NCBI RefSeq assembly: GCF_039962255.1
Contig: NZ_JAMPKY010000004.1
Location: forward strand, 310,001-374,000
Source of the DNA: Leptolyngbya subtilissima AS-A7
Lineage (GTDB): Bacteria > Cyanobacteriota > Cyanobacteriia > Phormidesmidales > Phormidesmidaceae
Direction: 5' to 3'
DNA length: 64,000 nt
Part shown: in pieces, positions 1 to 64,000 of the stretch
How the letters are laid out: every line of letters begins with the position of its first letter
Numbering within the stretch: position 1 is the stretch's first letter
Translations under genes and position numbers: made by a program
The notes under the pieces: generated by a model
Databases searched by the model: none
Seen by the model: only the letters and a program-made list of their open reading frames with translations
Told to the model about the DNA's origin: nothing

Positions 1-215
1 ACAAAGGCCACATGGTCGAGGCCAATAATGGGGTGAGCCAGTCCCGACAAAAACCCCTCAGCAAAGTTAGCGGGCACTCGGCCCCCGAGCGGATGGTGGG
101 CCAGGCTGGGCAGGGGCAGCAGCAGGGCGGCGATCGCGCCCCCGATGCTACGACCTATCCGCTTCTGCGAAAAACCAGTCTTAATTGATTCCAAAGCAGT
201 AAAGCGATAATTCAT
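1..215 (-). CDS. hupE: HupE/UreJ family metal transporter (N-terminal part, runs off the window)
   Basis: Seventy-one codons are visible, beginning ATG at 215 with a GAGG ribosome site just before it. After a short basic N-terminus comes a hydrophobic signal/first membrane segment (GGAIAALLLPLPSLA), then HHPLGG and LAHPIIGLDHVAF, which are hallmark motifs of the HupE/UreJ family. The family is a set of small membrane proteins that take up nickel or cobalt. The cobalamin riboswitch directly upstream argues for cobalt here, because B12-controlled hupE genes in cyanobacteria are generally read as cobalt importers. The family call is firm from these motifs; the metal is inferred. Confidence 0.85.
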   Translation of the reverse strand, partial: MNYRFTALESIKTGFSQKRIGRSIGGAIAALLLPLPSLAHHPLGGRVPANFAEGFLSGLAHPIIGLDHVAF

Positions 216-250
216 CCGTACCTCGCAGACGAAGAAAGAACAGTGGAAAA

Positions 251-409
251 CAGACCTGCGATCGGCGGGCATTCTGGCTCAGCGTCTTGGTGTTGGGCGA
301 ATACCCCCTCAACACCAAAACAGCTTTACAGCTGCGGGACAGCGGCAGACTTGCACTGCACTTTCCCCCTTGCCTCCAGTGGCTGATCCCCACCGGAACC
401 GACAACGCC
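251..409 (-). promoter_or_regulatory. Cobalamin (B12) riboswitch upstream of hupE
   Basis: Read on the minus strand, the leader holds in order GGTTCCGGTGGGG, GGGGGAAAGTGCAGTGCAAG, TGCCGCTGTCCCGCAGCTG, a variable arm and GAGCCAGAATGCCCGCC. These match the conserved blocks of the adenosylcobalamin riboswitch in the right order and spacing. It ends about 35 bases before the hupE start, so it should reduce expression of the transporter when B12 is plentiful. The call is based on reading the motifs; no covariance model was run. Confidence 0.88.
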
Positions 410-535
410 CAAGCATCATAGCATCGGGTGAATCTGGCCCCGCCGCTGGTTTATCAATAGTCATCTGGCGCACCACACGCAGCCAACGCCTTACCTAGGT
501 GCGCTAGCATCGAGCAAAACCTACCCCTGCCCCCA

Positions 536-2182
536 ATGGTTTCATCGTCTCGTCTGGCTCGGCAAAAAGAAATTATTGAAGTGGTGCTCGGCAACGGCTG
601 GGACTACATGCGGCAGCTATTGGTGGGAGGCAAAGCCGATGAGCCCGAGATTCCGCCCCCCGCGGTGCTGCGCAACATTCTCACTGACCTGGGGCCGGTC
701 TACGTCAAGCTAGGGCAGTTGTTGAGCACCCGCCCCGACCTCATGCCCCCGGCCTACATTGAGGAGCTCAGCAGCCTACAAACCACCGTACCGCCGGTAG
801 ACCCTAAGGAGATCGAAGCTTACATTCGCCAGCACCTGGGCAAGCCTCCCGAGGAGCTGTTTGAACGGCTGGACTATCAAGCGATCGCCGCCGGTTCCAT
901 TGCCCAAACCCACAAGGCGCTGCTCAAAGATGGTCGGCAGGTCGCTGTGAAGGTGCAGCGCCCCGGCATCGAGCGCCAGGTCGAGCGCGATATGACCCTA
1001 ATTCGCGACGTTGCCCGGCTGGTGTCGGCTACCCAGTTTGGCCAGCGCTACAACGTAGTCGATTTAGCTGAAGAGTTTGCCGATGCCATCAATGCTGAAC
1101 TCGACTTCACCACGGAGGCGGGCTACACTGACCAGCTGCGCCGCAACCTGTCTAAAAGCGCCTGGTACGACGCCAACCAGCTGATCGTGCCACAGATCTA
1201 CTGGGATCTGACCAACACAAAAATTATGACCATGGAGTGGCTGGAGGGCACCCCTCTGCTCAAGGCCGATTTGCTGGCCGAAGATGCCCACAGCGATGCC
1301 GTTGGTCTGCGATCGGCCGCTACCACGCTGCTGTTTCGAGCCTTCTTCAAACAGTATTTTGTGGACGGGTTTTTCCACGCCGATCCCCACCCTGGCAACA
1401 TTTTTTACTTGGAAGATGGTCGCCTAGCCCTGCTCGACTGCGGCATGATGGGCCATTTGGATCCCCGTACCCGTAACACCATAACCGAGATGGTGCTGGC
1501 GATTGTTAACTGCGACGCCCAACGCTGCTGCCAACTCACCCTACAGCTGGCCGAACCCCTCAAACCCGTCAACCTGGCTCGCCTAGAGAGCGACTATACC
1601 CGTCTGCTAGGCCGCTATTACGGGCTCAGCCTAGAGCAGATCAACACCGCCGAAATTTTTGGCGAAATCTTGGCGGCGGGCATTCGCAACAACCTGCGCT
1701 GGCCCGCCAACGTGGGGTTGTTCACCAAATCCCTCGCTAACCTAGAGGGAGCGGTCCGGCAGTTCAATCCCGGCGTCAACCTGCTCGAGGAGGTGCGCCC
1801 GCTGATGGCCGATCTGTTTCGCCAGCAAATGGTGGGGGATGACCCCTTGCTGGCGCTGCTGCGCACGGGGCTAGAGTTTCGTAACCTGTCACTGAGTTCG
1901 CCGCGCCAGCTAGGCTTTTTGCTCGATCGCCTCAGTTCAGAGCAGCTCAAGTTTAGCCTCAGCATTCAGGGTGTAGACGACCTGCGCCGCAGCCTGGATG
2001 AATCTTCTAACCGCCATTCCTTTAGCACCGTAGTGGCAGCGCTGATCATTGGGGCGGCGATCGTGTCCACGGGGCAGCAGACATCCCAGGGGCAGATCTT
2101 GAGCATTATCTTGTTTGCGGCGGCTAGTTTCTTTGGGCTGTGGCTGCTGTTTAGCATTGTGCGACCGCGACGGCGACGTTAG
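536..2182 (+). CDS. ABC1/UbiB family atypical protein kinase-like protein
   Basis: A 548-residue protein with the ABC1/AarF/UbiB core: the KLGQLLSTRPDLMPP segment (family KxGQ motif) near residue 60, the Ala-rich nucleotide loop AAGSIAQTHKA near 120, the invariant lysine in VAVKVQRPGI, and the catalytic-like stretch HADPHPGNIF followed by LLDCGMMG near 280-305. Two hydrophobic segments close the C-terminus (about 500-545), so it is probably membrane-anchored. The family supports prenylquinone metabolism and, in cyanobacteria and plastids, membrane-lipid and stress functions; several paralogues usually exist, so I give no gene symbol. ATG 536 is the first start after an upstream stop region. 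A family A hairpin repeat follows 64 bases after the stop. Confidence 0.88.
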   Translation: MVSSSRLARQKEIIEVVLGNGWDYMRQLLVGGKADEPEIPPPAVLRNILTDLGPVYVKLGQLLSTRPDLMPPAYIEELSSLQTTVPPVDPKEIEAYIRQHLGKPPEELFERLDYQAIAAGSIAQTHKALLKDGRQVAVKVQRPGIERQVERDMTLIRDVARLVSATQFGQRYNVVDLAEEFADAINAELDFTTEAGYTDQLRRNLSKSAWYDANQLIVPQIYWDLTNTKIMTMEWLEGTPLLKADLLAEDAHSDAVGLRSAATTLLFRAFFKQYFVDGFFHADPHPGNIFYLEDGRLALLDCGMMGHLDPRTRNTITEMVLAIVNCDAQRCCQLTLQLAEPLKPVNLARLESDYTRLLGRYYGLSLEQINTAEIFGEILAAGIRNNLRWPANVGLFTKSLANLEGAVRQFNPGVNLLEEVRPLMADLFRQQMVGDDPLLALLRTGLEFRNLSLSSPRQLGFLLDRLSSEQLKFSLSIQGVDDLRRSLDESSNRHSFSTVVAALIIGAAIVSTGQQTSQGQILSIILFAAASFFGLWLLFSIVRPRRRR

Positions 2183-2245
2183 GCCCGCTCAGCGGTTAAA
2201 GCGTCTGCGGTTATGAGTCTGCTAAGCCAAGATGACAGATCAGCG

Positions 2246-2305
2246 AAGGTTTAAGGTGTACGGTTCAAGGTAGGTCGTGAACCATACACCTTAAACCCTG
2301 AACCT
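2246..2305 (+). repeat. Family A heptad hairpin repeat, copy 1
   Basis: The left arm reads GGTTTAA-GGTGTAC-GGTTCAA. The right arm is its reverse complement with one mismatch over about 20 bases. Between them lies the core GGTAGGTCGTG. It sits in the convergent gap between the ABC1 kinase and photolyase genes and may end transcription from both sides, though it lacks a T-tract. Confidence 0.8.
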
Positions 2306-2339
2306 ATGTGGCTCCTGTCACAATCAACTTGGTCACGTG

Positions 2340-3770
2340 TTAAGCCCTCTGAGCTTTGTACTTATCTTTAAACAGCGCCTGCTGAATTTTGTGATCGACG
2401 ATGGGGGCAGGGTAGTCGCCGCGATCGCGCTCCGCAATCTTTCCCATCACTAGTGCCCCCGTATCTAGCGACCTGAGCTCCGGCACCCATTGGCGAATGT
2501 ACTCGGCTTCGGCATCAAACTTTTGGGCCTGGCTGGCGGGGTTAAAAATTCGCAGCGGTTTGGGATCCATGCCGCTAGAGGCGCTCCACTGCCAGCCGCC
2601 GTTGTTGGACGACAGGTCACCGTCCACCAAATGCTGCATAAAGTATTTCTCGCCCCACTGCCAATTGACAATCAGGTCTTTGGTGAGAAAGCTGGCCACA
2701 ATCATACGGCAGCGGTTGTGCATCCAGCCCATTTCGTTGAGCTGGCGCATAGCGGCATCGACAATTGGATAGCCGGTGCGCCCCTCACACCAGGCGGCAA
2801 ACTGCTCTTCATCGTTCACCCAGGGAAAGTCCTTCAACTGGGCTCGGTAGGGGCCCTTGGCCAGCTCCGGGAAAAAATACATCACGTGCTGGTAAAACTC
2901 GCGCCAGGCTAGCTCCTGCTGCCAGGTTTGCACGCCGCTACGGGTTTCATCGCTGCGACTTTGTTGGTAGGCGGCCTCGGTGGCGGCCCACACTGTGCGA
3001 ATGCCCACGGCCCCAAACTTCAGCGCCGCGCTGAGCCGCGAGGTGCCATTTACAAAAGGAAAGTTGCGCTGCTCGTCATAGTCGTCAATAGCGCGGCTGC
3101 CATCGCAAAACTCCTCAAGCCGCTCCAGGGCACCCTGCTCCCCCGGTTCAACGGGAAAGCCATTTTCCCAGGTAAAGCCTAAATCTGCGGCGCTAGGCAG
3201 GTCGATACAGCCCGCTTTTTTGGCGGCATCTACTTGCTCGGCACTGAGAGGTTGCAGCCCCTCCGGTGCCGGCAGGGGCGCTGCCTTAGAGCGCTTCACC
3301 CAGTTGCGCCAGAAGGGGGTATAAACCGTGTAGGGTTCGCCTGCCCCAGTTTGAATGTCTCCAGGCTCGTGCAGCAGCTGATCCCAAAAGGTGGTGCGAA
3401 ACTCAATGCCGGCTTCTTTGAGAGCCTCGACAACCGCCGTATCGCGCTGGCGTGAGTAGGGCTCTACATCACGGTTCCAGTGAACGGCATCGACTGCTAG
3501 CGCTTTGGCTAGAGCCGGAATCTGTTGGCGGGGATCGCCCTGAAGAATGAGCAGCTGGCCGCCTGCTTGGGCGTAGCTATCCCGCAACCGCTCTAGACAG
3601 CCAATCATGTAGGCTACCCGCGCCGGGGCGACATCACCGTTGTCGAGAATGCCGGGATCTAGGCAGAATACACCGACCACCTGGGGGGTGCGATCGCGGG
3701 CCGCTGCCAGTCCCACATTGTCCCCTAGGCGCAGATCGCGGCGGTGCCAAAACAACAGTAAATCGACCAT
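2340..3770 (-). CDS. phrA: Deoxyribodipyrimidine photolyase (class I CPD photolyase)
   Basis: A 476-residue protein, the usual length for the family. The N-terminal alpha/beta antenna domain begins LLLFWHRRDLRLGDN. The C-terminal FAD domain carries WQQELAWREFYQHVMYFFP, MHNRCRMIVASFLTKDL and WQWSASSGMDPKPLRIFNP, the conserved flavin- and DNA-contacting blocks. It uses blue light to split cyclobutane pyrimidine dimers in DNA. The DPKPLRIFNP ending of the FAD block and the cyanobacterial setting suit an 8-HDF-type antenna, but the antenna type is inferred. ATG 3770 is followed at once by VDLLLFWHRRDLR, so the start is well placed. Cryptochromes share the fold; the intact tryptophan-rich core favours photolyase. 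Confidence 0.92.
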   Translation of the reverse strand: MVDLLLFWHRRDLRLGDNVGLAAARDRTPQVVGVFCLDPGILDNGDVAPARVAYMIGCLERLRDSYAQAGGQLLILQGDPRQQIPALAKALAVDAVHWNRDVEPYSRQRDTAVVEALKEAGIEFRTTFWDQLLHEPGDIQTGAGEPYTVYTPFWRNWVKRSKAAPLPAPEGLQPLSAEQVDAAKKAGCIDLPSAADLGFTWENGFPVEPGEQGALERLEEFCDGSRAIDDYDEQRNFPFVNGTSRLSAALKFGAVGIRTVWAATEAAYQQSRSDETRSGVQTWQQELAWREFYQHVMYFFPELAKGPYRAQLKDFPWVNDEEQFAAWCEGRTGYPIVDAAMRQLNEMGWMHNRCRMIVASFLTKDLIVNWQWGEKYFMQHLVDGDLSSNNGGWQWSASSGMDPKPLRIFNPASQAQKFDAEAEYIRQWVPELRSLDTGALVMGKIAERDRGDYPAPIVDHKIQQALFKDKYKAQRA

Positions 3771-3892
3771 GAATGCAGCTCACCCTTGCTCAGCAAACCG
3801 ATTCAGTATAACGACATTAGCTCCTCGGGTTAGGCAGCTTTTATCATGGGGCAGCACCCGTTTGTAGGCGGCTCACTTTAAGGAGATTAACC

Positions 3893-4057
3893 ATGCTGCA
3901 AAATAAGCAAATCATTATGCGCACCTTCAATGGCTACCTCGACTTTGTTACCGAGAGTCAGCCGGCCGTGTCGCCCGATGTGGCCTGTCAAGTGGCAGCC
4001 CTGCTGACCCAGGCCGAGTTCAATCTGCAAATGTCTGAAAATAGCCGCAAGTCTTAG
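3893..4057 (+). CDS. Small conserved-type protein of unknown function (54 aa)
   Basis: A short ORF of 54 codons preceded by a very strong ribosome site (TAAGGAG, 8 bases before ATG). The product begins MLQNKQIIMRTFNGYLDF and ends MSENSRKS. It is mostly helical in character, with no membrane segment or cysteine cluster. The ribosome site, the clean composition and its separation from neighbouring genes support a real gene. I do not recognise a family. A family A repeat follows 38 bases after the stop. Confidence 0.65.
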   Translation: MLQNKQIIMRTFNGYLDFVTESQPAVSPDVACQVAALLTQAEFNLQMSENSRKS

Positions 4058-4095
4058 GTCGTAGCAAAGAGGATTTTGACGGGTTTTGACGAGTT

Positions 4096-4168
4096 GGGTT
4101 TAGGGTCTAAGGTTCAGGGTTTAGGGCAGGTCATGCACCTTAAACCCTAAACCTTGCACCTTGAACCT
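4096..4168 (+). repeat. Family A heptad repeat, copy 2
   Basis: The left side is four heptads (GGTTTAG, GGTCTAA, GGTTCAG, GGTTTAG), then the core GGCAGGTCATG. The right side is five heptads on the opposite strand (read there as GGTTCAA, GGTGCAA, GGTTTAG, GGTTTAA, GGTGCAT). The arms share the unit but pair imperfectly. Confidence 0.78.
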
Positions 4169-4569
4169 CGACTGACCAGTCGTCTTTAACTTGACAGACT
4201 ACTTCTTTGGCTAAGGGCATCGGTGTCACTGAGCTGCTGTTTGATTTCGCTGCTGGGGTGGCCCGAGCGTTGGGCTGCCCTACTTTTTGTGAACAGTTAT
4301 TAGAAAAGCTATGCGCGTTTGATCGGGCGATCGCCACTGTCTGACGTTTGGGATCCTAACAGGGTATAAGCAAATCAACCCATTACTTATCGGTTTGATT
4401 ACGAATCCCGTTCAACCAGGGGCGAAAAAGGCAAGACAGGCTTCAGGTTTTCCCGTAGTATCAAAGTTGTGTTAGGTCTGCTCAGAGCAAATCCTGGAAA
4501 CCTTATCCGAAGGGTGTTCTGTAGCCTAAAGATCGATCTGCAATCTGTATTTGACGAGAGGATAGCACC

Positions 4570-4869
4570 ATGGCAACCTACAAGGTTACGTTGATTAACG
4601 AGGCTGAAGGGCTCAACCAAACCATCGACGTCGATGACGATACTTACATTCTTGACGCTGCTGAAGAGCAGGGTCTAGACCTGCCCTACTCCTGCCGGGC
4701 TGGAGCTTGCTCCACCTGTGCTGGCAAAATCACCGCTGGCACCGTTGATCAATCTGATCAGTCCTTCCTGGATGATGACCAGATTGGCGCTGGGTACGTG
4801 TTGACCTGCGTTGCCTACCCCACCTCCGACTGCACCATCTTGACCCACCAAGAAGAAGAACTCTACTAG
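4570..4869 (+). CDS. petF: Plant-type [2Fe-2S] ferredoxin
   Basis: A 99-residue soluble ferredoxin. The cluster ligands are Cys42, Cys47, Cys50 and Cys80 in [13 protein letters not shown] and LTCVAYP, the standard CX4CX2CX29C spacing. The C-terminus [11 protein letters not shown] is the acidic tail typical of the main photosynthetic ferredoxin, which carries electrons from photosystem I to FNR, nitrite reductase, glutamate synthase and thioredoxin reductase. The ATG at 4570 follows GAGG. A perfect hairpin with a T-tract begins 57 bases after the stop, so the gene is probably monocistronic. Confidence 0.95.
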
Positions 4870-4926
4870 GTCTGAAGTGCCTAGCCTCGCGCGGCGGGGT
4901 TAGGCCTCCAAAGGGTTTTCCTAATT

Positions 4927-4962
4927 AAAGAGGGATGCTTCGTCGACGAAGCATCCCTCTTT
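4927..4962. terminator. Bidirectional intrinsic terminator between petF and ppa
   Basis: A perfect 36-base palindrome (arm AAAGAGGGATGCTTCGTC) flanked by A's on the left and T's on the right. It can terminate petF from the left and ppa from the right, since the two genes converge on it. Confidence 0.9.
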
Positions 4963-4994
4963 TGTGTAATTGGTACTCTAGGCGGGTCGGAGGG

Positions 4995-5504
4995 TTACTT
5001 CGCCGCCGCGATACACTGCTCTACCAGAGCAGACACCTTATCGACATTCTGCCAGCCGAGAATTTCGGTCACCTTCTTCTCCAGATTTTTGTAGGAGCGG
5101 AAGAATTCAGCGATTTCGTCGAGGCGGTGGGGAGCCACATCGTCCAGCGATTTGACGCTGGTGTAGCGGGGATCGGCAGCGGGCACGCAGAGAATTTTCT
5201 CGTCGCGATCGCCGCCGTCAATCATCTCCAGCATGCCGATGGGCCGCGCTGCTATCACACAGCCGGGGAAAGTGGGCTCATCCATCAGCACCATGCCGTC
5301 GAGGGGGTCGCCATCGTCAGCTAGGGTATTGGGCACAAAGCCGTAGTCGTAGGGATATTTCACCGACGAAAATAATACCCGGTCGAGAATAAACGCGTTT
5401 AAGTCTTTATCAAACTCGTACTTGTTTTTGCTGCCGCCGGTAATCTCCACCAGCACGTTGATCAATCCAGGCTCAGGCTGAGCTGGAATACGAGATAGGT
5501 CCAC
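4995..5504 (-). CDS. ppa: Inorganic pyrophosphatase (family I, soluble)
   Basis: With the GTG start at 5504 the protein has 169 residues, the normal length for bacterial family I enzymes. The open frame runs further upstream, but that extension is not family-like and GGAG lies 7 bases before this GTG. Active-site features include [25 protein letters not shown] and the metal-binding [11 protein letters not shown] (three of the conserved Asp residues), then [12 protein letters not shown]. It hydrolyses pyrophosphate in the cytosol and so pulls biosynthetic reactions forward. It converges with petF across the shared terminator. Confidence 0.94.
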
Positions 5505-5752
5505 AACACTACTCCAATCAATAAAAAGCTGAATGTACAGGACAGAAGAAGGCTCAAGCCTCCCCAGCGCACTGCTAAGTACGGTCGCCAGGCTTCCGCA
5601 AATGCCCTTCCGACATAGTATTTTACGGGGCAGTGGCCCCTTTTCCGCATGGTTTAGCCTACCGACCCCAAACAAATCAGCGGCTTTAACGGGAGCGACT
5701 CCCCTGCGTGAACGCCCCAACAGTGCGTCCTAACTATGCTCTGGGCATTGCC

Positions 5753-5941
5753 CTAGCGCCCCGCTGAGGCTGGTACCGAGAAGGTCGGGGGCTGTTCTAG
5801 TTCTGCCGTCGCCGCTGAAAAATGGGCGACTACAAACAGTGGCAGAGTTAGGGTTAGTACCGCAATTAAAACGCCCAACACGTTAGATGAAGGACTAGGA
5901 GGTTCCCCCGCAGGGGTATCCGGTTGACTGACAGAATCCAT
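5753..5941 (-). CDS. Small single-span membrane protein, unknown function
   Basis: A 62-residue ORF with a Pro/Ser-rich N-terminus (MDSVSQPDTPAGEPPSPS), one hydrophobic segment at about residues 20-45 (VLGVLIAVLTLTLPLFVVAHF) and a short polar tail. The layout resembles small thylakoid or cytoplasmic-membrane proteins of cyanobacteria, but I cannot name a family. No clear ribosome site is visible before the ATG, which lowers confidence. Confidence 0.55.
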   Translation of the reverse strand: MDSVSQPDTPAGEPPSPSSNVLGVLIAVLTLTLPLFVVAHFSAATAELEQPPTFSVPASAGR

Positions 5942-6005
5942 ACAGTGAAATAACAGAATTCAACAAGGGATACAAATCTGAGGTCGAGGCCAAGGCCTAG
6001 AAAGC

Positions 6006-6158
6006 TCAGACCGTCCCATATATCCAACCCTCGTAGGTAGACTCGGTTGAGACTACCACCGGCGTGTACTCATCTTGGATGAGAGTATCGACGATCTCGA
6101 AGTGGAAAACGGTTCCATCGAAACTATATGCAAGGTTATAGCAATCGATCCATGACAT
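6006..6158 (-). CDS. Possible small protein, unknown function (50 aa)
   Basis: A 50-codon frame on the minus strand starts ATG at 6158, with GGAG 9 bases upstream. It begins MSWIDCYNLAYSFDGTVFHF and ends STESTYEGWIYGTV before TGA. The residue mix (aromatics spaced through a beta-like pattern, few rare residues) looks like real protein, not chance translation. There is no membrane segment and no recognised family. It lies in an otherwise gene-free 588-base gap. Confidence 0.5.
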   Translation of the reverse strand: MSWIDCYNLAYSFDGTVFHFEIVDTLIQDEYTPVVVSTESTYEGWIYGTV

Positions 6159-6251
6159 TGATCACTCCAAAGGCTTAACCTTTGGCCAAACCAAGCCCAC
6201 AGGTTTAAACCAATTCTGAATCTAGCATTCCCGACGGTTGAGGGAAATTAC

Positions 6252-6345
6252 GGATATCCCTCTGAGGGTAGAGAGAGGGATGGGGGGATGAGGAGGGTAG
6301 GGGAGGTAAGGAGGACGAAGGCCAGGAGGTTAGAGGGTTTGAGTC
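6252..6345 (+). repeat. G-rich degenerate heptad tract (family B, single arm)
   Basis: About 95 bases almost free of C, made of runs such as GGGATGG, GGGGATG, AGGAGGG and TAGGGGA in loose 7-8 base steps. It resembles one arm of the larger family B elements at 41,797 and 53,221, without the C-rich partner. The rest of the 5942-6529 gap holds only the small ORF at 6006 and AT-rich sequence. Confidence 0.6.
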
Positions 6346-6529
6346 AACAATGTAACGTTTTTGAAGAGGGGTCCAGATTGGGGAGAGCGTCCTACTTTTT
6401 ATATAGATTTCATAGATAGGAACAGAAAACTTGAGCATTTGGTTATGACTTTAAGTTTTTAGACAACGCCAATTTACATAAATCCTAAATATTGAGCATT
6501 AAATTCAAAGGTTTAGCTGAACTAACCCC

Positions 6530-6946
6530 TTACTCCCCACTCCCCCGCTCCTCCAACAGCAGCCGAATCGCTCGCAGTTCCTGCAACATCTGCCGCATTA
6601 GGTCATGGGTCAACGTCTCCTCCGGAGGCTGCACTTGAATGGTGGGGTGCAGGCCCAGCACTTCTTCAGCGAAGCGGCGCACTTCCTGGGGGCGAAACTC
6701 GAGGGGATCGTCTTTGTCGCGGCGCACCTCAGGATTGAGCTTAGCTTTGTCGTAGGGGGGGTTGAGAGTTGCGGAATCGGTGTTGGCGTAGCGGTATACC
6801 GAAGCCCGCGATCGGTTGAGGTACTTTTGCACCGCGTCTACCGACAGCAGCGCCCCAGTGTCTTCGGCGGTTCCCGTCCATCCGTAGGCTGAAGCAGAGC
6901 TGGCACCGTCAGCAGAGTTGGAGACAAAGGGCGAATCGGGGATCAT
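6530..6946 (-). CDS. Putative small DNA-binding protein with a helix-turn-helix-like segment
   Basis: A 138-residue soluble protein. Residues about 33-60 (LLSVDAVQKYLNRSRASVYRYAN) look like a MerR/excisionase-type helix-turn-helix, in which a short domain picks a binding site. The central region is polar. The C-terminus (LTHDLMRQMLQELRAIRLLLEERG) is a probable coiled coil for dimerisation. No catalytic motif is seen, so a resolvase or integrase is not supported. It stands alone, divergent from the FAD oxidoreductase gene. The fold is inferred from pattern only. Confidence 0.7.
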   Translation of the reverse strand: MIPDSPFVSNSADGASSASAYGWTGTAEDTGALLSVDAVQKYLNRSRASVYRYANTDSATLNPPYDKAKLNPEVRRDKDDPLEFRPQEVRRFAEEVLGLHPTIQVQPPEETLTHDLMRQMLQELRAIRLLLEERGSGE

Positions 6947-7083
6947 AGGGCAGAACGTAGCGGATCTGTGGCTACTGTATCAGGTTCATCCTGGTCTGGA
7001 TTGCCTGTAACAGAGCATGCCAAGGGCGATCGCTGGTGGGAAAGGTGTGCTAAAACCTTGGCAGCGTTAACCAGGATTTAGGT

Positions 7084-9039
7084 GTGAAGGGCGATCGCAG
7101 GCAAACTCAGCGGCGAATCTGGCGACGGTGGCGGCATTTGCCAGGGCTGGCCGCTCTTATGTTTGGGGCGGGGGCGATCGCCGGGCTTACCGCATCGCGC
7201 TGGTCGCCCACTCCAGCACCGGGGGCTGGGGGCGACATTACCCCTGCCCTGCGGCTGCAGGGCATACCGCAGCCCATTGTGTTCAACGGTCGCCCGCGCA
7301 TCGATCCGATGCCCCAATTCAAAGAGGTTTGGGAATGTCAGGTGGTGGTGGTGGGCGGTTCCCTCGGTGGAGTCGCCGCCGCTGGCCACGCTATGGCCAG
7401 CGGTGCCACTACCTGCCTAATCGAAGTTGCCCCTTGGTTGGGGGGACAGATTAGCTCCCAGGGTGTCTCTGCCCTTGATGAGTCGCTGCGCATGCGCCAG
7501 GCTAACAATCTGTCGCCCAGCTGGCAGCGGTTCCGACAGATTATTAAGCAGCAGGTGGTCAACTTACCAGCCTGGAGCCCAGGCGGTAGCCCGCGATCGG
7601 TGGCCGACATCAACAGCTGTTGGGTGGGCACCCTGTGCTTTCCGCCCCAGGCTGGGGCCAAAGCCGCCGAACAGTTTTTAGCCGACACTAACCCCGGCGC
7701 CCCAGCGAGCCGCTGGGCTGCGATGACAGCGTTCAAGGGGGCTGAGTTTGACGCCACGGGCCGCCGCATCACCGCAGTATACGGAGTACGGCGCATTCCT
7801 AAAGACCCTAGCTATCGGCCTATGGGGCGACTGTCGGCAGAGCTGGCAGACTGGTACAGCTGGTCGCCCACCGCCGAGTTTGAGCGAGTGCCCGTCAAGC
7901 TACAGCCGCCTCCCGGCCAGTCAATGATTGTGATTGACGCCACCGACACTGGCGAACTGGTGGCCTGGGCTAAGGTGCCCTATCGCGTGGGGTCCGAATC
8001 AAAGGCAACCACAGGGGAACCCAACGCCGCCGCCTTTGACAACCCTGACTGTACCCAGGCCTTTACCTACCCTTTTGCTCTCGGCATTCACAATGATGGG
8101 GGCGACAGTCTGGCCGCTCTGGCACGGCTTCAGCCCACCTACGGCATCCATGAGCACCAAGCCTCGTTTAATTTGGAGGGATTTCCGTTTTTTGCGGGCA
8201 AGAGCGTCTTTCATTACCGGCGCATCGTCAGCCAAAACCGGGGCAACCCCTACGTCGGCTCTCCCGTCGCTGGCGATATTTCTATGATCAACTGGAACCA
8301 GGGCAATGACTGGAACTGGATGGATCCACCGCTACTGCTCAAAGCCGCTGAGCTGGAGGCCGCTGGCCAGCACCAGAACTGGATGGGAGGCCTATCATCG
8401 TCAGCGCTGAAATTTGGCGAAGAGAACGCGCTGATGTTTGCTCGCTGGCTGCTTGAAACCCAGTCTGGCCCCAGCTATCCTCTAGCCTACCTCTACGGGG
8501 CTGATGGCCCTATGGGCACGCTGTCGGGCCTCAGCATGGTGCCCTACTTTCGCGAGGGGCGGCGGATTGTGGGCCGCGCCGCCTATGGCCAAGATGAGTT
8601 TATGATTCGCGAAAACGATCTGCGCTACGGTTTCCCCGGTCAGCGCGACTTTAGCCCTACCACTGTTGGGTTAACTCACTATGCAATCGATATCCACGGC
8701 TGCCGCTACCGCAACTGGCTGCCCTCAGGAGAAGCCGTTGCTGCTCCGGCCCAGGAACCTCGAGTCAAGCCTGTGCAGCTTCCGTTAGAAAGTTTAATTC
8801 CCCAAGGGGTCGACAATTTGCTGATGGGCGGTAAGGCCCTGGCGGCCACCCATATCGCTAGCGCCTCAACCCGCATCCATTACGGCGAGTGGCAGGTGGG
8901 AGCCGCCGCCGGGGTCACCGCAGGCTGGTTGGTGTCACCTGGCGCACCCGTCAATGACCCAGCTGACGTGATCCCTAGCGGTTCTATAGGATCGCTACAG
9001 GAGGTGATGCGGTTGCAAGGGCTGAAGACCCATTGGTAA
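7084..9039 (+). CDS. FAD-dependent oxidoreductase, membrane-anchored or exported
   Basis: A 651-residue protein from GTG 7084. Residues about 15-40 form a hydrophobic anchor or signal (LAALMFGAGAIAGLTA). The dinucleotide fold is at about 82-115 (CQVVVVGGSLGGVAAAGHAM then LIEVAPWLGGQ), and a C-terminal FAD-closing block is LMGGKALAATHIASASTRIHYGEW. This is the layout of the FAD_oxidored group, whose substrates are mostly unknown. No neighbour points to a pathway. The start could lie a few codons downstream, as the leader is basic and no strong ribosome site is visible. Confidence 0.8.
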   Translation: MKGDRRQTQRRIWRRWRHLPGLAALMFGAGAIAGLTASRWSPTPAPGAGGDITPALRLQGIPQPIVFNGRPRIDPMPQFKEVWECQVVVVGGSLGGVAAAGHAMASGATTCLIEVAPWLGGQISSQGVSALDESLRMRQANNLSPSWQRFRQIIKQQVVNLPAWSPGGSPRSVADINSCWVGTLCFPPQAGAKAAEQFLADTNPGAPASRWAAMTAFKGAEFDATGRRITAVYGVRRIPKDPSYRPMGRLSAELADWYSWSPTAEFERVPVKLQPPPGQSMIVIDATDTGELVAWAKVPYRVGSESKATTGEPNAAAFDNPDCTQAFTYPFALGIHNDGGDSLAALARLQPTYGIHEHQASFNLEGFPFFAGKSVFHYRRIVSQNRGNPYVGSPVAGDISMINWNQGNDWNWMDPPLLLKAAELEAAGQHQNWMGGLSSSALKFGEENALMFARWLLETQSGPSYPLAYLYGADGPMGTLSGLSMVPYFREGRRIVGRAAYGQDEFMIRENDLRYGFPGQRDFSPTTVGLTHYAIDIHGCRYRNWLPSGEAVAAPAQEPRVKPVQLPLESLIPQGVDNLLMGGKALAATHIASASTRIHYGEWQVGAAAGVTAGWLVSPGAPVNDPADVIPSGSIGSLQEVMRLQGLKTHW

Positions 9040-9141
9040 ACGATGGACTCAGGTATACGTCACGGCCTGTACAGGCTATGCCGCTTGAGTTGAGCTGCGA
9101 TTGCCCCATCAATCTCCTAAAGACTCAGAACTAGCGATGCT

Positions 9142-9618
9142 CTAGAAGCAGTCTGGCTCAGAAGTAGTTGGAGAAGCGTTAAACAAGGCAAACACCTGCC
9201 GACAGCAACGCCTTAGCCGTTCGCGACAGGTGGGATCGGGAGTAACCTCGCCCGAAAATGCCCAGTTGTCGATAGTAGATAGGCTCCAGCGCTTGCCGCG
9301 GTGGTCAAACCCGGCAAGGTCAAGACCAATCACCCGGCATTTTTCCTGGGGCGACAGGTTTTGGTTGGCATCATTTTCAAAATCGCTGTGTAAGCGAATC
9401 TGCACCAGCAAACTGCGGCACTGAAACAACCGACTCACCCCAGGAAAATGGAACCCCACATCGATGGAGTCAGGGTCGACTAGGTCACGGGTGTCAGGGT
9501 CATTGGCCCAGGGCTTAAGGTCGGCTCGCAGATCGGGAAACTCGGTCTTGAAGAGACCCACTACGGCGGCAATTTTGCTGGCAAACTCAATGCTGCTGGC
9601 CTGTTCTGCTGCGTTCAC
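9142..9618 (-). CDS. Conserved-type hypothetical protein
   Basis: A 158-residue soluble protein starting GTG at 9618. It begins MNAAEQASSIEFASKIAAVV and has a central block HFPGVSRLFQCRSLLVQIRL and a Cys/Arg-rich helix RERLRRCCRQVFALF near the end. No membrane segment or catalytic motif is recognisable. It may share a direction with the exported protein gene upstream at 9730, but a hairpin lies between them. Confidence 0.7.
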   Translation of the reverse strand: MNAAEQASSIEFASKIAAVVGLFKTEFPDLRADLKPWANDPDTRDLVDPDSIDVGFHFPGVSRLFQCRSLLVQIRLHSDFENDANQNLSPQEKCRVIGLDLAGFDHRGKRWSLSTIDNWAFSGEVTPDPTCRERLRRCCRQVFALFNASPTTSEPDCF

Positions 9619-9636
9619 GCGACCTACAACGATAAT

Positions 9637-9669
9637 AGGGGAGCTTTAAGCATAAACTAGCGCTCCCCT
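9637..9669 (-). terminator. Stem-loop between two minus-strand genes
   Basis: AGGGGAGC and GCTCCCCT form a perfect 8-bp stem around a 17-base loop. It lies 61 bases past the stop of the exported protein gene (9730-10305) and could end that transcript. Confidence 0.45.
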
Positions 9670-9729
9670 TTCAACAGTTAACTGGGTAACGGCTGAACCA
9701 ACTTTGGACAACTTCAACCTAGCTCGCAG

Positions 9730-10305
9730 TTACTGAGCTGAGCTGACAACCCCACTGCACATTTCGATCATGCGGTGGTCGTTTTCGCTCAGGTCGCCAA
9801 TGGCGTGGAAACCATCGAGACCAAAGGGAACTAGCTCACCAGAGGCATTGCTAGACGCTACCGCTGAATCTCCAACCATGGCAAGGCTGTAGGGGTAGGT
9901 GTCGGCTTGGTCGTAGCTGTTAATGACAGTCATGGCGATCTCAGTACCCTGTACCTGACCTTCAAAGCAGTCGAAGGACGAGCTGGGGTAGTACAGCGCG
10001 CCATAAACGCGATTGCCCGTGCGCTCTAGCACCACATAGCCTTGACCAATTTGATCAGGCTCGGGAACTTGGCCAAATAGATAGCGCTCGCCCACGGGCT
10101 CTGCAGCCGTCTGAGCAACCGCTAGTGCCTCGGGGGAGATGTGACTATCTACAGTTTGAGCTTGAGCGGCAGTACCTAATGCCGCAACAGTAGCTGCACC
10201 TAACAACACGTAGGATAAAGAGCGGCGATCGCAACTCCGGCCCTGGCCTGCAACTCGGTTTACCAGGGAAGAAAATAGGGTGGATTGAAACGTTTTGATA
10301 CCCAT
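9730..10305 (-). CDS. Exported protein of unknown function
   Basis: A 191-residue protein with an N-terminal basic stretch and a Sec-type signal (SLSYVLLGAATVAALGTAAQAQT, cleavage expected after AQA). The mature part includes VLERTGNRVYGALYYPSSSFDCF, a beta-rich block with one of two cysteines; the second is in MIEMCSGV near the C-terminus, so a disulphide is possible. A good ribosome site (AGGGGG) precedes ATG 10305. I do not recognise a named family. It is probably periplasmic. Confidence 0.72.
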   Translation of the reverse strand: MGIKTFQSTLFSSLVNRVAGQGRSCDRRSLSYVLLGAATVAALGTAAQAQTVDSHISPEALAVAQTAAEPVGERYLFGQVPEPDQIGQGYVVLERTGNRVYGALYYPSSSFDCFEGQVQGTEIAMTVINSYDQADTYPYSLAMVGDSAVASSNASGELVPFGLDGFHAIGDLSENDHRMIEMCSGVVSSAQ

Positions 10306-10747
10306 TTTATTGCCCCCTTTTGTTTAATCTTTATAAATAGCTAATCGATCATTGAGAAAACTCAGTTCTCGCTTTAGCTCAAAGCTTCAATGCGCCGCTC
10401 CATGCCCCTTTCGGGTTCTGTGACTTGAACTCAATGTAGTAGACCTCAGCAACCAGATTTTCACCCTAACGGCGAACCGTAACAACTCTTGTTAGTGGTG
10501 GTCATTTGTTTGCAATTGGTCCAATTTAGCTATGAGTTTCGCCATTCGCCGAGGAGCGATCGCGCTACACACAACTTGTCTTGCCACTGGGTATAGTTTC
10601 GGGCCAATTCCTCAATTAAACATCTGCCGATGGGCCAGCTTGGCAACTGGTCAGAATTGGTAGAGGTCCTCAGTTAGGCTGTAGAGACTTGAGAGTCAGG
10701 GTAAAATCGTAGGTAGAAACCGGTTTTCAGACTTGCAGGAGACAGCA
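10306..10747. other. Intergenic region between divergent genes
   Basis: This 442-base gap must hold the promoters of the exported protein gene and of sasA. I see no ORF, large inverted repeat or riboswitch in it, only a single HIP1-like site near 10,557. Confidence 0.5.
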
Positions 10748-11926
10748 ATGGAGGGTTCCTCCACTTCCTTTGATGACATTCGAGTGCCCCTCAAACTGCT
10801 GTTATTTATTGACAAGCGGCCCAGCCTGGCTCGGCAAATGCGCCAGATTAAGCAGTATCTGAAAACCCTAGAGACTCATTTTGAGTTCAACCTCGATGTG
10901 GTTGACATCGGTGAACAGCCCTACCTCGCCGAGCACTACAAGCTGGTCGCCAGCCCTGCGCTGATCAAAATTTCCCCAGCACCCCAGCAGATGCTGGCTG
11001 GTAGCGACATTATCAATCAGCTAGAACGCTGGTGGCCTAAGTGGCAGCAAGAGCATCTCGATACCCTCAATTCGCTGGGAGTGGAGGCCGAAACAGCCCT
11101 ACCAGCCGACCCCTTGGCACAGCAAGCCGATCTCTTGACCACCTCTGCCGAACTCATAAAACTCTCCGATGAGATTTTTCGGCTCAACCAGACCCGTGAA
11201 GAACTAGAGGCCCAGCTGCGCTTCAAAGATCGCATCATCGCCATGATGGCCCACGACCTGCGCAATCCCCTCACTGCCGCCTCCATTGCGGTTGAAACCC
11301 TGGAGTTGGGCTACGCCCCTAATCAAACCCGCAACATCACTTTGAGCCCTGAGCTCACAGGCCAGCTGCTAAAACACGCCAAGACTCAAATTCGAGCCAT
11401 CAATCGGATGATTACCGATATTCTTAAGGCGGCTCGGGGGGCCTCTATGGAGCTTCAAATTGTGCCTCAGGAGCTCAACCTGCCTGCACTGTGTATGGAG
11501 GTGGTGGATGCTTTTCAAAACCGGCTTCAGGAAAAGCAGCAAAGTTTAACCACCGAAATTCCTCAAGATCTGCCCACGGTCTATGCCGACGGTGCTCAGG
11601 TCAAGCGCGTAGTCACCAACCTGCTTGACAACGCCATTAAATACACGCCTCAGGGGGGACAGGTCTCGATTATTGCGCTACATCGCACCACCCAAAAGGT
11701 ACAGGTGGCTGTGGTAGATACCGGTCCTGGAATTCCGCCCGAAAACCGCGACAAAATTTTTGAGGAAAGCTACCGCCTCCAGCGTGACGTTACTCAGGAT
11801 GGCTACGGGCTAGGGCTGGCTCTCTGCCAACGAATTGTGCGCGCTCACTACGGTCAAATTTGGGTTGACTCGGCCTCTGGGGCGGGCAGCTCTTTTTTCT
11901 TTACCCTGCCGGTCTATCGAGCCTAG
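10748..11926 (+). CDS. sasA: Circadian clock output sensor histidine kinase SasA
   Basis: A 392-residue kinase. Residues about 10-105 form a KaiB-like thioredoxin-fold domain (PLKLLLFIDKRPSLARQM; PYLAEHYKLVASPALIKI), the KaiC-binding part specific to SasA. The H-box is MMAHDLRNPLTAAS with the phosphoacceptor at about His169. The N-box is VVTNLLDNAIKYTP and the G-boxes are VDTGPGIPPENRDKIF and DGYGLGLALCQ. SasA reads the KaiC clock and phosphorylates RpaA. An earlier TTG (10733) is in frame, but AGGAGA is placed for the ATG at 10748, so I use that. No kai genes are in the window. Confidence 0.95.
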   Translation: MEGSSTSFDDIRVPLKLLLFIDKRPSLARQMRQIKQYLKTLETHFEFNLDVVDIGEQPYLAEHYKLVASPALIKISPAPQQMLAGSDIINQLERWWPKWQQEHLDTLNSLGVEAETALPADPLAQQADLLTTSAELIKLSDEIFRLNQTREELEAQLRFKDRIIAMMAHDLRNPLTAASIAVETLELGYAPNQTRNITLSPELTGQLLKHAKTQIRAINRMITDILKAARGASMELQIVPQELNLPALCMEVVDAFQNRLQEKQQSLTTEIPQDLPTVYADGAQVKRVVTNLLDNAIKYTPQGGQVSIIALHRTTQKVQVAVVDTGPGIPPENRDKIFEESYRLQRDVTQDGYGLGLALCQRIVRAHYGQIWVDSASGAGSSFFFTLPVYRA

Positions 11927-12000
11927 ATTGAATTGACCGATCGCCTGCCGCTAACTTCCTACGCGCCCTAAACACGGAGGCCTATGGCAAGATAGGGGCC

Positions 12001-12912
12001 ATGATGAAGCGGTTTTTGCATTATCTAAGCCCTGCCCTCTGGGGCAGAACTCTTTCCCTCTACGGCAGCGGGAAACTCTGGCGTGAGGTGCGGCAACAGG
12101 CCGCCCGATCGCGCTGGGCGGAGGTCACCGCTGCGATCGCATTTCTCTGGCTGCTGGGCCTACTGGGATTCAGTTTTGTGCTGCTCCACAGCGAGCAAAG
12201 TCTATTGCTTCCCCTCGGTGCGCTGGCCCACGGCCTCAAAACCATGCTGGGGATGGCTGCTACCTCACCCACCCCTGCTCCTGGGCTCTGGGGTTTAGGT
12301 CTGGTTGGGTTGGGGGCTTGGCTTTGTCTAGTTGCCGGCACTCAAAAGCTGATGCAGCTGGTGGCAGTGGCCGCGGGCAGTAGTCTCACCCCCCTGGCTC
12401 GCTGGCGCGACCGACTGCTGCCCTGGGGAATCACTTTACTAGGTCTAGGAGTAGCGGGGCTAGTGTTTAGCTTAGTAGGCAGTACGGCCGACGCGGCAGC
12501 GGTTGCTAGCCGATGGAATGCCTTAACTTGGCTAGGGCGTTGGCTGTTAGCTGTTGGGGTTGAGGTCGCTGGTCTGGCGTTGGTATATAAACTTGTCCCG
12601 CAGCGCAGGCTACCCGGTCTAGGGCTATGGCCTGGCGTCAAGGTCGTCTTAGTCCTGGGTTTAGGGATTTTGGGGCTGCGGCACTGGGGACTAAGCTGGC
12701 TGAACCAACAGGCGATCGCCTACGACCTCCTATTAGTGCTTGGTCTCAACCTGGGGACGCTGTATGGGCTGATTCTGCTGGTGCCGGTAGGAGCTCAGGT
12801 CAACCTCAGCGTTCTGCGCCATCGGGGATTCGTTCATCGCCCTCGGGAGCGGTCTATACCCACACCGCCGCTACCATCTTTCGATTCCTTTAAAATCAAG
12901 CGTCGGAATTGA
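12001..12912 (+). CDS. Divergent YihY/BrkB-like integral membrane protein
   Basis: A 303-residue protein with six or more hydrophobic segments from about residue 40 to 270. The C-terminal part, LVYKLVPQRRLPGLGLWPGV through LGTLYGLILLVPVGAQVNLS, lines up with the YihY (UPF0761, formerly ribonuclease BN) pattern of a Pro-Arg-Arg motif, a Gly-rich turn and two last helices. The N-terminal half is less typical, so this is either a diverged member or a related family. Function of YihY proteins is not established. ATG 12001 or 12004 may be used. The gene ends in a 7-bp inverted repeat. Confidence 0.65.
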   Translation: MMKRFLHYLSPALWGRTLSLYGSGKLWREVRQQAARSRWAEVTAAIAFLWLLGLLGFSFVLLHSEQSLLLPLGALAHGLKTMLGMAATSPTPAPGLWGLGLVGLGAWLCLVAGTQKLMQLVAVAAGSSLTPLARWRDRLLPWGITLLGLGVAGLVFSLVGSTADAAAVASRWNALTWLGRWLLAVGVEVAGLALVYKLVPQRRLPGLGLWPGVKVVLVLGLGILGLRHWGLSWLNQQAIAYDLLLVLGLNLGTLYGLILLVPVGAQVNLSVLRHRGFVHRPRERSIPTPPLPSFDSFKIKRRN

Positions 12913-13074
12913 GCCATACCGATTCCGATGGGGGTGTGCCAGTTTGTTGGGAGAGCTGGACGTAATTTTTCGAGCTCCAGGCCTTTCGTTTATCTGTATT
13001 TTGATGCTTTGATTGCCAAATCTTTTCAGGCTTATATAAAGAGCCATGCGATCGCTACAACGCGCTGCTAGCCA

Positions 13075-13263
13075 CTAACGAATTCGCTGAAGGCTGCTGA
13101 CAATGCCTAGACCAAAGCACAGCAAAATTAGTAGCCAGATCACCAGACCCGGCAGAAAAGCCAGCAGCGACAGGCCCCGTAAAACCCATACAATGGCGGT
13201 CACGCCTAAGGCTGCTAAAAAGAGTTTAGTTAGAGGTTGTAGTGGGTAGCGACGACGGCCCAT
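13075..13263 (-). CDS. Small two-span membrane protein, unknown function
   Basis: A 62-residue protein: basic N-terminus MGRRRYPLQP, two hydrophobic segments (LTKLFLAALGVTAIVWVL; FLPGLVIWLLILLCFGLGIV) and a basic tail. The positive charges at both ends predict both termini in the cytosol. No family is recognised. It is divergent from the SRPBCC gene. Confidence 0.65.
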   Translation of the reverse strand: MGRRRYPLQPLTKLFLAALGVTAIVWVLRGLSLLAFLPGLVIWLLILLCFGLGIVSSLQRIR

Positions 13264-13560
13264 GGCGGCAATGTCTCCGTTTGTAAAGCTATGACTAGGC
13301 TACGGGGGAATACTGAGGGGCATTGGTAAAAGCCCCGTAATGATACTACCGTCCCCCCTACGCTACAAAACTGTCTGACCTTTAATAGGAAAGCAAGCGA
13401 TACAGCGCTAGCATGGGCCAGATGCCGCAGCCCTTATTAGGGTAGCGGGCAGGACCGGGGTTTGCGATCGCTCCGGGTCAGACAGCCACCGACAGCCTAT
13501 GCAGGCGCTCACAGGCTGTTGATATCAACACCAGATCGCATCGTTAGGAGGAATAGAGCA

Positions 13561-14148
13561 ATGGTTACTAGCAAAGCTCAAGGTATCCACGAGGTCAGGC
13601 AGGATGGGTTTCTCGCCCAGTTTTCTCCCAGTGACCAAGTGGCGCTGCTTCGGGGAGACGTATTGCTCCAGTCGCCAATCGGCAATACCAGCGGCGCTGT
13701 CACCGCTCACATGTACGTGCCTTTAGCGCGCCCTCAGATTTGGCCTCAGGTAACCAACTACAGCTGCTGGACTCAATATTTTCCTAACATTGTGCACAGC
13801 GAAGTTCTAGAGACCGTAAAAACCGCCACCCAGCGCTATCGCCGTCTCTACCAAGTGGGACGCAAGGGGTTTATGCTGCTGACGGCCCAAGTCGAAATTT
13901 ACCTTAAGGTAGTTGAAACGGCCTGCGAAGCTATTCAGTTTCGCCTAGAGCAGGGCACCTTTTCCCATTTCGCGGCGGATCTGCACCTGCAAGATTTTAA
14001 CCAGGGCACTTTGCTGACCTACTCGGTGCAAGCCGCGCCGACGATTCCGGTACCAACATTTTTAATTGAGCAGGCAATTAAAACCGACCTACCGGGCAAC
14101 ATGCGGCAAATGAGACGGGTGCTATGTGCCCGCTACGGGGTGGCGTGA
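13561..14148 (+). CDS. SRPBCC (START-like) domain protein
   Basis: A 195-residue protein from ATG 13561, which has an ideal ribosome site (TTAGGAGGAATAG); the longer upstream frame is not needed. The sequence fits the coenzyme Q-binding/polyketide cyclase type of SRPBCC fold: the entry MYVPLARPQIWPQVTNYSCWTQYFPNIVHSEVLE, a central beta section and a C-terminal long helix (PTFLIEQAIKTDLPGNMRQM). Such proteins bind hydrophobic ligands in a helix-grip pocket; cyanobacteria carry several of unknown ligand. The fold is likely, the ligand unknown. Confidence 0.78.
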   Translation: MVTSKAQGIHEVRQDGFLAQFSPSDQVALLRGDVLLQSPIGNTSGAVTAHMYVPLARPQIWPQVTNYSCWTQYFPNIVHSEVLETVKTATQRYRRLYQVGRKGFMLLTAQVEIYLKVVETACEAIQFRLEQGTFSHFAADLHLQDFNQGTLLTYSVQAAPTIPVPTFLIEQAIKTDLPGNMRQMRRVLCARYGVA

Positions 14149-14322
14149 GCAGCAGTGGCGCAGAGATAGGGGGGAAGTTTGCGATCGCAGTAAATCTATC
14201 CTAAAAACCACCGCCTAAAACCTGCGGAATGGACATGACCTTCGCTTGCCGAGAGGTCGCGTCAGGGATTATTGCTCTCTAGCAAAATCCTGTGTCTGCC
14301 CAATGGGTTAAAGCTTGGTCTG

Positions 14323-14514
14323 CTAGCGGTAGCGCTCCACAAAGGATCGCCCGGCCGACATGGCTGCACTGCTGGTGGTGTAGAAAGTGCCGTCACTGAG
14401 CACATCCAGGTCAGGCTTCACAATCCAGCACTGGTAGCCTCGGTCTTTGTTGTGGCTGACGCCAATAATCCAGCCGGTCATGGCTGAAACTTGCACGACC
14501 GAATCCGCGTCCAT
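14323..14514 (-). CDS. Small conserved-type protein, unknown function (63 aa)
   Basis: A 63-residue soluble protein beginning MDADSVVQVSAMTGWIIGVS and containing YQCWIVKPDLDVLSDGTFYTT and SSAAMSAGRSFVE. A strong ribosome site (GGGAGGA) precedes ATG 14514. The compact beta-beta-alpha character suggests a small single domain. No function can be assigned. Confidence 0.7.
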   Translation of the reverse strand: MDADSVVQVSAMTGWIIGVSHNKDRGYQCWIVKPDLDVLSDGTFYTTSSAAMSAGRSFVERYR

Positions 14515-14679
14515 CGCAGTATCCTCCCGTGGGCCTAGGACCTATCCCAACGTGAGGGCGAGGGCCAGAGCTGTGCGGTGCTATGGTAAATCAGATTGCG
14601 ACCTGGGTTAACAAAACCCCTGACTTTCTTCTCAATTTCTCAGGTCGATGCTGTACTTTTGCGCCCCTGCCTAGTTGCT

Positions 14680-15345
14680 ATGAGCAATCAAACTCTGCCC
14701 CTCGACGATCGCCTCTACCGCTACTTGATTGATCACTCGGTACATGAACCCGAAGTGCTCGTTGCTCTGCGCCAGGAAACCGCTCAGCACCCCATGGCCC
14801 AGATGCAGATTGCCCCCGAGCAGGGGCAGTTTATGGCGCTGCTAGTGCAGCTTTTGGGGGTAACCAAGGCGCTAGAAGTCGGCGTTTTTACGGGCTATAG
14901 CGCTCTGCGAGTGGCGCTGGCGATGCCTCCGGAAGGCAAGCTGGTGGCCTGTGATGTGAGTGAGGAGTACACAGCGATCGCCCGCCGCTACTGGGAAAAA
15001 GCTGGGGTCGCCCACAAAATTGACCTGCGCATTGCCCCCGCCACCGAAACTCTAGATCAGCTTATTCAAGCGGGCGAAACCAACAGCTTTGACTTTGCCT
15101 TTATCGACGCCGACAAAAGCGGCTACCCCACCTACTACGAGCAGGTGCTCCAGCTGGTGCGCCCCGGCGGCCTCATTGCACTGGACAATGTGCTGTGGTC
15201 GGGCCAGGTAGCCGACCCCGCTGTGCAGGACAGCCGCACTAACACCCTGCGCCGCCTCAATGAGGCGATCCACAACGATAATCGCGTCGTCGCCAGCTTA
15301 GTTCCCATCGCCGATGGTCTGACCCTGGCGATGAAAAGGCGGTAG
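14680..15345 (+). CDS. Class I SAM-dependent O-methyltransferase (CCoAOMT-like)
   Basis: A 221-residue protein. The SAM-binding fold is clear: ALEVGVFTGYSALRVALAMP (motif I) near residue 65, then LVACDVSEEY, and the metal-ligand region FDFAFIDADKSGYPTYYEQVLQLVRPGGLIALDNVLWSG. This is the caffeoyl-CoA O-methyltransferase-like family (PF01596), in which a divalent metal binds Asp and Asn residues of these motifs and a catechol hydroxyl is methylated. The natural substrate in cyanobacteria is not clear. ATG 14680 begins the family-like sequence; 28 upstream codons in frame do not. Confidence 0.9.
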   Translation: MSNQTLPLDDRLYRYLIDHSVHEPEVLVALRQETAQHPMAQMQIAPEQGQFMALLVQLLGVTKALEVGVFTGYSALRVALAMPPEGKLVACDVSEEYTAIARRYWEKAGVAHKIDLRIAPATETLDQLIQAGETNSFDFAFIDADKSGYPTYYEQVLQLVRPGGLIALDNVLWSGQVADPAVQDSRTNTLRRLNEAIHNDNRVVASLVPIADGLTLAMKRR

Positions 15346-15460
15346 GGCTTAATCCCGCAGGACTCGCTTGGGAAGCGTAGCTAACGCATTGAGCCAGGAG
15401 TAGCTGAGCGTAGGGACGACCGTGATAGCTATAACAGAATAATTCCTCAAGGTTACGGAA

Positions 15461-16876
15461 TTACTTGCCAATGCAGAACCGGCTGAAGATTTCATCCAGC
15501 ATAGATTCGGTAATTTCATCGCCGGTAATGCTACCTAGGGCCGCGATCGCAGTCCTTAAATCAATCGTCCAAAAATCTAGTGGTAGCTGATTCTCAATGG
15601 TTTGCTGCACCTGATGGAGCGCATTGCGGGCCGCAGTCAAGGCGGCTCCCTGGCGCTGGTTAATGGTGAACTCTAAATTGGATGTAGTGAGCTGGTCGGC
15701 GTGGATCGCGTTGAGAATTGCGCGTTCTAGGGCATCAATGCCCTGTTGCTGGGCTGCAGCGGTATGGACCACAGGCAAGTTCCCCGGAAAAACGAGATCT
15801 GTCACAACATCGGCAGTGACTAGATCTACTTTGTTAACAACCAGAATTAGAGAAGTTTTCTGTACCGACTCGTAGAGCTGTTGGTCGGCGCCCGTCCACC
15901 CGGCGGCAGCGTCGATGGTAAGCAGCACTAGATCTGCGCCCTGGGCCACCTGGCGCGATCGCGCAATACCCATTTGTTCTACTGGGTCGCTGGCCTCGCG
16001 AATGCCCGCCGTATCCAACACCTGAATGGGGATACCGCCCACCACTAGCTGCGACTCCACCACATCGCGGGTGGTGCCGGGCAGGTCGGTGACAATGGCA
16101 CGATCGCAGCGGCTCCAGGCATTGAGCAGACTTGACTTGCCCACGTTGGGACGACCCACAATCGCTACCTTGAGCCCAGTACGCAGCAGTTCTCCCGATT
16201 CTGCTGTGGCCAGTATGCGCTCGATCTCTGCCAGCACGGCGGTTAACTGCGATCGCACCGTCTTCTCATCTAGCGGCGGCAGGTCGTCTTCAAAGTCGAT
16301 GCGGGCCTCTACCTCGGCTAGCACGTCGAGGCAGGTCGAGCGCAGCTGGCAAATGGGCTGGGTGAGCTTGCCCTGCACTCCGGCCAGGGCTGTCTTCGCC
16401 GCCAGATTTGACTGGGCCGCCACCAGATCGGCTACCCCCTCTGCCTGAGTGAGATCGAGCCGCCCATTCAGAAACGCCCGCAGGGTAAATTCGCCCGGTT
16501 CTGCCAGCCTGGCCCCTTGGCTCAGACAGAGTTGGAGCACCTGCTGCACCGCCATCAACCCGCCGTGGCAGTGAAACTCCACCACATCCTCGCGGGTATA
16601 AGAACGAGGGGCCAGCATGAGCAGCAGCAGCGCTTCATCCACTGGCTGCCGAGTGCTGGGGTCGCGCACCTGGCCATAGAGAATGCGGTGGCTTTCCCAG
16701 GGTTGTTTGCCGGGGGCATGGAATAGTTCGCGGGCGATCGCCACGGCCTTTGCTCCAGACAGCCGCACAATGCCGACGCTGCCCTGCTGGGGGGCAATGG
16801 CAGTAGCGATCGCCGCGATTGTCTCGCCCTGAACTGTTGAGGGTAACGCCCTTTGCTGAGCGGCAGCGCCATTCAT
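15461..16876 (-). CDS. mnmE: tRNA modification GTPase MnmE
   Basis: A 471-residue protein of the expected length. The N-terminal tetrahydrofolate-binding domain starts [24 protein letters not shown]. The inserted G domain has [14 protein letters not shown] (G1), [11 protein letters not shown] (G2), DTAGIRE (G3) and NKVDL (G4). The C-terminus ends in FSRFCIGK, whose cysteine is conserved. With MnmG it installs 5-carboxymethylaminomethyl-type groups on U34 of tRNAs. mnmG is not in the window. The gene is convergent with the methyltransferase upstream in map order. Confidence 0.96.
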
Positions 16877-17034
16877 AGCATCTATCCTGCAAGGTGAAGT
16901 GATGTTGAAGCCTGGGGCGAGTCTGATAAAGCGCCGATCTACTGGGTAGAATAGAAAAGAATCTTTACGTGCCTCTAAGATTCTACCGCTGAGTTTTTCT
17001 GCTTACTAAGGGGTAGCCTACCAAGCCTTGAGGA

Positions 17035-17694
17035 ATGGCTACCCACCTGACCGTTGAGCTGTCCCTATCTTTTTCTTCCCCTGGGTTCTTGGGGAATTTA
17101 GCCTCTGGTATACCCCCGTCTATGATCACTACGCCTACAACCGAATCGACCCCCGACCCCAAACCCGTGATGCGAAAAACGACTCAACCACAGTGGCGGC
17201 GGCAGCTCCGCTATCTATACCTGCGGTTTTTGCGGCTCCAGGGCACTTCCGAACAGCTGGCTCGGGGTATGGCCTCGGGAATATTTTCTGGCTGCTTTCC
17301 TCTATTTGGCTTTCAAATCCTCATTGGGGTGGCCGTAGCTACGGTGCTAAAGGGCAACCGCATGATGGCGGCAGCGGCCACCTGGATCAGCAACCCCTTC
17401 ACCTACGTGCCTATTTTCGCTTTTAACTATCAGGTGGGGCTGTGGCTTCTGGGGGGCAGTGCCACCCAGGCTTTTGATGACCTCGACACCCTCAAAAGCT
17501 GGATGGATATGGGCACTGAAGTGTCGGCGCGGCTGATGTTGGGCAGCACAGTAGTGGGTTTAGTGGCGGGAGTGGCAAGCTATTTTGTGGGTCTGCCGCT
17601 GATTCAACGGGTGCGATCGCGCCAGAACGTCCGGCAGCAGCGCCAGCTAGCAAACCCCTCTGGGTTAGAGAACCTTGTCCAGCCCGTAGATTAG
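17035..17694 (+). CDS. DUF2062 membrane protein
   Basis: A protein of up to 219 residues. The core [43 protein letters not shown] plus [24 protein letters not shown] is the DUF2062 signature, with about three membrane segments and a basic tail. Function is unknown. ATG 17035 is the longest start but has poor ribosome-site spacing; ATG 17122 ([10 protein letters not shown]) is an alternative. The last 30 bases overlap dapB tail to tail. Confidence 0.8.
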
Positions 17695-18489
17695 CGATTT
17701 TAAGGCGATTACTCGGCGAATACAGAGCAGCACACCGGGCATAAAACTGGCGCGATCGCTGGTGTCGTGGCGCAGAGTGTAGAGCTGCCCTGGGGAGCCA
17801 AACAAGATTTCCTGGTGGGCAATCAGCCCCGGCAGCCGCACGCTGTGGATGTTGATGCCCTCGGGAGTCGTGCCACCTCGGGCTCCGGGGATAGTCTCAG
17901 TTTCTTTAACCAACGGAGTGTTGAAGGTTTTTTGGGCCTCCGCCAGCATTTGGGCGGTCTGTACGGCAGTGCCGCTGGGGGCATCGGCCTTTTGGTTGTG
18001 GTGCAGCTCAATGATCTCAACATGGTCGAAGTACTGAGCGGCCTGCTGAGCGGCCTGCTGCATCAGCACCACCCCAATGGAAAAGTTGGGCACGATTAGG
18101 CAGCCAGTGCTGGCTTTGTCGGCAAACTCTGCCAGGTCGCGAATTTGCGCGTTGCTCAGGCCGGTGGTGCCAACGACAGGACGCACTCCGTAGGCGATCG
18201 CTGCCCGCACCGACTCATACACGCTATCGGGATGCGAGAGGTCAACCATCACCGCCAAGCCCTCGCTCTGAGCGGCAACCAGGGTTGCCTCCAGGTCATT
18301 CATGATCGGCACTTCTAGGGGCTTGTAACCAATTACTTCGCCAATGTCTTGGCCCATCAGCTCAGGATTTCTGCCGATCGCCCCCACCAGAGTGATGTCT
18401 GGGGCTTGATCAATAGCTTTGATGACCTCGCGGCCCATTTTGCCGTAGGCTCCGTTGACCACGACGGGAATAGCTGATTGGGTAGACAT
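17665..18489 (-). CDS. dapB: 4-hydroxy-tetrahydrodipicolinate reductase
   Basis: A 274-residue enzyme from ATG 18489 ([22 protein letters not shown]); the frame continues upstream but family sequence starts here. The NAD(P)H loop is NGAYGKMG. The catalytic block [22 protein letters not shown] carries the conserved His-His and Lys. It makes tetrahydrodipicolinate in the lysine/meso-diaminopimelate pathway, so it feeds peptidoglycan. Its 3' end overlaps the DUF2062 gene by 30 bases on the other strand. Confidence 0.96.
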
Positions 18490-18615
18490 AGGAATTCGTT
18501 TGGCGAACAAGGGAACTAGCCGGTCAGCGAGTCTGACGGTCAATAAGCTACCAGTCATGAAGTTTTTAACGCTTCAACCTGCCGGCAGCTCAACCTTCAG
18601 ACCCGCCTTACTTCA

Positions 18616-19188
18616 CTACTGAAACTTTCGTTCCAAAGACTTGAGATACTCAGTGTTGACTCCCGACTCGCGGGGCAGAGAGATTTTGCCGGTGCGAGCA
18701 ATTTCGCGAATGCCGAAGCGGTTGAGCACCTGCACGATCGCTACCATCTTGCCGGGGTCGCCCACCACCTCTAGGGTGAGAGAGTCTTCAGACACATCTA
18801 CCACCCGCGCCCGAAAGATTTGGGCAAACTCAATGATCTCAGAGCGGCTGGTACTGGTCGCATTGACCTTGAGCAGCATCAGTTCCCGTTCAACGCAGGG
18901 CGTATCGGTGACATCATTGACCTTGAGCACGTTGATCAACTTGTAGAGCTGCTTGGTGAGCTGCTCAATTACCGCATCGTCGCCGGGCACCACCATGGTG
19001 ATGCGAGAGATGCCTGAGGTTTCGGCCGGCCCCACCGCCAAGCTCTCAATGTTGAACCCGCGCCGGGCAAACAGACCGGCGATGCGGCTCAGCACCCCAG
19101 CCTCGTCTTCAACCAGTACAGAGAGGGTGTGTTTGATGGCCTGCTGAGGAGCCACAGCCGAACTGGGGAGAATAGAAGGGTTAACCAT
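18616..19188 (-). CDS. ilvN: Acetolactate synthase small (regulatory) subunit
   Basis: A 190-residue protein from ATG 19188; a GTG ten codons upstream (19218) is possible. The N-terminal ACT domain [35 protein letters not shown] is diagnostic, followed by the C-terminal domain ending [15 protein letters not shown]. It binds valine and confers feedback inhibition on the large subunit, the first step of branched-chain amino-acid synthesis. The large-subunit gene is not nearby, which is usual in cyanobacteria. Confidence 0.94.
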
Positions 19189-19563
19189 AGGGCCTGGGGA
19201 TGTAAAAGGTTTCAGCACCAGCGCTGATTCGCGAGACTTTCAAAACTAACAAACCTCAATACTATCCCGAAAATCCCTGCCTTAAAAACATCCCTCCTGC
19301 ACCTATCCACCCTTTCTCCTAACAAAACGCTGAGCTTCCTCACCCTTTTCTCTTTAGAGACGTTTTGCATAGGCGATCGCCTGGCTGAGAGGCAAACAAC
19401 GCCGTTGCTCCTTTAGTGCCGATAATGCAAACAGGCACTGGCTCCCTCCGCCCATCTCATCCTTACATCTCTATTTAGCTTGGCTTCACAAACCCCCAAA
19501 GCCCGCCTACATCCCCCAGATTGGGTATCCTTGAGGCACTAGCCTACCGTCACTGCATTTGGC
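19189..19563. other. Intergenic region between ilvN and the Npt-like gene
   Basis: This 375-base divergent promoter region is rich in pyrimidines on the + strand (many CCCT and CTCC steps) and holds one HIP1 site near 19,374. No ORF with a plausible ribosome site, hairpin or riboswitch was seen. Confidence 0.45.
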
Positions 19564-22500
19564 ATGAGCTTATCTGGCCCCGCTAAAGAGATTCAGTCCC
19601 TAAAGGGGCGCTTTCTCGACCTGATCAACTTGCGCCCTGGGGAAGAAGAGCGCACGCTGCTCATGTTTGCCTTTTACACCGCCACCTCCATGGGCATTTT
19701 GTGGCTAGAGGTAAGTTCGGCAGCGTTATTTTTGGATGCCTATGGGGCAGCCAGTCTGCCGTGGATCTATATCTTTAGCGCTGGGGTGGGGCTAGGGCTA
19801 AGCGTGGTCTATTCCTGGCTACAGCGGTTGTTTCCGCTGCGCCGGGTAATTGTAATTATCGCCATGCTGATGGCCGTGCCAATTTTGGGGTTTCGCTGGG
19901 GGCTAACGGTGCCCTTGTTGGCAGCCCCCATGGTGTTTTCGATGCGGCTGTGGATTGAGGCTATCTATGGGCTTAACGACCTCAACCTATCAGTGACCGC
20001 CAACCAGCTGTTCAATATTCGCGAAATCAAGCGGGCGTATCCGATCATCAGCAGCGGCAACCTGGTGGCTGATGTCATTAGTGGTTTTTCGGTATACCTG
20101 CTGCTCAAGCTGATTGGGCTGCAAAACGTTATGCTGCTTGCTTTTGTGGTGATGGTGGCGGGGGCGGCTATTTTGTACCACCTCAGCCGCAGCTACGAGC
20201 ACGCCTTTCCCGATTCACCCCGCCGTCAAGCAGAAGACGCTGAGTCAGTGGAGAGCTTCCGATCGCGTCAGCGGCTCCAGGGGCCAATCCAGCAGTACGT
20301 GGTGCTGCTGTTTTCGTTTTTTGTGTTGGCCCAGATGCTGCTGTTCTCCATTGAGTTTCAGTTCTTCAACCAGCTAGAAACCAGCCTCGATGTCGATGCG
20401 ATCGCGGTCTTTTTGGGCTTCTTTAGCGGCCTGCTGGGGCTGATTGAGCTGTTCACCCAGTGGTTTACCTCCAGCCGATTGATCGAGCGGGAGGGGGTGT
20501 TTAAGGTGGCCCTGGTGCTGCCCTCGGTGATTGTAGCGATTGGCGTGACTACGCTGGTGGGCAGCTACCCTCTGCGGCTAGGCTTGGTGGTCATGTTTAT
20601 CGGGCTGATCGTGCTGAAATTTTTTGATGAGTGGCTACGGTATACGTTGGTAGCTACCACACGCCCGATTCTGTTTCAGCCGATTCCTGACCAGGTGCGC
20701 AGCACGGTGCAGTCGTGGGTGGGTGGGATTGCTGAGCCGCTGGCGATGGGGGGCACGGGGGTGGCCATTTTGGTCACCATCGCCGTTTGCAATCGCGTTG
20801 GGCTGGTGGATACCCTAGTGCAGGCGCGGCTGTTTTTGCTGAGCACAGTGGTGGCGGCGCTGGTGTGGTTTGCGATTATGGTGATGCTGCGATCGCGCTA
20901 CCTCAACCTGCTGGTGCGGGGAGCCGAGCGCGGCCTGCTGACCTTCTCTGACGCCAACCTGCGGGTGCTGAAGCGCGCCTTTATTGAACAGCTCGAAAAG
21001 CCTGGATTGGACGCCAACAAGCGATCGTGCATTGAGCTGCTAAGCCACATTGACCCCAAAAACGTGGGCGAGATCTTGGCGCCTCGCCTGGCCGAGTTAC
21101 CTCCGGCCCTCCAACGCCAGAGCCTGGAAGCGATGCTGGAGTATCCCAACCCCGCCTACACCGTCCAGGTGCAGGAAATGCTAGAGGTGCCCAACCAGGC
21201 TCCCGAAATTTTGGCCCTGGCCCTGCGCTACGTGTGGCTGGCTCAGGAGCGCTTTGACATCAACGATCTGCGCCCCTACCTGCCGCCGGAGGTGGATGCG
21301 GTAGTGCGGGGCACGGCGGCCTCTCTCATGCTGCGGCGGGGCAACCTACAGGAGCGGGCCGAGGCCACCGCCACCCTGCGCAAAATGCTGGTGCACGACG
21401 AAGAGCGGGAGCGGGTAATGGGCTGCCGCGCCCTGGGTGAGGCCGACTATATGGAATCACTCAGCATTTATATTGACGATCTGCTGCAAGACTCCTCGCT
21501 GCGGGTGCGGCGGGCGATTTTGGAGGCGATCGCCGCTACCCAATACAAAAAATATTACCCCTCGCTGCTTAAGGCGCTCCAATACAAGTCAACCCGCGAA
21601 GCCGCTGTTACCGCCCTCACCCGCCTGGGCAACGAGGCTCTGCCCATGCTGCAAGAACTGGCCCTCGACAGCTACCGTCCCGAAATTCTGCGCAACCAGG
21701 CTTGGCAGGTAATTGGCAACATTGGCACCGTACCTGCCCTGGAATTTTTAATTCAAAACCTAGTCACCACCTGGGGCAGCACCCGCCGCCATATTCTGCG
21801 GATTTTGCTCAGCTTGTACCAGGAGTCTGGGGTGAAGCGATCGGCTCTGATCGACGAGGCGTTGGATCGCATGCTGGGCCGCAGCGGCATCGAAGAGCTG
21901 CTGAATACGGAGCTGGCCTTTGCCGGGCAGATGCTGGCTGCCAAGGTCGATTTGGCACCCAGCCGGGTTGAGGGGATTGAGGCTGACCTGCTGCGCAAGG
22001 CCCTCGACGGGCTGCAGGCCGATGCCACCGAGCGGCTATTTATGCTGCTGCGGTTTGTGTCGCCCGCCACTGCCATTCAAGCGGCCCAGGTAAGCCTCAG
22101 CGGGTCGGCTGCCCAATGGGCCAGGGGCATCGAAATTCTCGATAACGTGGTGGATGTGGCCAACAAACGGTCGATTCTGATCTTGCTCGATCGCCGTTTA
22201 GATGCCGACAAGCTGAAGCTGCTGGCCCTATCTACACCGCTGATAGCCTACGGGCCGATGCCGCCCCGCGATCGCTTGCGTCAGCTGCTCGACTTGCGCA
22301 ACTTTTTGTCAGACTGGGCGATCGCCTGCTGCTTTCACCTGGCCCGCGTGCAGCGGTGGAATCTCACCGCCGAGCATACTCTGGCTTCGCTTCAGCACCC
22401 CACTGGCTTTGTGCGCGAGGCTGTGCTGACCTACTTAGCCGTGGCGTCGCCCCGCGCCCTGCGGGAGCTGCTGCCCCTGATGGAGCAAGACGCCGACCCG

Positions 22501-22569
22501 CTGGTGCTAGCTCAGGTCAAACAGCTGATCAATACTTATAATCTGGAGCCGAGCCCTTCCGCTAGCTGA
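19564..22569 (+). CDS. Npt1/Npt2-like translocase domain fused to HEAT repeats
   Basis: A 1001-residue protein. Residues about 30-450 carry some 11-12 membrane segments. The stretch NQLFNIREIKRAYPIISSGNLVADVISGF matches the nucleotide-translocase (Tlc/Npt) family, where an Asp/Arg-Lys-Arg motif and a Gly-rich helix recur. From about 460 to the end come soluble HEAT/PBS-lyase-like repeats (LQRQSLEAMLEYPNPAYTVQVQEML; DSSLRVRRAILEAIAATQYKKY; HPTGFVREAVLTYLAVASPRALRELL). It is probably a membrane protein with a large cytosolic scaffold. Its substrate is unknown: bacterial Npt-like proteins outside intracellular parasites are not shown to move ATP. A cNMP-binding gene follows after 52 bases, suggesting a shared unit. 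Confidence 0.8.
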   Translation: MSLSGPAKEIQSLKGRFLDLINLRPGEEERTLLMFAFYTATSMGILWLEVSSAALFLDAYGAASLPWIYIFSAGVGLGLSVVYSWLQRLFPLRRVIVIIAMLMAVPILGFRWGLTVPLLAAPMVFSMRLWIEAIYGLNDLNLSVTANQLFNIREIKRAYPIISSGNLVADVISGFSVYLLLKLIGLQNVMLLAFVVMVAGAAILYHLSRSYEHAFPDSPRRQAEDAESVESFRSRQRLQGPIQQYVVLLFSFFVLAQMLLFSIEFQFFNQLETSLDVDAIAVFLGFFSGLLGLIELFTQWFTSSRLIEREGVFKVALVLPSVIVAIGVTTLVGSYPLRLGLVVMFIGLIVLKFFDEWLRYTLVATTRPILFQPIPDQVRSTVQSWVGGIAEPLAMGGTGVAILVTIAVCNRVGLVDTLVQARLFLLSTVVAALVWFAIMVMLRSRYLNLLVRGAERGLLTFSDANLRVLKRAFIEQLEKPGLDANKRSCIELLSHIDPKNVGEILAPRLAELPPALQRQSLEAMLEYPNPAYTVQVQEMLEVPNQAPEILALALRYVWLAQERFDINDLRPYLPPEVDAVVRGTAASLMLRRGNLQERAEATATLRKMLVHDEERERVMGCRALGEADYMESLSIYIDDLLQDSSLRVRRAILEAIAATQYKKYYPSLLKALQYKSTREAAVTALTRLGNEALPMLQELALDSYRPEILRNQAWQVIGNIGTVPALEFLIQNLVTTWGSTRRHILRILLSLYQESGVKRSALIDEALDRMLGRSGIEELLNTELAFAGQMLAAKVDLAPSRVEGIEADLLRKALDGLQADATERLFMLLRFVSPATAIQAAQVSLSGSAAQWARGIEILDNVVDVANKRSILILLDRRLDADKLKLLALSTPLIAYGPMPPRDRLRQLLDLRNFLSDWAIACCFHLARVQRWNLTAEHTLASLQHPTGFVREAVLTYLAVASPRALRELLPLMEQDADPLVLAQVKQLINTYNLEPSPSAS

Positions 22570-22621
22570 CGCATCCTGCCCCGTTCCCCCGCCGTCGCCC
22601 CCCTAGGTCAAGCAGCCCCGT

Positions 22622-23152
22622 ATGTTAAACAGCGTCGAACGTCTCCTATTTATTCGCAACGTCCCCATGTTCAAGGAGCTGCGGGACGACTTTTTGGTGC
22701 GGCTGGCCTCGGTAATGGATGAGGTGTTCTACGACAGCAACTACACCATCATCACCGAAGGCCAGGAGGGGCGATCTATGTACATTGTGGTGTCGGGCCG
22801 CGTCAGTGTGCATATCGGCGGTCAGGAAGTAGCCCAGCTCAAAGAAGACGAGTGCTTTGGCGAAATGTCGGTGTTTGATGCCGAGCCGCGATCGGCCTCG
22901 GTTACCACCCTAGAGCCCTGCGCCTGCCTGGTGCTTACCCAGCAGCAGCTCTACGACGCCATCGACGAAACCCCCGGTATTGCAGTTAACGTGATTCGCC
23001 TGCTCTCGCGCCGCATTCGCGAGCTCAACCAAGACCTCAACCAGGTCAAACAGCAGCTGACGCAGCCTTCACCGTTCCCCCAAACCCGGCCCCAGTGGTA
23101 TCGGCCGCTGCCATTTCCGCCGTCGGAACCCCTAGCGCGATCGGGCAGTTAG
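22622..23152 (+). CDS. Cyclic nucleotide-binding domain protein without a DNA-binding domain
   Basis: A 176-residue protein. The cNMP fold spans about 10-125, with the phosphate-binding cassette FGEMSVFDAEPRSASV intact (Gly-Glu and Arg-Ser/Ala positions), so binding of cAMP or cGMP is plausible. A helix, INVIRLLSRRIRELNQDLNQVKQQL, then a Pro-rich tail end the protein; there is no helix-turn-helix, so it is not a Crp-type regulator. Its place directly after the Npt-HEAT gene suggests it gates or docks to that protein. Confidence 0.85.
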   Translation: MLNSVERLLFIRNVPMFKELRDDFLVRLASVMDEVFYDSNYTIITEGQEGRSMYIVVSGRVSVHIGGQEVAQLKEDECFGEMSVFDAEPRSASVTTLEPCACLVLTQQQLYDAIDETPGIAVNVIRLLSRRIRELNQDLNQVKQQLTQPSPFPQTRPQWYRPLPFPPSEPLARSGS

Positions 23153-23174
23153 GAGCGAAGACGCTGGGGTGAAA

Positions 23175-23190
23175 GGTTCAAGGTTTAGGG
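23175..23190 (+). repeat. Family A heptad repeat, copy 3 (partial)
   Basis: Only two heptads and a trailing GG remain (GGTTCAA, GGTTTAG), 22 bases after the stop of the cNMP gene. About 140 bases on, at 23,328-23,355, three opposite-strand heptads (GGCTCAA, GGGTGAA, GGTGATT) may be the separated right arm. Confidence 0.5.
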
Positions 23191-23448
23191 CTAGAAAAAT
23201 AATTTTGAGATGTTTCCAGGAAAGAGTGACTTCTGGGCGTCGGATGAGTTTATCGTCAGGCTTCTGTTGAATAGGTGCGCAAACTTTGCCCATTCAACTA
23301 GGGAGTGTTCTTGATTCAAAAATCACCTTCACCCTTGAGCCTAAAATCTTCAATTCATCCCTCTTAAACACAATTTTTCTTAACTCTGCGACGCGTCCTT
23401 AGGGCCTGGGCAAGCTAACGGTACGATGCCGTTTTTGAGGACTTGCCC

Positions 23449-24039
23449 ATGGGGGTACTGATATTGCTGGTGACTGTCCTACTGATTGGGGCGGTCTTTT
23501 TTGTCAATCTCTATAACCGCTTGGTGACTGGGCGCAATCGCTACCAAAATGCCTATGCCCAAATCGATGTGCAGCTGCGCCGCCGCTACGATCTAATTCC
23601 TAACCTGGTGGAGAGCGTCAAGGGCTATATGTCCCACGAGAAAGAAACCCTGACGGCGGTCATCAACGCCCGCAACAGTGCTATGAGTGCCAGCCGTCAG
23701 GCAGCTCAGGCTCCCGGCGATCCGCAAGCGATGACTCAGCTGGCAGCAGCCGAGGGCATGCTCGACAGCACCCTGGGTCGATTTTTTGCGCTGTCGGAAG
23801 CCTACCCCGACCTCAAGGCCAACCAAAATATGGCCCAGCTAATCGAAGAACTGCGCTCCACTGAGAACCGCATCGCCTTTGCTCGCCAGGCGTTTAATGA
23901 CGCTGTCACCCTCTACAACACCCAGCGGGAGATGTTTCCCGGCAATCTGATCGCGGGCAGCTTTAATTTCAACTCGGCTCAGCTGCTTGAAGAAAGCACT
24001 CCCGAAGTCAAAGAAGTCCCCCGCGTATCCTTTAGCTAG
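23449..24039 (+). CDS. lemA: LemA family protein
   Basis: A 196-residue protein from ATG 23449. An N-terminal membrane segment (GVLILLVTVLLIGAVFFVNLYNRLV) is followed by the LemA helical domain with NAYAQIDVQLRRRYDLIPNLVESVKGYMSHEKETLTAVINAR and YPDLKANQNMAQLIEELRSTENRIAFARQAFNDAV, both diagnostic. Function is not settled, but lemA is repeatedly found beside htpX-like peptidase genes. Here the stop is only 2 bases from the next ATG, so the two are surely co-translated. Confidence 0.94.
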   Translation: MGVLILLVTVLLIGAVFFVNLYNRLVTGRNRYQNAYAQIDVQLRRRYDLIPNLVESVKGYMSHEKETLTAVINARNSAMSASRQAAQAPGDPQAMTQLAAAEGMLDSTLGRFFALSEAYPDLKANQNMAQLIEELRSTENRIAFARQAFNDAVTLYNTQREMFPGNLIAGSFNFNSAQLLEESTPEVKEVPRVSFS

Positions 24040-24041
24040 TC

Positions 24042-25976
24042 ATGAATTTCTTTGAGCATCAAGACCAGGCCCGCCGCAACACCACCAAGCTGCTGCTGCT
24101 GTTTGGGCTATCAATCGCAGTGATGATCGCAGCATTTTATGTCGTTGCGATCGCGGTTCTATCCACCCAAGCCACCTCAGAGCTTGGTGGTTTATCGCTC
24201 TGGCAGCCCGGTATCTTGTTTTGGGTGACCAGCGGTACCCTGGCTTTTATGATGGTGGGCAGCTCGACTAAGATGGCCCAGCTCAGCCAGGGGGGCCACA
24301 GTCTGGCCAAAGGCTTGGGCGGGCGAGAGCTAAACCCCCTCACCGATGACCCTGATGAGCAGCGGTTGATCAATGTAGTCAGCGAGATGGCACTGGCCTC
24401 GGGCACCCCCATCCCCGCTGTGTACTTGCTGGATGACGAGCCGGGCATCAACGCCTTTGCGGCAGGTCACACCGCTGACAAAGCCGTGATTGGAGTGACC
24501 CGTGGCTGTCTCGACCAGCTCAACCGCGATGAGCTGCAAGGGGTGATTGGCCACGAGTTTAGCCACATTCTCAACGGCGACATGGGCCTCAACCTCAAGC
24601 TAATTGGGGTAATTCACGGTCTGCTGCTGATCTATATTGCTGGGCGGGTGGTGCTGCGCTTGAGCTGCTACTCCGACGGATCGTCGCGCCGATCAAAGGA
24701 CGACAAAGGGGCAGGGGCGGTGTTGGCAGCGGCTCTGGCCATGGTGGTGATTGGCTACCTGGGGGTGCTGTGCGGACGGTTGATCAAAAGTGCTGTATCG
24801 CGGGAGCGAGAGTTTTTAGCCGATGCCTCAGCGGTGCAGTTTACCCGTAACCCTGAGGGTTTGACTGGGGCGCTGCGCAAAATTGGCCAGATTTCGGCGG
24901 GGTCAACGATGGTTTCCCCTATGGCCGAAACCACCAGCCACCTACTGTTTGGCGAGGCCAACGGCAACTTGTCGTTCTTGGGGGAGTGGTTTGCCACCCA
25001 TCCGCCCCTGGGCGAGCGACTGCGACGCCTAGGCCAGGTACCGATCCCCCAGGGAAGTTCTCCCCTGGCCGCCGAGGCATCGGTTAGCTCCCCAGACGAA
25101 TCGCTGGTGATGGGGCTGCATGGGGGCACAAGTACCGCCGTACAGCAAGGGATTGTTGCGATCGCCTCCCCCGCCCCCAGCCAGTTTATGACCGCCATTG
25201 GCACCACCGATGCCCGACGGTTGGAGCAGGTGCGATCGCTGCTAAGCGAGCTACCCGCCGAAGTCAAGGCGGCCCTGCAAAACCCTACTGCTGCTGCCGA
25301 GGTAGTTTATGCTCTGCTGGTGCGAACCAAGCCCGCCCTACAAACTCAGCAGCTCGAGTACCTGTCCAACACCTATGGCCCAGATTGCAGGGAACGAGTA
25401 GGACAGATTTACAATCGGGTTCGCGCCCTCAAGCCAGGGCAAGATTTGCTGTTGCTAGAGGCGTTAGTTCCTGCCCTCCAGCAGCTCGACTCCGAGGCGG
25501 GGCAAAAGTTTGTTCAAACGGCCCAAGCCCTGAGCCAGCCGGGGGGCCGCCTGCTGCTCTCGAACTATCCACTGCAGCTGATTCTGCGTAAACGGTTGTC
25601 GAGTCATTCAGCTCAACCTGCGACCATCACCGACATAAACGATCTCTGGAGTGACGCCCTTGTGGTGCTGGCCCTGCTGGCGCGGGTCGGCCACGCTCGC
25701 CCAGAGGATGCCATCTACGCTTTCAAGCTGGGTATTTCGCAAATGCCGGGGGCCAAAACGCAGACCTCGCCAAACCAACTGCCGCCGATTAACAGCGCTG
25801 ATATCAACGCTAGCCTCAGCCGTCTAGAACAAGCTGCCCCCAAACTCAAACAGACCATTGTTGATGCCTGTGCCCATACGGTGCTGGCCGACAACGATGT
25901 TACTCCCGCCGAGATGGGGCTGCTGCGGGCGGTGGTGATTACCCTTGACTGCCCGGCCCCACCTTTTCTTACCTAG
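24042..25976 (+). CDS. HtpX-like M48 family membrane metalloprotease with a C-terminal TerB-like region
   Basis: A 644-residue protein. Two N-terminal membrane segments lead to the peptidase: zinc motif HEFSH at residues 171-175 (within GVIGHEFSHILNGDMGLNLKL) and the third-ligand region REREFLADASAVQFTRNPEGL. Normal HtpX is about 290 residues; here about 300 more follow. The last section, KLKQTIVDACAHTVLADNDVTPAEMGLLRAVVITLDCP, resembles a TerB-like domain (alpha-helical, acidic turn). It probably cleaves membrane proteins in quality control. It forms an operon with lemA; a family A repeat follows 38 bases after the stop. Confidence 0.9.
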   Translation: MNFFEHQDQARRNTTKLLLLFGLSIAVMIAAFYVVAIAVLSTQATSELGGLSLWQPGILFWVTSGTLAFMMVGSSTKMAQLSQGGHSLAKGLGGRELNPLTDDPDEQRLINVVSEMALASGTPIPAVYLLDDEPGINAFAAGHTADKAVIGVTRGCLDQLNRDELQGVIGHEFSHILNGDMGLNLKLIGVIHGLLLIYIAGRVVLRLSCYSDGSSRRSKDDKGAGAVLAAALAMVVIGYLGVLCGRLIKSAVSREREFLADASAVQFTRNPEGLTGALRKIGQISAGSTMVSPMAETTSHLLFGEANGNLSFLGEWFATHPPLGERLRRLGQVPIPQGSSPLAAEASVSSPDESLVMGLHGGTSTAVQQGIVAIASPAPSQFMTAIGTTDARRLEQVRSLLSELPAEVKAALQNPTAAAEVVYALLVRTKPALQTQQLEYLSNTYGPDCRERVGQIYNRVRALKPGQDLLLLEALVPALQQLDSEAGQKFVQTAQALSQPGGRLLLSNYPLQLILRKRLSSHSAQPATITDINDLWSDALVVLALLARVGHARPEDAIYAFKLGISQMPGAKTQTSPNQLPPINSADINASLSRLEQAAPKLKQTIVDACAHTVLADNDVTPAEMGLLRAVVITLDCPAPPFLT

Positions 25977-26014
25977 CACCTGACTGAGCTAGTTGTGGCA
26001 GGCTTGAAGAGCTA

Positions 26015-26060
26015 GGGTTCAAGGTATAAGGTGTAGGGCGGGTCGTGAACCTTGTACCTT
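26015..26060 (+). repeat. Family A heptad repeat, copy 4
   Basis: Three left heptads (GGTTCAA, GGTATAA, GGTGTAG), core GGCGGGTCGTG, then a short opposite-strand arm (GGTACAA, GGTTCAC read there). It lies between the HtpX-like gene and rpmB. Confidence 0.75.
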
Positions 26061-26205
26061 CTTGTTGATTCACTGCGCTCAGAAAGCCTATTCGGTCGGC
26101 AGTTTCGGCAAAACTCGCTGCATTCTGAAGGTTGATTGCTCCAAGATTTCTGCTACAATTCAAAGTTGCGCTATTGTGCCGTTTGATTACCGTTGGAGAA
26201 TATTC

Positions 26206-26442
26206 ATGGCTCGTCATTGTCAACTCACCGGGAAGAAGGCCAACAACGCCTTTTCGATCTCTCACTCTCACCGCCGCACTAAGCGCCTGCAAGAGGCCAA
26301 CCTGCAAGAAAAGCGCGTGTGGTGGCCCCAGGGCAAGCGTTGGGTCAAGCTGCGCCTGTCGACTAAAGCGATCAAAACCCTTCAAACCAAGGGGCTTGAA
26401 GCTATGGCCAAGGAAGTTGGCCTCAACCTGAACAAGTGCTAG
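26206..26442 (+). CDS. rpmB: 50S ribosomal protein L28
   Basis: A 78-residue protein starting [22 protein letters not shown] at 26206; the longer open frame upstream is not coding, as L28 begins here in all bacteria. The basic middle [37 protein letters not shown] and tail NKC fit bacterial/plastid L28. GGAG lies upstream. It is part of the large ribosomal subunit. Confidence 0.96.
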
Positions 26443-26458
26443 TTTGGCTTCTGGTCAG

Positions 26459-27310
26459 CTAATTTCGGCGGCGCAGTAGCGCCAGCCCCGCCGCTACAAT
26501 ACCGATCGCAAAGGCCGTTCCTGGTTCGGGGACGGCCTTTGATGTTGTCTGGCGCTGCACTTCCATCACAAACTTAAACACCACCGATTCGCCGGGGGCC
26601 AGAGAGCGGTCAAACTGAACGGCGGCAGTGATATCAGCATCGACTAGGGGGCCGGGGGTATTTTGCAACCCCGTAGCTGGGACATTGTAGAGCTGAGCCA
26701 ATAGCGGACCGTAGGGACTAATCTGCACTGCCGTTGGGGCCTGGTCGACGCTGAGAGTGGCCCGGGCACCGTTGGCGTCGGTTTGGGTAAGGGTATTGTT
26801 TGTAAAAAAAGCGGTGTTGTTGGTGAGCGCGCCGTCAAACTGAAGGTCGTAGTCGACGTACTTAAACAGGCTGACATCAAGCCAGTCGCTACCCGTGTTG
26901 GTTAGGGTCACGGTTTCGTGGCGAGCGGCGCGATAGCTGCCTGGGGCACCCCCTAACAGCACAGAATCGAGGGAAAAGGCCAGATTAGTCCCCAAGAAAC
27001 TCGCGCTGAGGCGATCGGGGCTGGGTTGGCTAAATGCGGTGGGCTGAAAATCTTCGAGCCGCAGCTCCTGGGGGGCAGCTAGGTTGCTGAGGTTGAGAAA
27101 GTATAGGTCTGTGAACAGCGTTTCGATGCCGTCAACGAGCCAGGATTGCTCCTCGCTAAAACGCAGCAGATCGGCGCGGTAGGTTGAGTTGCCCTGGGTG
27201 AGTTCTAGTAGTCCGGAGGGCAAGGGGTCTGCAGCCGCAGCCAAACTAGGGCTGGCCAGAGCCAGGGCTAAACCCAGACATGGAACGGTAATGGCAGACC
27301 AATGTTTCAT
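26459..27310 (-). CDS. PEP-CTERM sorted exported protein
   Basis: A 283-residue protein from ATG 27310. A Sec signal (AITVPCLGLALALASPSLAAAAD) starts it and the C-terminus is VPEPGTAFAIGIVAAGLALLRRRN, the VPEP motif, hydrophobic segment and Arg tail of PEP-CTERM sorting. The mature region is beta-rich (FSLDSVLLGGAPGSYRAARHETVTLTNTGSDWLDVSLFKYVDYD) and may be a surface or matrix protein. Frame upstream of 27310 is not signal-like. It converges with rpmB across 16 bases. Confidence 0.88.
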   Translation of the reverse strand: MKHWSAITVPCLGLALALASPSLAAAADPLPSGLLELTQGNSTYRADLLRFSEEQSWLVDGIETLFTDLYFLNLSNLAAPQELRLEDFQPTAFSQPSPDRLSASFLGTNLAFSLDSVLLGGAPGSYRAARHETVTLTNTGSDWLDVSLFKYVDYDLQFDGALTNNTAFFTNNTLTQTDANGARATLSVDQAPTAVQISPYGPLLAQLYNVPATGLQNTPGPLVDADITAAVQFDRSLAPGESVVFKFVMEVQRQTTSKAVPEPGTAFAIGIVAAGLALLRRRN

Positions 27311-27651
27311 GAACTGTGATGATAGGGCAATAGGATACAGAGAATTGACTGCGGTAGAAGAAACGAGAAAGCCGATGGGGCGATGGCCCTCTGGACCGGT
27401 CTTTAACCATTGCACCATCAGTTAATCCTCACCCAGGTTAGCCGGGCAACCCCATCGCTGGAACCGGTCCCCTAGGTGTATTTACGGAATCCTTAAGCGA
27501 ACTTTACGGACTTCGTAGAGCCGCCGCTGCTCCTAAGGAACCGAACACTCACCCGCTAGGCCATGACCGACCCCAGCGTAGGCAAAAGCGCTAGTTTCCC
27601 CATTACACTGAGTAAGGGGCTGAGGCCTCTAAATTCCGTCACCCATCACCT
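27311..27651. other. Intergenic region between PEP-CTERM and map genes
   Basis: This 341-base gap holds the promoters of two divergent genes. I see no ORF with a ribosome site, strong hairpin or riboswitch. Confidence 0.45.
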
Positions 27652-28506
27652 ATGAACTTTTTGGCGAATCTGATTCCCGGTCGAGCTGACCAGGATACCC
27701 TGCCCAAGCGCAGCCGTCGGGTGCGGGGGGTAGAGCTGAAGACCGAGGCCGAGCTAGAGATTATGCGCGGAGCCGCCCGCATTGTGGCCACGGTGCTGAA
27801 AGAAATCGAGGCCCTGGTGCAGCCGGGGATGACCACCGCCGATCTAGACGCCCATGCCGAGAAGCGGATTCGCGAGCTGGGCGCAACGCCTAGTTTTAAG
27901 GGTTACCACGGCTTTCCGGCATCGATCTGTGCTTGTGTCAATGACCAGGTGGTGCACGGCATTCCCCACAAGCGTCAGGTAATTCGTCGGGGTGACCTGC
28001 TCAAGGTTGATACGGGGGCTTACTACAATGGCTTCCACGGCGACTCCTGCATCACCATTGCGGTGGGCGAGGTATCGGCACAGGCTCAGCAGTTGATGAC
28101 GGCAGCGGAAGCAGCTCTCTATGCAGGCATTGCTCAAGTAAAGCCGGGAAATACGCTGCTAGACATCGCGGGAGCAATTGAAGACTGTATCACCAGTTCT
28201 GGCTTCACGGTGGTTGAAGATTTTACTGGCCACGGGGTGGGGCGTAACCTGCACGAGGCTCCGTCTGTGTTTAACTTTCGCACCCGTCAGCTGCCCAACA
28301 TGAAGCTGCTACCAGGGATGACGCTGGCGATCGAGCCGATTTTAAACGCTGGGTCTAAGCAGACCCGCACCTTGAAAGATCAGTGGACGGTGGTGACGGT
28401 GGATCGATCGCTGTCAGCCCAGTTTGAGCACACGGTGCTGGTGAGCGAGACCGGCTATGAGATTTTGACCGATCGCAGCTCGATCCCAGTGGCCCTAGCT
28501 TCCTAA
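27652..28506 (+). CDS. map: Methionine aminopeptidase, type I
   Basis: A 284-residue enzyme. The metal site is complete: [13 protein letters not shown] (two Asp), [12 protein letters not shown] (His), LAIEPIL (Glu) and FEHTVLVSE (Glu). The N-terminus carries about 27 extra residues ([21 protein letters not shown]) before the usual [14 protein letters not shown]. It removes the initiator methionine from new proteins in the cytosol. Cyanobacteria often carry more than one map. The last four bases overlap the TonB-like gene on the other strand. Confidence 0.93.
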
Positions 28507-29495
28507 GGGACTGGATTGGGCTCTAGGCAAGGGCGATCGCCGTAGTCAACGCTGGTGTCGATGGTGAGCACGTAGGCTTTGATGCCTTCGGCCGGCGCAA
28601 AGCGGTGGCGCTGAATTTCTTGCAGGGCTTTGCGATCGAGGATGCCGTAGCCCGAGCTGCGCAACAAAGCAGGCTCACCTCGCCAAGACCCGTCGGGGTT
28701 CACCACAGCCCCAACGTTGATTTCGCCCGGTGAGTCCGCTAGGCACACTCGCTGGGGATATACCGTAGAAAACTCGGAACGATTGATTTCTGACAATAGA
28801 TCTGCCTGGCCGGTCTCCTGCCGCAGAGTGCTGACCCAAGTACTCTGGTTCGCGTTGAAGGCGTCATTGGTGACGGCAGCGGCATTAAAGACAAACCGGT
28901 TTTGAATAGACTCTGCCGCCCGGTCAACCTTGGCTTGGGGCAGGTTGAGGGTGGACACGTAGGCCAACAGTTGTGGGCCTAGCTCGGCGTCAAACAGGGG
29001 TTGAGTGGATGGCGGAGCGGAAGGAGTGGCGGGCGTAGGGGTGACAGCACCCGCAGTCGGTGGGTTGGCAGGTGCGGGTGGGAGTTGAGTGGGCTGAGCA
29101 CGCGTGGGTGAGGCAGTTTGGGAGCGGGGTTGCGACGGTGGGGTACCTGCTCTAGAGCGGGCTTGGGGGCGGGCCGACCGAACAACAGGATCATTCGCTC
29201 GAGCTACAGGTGCCACTGAGGCCGTTGAAGGCCGCTGCAGCGGCGTGGAGGGGGAGGCAATTGCGCCTGCGCCTGTGCCTGCGATCGCGGCTACGTTTGC
29301 CTCGCCTGCGGGGGGCACGCGGGTAATGGCCACGCTGTCTTGCTCCGGGTCCGGAGGGGGAACCGGGACATCATCGGTGCCCGTTGGCAGCAGCAGCAGC
29401 AGCCCGTGCAGGCCCAGGGATGCTAGCAGCATGGGGGCTAACAGCTTTTGCCACAGGGGCCTAGAACGCTCAGGGGGAGCAAAACGAGTCGTCAT
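28503..29495 (-). CDS. TonB-like protein with proline-rich spacer
   Basis: A 330-residue protein. A short cytosolic N-terminus is followed by one anchor ([20 protein letters not shown]), a Pro/Ala/Thr-rich spacer (about 40-160) and a C-terminal domain with [43 protein letters not shown], which follows the TonB C-terminal pattern. It would span the periplasm and couple inner-membrane energy to outer-membrane transport. No exbBD or TonB-dependent receptor is nearby. The next gene upstream has a matching N-terminus, so the two are probably paralogues. Confidence 0.78.
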
Positions 29496-29607
29496 ACCAA
29501 ATCTACGAGGAGAACTATGCTACTGGCCTACGCTTTAAACTACCCGTTAACCACCTACTATGCAGCCATAGAACTGGGTTGCCGTGGCCAGTTCTCTAAC
29601 TGGGTTG

Positions 29608-30471
29608 CTAGCGCGAGCGGGGGTCACTGGCCCAGATAATTACCAGTCCGGAGGCCTGTTGCCCAGGGGCTCCTACGCCAATGCCCACCAGGGAGATAAA
29701 CAGGTAGGGCTGCCCTTCCTGAAACACCTCAAACAGCGGGCGATCGCAGTAGCCGTTGGCCACACGATTCACAGCATACTGCGGTGCTGGAAAGGTGCGG
29801 GGAATATCCTGCTCTTCGATGAACTGAACGTTGCGGGTCAGGTAGCGCAGCGACACCACGCTGGGCAGAGTGCTGTAGGTATCGGCATTAATTTGCGTAA
29901 AAAAGCAGGCCTGCTCCTGGGGCGACCAGGTCGCAATGCCCTGGGGGATCAGGTAAGCGATCGCCGGAAATGAGGTTTCAGTAGAGTCAAAATCGCTGTC
30001 GCCTGACCCACGGGTGAGGCGGGTAAAAATTTCGGCCACGGCCTCATTGGGCACTACGGCTGTAGCAGCTGCTGGCTCGGCGGCGGGCTCTGGCGGAGGT
30101 GGGCTATTGCTCGAGACCGGCTCGGCGATAGCTGGAGTGGGGGCGGGAGGCGGCGCGATCGCTTGGGTCGGCGGGGAGGCGGGGGCCAGAGGCGATGGGG
30201 CAGCTGCTGACGGGGTCGGGGCTGCCTCAGGCTTGGGGGTGTTGAGAGTGCCGATGCTCAGCAGATCGACAAACTCGTCTTCGGCAATCGCATCCTCAGC
30301 CTCGGGAATCGGTTGCGGCGAGGGGGCTGGGGCCAGCAGCACCAGCCCGTGAAGCACTAGCGATAGGCCGAACAGTGGCGCTAATAGTAGCTTGGCTCGA
30401 TGCTGCCATGGCGTTGGTCGCTTCGGGGGCGATACCGGCCGAGGTGATGTTACAGATTCCCCAATGGTCAT
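29608..30471 (-). CDS. Second TonB-like anchored protein (paralogue)
   Basis: A 287-residue protein with the same plan: N-terminus then anchor (KLLLAPLFGLSLVLHGLVLLAPA), a Pro/Ala-rich spacer rich in acidic and PPPPEPA repeats (about 55-140) and a C-terminal globular part (FFTQINADTYSTLPSVVSLRYLTRN; YCDRPLFEVFQEGQPYLFISLVGIG). The C-terminal domain does not show the TonB pattern clearly, so its partner may differ. The shared KLLxPxxxxSLxLHGLxLL anchor indicates duplication with the gene at 28503. It is 112 bases upstream of it and may be co-transcribed. Confidence 0.7.
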   Translation of the reverse strand: MTIGESVTSPRPVSPPKRPTPWQHRAKLLLAPLFGLSLVLHGLVLLAPAPSPQPIPEAEDAIAEDEFVDLLSIGTLNTPKPEAAPTPSAAAPSPLAPASPPTQAIAPPPAPTPAIAEPVSSNSPPPPEPAAEPAAATAVVPNEAVAEIFTRLTRGSGDSDFDSTETSFPAIAYLIPQGIATWSPQEQACFFTQINADTYSTLPSVVSLRYLTRNVQFIEEQDIPRTFPAPQYAVNRVANGYCDRPLFEVFQEGQPYLFISLVGIGVGAPGQQASGLVIIWASDPRSR

Positions 30472-30536
30472 AGGTGCTAAGGATAGTGGCAGCGTTAAAA
30501 CACTGATACAGGGTGAGTTAGCTTCAGTGGATAGGC

Positions 30537-30581
30537 GCAGCCAGCCCTCGGGAATGAACGGTCTCCCCGAGGGTTGGCTGC
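30537..30581 (-). terminator. Strong stem-loop downstream of pstS
   Basis: A 16-bp stem with one mismatch (GCAGCCAGCCCTCGGG against CCCGAGGGTTGGCTGC) around a 13-base loop. It lies 52 bases past the pstS stop and before the TonB-like gene. No T-tract follows, so Rho-independent termination is not certain. Confidence 0.6.
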
Positions 30582-30633
30582 TCTAGTGGTCAGGCTCTGC
30601 CCGAGAGGGCGATCGCGTCAAGCTAAGCGCAAC

Positions 30634-31560
30634 CTACAAACCTGATAGCTCAGCCAGAATGTCGGCGTAGCGCTGCTCAGACAGCGGCACATAACCCACT
30701 TCAGGCACAAGCTCAGGCCCGTTTTCGAGCATGAACTCGACAAAGGCGCGCACCTCGGGGCGGCTCTCTAGGCTGCTCTTCTTGACGTAGACAAAGATGG
30801 GCCGAGATAGAGGCGCGTAGGTGCCATTCTCGACATTCTCCGGAGTGGGCTCAACGCCGTTGACGGCGACTGCTTTGAGGGTGTCCTGGTTTTCGAGGTA
30901 GTAGGCCAGACCAAAGTAGCCAATGGCGTTGGGGTCGCGGCTGACGCCAATCACGAGAATGTTGTCGTCTTCGCTGGCGGTGTAATCGGCGCGGCTAGAA
31001 CCTGCCTCACCCACGATCGTTTCAGTGAAGTAGTCGAAGGTGCCCGAATCGGTACCAGGGCCAAACAGCTCGATGGGCTCGTTGGGCCAGCTGGGGTCGA
31101 TCTGATTCCAGCGGGTAACGGTGTCCTGGGATTCAGGGCTCCACAGCGTTTGCAGCTGCTCTACGGTCATTTCGTCGGCCCAATCGTTTTCGGGGTTAAT
31201 GACCACCGTCAGCGCGTCGGTGGCGACGGGCACTTCAATGTATTCAATGCCAGCGGCGGCGCAGGCTTCGACTTCGGAGGCTTTGATGGGGCGCGAAGCA
31301 CCGGTGATGTCGAGTTCGCCAGCGCAAAATTTGCTAAAACCGCCGCCAGTCCCCGACACGCCCACGGTTACCTGAGTGCCACGATTTGCGGCCATAAATT
31401 CTTCGGCCATGGCCTCAGATATGGGGTAGACAGTGCTAGACCCATCAATCTGAATAATGGAATTTTGAGAAACCGCGCTGGGGACGCCAATGCCTAGCGC
31501 TACTGCGGTGGTTACCGCTCCAGCTAGAATATAGCGATTAAATTTCTGTCTGCTCGTCAT
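30634..31560 (-). CDS. pstS: Periplasmic phosphate-binding protein PstS
   Basis: A 308-residue exported protein. A signal peptide (YILAGAVTTAVALGIGVPSAVSQ) is followed by the phosphate-binding loops: IDGSSTVYPISEAMAEEF, GVSGTGGGFSKFCAGELDITGASRPIK and ELFGPGTDSGTFDYFTE. It delivers phosphate to PstCAB. The pstC, pstA and pstB genes are not adjacent, so this is a stand-alone copy, as many cyanobacteria have. ATG 31560 has GGAGAG before it. A candidate Pho box is about 107 bases upstream. Confidence 0.93.
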   Translation of the reverse strand: MTSRQKFNRYILAGAVTTAVALGIGVPSAVSQNSIIQIDGSSTVYPISEAMAEEFMAANRGTQVTVGVSGTGGGFSKFCAGELDITGASRPIKASEVEACAAAGIEYIEVPVATDALTVVINPENDWADEMTVEQLQTLWSPESQDTVTRWNQIDPSWPNEPIELFGPGTDSGTFDYFTETIVGEAGSSRADYTASEDDNILVIGVSRDPNAIGYFGLAYYLENQDTLKAVAVNGVEPTPENVENGTYAPLSRPIFVYVKKSSLESRPEVRAFVEFMLENGPELVPEVGYVPLSEQRYADILAELSGL

Positions 31561-31666
31561 ACAACACTCTCCATAGCGTCCTAAACATGGTCAAATCCGC
31601 CATGGTAAACGCTACAGACTCAACCCTAAGAAAGCCTAATGGCAACAATAAGCCTAGGGAGAAAAT

Positions 31667-31696
31667 GAATTAAGAGTCCTTTAAGAAGCCAATAAA
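31667..31696 (-). promoter_or_regulatory. Candidate Pho box upstream of pstS
   Basis: Reading toward pstS there are three 8-base units at 11-base spacing: TTTATTGG, CTTAAAGG and CTTAATTC. They approximate the cyanobacterial SphR/PhoB site (three YTTAAYYW-type repeats separated by 3 bases), with several mismatches. The surrounding 31,561-31,905 gap is AT-rich and otherwise empty. Confidence 0.4.
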
Positions 31697-31905
31697 CCTA
31701 CTGTTCAAGGAATAGCTTAAATATCTTGGGCAGTAAGAAAAATTCAGCTTTTTGCAGTCTTAATTGCTCTAGGCTTAGGACATTAAAGCTCTTTGTGGAT
31801 TAATAGTTTATCCGCAATTAAGACTGAGCAAACAACACCATCAACATGTCAACAGCGTCCTTAGCTCTGAATCTTTGATCTACTTAAAAGCACGTTGAAT
31901 TATAG

Positions 31906-32298
31906 CTAAACCGTGGCAATCAACTGCTTTTTGACCCAAATGTCTTCTCTTGAGTGGATATAGACGGGATCGGCATGGAGAGCGATCGCCCGGTTATATG
32001 ACTCCACCGCGTTGCCGTAGGCACCCATTTCAGCTAGCAGCTTGCCTCGGTTAAACCAGGCCTGGTGATACTGGGGGTTGAGGGCGACGGCTTTGTCATA
32101 GGCAGCTAGGGCTTCGGCCTGGCGATTAAGGCCACAGAGGGCATTGGCACGATTGTTCCAACCGGTGCAGTAGGTGCTGTCTAGGGCTAACGCCTGATCA
32201 AAGATCGCTAGCGCCTGAGCAAACTGGCTCTGTACGCAAAGGGTGCAGCCTTGGTCATTGAGGGCGGCGCTGTGGTCATGGCTGGAAATGGGATTCAT
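31906..32298 (-). CDS. Tetratricopeptide repeat protein
   Basis: A 130-residue protein from ATG 32298 (MNPISSHDHSAALNDQGCTL). It holds three TPR units (ALAIFDQALALDSTYCTGWNNRANAL; EALAAYDKAVALNPQYHQAWFNRGKLL; AVESYNRAIALHADPV), each with the small-residue and Pro-x-hydrophobic pattern. Such repeats bind other proteins. It diverges from tsaC with 128 bases between the starts. No partner is evident. Confidence 0.85.
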   Translation of the reverse strand: MNPISSHDHSAALNDQGCTLCVQSQFAQALAIFDQALALDSTYCTGWNNRANALCGLNRQAEALAAYDKAVALNPQYHQAWFNRGKLLAEMGAYGNAVESYNRAIALHADPVYIHSREDIWVKKQLIATV

Positions 32299-32426
32299 GG
32301 GCGATCTCCTAGGCGACAGTTCCCATTGTGGAGTTGGCGAAGGTGAGGCGATCAGGGGGGGTGTCACCCGCTGGGGGTACGGGTTTACAATCCGTTGGGG
32401 AAAAGTTGATTAATTTAGTGCAGCCT

Positions 32427-33068
32427 ATGCCACAGGTAGCGTTACGAGAACTGGTTGCAGCGGTGCAAGCGGGGGAACTGATCAGCTTTCCCACCGATAC
32501 GGTGCCAGCGCTGGCGGCGTGGCCCGAGGCAGGCGATCGCATCTACACCGCCAAAGAGCGCAGCCCCGACAAGCCGCTGATTCTCATGGGGGCCAGCCTT
32601 GAGGATCTGCGGCCCTACGTTGACGGAACTGAGGATGAGTTAGCTCAGTGGAGTGCGATCGCAACTCAGTATTGGCCCGGCGCGCTAACCCTGGTGCTGC
32701 CCGCTAGCGATCGCTTGCCCCCGGCTATGAACCCTCAGCAGACAGGCACCGTGGGGCTGAGAGTTCCTAACCATCCCTTAGCGAGGCATCTGCTAGGCCA
32801 CACCGGGCCGCTGGCCACCACCAGCGCCAACCGTTCGGGGGAGCCGCCCTTGGAGACCATGACGGCGATCGAGGCCAGCTTTCCCCAGGTGTTTACTCTA
32901 GATCAGGCGACCCAGGCTGAGATCTACGCCTTCCTCCAGGTTGAGGTTCCCCCCCCAAATCAGCCCCAGGGCTCAGGGCTGCCCTCGACCGTAGTGCGCT
33001 GGCAAGAGGGTGGCTGGACAGTGCTGCGATCGGGCGCAGTAGCTTTGCCTAAGGTCGAAACTGCTTAA
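32427..33068 (+). CDS. tsaC: L-threonylcarbamoyladenylate synthase (TsaC/YrdC)
   Basis: A 213-residue protein from ATG 32427; a longer in-frame start (32328) adds 33 unrelated residues. The YrdC domain shows GELISFPTDTVPALAAWPEAGDRIYTAKERSPDKPLILM and TGPLATTSANRSGEPP, with the Lys-Arg and Ser-Thr-x-Asn motifs. It makes threonylcarbamoyl-AMP for t6A at position 37 of ANN-reading tRNAs. A hairpin overlaps the stop codon. Confidence 0.9.
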   Translation: MPQVALRELVAAVQAGELISFPTDTVPALAAWPEAGDRIYTAKERSPDKPLILMGASLEDLRPYVDGTEDELAQWSAIATQYWPGALTLVLPASDRLPPAMNPQQTGTVGLRVPNHPLARHLLGHTGPLATTSANRSGEPPLETMTAIEASFPQVFTLDQATQAEIYAFLQVEVPPPNQPQGSGLPSTVVRWQEGGWTVLRSGAVALPKVETA

Positions 33069-33082
33069 AAGCGGTTTCGACC
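33053..33082 (+). terminator. Hairpin overlapping the tsaC stop codon
   Basis: GGTCGAAACTGCTT pairs with AAGCGGTTTCGACC over 14 bases with one G-T pair and a 2-base loop. The TAA stop is in the loop region. No T-tract follows, so it may protect the 3' end instead of acting as a terminator. Confidence 0.5.
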
Positions 33083-33142
33083 TGTCGCCCAGAGTTAGGC
33101 TAGCAGAGGCGAACTCATCTATCGCAATGGACAGCTGCCGCA

Positions 33143-33862
33143 ATGGACTATCCCCAAGGTCAAGACTTTACCGATCTCGAAACGCTACAGCTGGCCTACG
33201 ATCGCCTGCAACACCAAGCACAGCAGCAGGCGGCCTTCTTGGGTACGGCCTCCCACGAGCTCAGGTCACCCATTAACCAAATCATCAGCCTGCACCAACT
33301 AATTCTCGAAGACCTGTGCGAAAGCCCCGCCGAAGAGCGCGAGTTCATTGCCCAGGCCAATCAGGCCATTCAAACCGTGCTCAAGAATCTCGATCTGCTG
33401 ATCACTCTCTCCAAATTCGATATTGGTGCTCTGCACCCCCGGCTCGCCACCACCTTGCTCCAGCCGCTGATCACCCGCGTACAGCGCATGATCGAAATGC
33501 AGTGCATCAACCGCCACTGCCGGTTAATTGTGGGGCCGGTAGAGGCCAATCTACAGGTTCAAGCTGATCCGGCATGGTTAGAGCAAGCCCTAGTCATGCT
33601 GATTGAAGCTGCCCTGGCCCAAGGAAGTCCGCAGATCAGCCTGACAGTGTCTGAAGACCCCACCACCGGTAACATTGCTTTGCATTTGGGGGCAAACCCT
33701 GGCGAGGCTCCACCGTCCGCCATGGCTGCCCTATCGCCTGAGTTTCGCTACCAGCTAGCTGCTCGTCTAGCGCTCCACCTAGGGGCCACCTTAGAGTTTT
33801 TAGGTGCCGCAGAAAATCCCAAAAGTCTTTTGTGCCTAAAGCTGTCGCGCCCTACTAACTAA
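33143..33862 (+). CDS. HisKA-containing protein with a degenerate kinase domain
   Basis: A 239-residue protein. The dimerisation/phosphoacceptor domain is typical (FLGTASHELRSPINQIISLHQLI, His in the H-box). The C-terminal half resembles a HATPase domain in outline, but the N-box Asn position reads WLEQALVMLIEAALAQ, with Glu in place of Asn, and the G1/G2 glycine motifs are missing (SMAALSPEFRYQLAARLALHLGATLEFLG). It probably cannot bind ATP itself. It may accept phosphate from, or dimerise with, another kinase. Length is short for a full kinase. Confidence 0.75.
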   Translation: MDYPQGQDFTDLETLQLAYDRLQHQAQQQAAFLGTASHELRSPINQIISLHQLILEDLCESPAEEREFIAQANQAIQTVLKNLDLLITLSKFDIGALHPRLATTLLQPLITRVQRMIEMQCINRHCRLIVGPVEANLQVQADPAWLEQALVMLIEAALAQGSPQISLTVSEDPTTGNIALHLGANPGEAPPSAMAALSPEFRYQLAARLALHLGATLEFLGAAENPKSLLCLKLSRPTN

Positions 33863-34047
33863 CGTTTAATTACCGCCATTTCATTGAACATTTGAATTAA
33901 CCGTGCCGTTTCAGGATCTTTCGATATAGTTTGGGCAAATTGCTTCCGGAACTCAGCGCTGCTTCCCTGTAGCTAACTTAAACCCCCACTCTGTATGCAT
34001 TGAAACGCAGCCTGCCGGATCCCTGAAACTAAGTCACCGAAACAATT

Positions 34048-34236
34048 ATGGAATTTGTCATCGTGCTCATTCTGGTCTTCATTGTGTGGACCAATGAAGC
34101 CCTATTGGGGAAATCATTAATCAAAGAGCCTAAGCCCAAAACCGCAGAAGATAAGTTTACCGCTGCTCTAAAAGAGTATTTGGATAGTGGTATTCCTGTC
34201 CGCATTGTCGAGAAAAAAGACGGGGGAAAAAAGTAA
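34048..34236 (+). CDS. Small membrane protein next to the HLIP gene
   Basis: A 62-residue protein: one N-terminal hydrophobic segment (MEFVIVLILVFIVWTNEALLG), then a basic, helical tail (KPKTAEDKFTAALKEYLDSG) ending KKDGGKK. It resembles small cyanobacterial thylakoid proteins. It ends 33 bases before the high-light-inducible gene and is likely in the same transcript. Confidence 0.65.
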   Translation: MEFVIVLILVFIVWTNEALLGKSLIKEPKPKTAEDKFTAALKEYLDSGIPVRIVEKKDGGKK

Positions 34237-34269
34237 GATGCTCTTACACAGACGTTACTTGCTCCAACC

Positions 34270-34455
34270 ATGACTCACGACTCAAATCCTACTGTCCCTA
34301 TTCCTGAGGCCGCTGCCGAGCCCGCGCCTGCCTTTGGTTGGAATCGTTATGCTGAGCGCATCAATGGCCGATTTGCCATGGTGGGCTTTGTGGCACTGCT
34401 GCTGCTAGAGCTGGTCACTGGCCAGACATTTTTTAGCTGGTTGGGCTGGCGCTGA
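34270..34455 (+). CDS. hli: High-light-inducible protein (HLIP/Scp)
   Basis: A 61-residue protein. After a Pro/Ala-rich N-terminus the single helix GWNRYAERINGRFAMVGFVALLLLELVTG carries the chlorophyll-binding motif ERxNGRxAMxGF of the Lhc family. These one-helix thylakoid proteins bind chlorophyll a and carotenoids, protect photosystem assembly and are induced by high light and other stress. The light regulation is inferred from the family. Confidence 0.93.
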   Translation: MTHDSNPTVPIPEAAAEPAPAFGWNRYAERINGRFAMVGFVALLLLELVTGQTFFSWLGWR

Positions 34456-34537
34456 ACCCAGGCCCAACCCAGGCATGACGTGCGGTCTAGCCCTTAGAAG
34501 TGGTAGGCTTGGAGGTGATTTTTGGGATGGTGTGACT

Positions 34538-35146
34538 GTGGTTAACCCCAATGCAGAAATTGGTCGACTGCGGGAGCTGATGCCCGCCACCGCCCGCATG
34601 AAAACTAAGCTGATGCTCAGCGATCGCCAGCTGAACGTCATTAAGGCTGAGTTTCCGCGCCCTTGGCAGTCGGCTCACACCGTCTCAATCAACCTTGATT
34701 TGTGGCATCAGCTGGCCGTGGCCGAGCGCGATTTGCTGTTTTTGCGCACCGTGAGCTGGGTGACCATGACTAACGTGCTCAAGCCCAACTGGTATCAAGC
34801 CATGGCCGGGGCTGGACTAGTTGGCAGCGTGGTAGAGCTGCTCCAGGGCGACGCGGTGGGTGTAGTGGCCGCCGCTGGGGTCACAGCCCTGGCTAGCTGG
34901 CAAATTTGGCGTGGTGTCACTGGCCCCCAAATCGAGATTGCTGCCGATGATAAGGCGGTGCAGGTAGCCTTGCGGCGTGGCTACGACCAGGCCGACGCCG
35001 CTGCGGCTCTGATTCGTGCCATTGAAGCAGTGCCCCCCTTGGAGGGTCGGCGGGTGCTCACCGTTAACGAGTTGCTGCGCTGCCAGAACCTGCGCAGGCA
35101 GACCGGGCATTCAGAATTTTCGGTGCCCAAGAGCTACCGGCGTTAG
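34538..35146 (+). CDS. DUF3318 family protein
   Basis: About 202 residues from the GTG at 34538 (VVNPNAEIGRLRELMPATARM); GTG 34532 and an earlier frame start at 34475 are alternatives and no site is decisive. The stretch ARMKTKLMLSDRQLNVIKAEFPRPWQSAHTVSINLDLWHQLAVAERDLLFLRTVSW and the following hydrophobic helices fit DUF3318, a cyanobacterial family of unknown function. It ends 6 bases before ureD. Confidence 0.75.
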   Translation: MVNPNAEIGRLRELMPATARMKTKLMLSDRQLNVIKAEFPRPWQSAHTVSINLDLWHQLAVAERDLLFLRTVSWVTMTNVLKPNWYQAMAGAGLVGSVVELLQGDAVGVVAAAGVTALASWQIWRGVTGPQIEIAADDKAVQVALRRGYDQADAAAALIRAIEAVPPLEGRRVLTVNELLRCQNLRRQTGHSEFSVPKSYRR

Positions 35147-35152
35147 AAATCT

Positions 35153-36013
35153 ATGGTTCAGTCATCGGCTCAGACTTCTGAGGCTCACCCGGGCTGGCGA
35201 GGGTTAGCCCGGCTCAGCTATGCCATGGAGTCGGGTCGGTGTGTGCCGACCCAGACCTATACCCGTGCCCCCTTGCGAGTGCAGCGCCCCCTATATCCCG
35301 AAGGGGAAGGGCTGTGCCATACCGTGCTGGTACATACCGCTGGGGGCCTGGTGGGAGGCGACAGCCTGATGGTGGAATTGGCCGTCGCCCCGCGTGCCCA
35401 GGCGCTTATAACCACCGCCGCCGCCAGTAAGGTCTACGGCAGCGCAGACACCGCTAGCAGCAACCAGCAGGTAAACATCACCCTCGCGCCAGAGAGCTGT
35501 CTGGAATGGTTCCCCCAAGAAACCATTGTGTTTAACCAGGCTCACTACAGCCAAGCGCTGCGGGTTGACCTGGCCCCTGGAGCCATCTGGGCTGGTTGGG
35601 AGATCACCCGCTTTGGCCGTAGCGCCCGAGGAGAGACCTTTGAGCAGGGCCAGTGGCGATCGCGCCTCGAAGTCTGGCAAGCTGACCAGCCCCTATGGCT
35701 CGATCGCCAGCACTTAACCGGGGGCAGTGCGGCCCTTTACAGCGCTAACGGCTTGGCGGGGCACCCGGTGGTGGGGAGCTTTGCCGTGGTGGGGCACTCG
35801 TTTGACAGTGACGCTGTGGGTGCTCTGCGCCAGCTGTGGCCAATAGACCAACCTGGTGACATCGGCGTCACCCGGCTGCAATCGGGGTTGCTGTGTCGGT
35901 ATCGAGGCCCGTCAAGTCAGACAGCGCGGCGATGGTTTGTGGCTGCCTGGCAGCACTTGCGTCCTCTCTACCTAGGGCGCTCGGCCACCGTGTCACGGCT
36001 GTGGCCTCGGTAA
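35153..36013 (+). CDS. ureD: Urease accessory protein UreD (UreH)
   Basis: A 286-residue protein. Diagnostic blocks are LYPEGEGLCHTVLVHTAGGLVGGDSL, ALITTAAASKVYGS, LEWFPQETIVFNQA and WAGWEITRFGRSARGETF. UreD is the chaperone platform that, with UreF and UreG, loads nickel into urease. No ureABC, ureE, ureF or ureG is next to it, so the operon is split, which is common in cyanobacteria. The DUF3318 gene ends 6 bases upstream, so the two may be co-transcribed. Confidence 0.92.
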   Translation: MVQSSAQTSEAHPGWRGLARLSYAMESGRCVPTQTYTRAPLRVQRPLYPEGEGLCHTVLVHTAGGLVGGDSLMVELAVAPRAQALITTAAASKVYGSADTASSNQQVNITLAPESCLEWFPQETIVFNQAHYSQALRVDLAPGAIWAGWEITRFGRSARGETFEQGQWRSRLEVWQADQPLWLDRQHLTGGSAALYSANGLAGHPVVGSFAVVGHSFDSDAVGALRQLWPIDQPGDIGVTRLQSGLLCRYRGPSSQTARRWFVAAWQHLRPLYLGRSATVSRLWPR

Positions 36014-36092
36014 AGGTCGCAACTCGAGCAGAGATCCCTGGTTTTCTCGGAACCAGTCACGTCCCATGCTTAAGTGTTTCAAAATGTTGGGG

Positions 36093-36120
36093 CTCAGCAT
36101 GCTGAGTTCCTAAAGGAACT
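36093..36120 (+). repeat. Two adjoining perfect palindromes after ureD
   Basis: CTCAGCATGCTGAG is a perfect 14-base palindrome and is directly joined to AGTTCCT-AA-AGGAACT, a 7-bp hairpin. They may act as a terminator for ureD or as part of a folded leader for the next gene; more paired segments follow to 36,230. Confidence 0.45.
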
Positions 36121-36272
36121 GGCCTAGATATAGAGGTGATTGGAATAGAGAGCATCCTCTAGCCGTCGTCCTCTCTAGCAGGAATACCGTTAGGAGGACT
36201 TTAGCGCTCCTTCCGGATGAGGGTCTGACGCCAGCGAAAGGATAAAAATCATGAGACTTCTCAAAAGGTGCT

Positions 36273-36917
36273 ATGAAGACTCCTCACTTTTCTGGCTCTA
36301 AGCTACCCCCTGCTTCAGAATACGCGCTGATTATTGGGGCCGGGGCGACGGCAGCCATGTCGATGGCGGCGCAACAGGTGGCAGTAGCAACTCTGCCCGT
36401 AACTACCCTGGTGGCCTTGGGCCTGCTCAATCGCTACCGGCTTGACCAGCGACTGCAAGACAGCGAGACCAGCGGACCTACCCAAGAAGAAGCTACCCAT
36501 AAGCAGGCTCCAGCTGCACCCCAGCGAGTTACTGCTCAACCTCGACCAGACGCAATTTCGGCTCGGCCCCAGGTGGCAACCACGCCAACTACCTCAGCCC
36601 GTTTCTCTGAGCAGCGCGCCTACATTCACGAAACGTTAGCCAAAAAGATGCAGGCTAGGGCCGACTTTGCGTCGGTGCAGCAAGCCAGTTTGAAAAAGGT
36701 GGGGGCCTACCTCCAGCAGACTCGGCAAGAGAAGTCGCTGTCGCTGGAGGATGTTTACCAGCGGACGTTCATTCAAACTTATACCTTGAGGGCGCTCGAA
36801 ACCGGCAATTTGAATCAGCTGCCAGAACCGTTTTATATTCGCGCCTTCATTCAGAAATATGCCTCAGCTCTGGGGTTAGAGGGGGCTGCTCTGGCGGCAG
36901 ATTTCCCGATGCCCTAG
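36273..36917 (+). CDS. RodZ-like HTH protein with an N-terminal hydrophobic segment
   Basis: A 214-residue protein. N-terminal residues about 10-50 are hydrophobic (YALIIGAGATAAMSMAAQQVAVATLPVTTLVALGLL), then a low-complexity linker (about 60-110). The C-terminal about 140-214 is a HTH_25 domain: LKKVGAYLQQTRQEKSLSLEDVYQRTFIQTYTLRALETGNLNQLPEPFYIRAFIQKYASALG, the cytoskeleton-type domain of RodZ. In RodZ the order is the reverse (HTH first, then the membrane span). The start ATG 36273 has AAGGTG upstream. Confidence 0.8.
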   Translation: MKTPHFSGSKLPPASEYALIIGAGATAAMSMAAQQVAVATLPVTTLVALGLLNRYRLDQRLQDSETSGPTQEEATHKQAPAAPQRVTAQPRPDAISARPQVATTPTTSARFSEQRAYIHETLAKKMQARADFASVQQASLKKVGAYLQQTRQEKSLSLEDVYQRTFIQTYTLRALETGNLNQLPEPFYIRAFIQKYASALGLEGAALAADFPMP

Positions 36918-36929
36918 TTCTCAAACCGC

Positions 36930-37934
36930 CTAGGTGAGAGCACCGCCACAGCTAGACCCGCTGCCGGCGGTGCAGCCATAGCAGTAGGGCCGGGTTTGCA
37001 CGGTCTCGATCGCATCGAGGGAGTTAGCTGCAAGCAAGTCGGCCACGGTCAGCGGTTGACCACTGCGCCCCAGACTGGGCACGGCTTCCATTTGATTGAA
37101 GTCGCAGTCGTAGATGTGGCCTTCGTAGTCGATGGAAAGCTCTTGGCGACACATCAGATGGGGCACAGTGGCAGGGTTGTGATGGTGAGCCAAAAATTGC
37201 AGGTAGGGCACATAGAGATTTTTGCCCTCCAAATATTGCTTAACCCGGCCAATGGGCAAGTTGGTGATGGTGTAGAGCTGGTTAAAGGCGATGTCAAAGT
37301 GCGATCGCAGATAGGCTTCATAGTCACTCTGCAACACCGCCTGGCTGGGGGTCAGCGAAAACTCGGCACTTCGGGGCACGGGCGGATTGTAGACAAGGTC
37401 TAAGCGCAGGGCTGGGTCATGGCCGTAACCCAGCTGGTTGAGCCGCTGTAGGGCGCGGATAGACTCGGTGTAGACCCCAGAACCCCGCTGTTTATCGACG
37501 TTGTCTTCGAGATAGCAGGGCAGCGAAGCCACCACATGCAGCTGATGGCGAGCAAAATATTCTGGCAGGTCTTCAAGCTCAGGCACAAAGAAAATGGTCA
37601 GGTTCGATCGCACCATCACCGTTTTGCCCAGCTGCCGCGCCGCTTCCACTAGGGGGCGAAAGCCATAGTTCATTTCGGGGGCACCGCCGGTCAGATCAAC
37701 GGTAGCAATCTGTGGAAACCGTTGGATCAGCTCGATTAACTGGTCGCAGACTTCGGGTGAAAGTTCTTCGGTGCGCTTGGGCCCAGCCTCCACGTGGCAG
37801 TGGGTACAAGCCAGGTTGCACTTGCGGCCCAGATTCACCTGCAACACGGTAATCGGCAGCTTGGTGAGAGGCTGCCCCAGCCGCTGAGCAAAGGGGGTAA
37901 CGGCGATCGCTGGAGAGGGAGGAGACTGAACCAT
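36930..37934 (-). CDS. arsS: Radical SAM protein of the ArsS (arsenosugar) family
   Basis: A 334-residue protein. The cluster ligands are Cys39, Cys43 and Cys46 (GRKCNLACTHCHVEAGPKRTEE). Family-specific blocks are VDLTGGAPEMNYGFRPLVEAARQLG, LPCYLEDNVDKQRGSGVY and the C-terminal RPYCYGCTAGSGSSCGGAL, with several more Cys for auxiliary clusters. ArsS makes the dimethylarsinoyl-adenosyl intermediate of arsenosugar synthesis with ArsM. No arsM is adjacent, so the arsenic role rests on family identity. A family A repeat lies upstream. Confidence 0.88.
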   Translation of the reverse strand: MVQSPPSPAIAVTPFAQRLGQPLTKLPITVLQVNLGRKCNLACTHCHVEAGPKRTEELSPEVCDQLIELIQRFPQIATVDLTGGAPEMNYGFRPLVEAARQLGKTVMVRSNLTIFFVPELEDLPEYFARHQLHVVASLPCYLEDNVDKQRGSGVYTESIRALQRLNQLGYGHDPALRLDLVYNPPVPRSAEFSLTPSQAVLQSDYEAYLRSHFDIAFNQLYTITNLPIGRVKQYLEGKNLYVPYLQFLAHHHNPATVPHLMCRQELSIDYEGHIYDCDFNQMEAVPSLGRSGQPLTVADLLAANSLDAIETVQTRPYCYGCTAGSGSSCGGALT

Positions 37935-38120
37935 GGACCCTAGGTAGGTAAAACAGCATTCATCAATACGGTTGCCGAGGCAATTGAGTTGCCTCAGCTC
38001 AGGCTCAACACGCCTTGTTATTACAATCTACAACCCTGAAAATTTTCTGAGAGCGGGGAGCGGTCTAATTTTGAGGAAAGGTGGGCGGCTCGGGTGATTT
38101 TAACGAGTCATGGACGTTTG

Positions 38121-38175
38121 GGGTGCAAGGTTTAGGGTATAAGGTGCACAATTACCTTGAACCGAACCTTATAGT
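38121..38175 (+). repeat. Family A heptad repeat, copy 5 (divergent core)
   Basis: Left heptads GGTGCAA, GGTTTAG, GGTATAA, GGTGCAC and a short right arm (read on the other strand as GGTTCG, GTTCAAGG). The central motif differs from other copies. It is 42 bases past the stop of the GGDEF gene, on that gene's 3' side. Confidence 0.65.
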
Positions 38176-38217
38176 TAAAACTCTTTCCGCAACCTGTCGT
38201 CTTCGTTGGCTAGAGCT

Positions 38218-40239
38218 TTAGTGCGATCGCTTGGGAGAAGCTACTCTTACCTGGTCGCGCCCCTCATTTTTGGCCGTATAGAGGGCTTCGTCAGCCTGCT
38301 TAATCAGGTCGGCAGAGCTGCCGTCGCTGGCAGGTTGGGCGCTTGCCACCCCCAGGCTTAGGGTAACCACCCTGGCCACGACCGACTCCTCATGGGGAAT
38401 GCGGTGACTACGAATCATCAGGCGAATGTCTTCAGCGACGGTTTCGGCTCCCTCAAGGTAAGTATTGGGCAGTACGATCACAAATTCTTCTCCCCCGTAT
38501 CGGGCTACCAGGTCGCCGGGGCGCTTAGCGGCGCGGTTGAGGATGCGGGCTACCAGCCGCAGGCAGACATCTCCAGCCTGGTGCCCGTAGCGATCGTTAT
38601 ACCCTTTAAAGCAGTCAATATCGGCCATAATCAGTGCTATAGGCCCATTTTCTCGGCTCATGCGCCGCCATTCCTGATCTAGATACTGTTCTAGTCGACG
38701 GCGATTGGCTACCTGGGTCAACCCGTCGAGGTAGGCCATGCGCTGCAACCGCTGGTTGGCTAGGGTGAGCTCCTGGTGCATTTTGGCCTGCTGAATGGCA
38801 ATCCCCACCTGGGTCGCTAGGTTTTGCAGCAGCCGGACATCGGCCATCCGCCAGGTTCGGGGTGCCTGGCACTGGTGGGCAATCAGTAAGCCCCACAGGG
38901 TTTGATCTTGCAGCAGGGGCACCACAATTTCGGCCTGAATTTGAAAGTATTCTAAAAACCCTAGCTGAGAGGCAGGCAAATTTTGGGTGTAGATATTCTC
39001 TACCGCTAGTCCCCGCCCGGCCCTGTAGTGAGCCAAAAACTTTTCGCCCACCGACCAGGGGTCGCGCATGGCCCAGCCCAGCATCGGCAGATAGGATGCC
39101 GAGCAGGCTTCTTGAATGACCTGACCGCTCATGTCGGACTCACACTGCACGACGATGACGCGATCGGCCTCGATAAACTCTTGCACTGAGGTAACGGTTT
39201 GCGCCAAAATGCTGTCCAAATCAAGCACGCGGCGAATGCGCTGGGCAATTTTGGCCACCAGCCGCTCTCGCTGCGACTGGAGTTTGATTTCAGCCTCAAC
39301 TCGCTTTTGCTCAGAAATATCGAGGGTGACCCCAGCCAGTCGAGAGGTCTGCTCACTGTCCTTAAAGACTTGACCTCGAGATGACAACCAACGCGTGTTC
39401 CCGTCTTTATGGAGCACGCGAAACTCAATTCCGTAGTGCTGTCCTAACTGAATCGCCTGCTGTAGGGCCTGCTGCACCGTGGTCTGATCGTCTTTGTGCA
39501 CGTAGGTGAACAGGGTCTCGTAGGTACCACTAAACTCGCCGGGAGCCAGCCCTAGCAAGCGCTCTTGTTCATCAGAGATCACTATCGTTCCCTGGGCTAG
39601 ATCCCAGTCCCAGGTGCCCATTTGGGCGCCCTTGAGGGCCAGGGCTAGGCGCTCTTGCTGCTGCTGAAACAAAGCGACGGAGTAGTGACAGGCGGTAAGT
39701 TCAGCTTGGTCGGTAGCGGCCGCCGCAAAGCGGGGAAGCGTGTAGAATCCGTCGGGGGCCAGCAGCCCTAACCAGTGGTGAGCCTGGTCAACAACGGACA
39801 GATAAAGCTGCTCGGGATATAGCGCGCTCATGGCCAGCGGCCAAGCTAGGCACGGACCCAAGGGTTGCAACTGACTGAGGGGAGTCATCCATTGCTCAAC
39901 TAAAACCTCGCTTAGGTCGGCTAACTCAGCCGTGGCCTGGGCAACATTAGCGTAGCCAAAGACCCCCACTAAAACTTCGCCGCTATATACCAGAGCGTAG
40001 GTTTTGACGGCCGTGGCCATGGCCGCCACCGTCTGCTGCACCGTGTCGCTTGTGTTTGCCCGCAGGGGAGACGGATCGATGCTGGCTGTGGGAGCGGTAG
40101 CGGTAGCGTTAACCAGGTCGTTTTCAGGCACAGATTCAGGGACGGTGAATAGATGGGACTGGATTGTGGGCAGATGAAGGTTATACCCCGCATAGTCGTC
40201 CTGGCAGCCGATCTGTTCTGTAGAGGCTACCGCAACCAC
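38218..40239 (-). CDS. PAS-GAF diguanylate cyclase
   Basis: A 673-residue soluble protein. An N-terminal region (about 20-180) has a CBS-like look. A PAS domain lies at about 200-315 (MGTWDWDLAQGTIVISDEQERLLGL; EFRVLHKDGNTRWLSSRGQVF), a GAF domain at about 330-490, and the GGDEF domain at about 505-668 with RYGGEEFVIVLPNT. The inhibitory I-site RPGD sits 5 residues before GGEEF, so product inhibition is expected. It makes cyclic di-GMP in response to the sensory domains. The ligand is unknown. GTG 40239 is the annotated start; a later start is possible. Confidence 0.9.
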   Translation of the reverse strand: MVAVASTEQIGCQDDYAGYNLHLPTIQSHLFTVPESVPENDLVNATATAPTASIDPSPLRANTSDTVQQTVAAMATAVKTYALVYSGEVLVGVFGYANVAQATAELADLSEVLVEQWMTPLSQLQPLGPCLAWPLAMSALYPEQLYLSVVDQAHHWLGLLAPDGFYTLPRFAAAATDQAELTACHYSVALFQQQQERLALALKGAQMGTWDWDLAQGTIVISDEQERLLGLAPGEFSGTYETLFTYVHKDDQTTVQQALQQAIQLGQHYGIEFRVLHKDGNTRWLSSRGQVFKDSEQTSRLAGVTLDISEQKRVEAEIKLQSQRERLVAKIAQRIRRVLDLDSILAQTVTSVQEFIEADRVIVVQCESDMSGQVIQEACSASYLPMLGWAMRDPWSVGEKFLAHYRAGRGLAVENIYTQNLPASQLGFLEYFQIQAEIVVPLLQDQTLWGLLIAHQCQAPRTWRMADVRLLQNLATQVGIAIQQAKMHQELTLANQRLQRMAYLDGLTQVANRRRLEQYLDQEWRRMSRENGPIALIMADIDCFKGYNDRYGHQAGDVCLRLVARILNRAAKRPGDLVARYGGEEFVIVLPNTYLEGAETVAEDIRLMIRSHRIPHEESVVARVVTLSLGVASAQPASDGSSADLIKQADEALYTAKNEGRDQVRVASPKRSH

Positions 40240-40582
40240 CCTCGCCCACGGTGTCGTAACTGTATGGCAGCGGCAGCCGGTTTCATAGGATCTAGCATGC
40301 CCGGTAGGGGTATTGGGTGGTCATATATTGAGGGGGGCTTAACAACGGTTAGGACGTGTGGGCAGCGTGTTTTCTCGGTGATGCGGCATCTGAATTGATT
40401 TAAGCCGATGGCTTAGAACTGCGGGTTGAACTATATCAGACCGAGACAGGGGCAGGTCTATCGTGGGGCTGGGTTAGCTGTCTAAGCCAGGTGCGGCGGG
40501 AGTTCTCTATACTAAAAGGATGTCTTGAGCGAGCGTAATTCCCCTGTCTGAGCTGCCATTAATTCACCATGAAACCCTGGAG
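40240..40582. other. Intergenic region between the GGDEF gene and mutS2
   Basis: This 343-base gap separates divergent genes. No ORF, strong hairpin or riboswitch is obvious. The mutS2 reading frame is open back to about 40,538, so its true start may lie inside the end of this gap. Confidence 0.4.
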
Positions 40583-43153
40583 TTGCTGGAGTGGCCTCGG
40601 CTGTGCCAGCACTTATCTACCTTTGCCGCCACTAAGCGCGGCACCCTAGCGGCCCAGGCACTAGTCACCCCTGCAACCCAAGCAGCTAGCGTCAACCTGC
40701 TGACTCAGACCCAGGAGGCCGACTGGCTGGAGCAGCACAACAACGGCCTTAACTTTGGCGGCATTCGCGATATTGGGACGGCGGTGGAGCGAGCCTATCG
40801 CCAGGGGCTATTGAGCGGCGAGGAGCTGTTGGCCATTGCCACCACCCTACATGGAGCACGCCAGCTGCGGCGCACCATTGATGCTCAGCCGCCGGAGGAT
40901 ATACCGGTTTTGCAGGATTTGGTGGCCGACCTGAGCACCCATCCCGAGCTGGAACAGCAGATTTATCACTGCATTGACGATCGCGGCGATGTCACCGATC
41001 GGGCTAGCCCTAAGCTAGGGGAGGTGCGCGATCGCCTCAAATCGACCCGCCAAGACATTCAGCAGCGGCTCCAGCGGATTTTGCAGCGCCAGTCGGGGGC
41101 TATGCAGGAGCTATTGATTACCCAACGGGGCGATCGCTTTGTGCTGCCTGTCAAAGCGCCCCAAAAAGACGCGGTGCCCGGCATTGTGCACGATGCTTCA
41201 GCCAGCGGGGCCACCCTTTACATCGAGCCTCAGTCGGTAGTCGAACTGGGCAATCGTCTGCGCCAGCTGCTGCGTCAGGAAAAGACCGAGGAAGATATTG
41301 TTCTACGGCAGCTTAGCGACGCGGTGGCAGAGGTCTATGACGACCTAAGCCATTTGCTAGCAGTGGTCACCGAATTGGATCTAGCTCACGCCCGCGCTCG
41401 CTACTCGCTGTGGCTAGAGGCTAACCCGCCTCGGTTTATCGAACCCCAAGAGCAGACCACCCTGCGTCAGCTGCGCCACCCGTTACTGGTGTGGCAGCAG
41501 CGCCACGAGCAGGGGCCTGAGGTGGTGCCGATCAACCTGCTGATTCGCCCAGAGCTGCGGGTGGTGGCCATTACTGGCCCCAACACCGGCGGCAAAACCG
41601 TTACCCTCAAAACCCTGGGCCTAGCGGCGCTAATGGCCCGCGCGGGCCTCTACGTACCGGCCCGTGAACCTGTGGAAATTCCCTGGTTTGGGCAGGTGTT
41701 GGCCGACATTGGCGACGAGCAATCGATCGAGCAGAGCCTATCGACATTCTCGGGCCATATTCGCCGGATTGGGCGGATTTTGGCAGCGCTTAGTGGTGGG
41801 GCAGGTGAGGAAAGTAGGGGAGATAAGGAAAGTGGCGGAGATGAGGAAGAGCAACACGCCCTTGGGATAGGCTTCGCCAACTCTAGTAGACCTTCACCGA
41901 CAAACGAATCGGAAGTGGAGGATTTATCAGAGTCTGCGGATGCTCCCATCCCCGCATCTCCCTATCCCCGCATCCCCCCATCCCCTCATCCACGCCTCCA
42001 CCCCCCCACCTCAGCCAACGCCCTTGTACTGCTCGATGAAGTTGGCGCTGGTACCGACCCAACGGAGGGCACTGCCCTGGCCATTGCCCTGCTCAAGCAC
42101 CTGGCCGAGCGGGCGCGGCTGACCATGGCCACAACCCATTACGGTGAGCTGAAGGCGCTGAAGTATCAGGACGCGCGGTTTGAAAACGCGTCGGTGGAGT
42201 TTAATGAGGCGACGCTGTCGCCGACCTATCGGCTGCTGTGGGGCATTCCGGGGCGATCGAATGCACTAGCTATTGCTCGCCGACTAGGGCTAAATGCTGG
42301 GGTAATTGATGCAGCGGCAACTCTGATGGCGACGGGGTCACAAGACGATGTTAACCAGGTGATTGCTGGGCTGGAGGCCCAGCGACGCCAGCAGGAGGAG
42401 CGATCGCAGGAGGCGGCCGAACTGCTGGCCGCTACCGAAAAACTGCACCGTGAGGTGCAGCACAAAGCCGACATGCTGCGCGATCGCGAGCAGGAACTCA
42501 AGCTCCAGCAGCAGGCGGCGGTGCAGCAGGCGATCGCCGACGCCAAGCGCGACATTGCCAAAGTAATTCGCCGGTTGCAGCAGGGCGATGCCACGGCGCA
42601 AGATGCCCAGCGAGCCACGGCAGCGGTGGATGCGATCGCCCAATCTCGTTTGCCTGCGGCTGCGCCGACTCCCGCGAAACCGGGTTACCGGCCGGCGGTG
42701 GGCGATCGCGTGCGCATTCCCAGCTTGGGTCAGACTGCGGAGGTGCTGACCGCCCCCGACGACGACCACCGCATCACCGTGCGCTTTGGGCTGATGAAAA
42801 CCACCGTCAGCCTAGCCGATATCGAATCGCTGCGGGGTGAAAAGGCGGAGGTACCCGTTAAGACAAAGCCTATCGATACCGTACCCGCTGCCCAGGCTGC
42901 GCCCCCTGCTCCCGCCATTCGCACTAGCCGCAACACGATCGATCTGCGCGGCATGCGGGTGGCTGAGTCAGAGGCGGTGCTAGAGGAGGCGATCGCTCAG
43001 GGCAGTGGTGCTCTGTGGATTATCCACGGTCACGGCACTGGCAAGCTCAAGGCGGGGGTACATGAGTACCTCAAACGCCATCCGCAGATTCAACGGTTTG
43101 AGCCTGCGGCCCAGGCCGATGGTGGCACTGGGGTAACGGTGGCCTATCTGTAG
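40583..43153 (+). CDS. mutS2: MutS2 family ATPase/endonuclease with an unusual insertion
   Basis: An 856-residue MutS2. It has the core (LEWPRLCQHLSTFAATKRG), Walker A GPNTGGKTVTLKTLG (about 330), QSIEQSLSTFSGH, Walker B LVLLDEVGAGTDPTEG (about 480), a coiled coil and a C-terminal Smr nuclease domain (IDLRGMRVAESEAVLEEAI). MutS2 limits homologous recombination and, in some bacteria, rescues collided ribosomes. About 73 extra low-complexity residues lie at about 402-475, between STFSGH and Walker B. The TTG start (40583) is a poor fit, since the family sequence appears to begin about 7 codons earlier, where only ATT or CTG is available. Confidence 0.93.
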   Translation: MLEWPRLCQHLSTFAATKRGTLAAQALVTPATQAASVNLLTQTQEADWLEQHNNGLNFGGIRDIGTAVERAYRQGLLSGEELLAIATTLHGARQLRRTIDAQPPEDIPVLQDLVADLSTHPELEQQIYHCIDDRGDVTDRASPKLGEVRDRLKSTRQDIQQRLQRILQRQSGAMQELLITQRGDRFVLPVKAPQKDAVPGIVHDASASGATLYIEPQSVVELGNRLRQLLRQEKTEEDIVLRQLSDAVAEVYDDLSHLLAVVTELDLAHARARYSLWLEANPPRFIEPQEQTTLRQLRHPLLVWQQRHEQGPEVVPINLLIRPELRVVAITGPNTGGKTVTLKTLGLAALMARAGLYVPAREPVEIPWFGQVLADIGDEQSIEQSLSTFSGHIRRIGRILAALSGGAGEESRGDKESGGDEEEQHALGIGFANSSRPSPTNESEVEDLSESADAPIPASPYPRIPPSPHPRLHPPTSANALVLLDEVGAGTDPTEGTALAIALLKHLAERARLTMATTHYGELKALKYQDARFENASVEFNEATLSPTYRLLWGIPGRSNALAIARRLGLNAGVIDAAATLMATGSQDDVNQVIAGLEAQRRQQEERSQEAAELLAATEKLHREVQHKADMLRDREQELKLQQQAAVQQAIADAKRDIAKVIRRLQQGDATAQDAQRATAAVDAIAQSRLPAAAPTPAKPGYRPAVGDRVRIPSLGQTAEVLTAPDDDHRITVRFGLMKTTVSLADIESLRGEKAEVPVKTKPIDTVPAAQAAPPAPAIRTSRNTIDLRGMRVAESEAVLEEAIAQGSGALWIIHGHGTGKLKAGVHEYLKRHPQIQRFEPAAQADGGTGVTVAYL
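41797..42014 (+). repeat. Family B heptad element inside mutS2
   Basis: A purine-rich left arm (GGGGCAGGTGAGGA, AAGTAGGGGAGATAAGG, GGCGGAGATGAGGA) is followed by a middle segment and a pyrimidine-rich right arm (CCCATCCCCGCATCTCCC, CCCCATCCCCTCATCC). The arms are loosely inverted and built from 7-8 base steps. The element stays in frame and adds about 73 codons. Confidence 0.65.
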
Positions 43154-43417
43154 AATCTAGGGTTTGATTGCCTCTATTCAGCTTTTACCTCAGCCCAGTG
43201 CAATAGCGAGCGGCTAAGGGCAGCTGGTCTTGCCAGCCGAGCCGTCAAGCTTCTTGAATGAGTTCTTGAAACGTCATTGTCAGTCGCTGCACTATAGCTC
43301 TGGATTACCGAACCTATTGGCCTCAGAACTCTGTATCTAAATTGGTAACAACGCCGCTGGGCTGAGATCGCCGTGGCACAGTGAATGGACAAACTTCTAT
43401 AAATGAGTGTGAGGTCC

Positions 43418-44161
43418 ATGAAAATTAAGTCTTTTACCCCCAGACGGATGGCGGCAGCGGCAGTGATGTCGGCGACCCTGATATCAGGGCTCGGTTTTGT
43501 GCCCGTTTTTACCCCAGCAGCGATCGCCCAGGAGGCGGCTATGAGAACGCTAACCGTAACTGGTCAGGGCGAGGAGTCGGTGCAGACGACCAAAACCCAG
43601 GTTGACCTAGGAGTAGACGTGCAAGGCACCGATGCCGAAGCGGTGCAGCGTGAGGTGGCCCAGCGCACGGCAGCAGTGGTTGAGTTGCTGCGATCGCGAG
43701 GGGTCGAAAAGCTTCAAACCACTGGCATTCAGCTCAGCCCCCGCTACAACTACGAAAATGGCCGCAACGATGTGATCGGCTACACCGGCAGCAACACCGT
43801 CAGCTTTCGCGTGCCCACCGAGAGCGCTGGCGCTTTGCTCGACGATGCCGTGGATGCCGGGGCTAACCAGATTCGCAGCGTTAGCTTTGTGGCCGAAGAC
43901 GCGGCCCTAGAGACGGCTCGGCAGCAGGCGTTGCGTGAGGCGGTAGAAGATGCCCAATCCCAGGCGGGGGTGGTGCTGGGGAGTTTGAATCTGCGATCGC
44001 AGGAGATTGTCAGCGTTCAAATCAATGGGGCAGCTCCGCCTGTGCCAGTACCGATGATGCGGCAGGCCGAGTACGCTGGCATGTCGGCCGATGCCTCTAC
44101 TCCAGTGGTAGGGGGAGAGCAAATCGTACAGGCCCAGGTGACGCTCCAGATTCGCTATTAA
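43418..44161 (+). CDS. Exported SIMPL domain (DUF541) protein
   Basis: A 247-residue protein from ATG 43418, which has GAGG placed 6 bases upstream; ATG 43403 is also in frame. A signal peptide (AAAAVMSATLISGLGFVPVFTPAAIAQ) leads to the SIMPL fold, shown by RTLTVTGQGEESVQTTKTQVDLGVDVQGTDA and GVEKLQTTGIQLSPRYNY. Members are periplasmic or surface proteins of unsettled role. It stands alone upstream of glbN. Confidence 0.85.
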   Translation: MKIKSFTPRRMAAAAVMSATLISGLGFVPVFTPAAIAQEAAMRTLTVTGQGEESVQTTKTQVDLGVDVQGTDAEAVQREVAQRTAAVVELLRSRGVEKLQTTGIQLSPRYNYENGRNDVIGYTGSNTVSFRVPTESAGALLDDAVDAGANQIRSVSFVAEDAALETARQQALREAVEDAQSQAGVVLGSLNLRSQEIVSVQINGAAPPVPVPMMRQAEYAGMSADASTPVVGGEQIVQAQVTLQIRY

Positions 44162-44247
44162 GAAACTTGGTTGGGGTGCCTAGAGTAAAGATGGTGTCGC
44201 TGGGGTAGGGCATTTTAAGAGCGCTACCCCTTATCCTGGAGCGGACT

Positions 44248-44622
44248 ATGACAACTCTTTTTAACCAACTTGGCGGTACCCTTGCCGTTGACCTAGCGGT
44301 CGAAAAATTCTACGAGCGGGTCTTACAAGACGATCGCATCAAGCATTTCTTTGCCAACGTCAATATGACCAAGCAGCGGGGGCACCAAAAGGCTTTTTTG
44401 ACCTATGCCTTTGGCGGCACCGATAAGTACGACGGTCGCTACATGCGCGAAGCCCACCAAGAGCTAGTCGCAAACCACGGCCTAAACAGCGAACACTTTG
44501 ATGCCGTTGCCGAAGACCTGATGCTGACTTTAGAAGAAATGGGCGTACCTGAGGAACTCAGGTCGCAGGTGGCCGCGATTGCAGCAGCACCCCAGCACAA
44601 GCGGGATGTCCTGAACCAGTAA
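44248..44622 (+). CDS. glbN: Cyanoglobin (group I truncated hemoglobin)
   Basis: A 124-residue globin. Key histidines are at 46 (QRGHQKAF, distal), 70 (MREAHQEL, proximal) and 117 (APQHKRDVLNQ). His117 is the residue that makes a covalent bond to the heme vinyl group in Synechocystis GlbN, so the same crosslink is expected. Family members handle nitric oxide and reactive nitrogen. GGAG lies before ATG 44248, and an intrinsic terminator follows the stop. Confidence 0.95.
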   Translation: MTTLFNQLGGTLAVDLAVEKFYERVLQDDRIKHFFANVNMTKQRGHQKAFLTYAFGGTDKYDGRYMREAHQELVANHGLNSEHFDAVAEDLMLTLEEMGVPEELRSQVAAIAAAPQHKRDVLNQ

Positions 44623-44635
44623 GCGTATCCTAGAG

Positions 44636-44668
44636 AGAGCGTGTCTTAGTAGGACACGCTCTTTTTTT
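44636..44668 (+). terminator. Intrinsic terminator of glbN
   Basis: AGAGCGTGTC pairs perfectly with GACACGCTCT around a 7-base loop and is followed by seven T's. It lies 14 bases past the glbN stop and ends just before the MOSC gene. Confidence 0.92.
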
Positions 44669-44675
44669 GTCGCTC

Positions 44676-45350
44676 ATGTTTGACACGATGCCTGAGATTG
44701 TCTCGATTCAGGTGGGCCTGCCCCAAACCCTGGGCACTGAAGCCGCCCCCAACCCCATGGATCAGCGCTGGACCACCGGCTTCTTCAAGCAGCCCATCAA
44801 TGGTGAGGTGTGGTTGGGCTACACCAACTTAGCCGGGGATGGCCAAGCGGATTTGAAAAACCACGGCGGCGTTGATAAGGCCGTACTGGCCTACAGTGCC
44901 GAGCATTATCCTGAATGGCGATCGCACTTACACAACCCCGAGCTGCCCTACGGTGGCTTTGGCGAAAATTTCACCGTGGCGGGGCAGACCGAGGCCGAGG
45001 TTTGTATTGGCGACACCTACGCGATCGGCAGCGCCAAAGTCCAGGTATCGCAGCCCCGGCAGCCGTGCTGGAAACTGTCTCGCCGCTGGCGGGTGGAGGA
45101 TCTGGCGCTACAGGTGAAAGCCAACGGCCGCAGCGGCTGGTATTTTCGGGTGCTGGAAGAAGGTGTGGTAGAGCCGGGGCTGGCGATGGTGCTGTGCGAT
45201 CGCCCCTACCCCGAATGGACTGTAGCTCGCGCCAACAGCATCATGCACCATGGTTTGGGCGATCGCGTGGCGGCGATGGAGCTGGCGAGTTGCCCCCTGC
45301 TGTCGCGCAACTGGCAAGAAAAATTGCTCAAACGGGGTGCATCGTCCTAG
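44676..45350 (+). CDS. MOSC domain protein (YiiM-like)
   Basis: A 224-residue protein from ATG 44676; ATG 44688 is also possible, and a TTG farther up lies in the terminator. The MOSC domain is marked by NHGGVDKAVLAYSAEHYPEW, YGGFGENFTV and SQPRQPCWKLSRR, with the conserved Cys in PRQPC that holds a sulphur or molybdenum-cofactor thiolate. YiiM-type relatives use a molybdenum cofactor to reduce N-hydroxylated compounds. The last 23 bases overlap the convergent gene. Confidence 0.85.
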   Translation: MFDTMPEIVSIQVGLPQTLGTEAAPNPMDQRWTTGFFKQPINGEVWLGYTNLAGDGQADLKNHGGVDKAVLAYSAEHYPEWRSHLHNPELPYGGFGENFTVAGQTEAEVCIGDTYAIGSAKVQVSQPRQPCWKLSRRWRVEDLALQVKANGRSGWYFRVLEEGVVEPGLAMVLCDRPYPEWTVARANSIMHHGLGDRVAAMELASCPLLSRNWQEKLLKRGASS

Positions 45351-45594
45351 GCGGGGGCGCAGTCGGCTCTAGAGCACAGACCCGAGCCGGCTGCCGAGAC
45401 ACAATCCGCAGCTCGTGGGGGTAGCGCGGACGGGGATCGTTCACCAGCCAGATCGGCGGCACCATAGTGGCTTCGTAGCCCTCAATTTCGTAGAGAATGC
45501 CGGGCTGGTCTACCTGCTCGACAAGGGTGCCGGGCAGGTAGTCAAATAGCTCATCCCAATCGATGGCTGACTCGGGCAGAGATTGGGGATGCAT
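45328..45594 (-). CDS. Small conserved-type protein, second of a coupled pair
   Basis: An 88-residue protein beginning MHPQSLPESAIDWDELFDYL and containing LVEQVDQPGILYEIEGYEATMVPPIWLVNDPRPRYPHELRI. It is soluble and acidic in the first half. The ATG overlaps the stop of the gene upstream (TAATG), so translation is coupled. No family is recognised. Confidence 0.7.
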   Translation of the reverse strand: MHPQSLPESAIDWDELFDYLPGTLVEQVDQPGILYEIEGYEATMVPPIWLVNDPRPRYPHELRIVSRQPARVCALEPTAPPPRTMHPV

Positions 45595-45821
45595 TAGGCG
45601 TAAAAGTGGCTTTTGTGCAGCACGGTTTCGCCGTGGTCGGGCACCCAGACGACCCAGGTATCGGGCGACTCTTGACACAGCAGCTTGGCTTCATCGGCGG
45701 CATAGGCGCTGAGCGGCTCGGCCAACTTGACCCAGGTGTCGCGGGTGTAGGTAATATGACAAACAGGCTGCCAGCCAGCAGCGGGCTTGCGGTCGGTTTG
45801 GGAATGAACTTGTGGAATCAT
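45594..45821 (-). CDS. Small conserved-type protein, first of a coupled pair
   Basis: A 75-residue protein starting MIPQVHSQTDRKPAAGWQPV, with TWVKLAEPLSAYAADEAKLLCQE and DTWVVWVPDHGETVLHKSHFYA. The tryptophan-rich second half suggests a small beta fold. Its stop shares one base with the start of the next gene. GAGG lies upstream of ATG 45821. No family is recognised. Confidence 0.7.
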   Translation of the reverse strand: MIPQVHSQTDRKPAAGWQPVCHITYTRDTWVKLAEPLSAYAADEAKLLCQESPDTWVVWVPDHGETVLHKSHFYA

Positions 45822-46105
45822 GAGGTCGCCTCTGAGGAGTTAATGCGGGCGACAGACCGATCTTGAGTCGAAGGAAGCTTGGGCGAACAAGAAGCAGTCA
45901 GTCAGGCATTTCTGTAGTCATTTTTACAAAACGCCCGAGAAAATGGAACAACCGTGGGAGATAAATTCACAAACCCTGACTTAACAGCCGCTGGTTGGCC
46001 TATCTATGAGAAAGTGGATCCGCAGCGCTGAGCGATTGGCTCACCGCAAGTAGCTGAAAAGAGCGTGGCAGTATTTCTACCAAACGGCCACAATCAGCAC
46101 CCTAT

Positions 46106-47375
46106 TCAAATTCCCTGAAACTCCTGGAGCAGTAGCGCCAGACGAATCTGCACAGCCTCGTCAAACCGGCGAGGGTCAAGCCCTGTTAGGGAGGTGATCT
46201 TTTCCAGGCGGTAGGTGAGGGTGTTGCGGTGGATGCAAAGCCGCTTTGCCGTCGTGATTGGGGCGCAGTCTTCAGAAAAGAAAACCTTTAGAGTATTGAT
46301 TAACTCGGGTTCATTGTCTAAAGGACTGAGCAAATGTAGGGCCAGGTCCTACCTTGGTGCGTTCGTCAGCAACACAGGCAAAGGCGGCAATACCCAAATC
46401 ATCTAGACAGTAAACCCGGTTGTGACCGTCAAACTGCCGTCCTAGCCGCAGGGCAACCTGGGCATCTTGGTAGGAGCGCGCCAGGCCTAGCAAACCGGGA
46501 TGATAGCGACCAATGCCAACGCTGAGGGTGGTGCCCGTTTCTTCTCGCAGCCGCATCAGGAGGGCATCGCCAGCCCGTTTGAGTGCCTCTAAGTTGGTCC
46601 AAGAGCAGCCTAAGCTATCGCCACGGGTGGCGGTGTCGTGACCGGCCCAGGGGCTCAGATTTTTGCTGTCGCTAGCTTTGAGCACAGCAAATTGGCCGCC
46701 CCCTAGATCGGCACAAATAGTTTCGTCGGGCAGGTTGAAGAATGTGACGATGCTGTTGACAATGGCTTGAGAGCAACGCTGCTGGCTGGGGTTAGCTTCG
46801 TCGAGGGCTCGGCTCATGGACAGCATGGCATCGGTAGCATCGACTAAAATCACGGCTCTAGGGGGAGTCAAATCAATACCCAACAGGTTGGCCTGCTGAA
46901 GAACCGTGTCTTCCTCAGTGATGCGGCCTTTGAGCAAGTTCGAAATGACTTGATTCTTATAAACTTGTTGCTGTGGGAAAGTAGCAGCAGCCAGTTGACT
47001 CACTAGCAAATCTAGAAAAGCGCGGGCATGCTTAGGGGAGAGCACTTCACCATCCATCCCCTGTTCAATCTTGACTTCCCCTACTTGGTCGTGTACGTAG
47101 AGCGGCAGACTTAAGTATTGATTAGATGAGGCCCGATCGCGGTGGCTTTTTCTATCAAAGCGATGGTGTCGATGGAACTGCCGACTGGCTACCAAGTTTT
47201 GATTTGAGTCACTAACAAAGACGGCTGTTTGCAGGAGCGACGACAGCTGTTTAGCAACTACATGGGCAACATGTTCAAATGTTTTTGACACAGCTAACGC
47301 AATGCGTAAGGTTCCTAGACGCTCTATCAACTGTACAAATATTGGCACCGCAAAACGGTTTGAGCACTCAGGCAA
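46106..47375 (-). pseudogene. PucR/CdaR-type transcriptional regulator interrupted by a frameshift
   Basis: Two frames together encode about 420 residues. The first (47375 to about 46346) has an N-terminal sensory part (LGTLRIALAVSKTFEHVAHVVAKQL) and a central region ending DDLGIAAFACVADERTK. The second supplies DLALHLLSPLDNEPELINTL and the HTH_30 DNA-binding end KRLCIHRNTLTYRLEKITSLTGLDPRRFDEAVQIRLALLL. Removing one C at 46348-46349 joins them in a natural family sequence. The start may be TTG 47375 or GTG 47348. Such regulators sense small acids or sugars. It may be a recent pseudogene, a base-calling error or a programmed shift. Confidence 0.85.
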
Positions 47376-47395
47376 TCAAACCTTCTGTTATTTCT

Positions 47396-47482
47396 GAAGT
47401 GAGAATTTTAACTACACGGCTGGCAATCACAAATCCCGGCTAGCCAAAAGTTTTTCATTCATTGCCTAATATTTCTCACTTC
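47396..47482. promoter_or_regulatory. Inverted 10-base motif pair upstream of the regulator gene
   Basis: GAAGTGAGAA at 47,396 and its exact reverse complement at 47,473 face each other 67 bases apart, just upstream of the PucR/CdaR-type gene. The pair could be an operator for autoregulation or for the divergent glycosyltransferase island. The rest of the 47,376-47,844 gap is AT-rich with no ORF. Confidence 0.4.
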
Positions 47483-47844
47483 ACAGGGCTGTTTAGCGAT
47501 CGCTTTTTTGAAGCCGATCGCATCTTTAGAAATAATTAAATAGTTGGTCGTGAACATTAGCTAGCAGAATCGGCTCAGACCTAAAATTGATTGTAGTTAA
47601 TACTTAGAGTCGTTTCAAGGTTCTGCTTTAGCATCTATCCAAAGGAATATTTCGAAAGATTGGTAAGAATATGTGTGCCTTAAAAAATATGGGGATTTGA
47701 AGATAACTGAAACTGCTTTGTTGACTGATTGTGCAAGTGCACAAAATGCCTAGCCTAGATACCAGAATTGTTTTGTCAAATGTCCAATGCGGTGATATTT
47801 GAACATCCCTAGCATGACTTTCATAGTTGTTAAGAGGTCGGCGC

Positions 47845-48912
47845 ATGACCTGTCGCCTCCCAATACCGCTGACTGCTCACATTTTAGTCGTGCGTTCTTT
47901 ACCCGGCCTGGGAGATCTGCTTTGTGCTGTGCCGGCACTGCGATCGCTGCGATCGGCATACCCATTTGCCAAAATCACCTGGCTGGGGTTACCCGGAACG
48001 GAATGGTTTAGCCAGCGATTTAACCATCTGATTGATCATTGGTTGCCGTTTCCAGGTTTCCCTGGCATTCCTGAGGGCTGGCAGAGCCCACAAAAGACAG
48101 TTGAATTTTTAGGGCAGATCCAGTGCCAGCACTACGATTTGGTGTTGCAACTCCACGGCAACGGCAGCTCGATTAATTCTTTTCTCGCGCTGCTGGGGGC
48201 CAGACAGCAGGCGGGGTTTTATCTGCCAGGTCAATTTTGTCCTGATCCCCGCTACTTTTTGCCCTATCCACAGCAGGGATCAGAGGCCGATCGGTTGCTG
48301 CGGCTGACGGAGTTTTTGGGCCTGCCGGAGCAGCGCCCAGAACTGGAGTTTCCGCTGTCAGAGGATGAGTATGAGGCGGGGCTACAGCTACTAAAGTCCC
48401 ACGACCTGTCCTCAGGCCAATACATCTGCCTGCATCCGGGGGCAAATAGCGCAGATCGCCGCTGGTCGATTGACGGGTTCACTCAGGTCGCTCAATCGCT
48501 GGCGAACCAGGGCTACCGCATTGTGCTGACGGGCACCTATGCTGAGCGGGGGCTGACCGCACAGATCTGTGCCGCTGTAGGGGCTGTATCGCTTGATTTG
48601 GCTGGTTGTACAGCCCTGGGGGAGTTAGCAGTGCTGCTGCAGCAAGCGGCGCTACTGATCTGCAACGACACCGGCATTTCACACCTGGGGGCCGCGCTCA
48701 AGGTGCCGAGCGTGGTGGTGTTTAGCAACTCAGAGGTAGAGCGCTGGGCTCCCAGCAACAGCGCTTCAGGGAAGGGTTTGGAACAGGGCCGCCACCGTAT
48801 CGTTGACAGCCGTCAGACTGGAGCGGCTACCGCTTGGGCGGTGCTGGCTCAGGCGCGATCGCTCCTCAACGCTCAGTCTCAACTCCTACCAGAGGTGTGC
48901 TATGCCCGCTAA
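47845..48912 (+). CDS. GT9 glycosyltransferase (heptosyltransferase family)
   Basis: A 355-residue protein from ATG 47845 (GAGG upstream); a TTG six codons earlier is in frame. The N-terminal half has ILVVRSLPGLGDLLCAVPALRSLR, the family entry, and the C-terminal half YICLHPGANSADRRWSIDGFTQVA and LLICNDTGISHLGAALKVPSVVVFSNSE, which bind the ADP-sugar. GT9 enzymes normally transfer heptose from ADP-heptose to an acceptor. It opens the island, and the next gene overlaps its end by 11 bases. Confidence 0.9.
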   Translation: MTCRLPIPLTAHILVVRSLPGLGDLLCAVPALRSLRSAYPFAKITWLGLPGTEWFSQRFNHLIDHWLPFPGFPGIPEGWQSPQKTVEFLGQIQCQHYDLVLQLHGNGSSINSFLALLGARQQAGFYLPGQFCPDPRYFLPYPQQGSEADRLLRLTEFLGLPEQRPELEFPLSEDEYEAGLQLLKSHDLSSGQYICLHPGANSADRRWSIDGFTQVAQSLANQGYRIVLTGTYAERGLTAQICAAVGAVSLDLAGCTALGELAVLLQQAALLICNDTGISHLGAALKVPSVVVFSNSEVERWAPSNSASGKGLEQGRHRIVDSRQTGAATAWAVLAQARSLLNAQSQLLPEVCYAR

Positions 48913-49318
48913 AACAACCGCTCAACGGCAAAAGGTCCTGGTTCTCAACATTCGTGGGGGCAGTGCGCTGCTGGAGTTGCGAACCACGTTCCCCGAGGCC
49001 GAACTGACGGTGGTTGAATCTAGCCAAATCGCAAGCTGGTTGAGCGCCGATGAGGCGACGCTGGTGGACTGGCAGCAGGCGATTGGCTGGTTGCGCCAAG
49101 GTGGGTTTGACGCGGCCATAATTCTCACGGCACCGGGGCAGTCTCCCTACACCCTGGGCTACCTCTGCTATTTGGCGGGCATCCCGATTCGCATCGGCCG
49201 GTCTAGCGAGTTTGGGGGGCAGGTGCTGAACCGCTGTGCGACGCCAGACCAAGACGACGACGCTTTGGCGGTCCTGCTGAGGGGGAGCGGGCGATCGCTG
49301 GCCTCGGCACTCCGCTAA
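48902..49318 (+). CDS. Isolated GT9 N-terminal domain
   Basis: A 138-residue protein from ATG 48902, overlapping the previous stop by 11 bases. It contains VLVLNIRGGSALLELRTTFPEAELTVVESSQ and the later FDAAIILTAPGQSPYTLGYLCYLAGIPIRIGRSSEFGG, matching only the first (acceptor-side) domain of GT9 enzymes. The ADP-sugar-binding C-terminal domain is missing. It may be a truncated remnant or act with the GT9 enzyme encoded just upstream. Confidence 0.8.
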   Translation: MPAKTTAQRQKVLVLNIRGGSALLELRTTFPEAELTVVESSQIASWLSADEATLVDWQQAIGWLRQGGFDAAIILTAPGQSPYTLGYLCYLAGIPIRIGRSSEFGGQVLNRCATPDQDDDALAVLLRGSGRSLASALR

Positions 49319-49343
49319 TTCCTACAACACAAGTTTTCTTCCC

Positions 49344-50330
49344 ATGCGACGACTGCGAATTCTCACCTGGCACGTACACGGTAGTTATCTCTACTACCTA
49401 ACCCAGGCCCCCCACGACTTTTACTTGCCCACCAAACCGGGCTTTCCGGAGGGCTACGGCGGGCGGCTGCCGGGGTTTGACTGGGGCAGCAACGTCCACG
49501 ATATTCCGGCCGAAGCTGTGCAGCACCAGGAGTTTGACTGCATTTTGTTTCAGTCGGCCCGCAACTACCAGGAAGATCAGTACGAGCTGCTCAGCCCAGA
49601 GCAACGGCAGCTGCCCCAGCTGTTTTTAGAGCACGACCCGCCTCGGCAGCAGCCCACAGACACTCGCCATGTGGTGGACGATCCTCACCTGCTGCTGGTG
49701 CATGTGACGGCCTTTAACCAGCTGATGTGGGACTGTGGCTCTACACCAACTCGGGTGGTTGAACATGGCGTGATGGTACCCGAGGGCGTGCGCTATTCGG
49801 GCGAGATTCCGAGGGGCATTGTGGTGGTTAACGGGCTGCGATCGCGCGGTCGCCGCCTGGGGGCCGATGTGTTTGAGCAGGTGCGTCAGCAGGTGCCTCT
49901 CGACTTGGTGGGCATGGATGCCGAGAGCTTGGGCGGTCTGGGCGAAGTGGACCATACCGCGCTGCCGGAGCTGGTGGCCCGCTATCGGTTCTTCTTTCAC
50001 CCAATTCGCTATACCAGTTTGGGTCTGGCGGTGTGCGAAGCGATGTGCTTGGGGGTGCCGGTGGTAGGGCTCGCCACCACAGAGCTAGCCATGGTGGTTG
50101 AAAACGGCGTCTCGGGCTACATCGACACCAACCCGGCAGCCCTGGTGCCCCGCATGCAGCAGCTGATCGACGACCCGGCCCTGGCCCAGCGCCTGAGCCA
50201 GGGAGCCCAGCGGGCGGGCATGGCCCGGTTCAACATGCCGCGATTTGTGCAGGACTGGAATGCTGCCTTTGCTGAAGCGCTGGAGTTGGGGCGCGATCGC
50301 CAAAGCCACCGCGCCCCGGCCCTAATCTAG
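49344..50330 (+). CDS. GT4-type glycosyltransferase
   Basis: A 328-residue protein. The C-terminal donor domain is clear: FFFHPIRYTSLGLAVCEAMCLGVPVVGLATTELAMVVENGVSGYID, with the E-x7-E-type pattern of GT4 enzymes. The N-terminal domain starts LRILTWHVHGSYLYYLTQAPHDF, which is unusual. Sugar and acceptor are unknown, but the place between a GT9 and the fused GT4-GmhA gene ties it to the same glycan. Confidence 0.85.
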   Translation: MRRLRILTWHVHGSYLYYLTQAPHDFYLPTKPGFPEGYGGRLPGFDWGSNVHDIPAEAVQHQEFDCILFQSARNYQEDQYELLSPEQRQLPQLFLEHDPPRQQPTDTRHVVDDPHLLLVHVTAFNQLMWDCGSTPTRVVEHGVMVPEGVRYSGEIPRGIVVVNGLRSRGRRLGADVFEQVRQQVPLDLVGMDAESLGGLGEVDHTALPELVARYRFFFHPIRYTSLGLAVCEAMCLGVPVVGLATTELAMVVENGVSGYIDTNPAALVPRMQQLIDDPALAQRLSQGAQRAGMARFNMPRFVQDWNAAFAEALELGRDRQSHRAPALI

Positions 50331-50386
50331 CCCCGCAAGCTAAGTGAAACGCCACATTAAACAACCCTCTCCCCTGCCATAGGAAC

Positions 50387-50403
50387 GGTGGGCATTGCCC
50401 ACC
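50387..50403 (+). repeat. Short palindromic repeat GGTGGGCATTGCCCACC
   Basis: A 17-base palindrome followed by CTAC. A close copy (GGTGGGCGATGCCCACC) followed by the same CTAC lies at 58,174. Similar sequences are widely scattered in cyanobacterial genomes. Confidence 0.6.
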
Positions 50404-50464
50404 CTACCGCCCCCCTTTGCCTCTGCCTCGAACCCTAAATTCTTCACCCTCACTCTCAAACCCT

Positions 50465-52414
50465 ATGACTAAGCGGATTGCCATCATCAGTGAACATGCC
50501 TCGCCCCTGGGCAGCTTTGGCGGCACCGACAGCGGTGGACAGAATGTCTATGTGGGTCAAACGGCCAAACAGCTGGCGGCCCTGGGCTACCAGGTGGATG
50601 TCTTCACCCGCCGCGATGACGCGGCCCTGCCGGAGCTGATGCTGTGGCACAACGGCATTCGCATTATCCATGTGCCGGCGGGGCCGCCGGAGCCGGTGCC
50701 TAAGGAAGACCTGCTGCCCCACATGGGAAGTTTTAGTCGCTACGTGCTAGCCTTTGCCCGGCGACAGCAGCGGCAGAATGAGGGCTACCACCTGATCCAC
50801 GCCAATTTTTGGATGTCGGCCTTGGTGGCCAGCCAGGTGAAACAGCATCTGGGAATTCCGTTTGTGGTTACGTTTCACGCCCTGGGCAAGGTGCGGCGGC
50901 GGCACCAGGGGCAGGCCGACCGGTTTCCCAATGAGCGCTTCGCCGTTGAAGAGCAGGTGGTGGAAACAGCGGACGGCATTGTGGCCGAATGCCCCCAGGA
51001 TCGCGACGACCTGATTCAGCTCTACGGCGCTAAGGCCGACAAAATTCACATCGTGCCCTGCGGCGTCGATCTGAGCGAGTTTTGGCCGGTTCCCAAAGCC
51101 CAGGCGCGGGCAACCCTGGGGCTGTCGATGCAGGAGCGGGTGGTGCTCCAGCTGGGCCGCATGGTGCCGCGCAAGGGGGTCGATACGGTGATTGAGGCGA
51201 TCGCCATGCTGGCCCAGCAAGATCTGCCCACGCGGCTGGTGGTGGTGGGCGGCGAATCGCCGCTGCCTGACCCTGAAAAAACGCCCGAAATTGGCCGGTT
51301 GCAGGCGCTGACGGCAAAGCTGGGCCTCCAGGATCGAGTCACCTTTGTCGGCCAGCGGGAGCGAGAGGTGCTGAAGTATTTCTACAGCGCCGCCGATTTG
51401 TTTGTGACCACCCCCTGGTACGAACCCTTTGGCATCACTCCGCTGGAGGCGATGGCCTGCGGCACCCCCGTGATCGGCTCCAACGTGGGGGGGATCAAGT
51501 TCACCGTGCGGGATGGGGAGACGGGCTACCTGGTGTCGCCCAAGGCAGCGGGGGAGCTGTGCGATCGCATCGCCTTTCTCTACCGGCATCCCGACGTGCT
51601 CAACCTGTTTGGGCGGCAGGCCCTGCGCCACGTGACCCGCCAGTTCACCTGGCCTAAGGTGGCTAGCGCCCTAGCCTCGATCTACGAGTCTGTCCTGGCT
51701 AAAACCGCTGCCCCAGACGTTTCAGTAGACACCACCGAGGCCGATCTGGCTCAGATGGAAGCCCGCTTTGACGCCGCGATTTTGGCCCTGCGCCAGTCGC
51801 GCCGCTTGCTCAGCGGCGATATTTTGGCGGTGTCGCGTCGGCTCAGCCAGTGCTTTAGCCGCGGGGGCAAGGTGCTGGTGTGCGGCAACGGGGGCAGCGC
51901 TGCCGATGCCCAACACTTTGCCGCCGAGCTAGTGGGCCGCTTTCAGTGCCAGCAGCGGGCCGGGCTGCCGGTGATGGCCCTGACCGCCGACACCGCCCTG
52001 CTCACCGCCTGGGCCAACGACGTGGGCTATAACGACATCTTTGCCCGCCAGGTGTCTACCTTTGCCCAGCCTGAAGATGTGCTGGTGGTGATCAGCACCA
52101 GCGGCCGCTCCCGCAACTTAATCGAGGCGGTGGCTGCGGCCAAAACCCGCAACGTCCACTGCATTGGGCTGCTGGGCGGCAGTGGCGGTGACCTACTGCC
52201 TCTGGTAGATGAGGCGATCTGCGTACCCAGCCCCGATCCTCAACGCATTCAGGAGGTGCAGATTTTAACCCTGCACCTGATCTGCGAGTGGATTGAGGAC
52301 GATTTGCGGCGATCGGACCGCCCTATCCAGCGATCGCTGGCGAGCGTCCCCCCCGCCAAGGCGATCGAGACCCCTCGTCCCACCGCGTCGGTCTCGGCCA
52401 GCCAGAGCGGCTGA
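50465..52414 (+). CDS. GT4 glycosyltransferase fused to a GmhA-like phosphoheptose isomerase
   Basis: A 649-residue fusion from ATG 50465. Residues about 1-415 are a GT4 transferase of the sucrose-synthase-like type (GSFGGTDSGGQNVYVGQTAKQL; TTPWYEPFGITPLEAMACGTPVIGSNVGG). Residues about 440-620 form a SIS domain of the GmhA type: CGNGGSAADAQHFAAELVGRF, ISTSGRSRNLIEAVAAA and RIQEVQILTLHLICEWIE. The His in TLHL aligns with the catalytic His of GmhA as I read it. The isomerase would make D-glycero-D-manno-heptose 7-phosphate from sedoheptulose 7-phosphate, and the transferase presumably handles a related sugar. Fusion of the two is uncommon. Confidence 0.9.
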   Translation: MTKRIAIISEHASPLGSFGGTDSGGQNVYVGQTAKQLAALGYQVDVFTRRDDAALPELMLWHNGIRIIHVPAGPPEPVPKEDLLPHMGSFSRYVLAFARRQQRQNEGYHLIHANFWMSALVASQVKQHLGIPFVVTFHALGKVRRRHQGQADRFPNERFAVEEQVVETADGIVAECPQDRDDLIQLYGAKADKIHIVPCGVDLSEFWPVPKAQARATLGLSMQERVVLQLGRMVPRKGVDTVIEAIAMLAQQDLPTRLVVVGGESPLPDPEKTPEIGRLQALTAKLGLQDRVTFVGQREREVLKYFYSAADLFVTTPWYEPFGITPLEAMACGTPVIGSNVGGIKFTVRDGETGYLVSPKAAGELCDRIAFLYRHPDVLNLFGRQALRHVTRQFTWPKVASALASIYESVLAKTAAPDVSVDTTEADLAQMEARFDAAILALRQSRRLLSGDILAVSRRLSQCFSRGGKVLVCGNGGSAADAQHFAAELVGRFQCQQRAGLPVMALTADTALLTAWANDVGYNDIFARQVSTFAQPEDVLVVISTSGRSRNLIEAVAAAKTRNVHCIGLLGGSGGDLLPLVDEAICVPSPDPQRIQEVQILTLHLICEWIEDDLRRSDRPIQRSLASVPPAKAIETPRPTASVSASQSG

Positions 52415-52463
52415 GACCACCCAATTCCCTTTCCAACACAGTATTTTTTAACTAGGAATCAGC

Positions 52464-53219
52464 ATGCAAACCCTGACTAAAACAGCCAATTCCATCCCTT
52501 CTCTAGACGGCAAAGTCGCGATCGTCACCGGCGGGGCGCGGGGCCTAGGAGCGGCCACCTGCCAATGCCTAGCCGCTGCCGGATTGAACGTGGTCGTCGC
52601 TGACCTGCGCCACGAGTTGGCCACCGGCCTTGCCCAGGAAATTGAGGCTTCTAGCGGTAGCGCTATGGCTCTCAACCTGGATGTCACCAGCCCTGCTAGC
52701 GCCGCCGCTCTGCTCGATCAGGTGCTCGATCGCTACGGCCGCATCGACGTGCTGATTAACAACGCTGGCATTGACGTCACCGAATCGGTAGAAGACCTGA
52801 CCCACGACCAGTGGCAGCAGGTAATTAACGTCAACCTCAACGGCCCGTTTTATATGTCTAAAGCCGTTTTTCCTGCCATGCGCGAAAACGGAGGCGGCCA
52901 CATTATCAATATTGTTTCCACTGCCGCCAAACGGGCCTGGGCCAACGCCTCCGCCTACCACGCCAGCAAATGGGGCCTGCTGGGCTTCTCTCAAGCGCTG
53001 CACGTGGAAGGACGACCTCACAACATCAAAGTTACCTCTCTGATTGCCGGCGGCATGCGCACCCCGTTTTTGCTAGAGCGCTTCCCCGACATCGACCAGA
53101 CCACCCTACAAGACCCCGCCAATGTGGCTGAGACCATCCGCTACCTGCTGATGCAGCCCCCCGGCACGGTGATCTCGGAGATGATGGTGCTGCCGATGAA
53201 GGAGACTTCGTGGCCGTAG
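52464..53219 (+). CDS. Classical short-chain dehydrogenase/reductase (SDR)
   Basis: A 251-residue protein. The cofactor loop is TGGARGLG, then NNAGID, catalytic Ser in NIVSTAAKR and YHASK. The Asp at the end of the second strand (VVVADLRHE) favours NAD(H). It is a classical SDR, not the extended type, so it is not HldD. Its place between the GmhA fusion and gmhB suggests a step in sugar modification. Confidence 0.85.
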   Translation: MQTLTKTANSIPSLDGKVAIVTGGARGLGAATCQCLAAAGLNVVVADLRHELATGLAQEIEASSGSAMALNLDVTSPASAAALLDQVLDRYGRIDVLINNAGIDVTESVEDLTHDQWQQVINVNLNGPFYMSKAVFPAMRENGGGHIINIVSTAAKRAWANASAYHASKWGLLGFSQALHVEGRPHNIKVTSLIAGGMRTPFLLERFPDIDQTTLQDPANVAETIRYLLMQPPGTVISEMMVLPMKETSWP

Positions 53220-53220
53220 G

Positions 53221-53438
53221 GGAATAGGGGAGTGGGAGGGTAGGAGGGTGGATGAGTAGATGGGTAGGGGATAGGAGGGTGATGACTTTCGCAACGGCTT
53301 GCTCCCTATCTAGTTAGTCACCTTCTCTCTTATCGCCCTGCATCCACCCACTTCCTCACCTTTCTTATCTCCATTACTCTCCCACCCTCCCACTCCATCA
53401 CTCATCCACCCTCCCACCCGCCTACCCATCCACCCCCC
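53221..53438 (+). repeat. Family B heptad element, intergenic
   Basis: A G-rich left arm (GGGAGGGTAGGAGGGTGG, GGGTAGGGGATAGGAGGG) and a C-rich right arm (CCCACCCTCCCACTCC, CCACCCTCCCACCCGCC) face each other around about 60 bases. It fills the whole gap between the SDR gene and gmhB. Its layout matches the mutS2 insert. Confidence 0.7.
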
Positions 53439-53445
53439 CCCTCCC

Positions 53446-54030
53446 ATGCTCCCCGCGATTTTTCTTGACAAAGATGGCACCTTGCTCGAAGACGTGCCCT
53501 ATAACGTTGACCCGGCGCAGATGCGGCTGTGTGCTGGGGTGGCGACTGGGGTGCAGCGGCTGCACGAGGCGGGGTTTGCCCTGGTGGTGGTAACTAATCA
53601 GTCGGGGGTGGCGCGGGGATATTTTGCGGAGGCGGCGATCGCCCCTATGGAGCGCCGCTTACGCCAGCTGTTGGGGGTGCCGATCGCGGGTTTCTATTAC
53701 TGTCCTCACCATTCTCAAGGCAGTGTGGCGGGCTATGGAGTGAGCTGCAGCTGTCGAAAGCCTGAGCCGGGCATGCTGCTGCGGGCCCAAGCTGACCTGG
53801 GGCTTGACCTGGGCTGCTCCTGGATGGTGGGAGACATTCTCAACGATGTGGAAGCGGGGCGGCGGGCCGGGTGTCGCACCGTTTTAATTGACAACGGCAA
53901 CGAGACCGAGTGGATATTGACGCCGGGGCGGGTGCCCCACCAGATTGCTCAGACCTTTGACCAAGCTGCCGACCTCATTCTTCAGCAGAGCTATGCCTAC
54001 TCCAGACGTCCAGACCCAGTGTTTCCCTAG
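53446..54030 (+). CDS. gmhB: D-glycero-D-manno-heptose 1,7-bisphosphate phosphatase
   Basis: A 194-residue HAD phosphatase. Catalytic FLDKDGTLLED (nucleophile and acid Asp), VVVTNQSGVARGYF, the zinc-binding CPHH...CSCRKPEPGM and MVGDILNDVEAGRRAG are all in order, typical of GmhB. It removes the 7-phosphate to give heptose 1-phosphate for the second HldE reaction. Its last 38 bases overlap the start of hldE, so translation is coupled. Confidence 0.92.
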   Translation: MLPAIFLDKDGTLLEDVPYNVDPAQMRLCAGVATGVQRLHEAGFALVVVTNQSGVARGYFAEAAIAPMERRLRQLLGVPIAGFYYCPHHSQGSVAGYGVSCSCRKPEPGMLLRAQADLGLDLGCSWMVGDILNDVEAGRRAGCRTVLIDNGNETEWILTPGRVPHQIAQTFDQAADLILQQSYAYSRRPDPVFP

Positions 54031-55495
54031 TTGGATCGATCGCTTTCCCCGCCTGCGGGTGCTGGTGATTGGCGATGCCATTCTCGACAGCTACCTGCAA
54101 GGGGCCACCACTCGCCTCTGCCGCGAGGGGCCAGTGCCAATTGTCGATGTGATGGAGGCCGAGCATGTGCCCGGTGGGGCGGCCAACGCGGCGGCCAATG
54201 TGGCCAGCCTGGGCGGCAACACCCACTTTCTGACGGTAATCGGGGATGACGCCCCGGGCGGCCAGCTCTGTGCGGAGCTGGAGCGGGTTGGGATGCAGCT
54301 CGAGGGCGTGGTGCGATCGCGCGATCGCCAGACCCTAGTTAAACAGCGCCTGCTGGCCGACAACCAGCTGCTGGTGCGCTTCGACCAGGGCAGCACGGCG
54401 GCAATTTCTCCCACTGAAGAAGATCGGCTGATCGAGCAGCTCAACCGGCAGTTTCCACTCTGCGATGCGGTGGTGATTTCGGACTACGCCTATGGGGTGC
54501 TCACGCCCCGGGTCATTCTCCATTTGCAGCGGCTGCAAGGGCGCTACACTCGCCTGCTGGTGGCCGACTCAAAGCGGCTGAAAACCTACGCAGCTCTGGG
54601 GGTGACGGCGGTCAAACCCAACTACGACGAGGCGATCGCTCTGCTCAATCTGCCCCGGCTATCTGGGGCGCAGCGGGTTGAGCAAATGACCCGCCATGGC
54701 CAGGGGGTGCTGGCGGCTACCGGGGCCAAAATGGCGGCCATCACGCTCGATCGCGACGGAGCCCTAATCTTTTTGCAGGATGACGCGGGAACGGTAGCTG
54801 ACCCCGCTCGCACCTTTGCCAACCCGGCCCCCAGCGCCCACGCCACCGGGGCCGGTGACACCTACGTTGCCACCCTGGCCCTGGCCCTGGCCGCCGGAGC
54901 TGACCCCCACGGGGCGGCCTCGCTGGCGGCGACCGCCACGGGGATCATCGTTACCCAGCCAGGGACGACGCGTTGCGACCCCCTCACTCTGCGCCGCTCC
55001 CTGGCAGAGGGCAATAAGCGCATTGCCGACCCGGCGGAGCTGACCTCGGTGGTGGCCCAGCAGCGCGCCCTGGGTCGGCGAATTGTGTTCACCAACGGCT
55101 GCTTTGACATTTTGCACTCGGGTCACGTCACCTGCCTAGAGCAGGCCAAGGCCCTGGGAGACGTGCTAATCGTGGGGGTGAATACCGACGAGAGCATTCG
55201 CCAGCTCAAAGGGCCCTCTCGCCCGGTGAATGGGTTGGCCGACCGGCTGACTGTGCTGGCCGCCTTGGGCTGCGTCGACTATGTCGTCCCCTTTGCCGAC
55301 CTGGCGCCTCGGGAACTGATTCGCCTGATTGGCCCCGATGTTTATGCCAAGGGCGGCGACTACACCCGTCACTCGCTGCCCGAAACTCCCCTGATTGAGG
55401 AGCTGGGCGGTGAGGTGGTGATTTTGCCTTACCTAGGCGATCGCTCTACCACGAACCTGATTCAGCAGATTCGCACCGCACCGAGGGAGGCTTGA
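53993..55495 (+). CDS. hldE: Bifunctional heptose 7-phosphate kinase/heptose 1-phosphate adenylyltransferase
   Basis: A 500-residue protein from ATG 53993. Residues about 15-340 are the ribokinase-like kinase (VPGGAANAAANVASLGG; APSAHATGAGDTYVATLALALAAG). Residues about 355-500 are the nucleotidyltransferase with NGCFDILHSGHVTCLEQAKALGD and AKGGDYT. It phosphorylates heptose 7-phosphate at C1, then after GmhB it makes ADP-D-glycero-D-manno-heptose. Its stop overlaps the next start (TGATG). Confidence 0.95.
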   Translation: MPTPDVQTQCFPSWIDRFPRLRVLVIGDAILDSYLQGATTRLCREGPVPIVDVMEAEHVPGGAANAAANVASLGGNTHFLTVIGDDAPGGQLCAELERVGMQLEGVVRSRDRQTLVKQRLLADNQLLVRFDQGSTAAISPTEEDRLIEQLNRQFPLCDAVVISDYAYGVLTPRVILHLQRLQGRYTRLLVADSKRLKTYAALGVTAVKPNYDEAIALLNLPRLSGAQRVEQMTRHGQGVLAATGAKMAAITLDRDGALIFLQDDAGTVADPARTFANPAPSAHATGAGDTYVATLALALAAGADPHGAASLAATATGIIVTQPGTTRCDPLTLRRSLAEGNKRIADPAELTSVVAQQRALGRRIVFTNGCFDILHSGHVTCLEQAKALGDVLIVGVNTDESIRQLKGPSRPVNGLADRLTVLAALGCVDYVVPFADLAPRELIRLIGPDVYAKGGDYTRHSLPETPLIEELGGEVVILPYLGDRSTTNLIQQIRTAPREA

Positions 55496-56619
55496 TGGAC
55501 TGGAGTACGGCCCAAAACATTCTCTGCGTCCGCCTCGATAGCTTAGGGGACGTGCTGATGACCACCCCGGCCCTAGCGGCGATCAAGGCCACTCGGCCCG
55601 ACAGCAAACTGACGCTGATGACCTCGGCGGCCGGGGCGGCCTTGGCTCCCCAGCTAGCGATGGTCGATGATGTCTGGGTCTACGATGCCCCCTGGCTCAA
55701 GGCTACGGCCCCGCGCCAAAATAGCCAGCCTGAGCAGGCAGTGATCGAGGAGCTGCGATCGCGCCAGTTCGACGCCGCCGTTATTTTCACTGTCTATAGC
55801 CAAAACCCTTTGCCCACGGCCTTTATGGCCTACATGGCCGACATTCCCCTGCGGCTGGCCCACTGCCGCGAAAACCCCTATCAGCTGCTCACCGACACCA
55901 TTCGCGACCCCGAGCCTGAGCTAACTCGCCACGAGGTGCAGCGCCAGCTCGATCTCGTCGCCAGCGTGGGCTATCGCACGGCCGATGAACGATTGCAGAT
56001 GACGGTGCCGAGGGCAGCTCACCAGCGAGTTTCTAACCTTTTAGAAAACCTGGGGCTAAGCCCTGCCAAGCCCTGGATTGTGGTGCACCCTGGGGTCTCG
56101 GCCCCCTCCCGGCGCTACCCGCCGGAGCTGTTTGCCGAGGTGGGGCGATCGCTCGTCAACCAGGGCATTGCCGTTATCTTTACCGGCACCGCTGACGAAG
56201 GGGAGCTGGTCGAAAGCATTCGCAGCCAGATGGTCGCCCCGTCTCACTCCCTGGTGGGGTTACTCACCCTGGCGGAGTTGTCGGCCCTGCTCGCCGCCGC
56301 GCCCCTGCTGCTCTCAAACAACACCGGCCCCGTCCACATTGCTGCCGCCGTGGGCACCCCCGTCGTGGATCTCTACGCCCTGACCAACCTGCAACACACT
56401 CCCTGGCAGGTGCCCCACCGGGTACTGTTTCACGATGTGCCCTGCCGCCTCTGCTACCGCAGCATTTGCCCCGAGGGGCACCACAACTGCTTGCGCCTGG
56501 TGGAACCGGCAGCGGTGGTGGCAGCGGTGCTAGATCTGCTGCCGCTGGGGACTCTGCCTAGCGAATCATTCCTCGGAGCCGGCCCAGCCCTAGCCCTAGC
56601 CGAGGTTCAACCCGCATAG
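55495..56619 (+). CDS. GT9 glycosyltransferase (heptosyltransferase family)
   Basis: A 374-residue protein from ATG 55495, overlapping the hldE stop. The entry ILCVRLDSLGDVLMTTPALAAIKA and donor site WIVVHPGVSAPSRRYPPELFAEV plus LLLSNNTGPVHIAAAVGTPVVDLYALTN are GT9 hallmarks. A Cys cluster PCRLCYRSICPEGHHNCLRL follows near the C-terminus. Coupling to hldE strongly suggests it uses ADP-heptose. Its 3' end overlaps the ASRT-like gene on the other strand by 13 bases. Confidence 0.93.
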   Translation: MDWSTAQNILCVRLDSLGDVLMTTPALAAIKATRPDSKLTLMTSAAGAALAPQLAMVDDVWVYDAPWLKATAPRQNSQPEQAVIEELRSRQFDAAVIFTVYSQNPLPTAFMAYMADIPLRLAHCRENPYQLLTDTIRDPEPELTRHEVQRQLDLVASVGYRTADERLQMTVPRAAHQRVSNLLENLGLSPAKPWIVVHPGVSAPSRRYPPELFAEVGRSLVNQGIAVIFTGTADEGELVESIRSQMVAPSHSLVGLLTLAELSALLAAAPLLLSNNTGPVHIAAAVGTPVVDLYALTNLQHTPWQVPHRVLFHDVPCRLCYRSICPEGHHNCLRLVEPAAVVAAVLDLLPLGTLPSESFLGAGPALALAEVQPA

Positions 56620-56978
56620 GCTATGGTGCTGAGCAGCGCGATGTCTGACCGGCGAGAATCGAGCCGGCTATGCTGCACCACAATGGGCACATCTGAGGCG
56701 ATCGTGCTGGCGTATTCGGTGCCCCGAGGCACCGCAGGGTCTTTCAGGTCATTGAACCGCACGTGCTTAGTACGCCGAGGAGCTACGACGATGTGGTAAG
56801 GGCCAACGGGTTCGCGATCGCTAAAATACAGCGTAATCTGCACATGGGCTTCCTGGTCAGAGGTATTGAGTAGGCAGGCGGTCTCATGGCTGACAAACTC
56901 GGGCGGCCGGTCGGTGTCATCAGGGGGGATGTAGCCCTCTGCGATCGCCCAGTAGGTCTTGCCGATGGGTTGTGCCAT
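56607..56978 (-). CDS. Anabaena sensory rhodopsin transducer (ASRT) family protein
   Basis: A 123-residue soluble protein. It begins IGKTYWAIAEGYIPPDDTDRPPEFVSHETACLLNTSDQEAHVQITLYFSDREPVGPY and continues RRTKHVRFNDLKDPAVPRGTEYAS and VPIVVQHSRLDSRR, a full-length match in memory to the ASRT family. The founding protein is a tetramer that couples to Anabaena sensory rhodopsin; relatives are proposed small-molecule (sugar-like) binders. No rhodopsin gene is in the window. Here it lies between a GT9 and an SDR gene, so a carbohydrate-sensing role is plausible. Confidence 0.88.
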   Translation of the reverse strand: MAQPIGKTYWAIAEGYIPPDDTDRPPEFVSHETACLLNTSDQEAHVQITLYFSDREPVGPYHIVVAPRRTKHVRFNDLKDPAVPRGTEYASTIASDVPIVVQHSRLDSRRSDIALLSTIAYAG

Positions 56979-56982
56979 AGAA

Positions 56983-57009
56983 AATCTCCTGCATTTACTT
57001 TAGGAGATT
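56983..57009 (-). promoter_or_regulatory. Anti-SD hairpin in the ASRT-family gene leader
   Basis: In the mRNA, AATCTCCT lies 11 bases upstream of AGGAGATT, which is the ribosome site of the gene. The two pair perfectly over 8 bases, so the start could be hidden until something opens the stem. It may also be a DNA operator. Confidence 0.5.
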
Positions 57010-57181
57010 AGCGATTTTGCCGAATGCCTACGTCTATCGAGGGAGCCAATTCAACGGATTTTGTCAGTTGGTTCAAAGGAAACGAGACCAACAAAATTGA
57101 TTTGTTGAGGAATATTTTCAGTCTTCAAAATGAAAGAGCGGCAGCTGAATCTCACCTCTAACAGAGGGCAATCCGATCGGT

Positions 57182-57222
57182 TCTTTAAATCCTGAAGGAG
57201 TGCCCCCTACAGGATTTAAAGA
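57182..57222 (+). promoter_or_regulatory. Perfect inverted repeat before the SDR start
   Basis: TCTTTAAATCCTG and CAGGATTTAAAGA form a 13-bp perfect stem with a 15-base spacer that contains AAGGAG. The repeat ends 7 bases before ATG 57230. It may be a repressor operator or an RNA hairpin holding the ribosome site. Confidence 0.6.
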
Positions 57223-57229
57223 TTAACCC

Positions 57230-58108
57230 ATGACAGGACGTCTAGACGGCAAAGTGGCCGTGATTACCGGAGCCGCTACCGGAATTGGCGAAGCGATCGC
57301 CTACAAATTTGCCCTCGAAGGGGCCAAGGTTTTAATCAACGGCCTGCCCGACGACCCGATTGAGGATGTTGCCCAAGCCATTCAGCAGCACGGTGCCGAG
57401 GTCGTGACCTACAAAGGCGATGTCTCCCAAACCGAAGAGGCTGAAGCTTGTGTGCAGGCGGCGATCGACGCTTTTGGCCAGCTCGATATTTTGGTCAACA
57501 ACGCCGGGGTATTTTTAGTCACCGCTGAAACCCAAGACTATCCGGTCGATCTGTTCGATCGCACCATTCAGATGAATATTCGCTCGGCGTTTTTGATGAC
57601 CAAATCTGCCCTGCCCTACCTGCAAGAGAGTCGCGGCAATATTGTGTCGGCGGGCTCAGAGGCCGGGTTTAACGGGCTGGCCCAAAACGCTGTCTACGGC
57701 GGCACCAAAGGCTGGGTGCACTCCTTTATGAAGGGTGTCGCGGTGGAGCAGGCCAAGCACGGCGTGCGGGCCAACTGCGTCTGCCCCGGTGCGATCGACA
57801 CCGCCTGGACCCACAAAGAAACCGGCCCCATGGATGAGCAAATGGAGGAAACCCTGATTCAGGCAACCCCGATGGGGCGGCGGGGCACGGCAGAAGAAAT
57901 GGCCAACGTCTACGCCTTTTTGGCATCGGATGAAGCCAGCTACGTTACCGGTGCGCTGTGGCTGGCCGACGGCGGTGTGACCGTCGCCAAAGGGCCCGTG
58001 GGCGATCAGGTTCCCGACGAACTCAAACGCGAGCCCGCCGGTCAATTGTCTGATCTACGCCACGGCCGCGAAGGACTCAAAAACAAGACCGTCAAGTCGA
58101 TTAAGTAA
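57230..58108 (+). CDS. Classical SDR oxidoreductase (glucose dehydrogenase-like)
   Basis: A 292-residue protein. It has TGAATGIG, NNAGVF, catalytic Ser region NIVSAGSEAGF, YGGTK (Tyr and Lys) and the C-terminal VTGALWLADGGVTVAKG. About 30 polar residues extend the usual length (GQLSDLRHGREGLKNKTVKSIK). It resembles sugar and alcohol dehydrogenases of the GDH type. It is divergent from the ASRT-like gene, with facing leaders that both carry hairpins. Confidence 0.87.
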   Translation: MTGRLDGKVAVITGAATGIGEAIAYKFALEGAKVLINGLPDDPIEDVAQAIQQHGAEVVTYKGDVSQTEEAEACVQAAIDAFGQLDILVNNAGVFLVTAETQDYPVDLFDRTIQMNIRSAFLMTKSALPYLQESRGNIVSAGSEAGFNGLAQNAVYGGTKGWVHSFMKGVAVEQAKHGVRANCVCPGAIDTAWTHKETGPMDEQMEETLIQATPMGRRGTAEEMANVYAFLASDEASYVTGALWLADGGVTVAKGPVGDQVPDELKREPAGQLSDLRHGREGLKNKTVKSIK

Positions 58109-58114
58109 GCCCTT

Positions 58115-58160
58115 GGGCGTACAGCGCTTAGGCATCGACTTCCCTTAGCGCTGTACACCC
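58115..58160 (+). terminator. Stem-loop after the SDR gene
   Basis: GTACAGCGCT pairs perfectly with AGCGCTGTAC, extended by flanking GGGC/GCCC-like bases with two mismatches. It is 7 bases past the SDR stop. No T-tract follows. Confidence 0.5.
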
Positions 58161-58173
58161 GCTCCAAGTTTTA

Positions 58174-58190
58174 GGTGGGCGATGCCCACC
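58174..58190 (+). repeat. Short palindromic repeat GGTGGGCGATGCCCACC
   Basis: A near copy of the palindrome at 50,387, with the same CTAC following. It lies between the SDR stem-loop and the GT2 gene. Confidence 0.6.
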
Positions 58191-58279
58191 CTACGGCTGC
58201 AAAGCCTAAACCTGTATAACGCTCTATCTGGGGGATTTTGACCGACAAGTCCCCCTGCCCCCTCACCCCTACCCCTGCC

Positions 58280-59086
58280 ATGCCCACCATCGACGTTCTG
58301 ATTCCCACCTACAATCGACCAGATGCTCTGGCCGTTACCCTGACTAGCCTGTGCGCACAGACCTACAGAGATTTTCAGGTTATTGTGTCTGACCAGAGCG
58401 AAGATCACGATGTGGCTGACAACGGCACGCTGCAGGCGGTAGCGCGGGTGCTGGCGGCCCACCACACCCCAGTTCAGATTCTCAAACACTTGCCCCGGCG
58501 GGGCATTGCCGAACAGCGGCATTTCTTGCTGAACCAGGCGACGGCCCCCTACGTGCTGTTTCTCGACGACGATGTGTTGCTAGAGCCGTGGGTGCTCAAA
58601 CTTCTGCTCAACACCATTGAGCGAGAGAGCTGTGGCTTTGTAGGCAACCCGCCAATCGGCCTAAGCTACATCGACGATGTGCGCCCCGATGAGCACCAGT
58701 CCCTAACTTTTTGGGAAGGTCCCGTACAGCCCGAAACCCTGCGCCAAGATACCCCCGAATGGGAACGCTGGCGGCTCCATAATGCCGCCAACCCCTACCA
58801 CCTTCAGCAACGGTTTGGTCTAACTCCCCACCGCCCCAGCCCCTACCATGTGGCCTGGGTAGCGGGCTGCATATTATTTAACCGGGCTAAACTGCTGGCG
58901 ACTGGGGGCTTTAGCTTTTGGCAAGACCTGCCCTCTGAGGCCTGTGGTGAAGATGTCTTGAGCCAGCAGCGGGTAATGCAGCGCTACGGCGGCTGTGGGG
59001 TGCTGCCTTCGGGGGCCTACCACCAGGAGTTGCCCACGACTTTACAGGATCGCAGCCAGAACGCCCCCAACCTGCTGCCGCTCTAA
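58280..59086 (+). CDS. GT2 family glycosyltransferase
   Basis: A 268-residue protein from ATG 58280 (MPTIDVLIPTYNRPDALAVTL). The GT2 (GT-A) fold shows QVIVSDQSEDHD, the metal site FLDDDVLLEPWVL, and GEDVLSQQRVMQRYGG near the end. It adds a sugar from a nucleotide donor; the donor is unknown. Upstream in-frame codons are not conserved-like. A perfect family A hairpin starts at the base after the stop. Confidence 0.88.
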   Translation: MPTIDVLIPTYNRPDALAVTLTSLCAQTYRDFQVIVSDQSEDHDVADNGTLQAVARVLAAHHTPVQILKHLPRRGIAEQRHFLLNQATAPYVLFLDDDVLLEPWVLKLLLNTIERESCGFVGNPPIGLSYIDDVRPDEHQSLTFWEGPVQPETLRQDTPEWERWRLHNAANPYHLQQRFGLTPHRPSPYHVAWVAGCILFNRAKLLATGGFSFWQDLPSEACGEDVLSQQRVMQRYGGCGVLPSGAYHQELPTTLQDRSQNAPNLLPL

Positions 59087-59152
59087 GGGTATAGGGTCCA
59101 GGGTGTAAGGCTCAAGGCAGGTCATGAGCCTTACACCCTGGACCCTATACCC
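59087..59152 (+). repeat. Family A heptad hairpin repeat, copy 6 (perfect)
   Basis: The left arm is four heptads (GGTATAG, GGTCCAG, GGTGTAA, GGCTCAA) and the right arm is the exact reverse complement over 28 bases, around the core AGGCAGGTCA. It starts directly after the GT2 stop codon and lies between convergent genes. Confidence 0.85.
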
Positions 59153-59185
59153 CCACTAACCTTTCATCTTTGGCTTAGCAACCTA

Positions 59186-60370
59186 CTAAGTCCAGTAGAG
59201 AATTTTGGCTTGGGGAAACCGCTGCGCGATCGCTCCTTCAAAAAAGGTGCGCAGCTCGGTCATGGTGTCGCGCTCGTAGACGTACTTGGTGCCGCCAAAC
59301 TTGTTGCGCTTGGTGGTGCGGGTTGACTCGTCTAGGTCGAGCTTGCTGTTGGGGTACCACTGCTCTAGCACACCCTTAGAGCCGGGGGTAAACCGGTGAG
59401 AAATCAGCTCGAAGGTGAGGTCGCAGTCAAAGTCGAGGGCGTTGGCGGCGGCCTCGAGCAGCTGGCTATACTCGTCTTGCCAGTTCTCAGTGGGCATGAT
59501 GGGGGCGATCACTAGCCCCACTGGGTAGCCGCCGCCACCCTGCTCTACCGGCAGAGCTAGCTTGCGAATGGCCTGCAACCGCTCGGTCACCGAGGCCGTG
59601 CCCCCCTCTAGCAGCCGGGAAACTGAGGCGGCGTTGATGCTGAAGCGGCAGCGGGTGTGGCCGTTGTGGGGCAGGGTGAGCAGGTCGTCTACCTGATCAA
59701 ACTTGGAGACCCAGCGCAGGTGAGCGCGATCGCGGGTGCCAAAGTAGCGAATGCACTCCGCCAGGCTACCAGTGAGGTGCTCAATGCCTAGGGGGTCGGT
59801 GTAGCAGCTGACCTCGTAAGTGGTAGGGCGATCGGGGTTCTCGTAGTGCTTGAGGTTGTCTAAGATCTGCGGCAGGTTGGCATAGGCACGAATCACGGGC
59901 GGCCCCTGAAGGCTACCCGCTAGGTAGCAGTATTGGCAGTGGGCTGGGCAACCCTGGGCCAAATGAAACTGCCAGTCGGCTGAGGGCGGAATTGGCGTTA
60001 GCTTGAGCTGGCTAACTGGGGCGGTGACTACGGCCAGGGTGCGCTTTGCGATCGTATAGGTCTCGCGCTCGGTGTCTCCCCGCAGGCCGGTCAGACGGTT
60101 TTGCTTGAGATATTCCACGGGCAGATCGAGGGCCTGCACGCGCTCTAAAATCTGCTGTCCCCAAGGCTCGTCTAGGGCGGCGGGGGTGAATAAAACCTGC
60201 TCTGGCAGCCATCGACGGCGGCGAGAGGCGACGTCGATGGCTACCGGTTGGGTGCTCTCAACAGTGGGTGCGGTTATGATCGATTGGGTCAAAACAGTTC
60301 GGTAAGAACGACAGAGAATCACTAATCTCTCTTGATCGTAAAGACCCCGCTGAAGCAAAGCATCATTCAA
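59186..60370 (-). CDS. Spore photoproduct lyase-like radical SAM protein
   Basis: Up to 394 residues from TTG 60370; the GTG or TTG codons near VILCRSY or LTQSIITA are possible later starts. The cluster motif is CPAHCQYCYLAGS, and LRWVSKFDQVDDLL, CRFSINAAS and VGLVIAPIMPTENW follow, as in the SplB-like family. Spore photoproduct lyase repairs a thymine dimer in spores; cyanobacteria make no spores, so the substrate here is unknown. It shares no obvious link with the glycan genes. Confidence 0.8.
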   Translation of the reverse strand: MNDALLQRGLYDQERLVILCRSYRTVLTQSIITAPTVESTQPVAIDVASRRRRWLPEQVLFTPAALDEPWGQQILERVQALDLPVEYLKQNRLTGLRGDTERETYTIAKRTLAVVTAPVSQLKLTPIPPSADWQFHLAQGCPAHCQYCYLAGSLQGPPVIRAYANLPQILDNLKHYENPDRPTTYEVSCYTDPLGIEHLTGSLAECIRYFGTRDRAHLRWVSKFDQVDDLLTLPHNGHTRCRFSINAASVSRLLEGGTASVTERLQAIRKLALPVEQGGGGYPVGLVIAPIMPTENWQDEYSQLLEAAANALDFDCDLTFELISHRFTPGSKGVLEQWYPNSKLDLDESTRTTKRNKFGGTKYVYERDTMTELRTFFEGAIAQRFPQAKILYWT

Positions 60371-60430
60371 ATTACAGGTTCCGGATCGGATCCCCTACTC
60401 CCTTCTGCCCAGATACCCGTATGCCCATTT

Positions 60431-60454
60431 TTTCCTAGGCCCTCCCCTAGGAAA
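60431..60454. repeat. Short hairpin in the divergent gap
   Basis: TTTCCTAGG and CCTAGGAAA form a perfect 9-bp stem around 6 bases, between the divergent SplB-like and fused GT9 genes. It could be an operator. Confidence 0.4.
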
Positions 60455-60585
60455 GATGCAGATTTTGACCTACGCCAATATTTTGTTGAAAAGATATTTC
60501 AACTCAGCCCAACTGGTTTTGCGTCTAGTCAGACACCGATTAGCGCCGCAACCCCAAGCCTTGCTCCACTCCTCGCCTTTTCTCC

Positions 60586-62877
60586 ATGACCCAGATCCTC
60601 TTTATTGAGCTGCTTGGGGGCCTTGGCGATGTCTTAATTGCTCTGCCTGCTATTCAAGCGCTGACGGCATCTCACCCACAGGCCCACATGACGGTGCTGA
60701 CCTTTGCGCCGGGGGACAGTTTGCTGCATCACCACCCCCAGGTGCATCGGGTTTTGCGGGCTCCAGCGGGCCAAGCGCGGCAGGCCGTGGCAGAGGCGCT
60801 GCGATCGCCCTACGACTTGGTGGTGACCGACACCACCTACGACGGCATTGCCGATCTGGTGTGCCAGAGTGGGGCACCGCAAACGGTGACGAACCTGTGG
60901 CGAAACCCACCGTCAGACCAAGGAGTGAGCGATCGCATGCTCCAGATCCTTCAGCACGAAGGCCTGATTACGGCCGCCGCTAGGGAACACCGCCATCCCC
61001 GTCTGTACCCTACTGCTGAGGAATGCGATCGGGTGCAGGCCCAGTTACGCTCCCTTAGGCATCCCCGAATTGCTCTCTACCCTGATGCGGGCATGGCCAT
61101 CAAGCAGTGGTCACCCGATCAATTTGTGGCCCTGGGCCGGTTGCTGCACCAGCGCTATGGGGCCAGCCTGATTGTGCCAGCGGGCGCTGACCCCAAGCAG
61201 GCCCAGGCGATCGTCGATCAGCTTGAGGACGCGACCCTCTGGCCTAGGGGATCGCTGCGCGATCTGGCGGCGCTCTTTGCTCAGCTAGATTGCATAGTGG
61301 CCGTCGATACCGGCCCGGCCCGCATCGCTGCTGCCGTGGGCACTCCCACTGTCACTCTGTTTGGCCCGGCCTGGCAGGGTCGCTATGGTCAGCCTGCCCC
61401 TCACATCAATTTGCAGGGCTATTCCTCTTGTCCAGAACGCAACATCGCCAACTTTACCGAGCAGGCCTGCTGGTATAGCGGCACCTGTCCCTTTGTTTGG
61501 GATACCTGCGTCAATTTGATAGCTCCAGAGCAGGTTGCAGGGGCGATCGATGAAATTTTGGGACTCGGGAATGAGGGGGCGCGAAGTGCCGAGTTTGTCC
61601 TGGTTAAAGGGGGGAATGACTCAGTAAACGCTTCAGACCGGATAGGCTCCCCAAATCTCTCAGTGCAGAGGAACTTTGAAAACTGTAGCTCCTCGCAGAC
61701 TATACCCAAGGCGTTGGGCGAGGTGGGGACCGGTGGCAACCACGTCGCCCAACGCCCAAACCTCAACGCTTCTCCTATAGATATGCTGCGCGTTGGCGAA
61801 TCCAGTTGGCAGAATTCACCACCAGTCTCACTCCCTAACCCCCACCCCCTACCCTTCTCCCCCTGGCTGAACGCTCGCAACCTGCTCGTTCTCCGGCTCG
61901 ACAACATTGGCGACGTGCTCATGACAGCGCCAGCGCTCCAGGCCATTAAGGAAACCAGTCCCTACACGCGCTTGACCCTAATGGCTAGCCCGGCTGGGGC
62001 AATGGCTGGGCCGCTGTTGCCCTGGGTCGATGACGTGCTGCCCTGGCGTGTTTTGTGGCAGGCGCTGGGCCAGCCCCCAGGGGATGTGGAGCAAGACTGG
62101 GCTCTGATCGACACCCTCAAGTCGCGTCAGTTTGACGGGGCAATTATTTTCACCAGTTTTAAGCAAAGCCCGCATCCGGCCGCCCTAATTTGCCAGATAG
62201 CGGGCATTCCTCTGCGGCTGGGCGCGTCGCAGGAAACGGGGGAATGTCTCACCCAACGCATTGCTGATCTTCCCAGCGACCTGCACCAAGTGGAGCGGAA
62301 TTTGCGACTGGTGGAGACTGCTGGATTTGAGGTGCAAAATCGCCACCTTTCGATCGCCATTCCTCCGTCTGCCCGTGTCCCTGCCGTTCCCTACCTGCTG
62401 CTCAACCCTTGGGCCAGCTGCCCGTCGCGCATGTATGACCTAGAGCGGTTTGCGATCGCCGCCCGCACCCTGGCCGACAAAACTGGCTGGCCCGTAGTCG
62501 TCACCGGCACTGCCAAAGACCGCGCCGCTGCTGCCTCCCTACTCGACACCCTCGGCCCTCACGCCATCGACCTGATCGGCCAGACCTCCCTGGAGGATCT
62601 GGTGGCGCTGGTGGCCCAGGCCCGGCTGCTGCTCTCGAACAACACCTCGACTATGCACATTGCCGACGCCACCCAAACCCCCAGCGTGATTTTGTTTGCG
62701 GGCACTGAGCTTGAACGGCAGTGGCAGCCGCGACAGACCCGCGCCCAATTGCTGCGCCGCCCCACCCCCTGTAGCCCCTGCTATGCCTTTACCTGCCCCT
62801 ACGAGCTGGAATGCCTGGATATTGCACCGGAGAATGTGGTGGCAGCGGGGCTGGCTTTGCTGAATCTTGACGTTTGA
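60586..62877 (+). CDS. Tandem GT9 glycosyltransferase (two GT9 modules in one protein)
   Basis: A 763-residue protein. Module 1, about 1-325, starts ILFIELLGGLGDVLIALPAIQAL, with IALYPDAGMAIKQWSPDQFVAL and VAVDTGPARIAAAVGTPTVTLFGPAWQG. A linker of about 100 residues (about 325-425) is low-complexity. Module 2, about 428-763, starts NLLVLRLDNIGDVLMTAPALQAIK, with LLNPWASCPSRMYDLERF and LLLSNNTSTMHIADATQTPSVILFAGTE. Both keep donor-site motifs, so both may work, perhaps adding two sugars in turn. Each module ends in a Cys cluster. The next ATG is 3 bases after the stop. Confidence 0.92.
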   Translation: MTQILFIELLGGLGDVLIALPAIQALTASHPQAHMTVLTFAPGDSLLHHHPQVHRVLRAPAGQARQAVAEALRSPYDLVVTDTTYDGIADLVCQSGAPQTVTNLWRNPPSDQGVSDRMLQILQHEGLITAAAREHRHPRLYPTAEECDRVQAQLRSLRHPRIALYPDAGMAIKQWSPDQFVALGRLLHQRYGASLIVPAGADPKQAQAIVDQLEDATLWPRGSLRDLAALFAQLDCIVAVDTGPARIAAAVGTPTVTLFGPAWQGRYGQPAPHINLQGYSSCPERNIANFTEQACWYSGTCPFVWDTCVNLIAPEQVAGAIDEILGLGNEGARSAEFVLVKGGNDSVNASDRIGSPNLSVQRNFENCSSSQTIPKALGEVGTGGNHVAQRPNLNASPIDMLRVGESSWQNSPPVSLPNPHPLPFSPWLNARNLLVLRLDNIGDVLMTAPALQAIKETSPYTRLTLMASPAGAMAGPLLPWVDDVLPWRVLWQALGQPPGDVEQDWALIDTLKSRQFDGAIIFTSFKQSPHPAALICQIAGIPLRLGASQETGECLTQRIADLPSDLHQVERNLRLVETAGFEVQNRHLSIAIPPSARVPAVPYLLLNPWASCPSRMYDLERFAIAARTLADKTGWPVVVTGTAKDRAAAASLLDTLGPHAIDLIGQTSLEDLVALVAQARLLLSNNTSTMHIADATQTPSVILFAGTELERQWQPRQTRAQLLRRPTPCSPCYAFTCPYELECLDIAPENVVAAGLALLNLDV
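61710..61756 (+). repeat. Hairpin repeat inside the GT9 linker
   Basis: GGCGTTGGGCGA and TCGCCCAACGCC form a perfect 12-bp stem with 23 bases between. It is coding sequence within the inter-module linker and reads as KALGEVGTGGNHVAQRP in the protein. It looks like a dispersed repeat that has entered the gene. Confidence 0.6.
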
Positions 62878-62880
62878 ACT

Positions 62881-64000
62881 ATGCACATTACCTTTGTTTC
62901 TGGCAGCTATCGCCCCGATCAGGATGGGGTGGCCGACTACTTGGCCAACCTGCGATCGCATCTCAATCAACGCCATGCGGCCAGTACCGTGCTCACGACC
63001 CACGACTCAGCGCTGGCCGTGGCCGATCCCGCCGTGCAGGGAGCGCTCACTCACTGGGGCCTGCCCCAGCTTTTGCCCCTGGTGCAAACAATTTTGTCTA
63101 CCCCCACCGACATTCTGCACATTCAGCACGCGGCGGGCAGCTACCGGTTTGAGCGCCCGGTGTTTCTGCTGCCGCTGCTGCTGCGGCGAGCAGGTTACAG
63201 ACGCCCCATCGTCACCACGGCCCACGAGTATGGATGGTGGGAGTGGCAGCCCAAGTGGTTTCCGGCGAGCTGGTTAGAGCGCGTCAAGGAGTGGGGGCAA
63301 AAACGCACTTGGTGGGACCGCGAAGACGGCTTTTTGCTCACCGGCAGCGATGCCATTATCACCACTAACCAGAATATTACCGGCATTATGCAGGAGCGCT
63401 TGCCGACGCTGCGCGATCGCATGGTCACAGTCCCTATCGCCGCCAACCTGACAGTGGCGCCGGTAGATCGGGCAATGGCGCGATCGCAGCTTCGGCACGA
63501 GCGCGACTGGCCTCAGGAAGCTCAGGTGATTGCTTTCTTTGGTTTTTTGCATCCGGTCAAAGGTTTGACCTACCTGCTCCAAGGCTTTCGGCAGGTGCGC
63601 GATCGCCATCCCCAGGCCCGGCTGCTGCTGATCGGCGGGGTAGAAACCCTCTCGCTTAACGGCCAAGACGCCGAAAATTTTTGGCAGCAGGTGCAAACTC
63701 AAATTCGTGACTTGCACCTCACCGACTTCGTGCACTGCACGGGCTATGTGGAGGCCGAAACCGCCTCCCGCCACCTCTCCGGGTCTGACCTGGGGGTGCT
63801 GCCCTTCACCCCCGGCATTACGCTCAAAAGTGGCTCGCTGCTGGCGATGCTGGCCCACCGACTGCCCACCATCGCCACCCGCACCGCTGAAACCGACGCC
63901 GTGCTGTGCGATCGCCGGATAATTGCCCCCGTCGTTCCGCGCAGCGGTGATGCCGTAGCCGAGGCTATTTCAACTCTGTTAAATAACCCCGCTGAGCAAG
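62881..64000 (+). CDS. GT4-type glycosyltransferase (C-terminus beyond the window)
   Basis: At least 373 codons, open to the window edge. It begins MHITFVSGSYRPDQDGVADYLANLRSHLNQRHA. The GT-B fold continues with DILHIQHAAGSYRFE, IVTTAHEYGWWEW, VIAFFGFLHPVKGLTYLLQGFRQV and DLGVLPFTPGITLKSGSLLAMLAHRLPTIATRT. It starts 3 bases after the tandem GT9 stop, so it belongs to the same operon. Donor and acceptor are unknown. Confidence 0.85.
   Translation, partial: MHITFVSGSYRPDQDGVADYLANLRSHLNQRHAASTVLTTHDSALAVADPAVQGALTHWGLPQLLPLVQTILSTPTDILHIQHAAGSYRFERPVFLLPLLLRRAGYRRPIVTTAHEYGWWEWQPKWFPASWLERVKEWGQKRTWWDREDGFLLTGSDAIITTNQNITGIMQERLPTLRDRMVTVPIAANLTVAPVDRAMARSQLRHERDWPQEAQVIAFFGFLHPVKGLTYLLQGFRQVRDRHPQARLLLIGGVETLSLNGQDAENFWQQVQTQIRDLHLTDFVHCTGYVEAETASRHLSGSDLGVLPFTPGITLKSGSLLAMLAHRLPTIATRTAETDAVLCDRRIIAPVVPRSGDAVAEAISTLLNNPAEQ

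Follow-up and report, generated by a model that had tools for sequence, protein, structure and literature searches.

The mutS2 gene of Leptolyngbya subtilissima AS-A7 raises the question of how repeat DNA of an intergenic kind might come to be translated within the core of a conserved ATPase, and what becomes of it there. The window analyzed here is a 64,000-nucleotide stretch of this 5.66-Mb genome, and positions below refer to it unless another contig is named. An initial annotation had drawn attention to a run of repeats lying in frame between the STFSGH motif and Walker B of this gene. MutS2 rescues ribosomes in Bacillus, and in B. subtilis its hydrolysis of ATP is required to split collided ribosomes, according to the available portion of one account (PMC10897456); the available portion of another treats it as a suspected suppressor of recombination (PMC3200294).

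The insert and its host protein

The gene, the motifs that flank the insert, and the parts of the insert itself are as follows, all on the + strand.

40583 to 43153: mutS2 coding sequence, 856 codons from TTG 40583; the true start is possibly slightly upstream
41576 to 41599: Walker A, GPNTGGKT, residues 332-339, invariant in alignments of 13 and 32 sequences
41741 to 41758: STFSGH, residues 387-392, at the start of the helix preceding the loop (helix 382-403 in the model)
41788 to 42019: insert with its edges as scored, enclosing 41797-42014
41797 to 41850: G-rich arm, period 18 nt
41851 to 41944: insert centre, alignable with G010, G017, and L133 only
41945 to 42010: C-rich arm, period 8/16/24 nt
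42029 to 42061: Walker B, LLDEVGAGTDP, residues 483-493 (strand 480-484 in the model)

The open frame 40583-43150 is unbroken across the insert. It is open from 40529, and its first in-frame ATG, GTG, or TTG is TTG 40583, which falls within what appears to be the conserved N-terminus (ETLELLEW). The product matched Pfam families MutS_V, MSSS, and Smr, with MutS_V split into two stretches, and had no Pfam match to MutS_I or MutS_II. It thus has the features of a MutS2: a MutS-type ATPase with Walker A and B, a KOW/SH3-like region, and a C-terminal Smr domain, without domains I and II. Its best PDB matches were likewise MutS2 (phmmer to 7qv3, E 6.5e-124). Among the best 80 of 591 loci, the closest named ones belonged to MAGs of Nodosilinea (L133, 93%) and Tildeniella (L142, 95%), as measured over the best segment.

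From STFSGH to LLDEVGAGTDP the loop spans 90 residues; with a minimum of 17 elsewhere, about 73 are extra, so that the annotated in-frame insert of this size is real and lies in one open frame. The annotation had described purine-rich and then pyrimidine-rich heptads. The order was borne out, with G/A-rich DNA (a Gly/Glu/Asp peptide) followed by C/T-rich DNA (Pro/Ser/His), but the periods are 18 and 8/16/24 nt rather than 7, and a middle of about 95 bases consists of neither purine nor pyrimidine runs. The insert's codons were shuffled 200 times, and no shuffle reached its best self-match, at lag 16. No Pfam domain lies within the insert, and no Rfam family was found there at gathering score, as might have marked an intein or intron; a cobalamin riboswitch (247-418, - strand) is the only match at that score in the window. 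Plasmid records held no match to the insert; 17 of them had MutS2-like matches, with less than 60% identity among the matches listed.

AlphaFold2, run on the 32-sequence alignment (mean pLDDT 80.9, pTM 0.61), gave residues 407-476 a pLDDT below 50 and no secondary structure, between helix 382-403 and a strand (480-484) that leads into Walker B. The model matched MutS2 of Thermotoga (9kce), Thermus (7vuf), and Bacillus (7qv3), and the predicted disorder agrees with the suggestion that the insertion point may be a surface loop.

As RNA, the insert folds better than all 200 of its dinucleotide shuffles (z -4.2), and a sister element between two genes of the window also folds better than dinucleotide shuffles (z -4.1). 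Against codon shuffles, 10 of 20 loops from the window's genus had z of -2 or lower, and 41 other loops had a mean of -0.24. The central hairpin was not retained in three relatives, and the insert's own arms paired no better than shuffled arms (46/300). A conserved RNA structure was ruled out on these three grounds (lost hairpin, arms that pair like shuffles, and the mean of the other loops), and the folding is taken as a by-product of the type of element.

Loop length across MutS2 proteins

MutS2 matches were found in all 96 cyanobacterial genomes, and the loop was measured in 76. The others were either not fetched (14: G021, G029, G041, G043, G051, G052, G058, G068, G073, G082, G085, G088, G090, and G093) or cut by a contig end or frameshifted (6: G001, G007, G016, G022, G024, and G048). 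Within the window's genus, 19 of 20 loops had 40-90 residues and one had 25 (G018), the shortest, so that no empty site was found in a close relative there. The 56 loops from other cyanobacteria comprised 19 of 17-22 residues, 12 of 23-38, and 25 of 40-132, and the bare 17-residue loop occurred in at least 9 of all 76. Two further genomes of the genus Symploca added one long loop (76 residues, L222) and one gene of which only the part after the loop was seen.

Outside the cyanobacteria, 43 of 46 loops had 17 residues, one had 18, and two were long. These 46 came from 47 noncyanobacterial loci among 80 kept, six of which (one noncyanobacterial) gave no loop; as the best 80 of 591, the loci are not a random sample. 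The two long noncyanobacterial loops, in Thermogemmatispora (48 residues) and Pseudobutyrivibrio (51; L158, L159), lie at the same site and contain no DNA repeat. The initial annotation had raised the possibility of a strain-specific insert. The loops of relatives, and long loops at the same spot in many cyanobacteria, rule out a strain-specific insertion and give no support to a singular one: a long loop here is common in cyanobacterial MutS2.

Both halves of the gene lay on a single contig in 77 fetched cases, of which 76 are in frame; the exception, in G024, is frameshifted at Walker B, outside the loop. In five drafts (G001, G007, G016, G022, and G048), contigs break off or switch within or close to the mutS2 loop (L073-L080, L082, L083), one contig of G007 continuing there into unrelated sequence; the loop thus breaks assemblies.

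DNA repeats inside the loops

The 63 loops with at least 20 extra residues were each scored for their best self-match at lags 4 to 30 against 200 shuffles of the loop's own codons. Repeats beyond codon shuffles were present in 41 (p of 0.05 or less; about 3 expected by chance) and not detected in the other 22. In 27 of the 41 the lag was not divisible by three, being mainly 7, 8, 14, or 16, and in 14 the lags were divisible by three only. Two genomes were counted twice among the 63 (L012/L134 and L029/L142); without doubles, 40 of 61 loops are repetitive, 26 of them at lags not divisible by three. The units differ between lineages: octads in the window, ACTCAAC in G004, CAAAATT-like in G002, CCCAATT in a MAG of Symploca sp. 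SIO2C1, and AAAAGTT-like in Trichodesmium, the last four loops having 7-nt periods. The loops of G053 (25 residues) and G056 (44), with flanks 93% identical, look like growth of one 15-nt unit.

When four of the loops were each searched against the same five genomes, the outcome was mixed. The G042 loop had 5 matches at home (itself included) and none in the four others; that of G004 had 6 at home, 4 in the window's genome, and none in the remaining three; and that of Symploca had 52 at home (itself included, some adjacent, with 40 of 666 candidates scored), 5 in Trichodesmium, and none elsewhere. The window's own loop is not home-specific: apart from itself it had a single match at home, against 14 in Symploca, 3 in G004, and 1 in G042. 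No donor copy for it was found in its own genome, the one match being partial (54 nt).

Similar elements in the window and genome

The annotation had noted an element of the same type in the gap at 53,221-53,438. It is present, with somewhat wider edges, and the arm scan added a third.

53210 to 53454, no strand assigned: sister element between two genes, G-rich then C-rich
6260 to 6561, no strand assigned: third, weaker element, G-rich then C-rich

A lone C-rich arm of the same kind lies at 61810-61868, without a G-rich partner within 300 nt. Single G-rich or C-rich arms numbered 8 in the window versus 1 in one Markov-3 sequence of equal length, and 78 versus 8 in an 800-kb stretch of another contig. 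The scan for paired arms covered both (864 kb) and returned 18 elements, all of which run G-rich then C-rich, an order that is identical when read from either strand. Fifteen of them reach 2-126 nt into the end of a mechanically called gene, or of two such genes, and the mutS2 copy is the sole element lying entirely within a called gene longer than 100 codons; of the remaining two, one lies wholly in a called 100-codon frame, taken as spurious, and one touches no called gene. Octamers common to the mutS2 arms and the 17 other elements exceeded those of shuffled arms (9 of 500 shuffles as high for the G arm, 3 of 500 for the C arm), and the insert centre had no such excess with the 17. The occurrence of G-rich and C-rich arms in pairs and the octamers shared beyond composition together bear out the earlier view that the insert is of the kind found between genes in this genome. 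No Rfam family was found for the element at gathering score.

A strict scan at lags 7, 8, 14, and 16 picked out 7 stretches in DNA with 757 mechanically called genes, and two of these stretches fall inside genes: the one in mutS2 and one in a peptide synthetase linker. The latter is an octad repeat in frame (contig C1 of the same genome, 708239-708316; L128 8239-8316); its Pro/His/Ser/Thr product separates the TubC_N docking domain from the condensation domain in a synthetase of 1947 residues.

A dispersed element in Symploca

The claim that a repeat element had landed in the ATPase core without breaking the frame finds its clearest counterpart in the Symploca MAG, where a dispersed element matches the insert found at this site: the MutS2 loop (L145) aligns with other copies over most of 222 nt at 81-84%. 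We read 26 copies from this one MAG (the MutS2 copy, 5, and 20 more, chosen for likeness to the MutS2 copy) and counted a copy as in frame where at least 90 codons preceded and at least 50 followed it. Seven were in frame, in MutS2, MurD, a kinase with an AAA_16 domain, an AcrB-type (RND) pump, two TPR-CHAT proteins, and one protein without a Pfam match (L225, L237, L243, L245, L246, and L254 besides MutS2). The CCCAATT strand is the coding strand in all seven. A 239-codon frame on the opposite strand (L241) satisfied the length rule and was dismissed as spurious.

The MurD copy directly precedes DWVIAEISSYQ, and the kinase copy directly precedes the stretch leading to GSAGVGKS. In P-loop folds, helix-to-strand turns lie away from the nucleotide, and by sequence alone the copies in MurD and the kinase seem to occupy turns of this kind. 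The MurD insert is absent in the window's relatives, where both aligned halves were listed in 54 of 57 genomes and lay at most 33 nt apart, with alignment ends that differ; G080 has a possible loop of up to about 28 residues. Given this absence, the MurD insert looks like a single event, in contrast to the MutS2 loop, which seems to have been used repeatedly.

Divergence and selection

The insert sequence diverges very fast, so that the possibility raised in the initial annotation of a conserved insert shared by close relatives does not hold. The compared MutS2 flanks of the window and G010 are 99.7% identical (pN 0.001, pS 0.213), and their inserts, of 76 and 65 residues, are identical at 38 of 64 aligned positions (pN 0.26, pS 0.48). 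In six further relatives with flanks 96-98% identical, the insert ranges from 26 to 70 residues. The centre, compared among the window, G010, G017, and L133, had pN below pS in all six pairs; it offers only about 24 synonymous sites, so that the sign of constraint is weak. The inserts of G017 (L005) and Nodosilinea WJT8-NPBG4 (L133) differ at pS 0.08 versus 0.286 for their flanks, a pattern that a recombinational exchange of the insert might leave.

Across the 20 genus loops there are 174 acidic and 27 basic residues. Translating the G arms of the other 17 elements in three frames yields 131 acidic residues, 148 basic residues, and 83 stops in 51 short frames. The acidic bias fits a filter acting on the protein, though this contrast is partly built in, since G arms are compared here with whole loops, and only an open frame could match the loop pattern. 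We infer that MutS2 remains active as an ATPase and that its loop is tolerated without serving a purpose. A 73-residue addition beside Walker B, in a gene still under purifying selection, is notable given the need for ATP hydrolysis described for B. subtilis MutS2 in the text available.

Origin of the loops

We consider it probable that a permissive loop of cyanobacterial MutS2 repeatedly takes up repeats of intergenic type, filtered for a frame that stays open and for few positive charges. On this view, such a permissive, disordered loop would be formed by the turn that joins the helix after STFSGH to the Walker B strand; repeat DNA of intergenic type, made of short tandem units and in the genus of a G-rich and then a C-rich arm, would have entered or grown there repeatedly; and it would afterwards be remodelled fast, probably by slippage and by recombination within the repeats. 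Selection would retain in-frame, stop-free versions poor in positive charge, the loop otherwise drifting. Against this reading count the failure to find a donor copy for the window's insert, whose matches are not home-specific, the 22 long loops in which no DNA repeat was detected, the lack of an empty site among the genus relatives measured, the apparent growth in place of 15-nt units in some lineages, the partly built-in charge contrast, and the origin of the Symploca data in one MAG with copies picked for their likeness.

A short ancestral loop might instead have grown in place by replication slippage, its likeness to intergenic elements reflecting convergence on simple G-rich and C-rich repeats. 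The 14 repetitive loops with lags divisible by three only are as expected of such growth, as are the 15-nt unit of G053 and G056 and the lack of a full-length relative of the window's insert in its own genome, and plain growth in place may well happen in some lineages too, to judge from that 15-nt unit. As a general account it is nonetheless unlikely: lags not divisible by three, seen in 27 of 41 repetitive loops, would hardly arise by growth within a gene alone, and neither the G-then-C order common to genus loops and elements outside genes, nor the shared octamers beyond composition, nor the match of the Symploca loop to a dispersed element is accounted for. Quite unlikely, in our view, is that the acidic, proline-rich segment is a functional part, kept for example to damp the ATPase or bind a partner, with only its general properties selected. 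Lengths of at least 40 residues in 19 of 20 genus loops, the acidic bias (174 to 27), and a pN below pS in the centre for all six pairs could be read in this way; sequence and length change almost freely, however, at 96-98% flank identity (26 to 76 residues), at least 9 of 76 cyanobacterial loops make do with the bare 17 residues, and the pN/pS signal of the small centre is weak.

That the segment is missing from the finished protein, being spliced, bypassed by the ribosome, or removed like an intein, is hardly credible: the strong RNA folding of the insert could be taken to suggest it, yet all 76 measured loops are open and in frame (as the pattern required, only G024 failing, through a frameshift outside the loop), no Pfam domain or Rfam family marks the insert, and the central hairpin is lost in three relatives. 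An assembly artefact or a dead gene is just as implausible. Contigs do end or switch at the loop in five drafts, and the G024 gene is frameshifted, but long loops also lie within megabase contigs (G008, G011, and G025), and the flanks are under strong purifying selection in the comparison with G010. It is very unlikely, finally, that the loop is a hypermutable switch or tuner, in which slippage in frame-shifting 7- or 8-nt repeats before Walker B toggles MutS2 or alters the length of the loop, given that 76 of 77 genes were found in frame and the one shift lies outside the loop. Were it so, switching would be most frequent in near-perfect arrays, among them the CCCAATT run of Symploca, and a protein thought to police recombination (as the available text on MutS2 has it) would itself be set by the genome's repeats.

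Under the repeated uptake that we favor, DNA of a noncoding type has apparently been made into protein time and again at one loop of a conserved ATPase, with close relatives caught at many stages. These genes would form a natural series for the tolerance of large in-frame insertions, the pace at which disordered loops evolve, and the role of cyanobacterial repeats as a source of protein segments. Users of MutS2 sequences should be aware that assemblies can break at this loop.

Comparison with known systems

No paper on repeat inserts in MutS2 was found in a search of titles and the starts of abstracts, most subscription journals lying outside its scope. MutS2 proteins of Bacillus, Thermotoga, and Thermus (7qv3, 9kce, and 7vuf) belong to the same family and have the same fold on both sides of the insert, but the loop of 7qv3 is short, leading from residue 403 to 407, in contrast to 400 to 477 in the window's protein.

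A close parallel for the DNA itself lies in the G-rich heptameric repeats of Nostoc and Xanthomonas, which, in the part of the account available, occur on the sense strand near or after stop codons and on the antisense strand near or before start codons (PMC4692102), an arrangement that yields the G-then-C order. The same text gives the Nostoc STRR as GGGGA(C/T)T repeats that are 68% intergenic, so that some lie within genes. Like these, the elements of the window's genome are G-rich tandem units found mostly between genes; all 18 pairs run G then C, an order that would fit the reported arrangement, and most overlap or touch gene ends. The units of the window's insert, unlike the STRR, are 8 and 18 nt long and not 7, and in-frame use in a protein core, or in MutS2, does not feature in the available account of the heptameric repeats (PMC4692102).

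Elements of the MITE type are described, in the portion available, as small, dispersed, and able to form in-frame fusions (PMC10969869). The window's elements share small size, dispersal, arms of opposite composition, and in-frame fusion, but no defined terminal inverted repeats or target-site duplication were seen in them, there being no near-identical empty site from which to read a duplication, and the insert's own arms are imperfectly complementary, not above shuffles. The same source, as far as available, presents the Rickettsia palindromic elements (RPEs) as repeats of about 150 bp inserted in frame in numerous unrelated genes, where they are translated into additional segments (PMC10969869). 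Compared by description, RPEs are sequence families, whereas here short tandem units differ between lineages and one loop, that of MutS2, is reused. One element family in several unrelated genes was found in the Symploca MAG only (7 of 26 copies), the in-frame cases in 864 kb of the window's genome being mutS2 and one synthetase linker. As with the RPEs, repeat DNA has nonetheless come to lie in frame in protein-coding genes, in MutS2 and, in Symploca, in MurD, an RND pump, and others.
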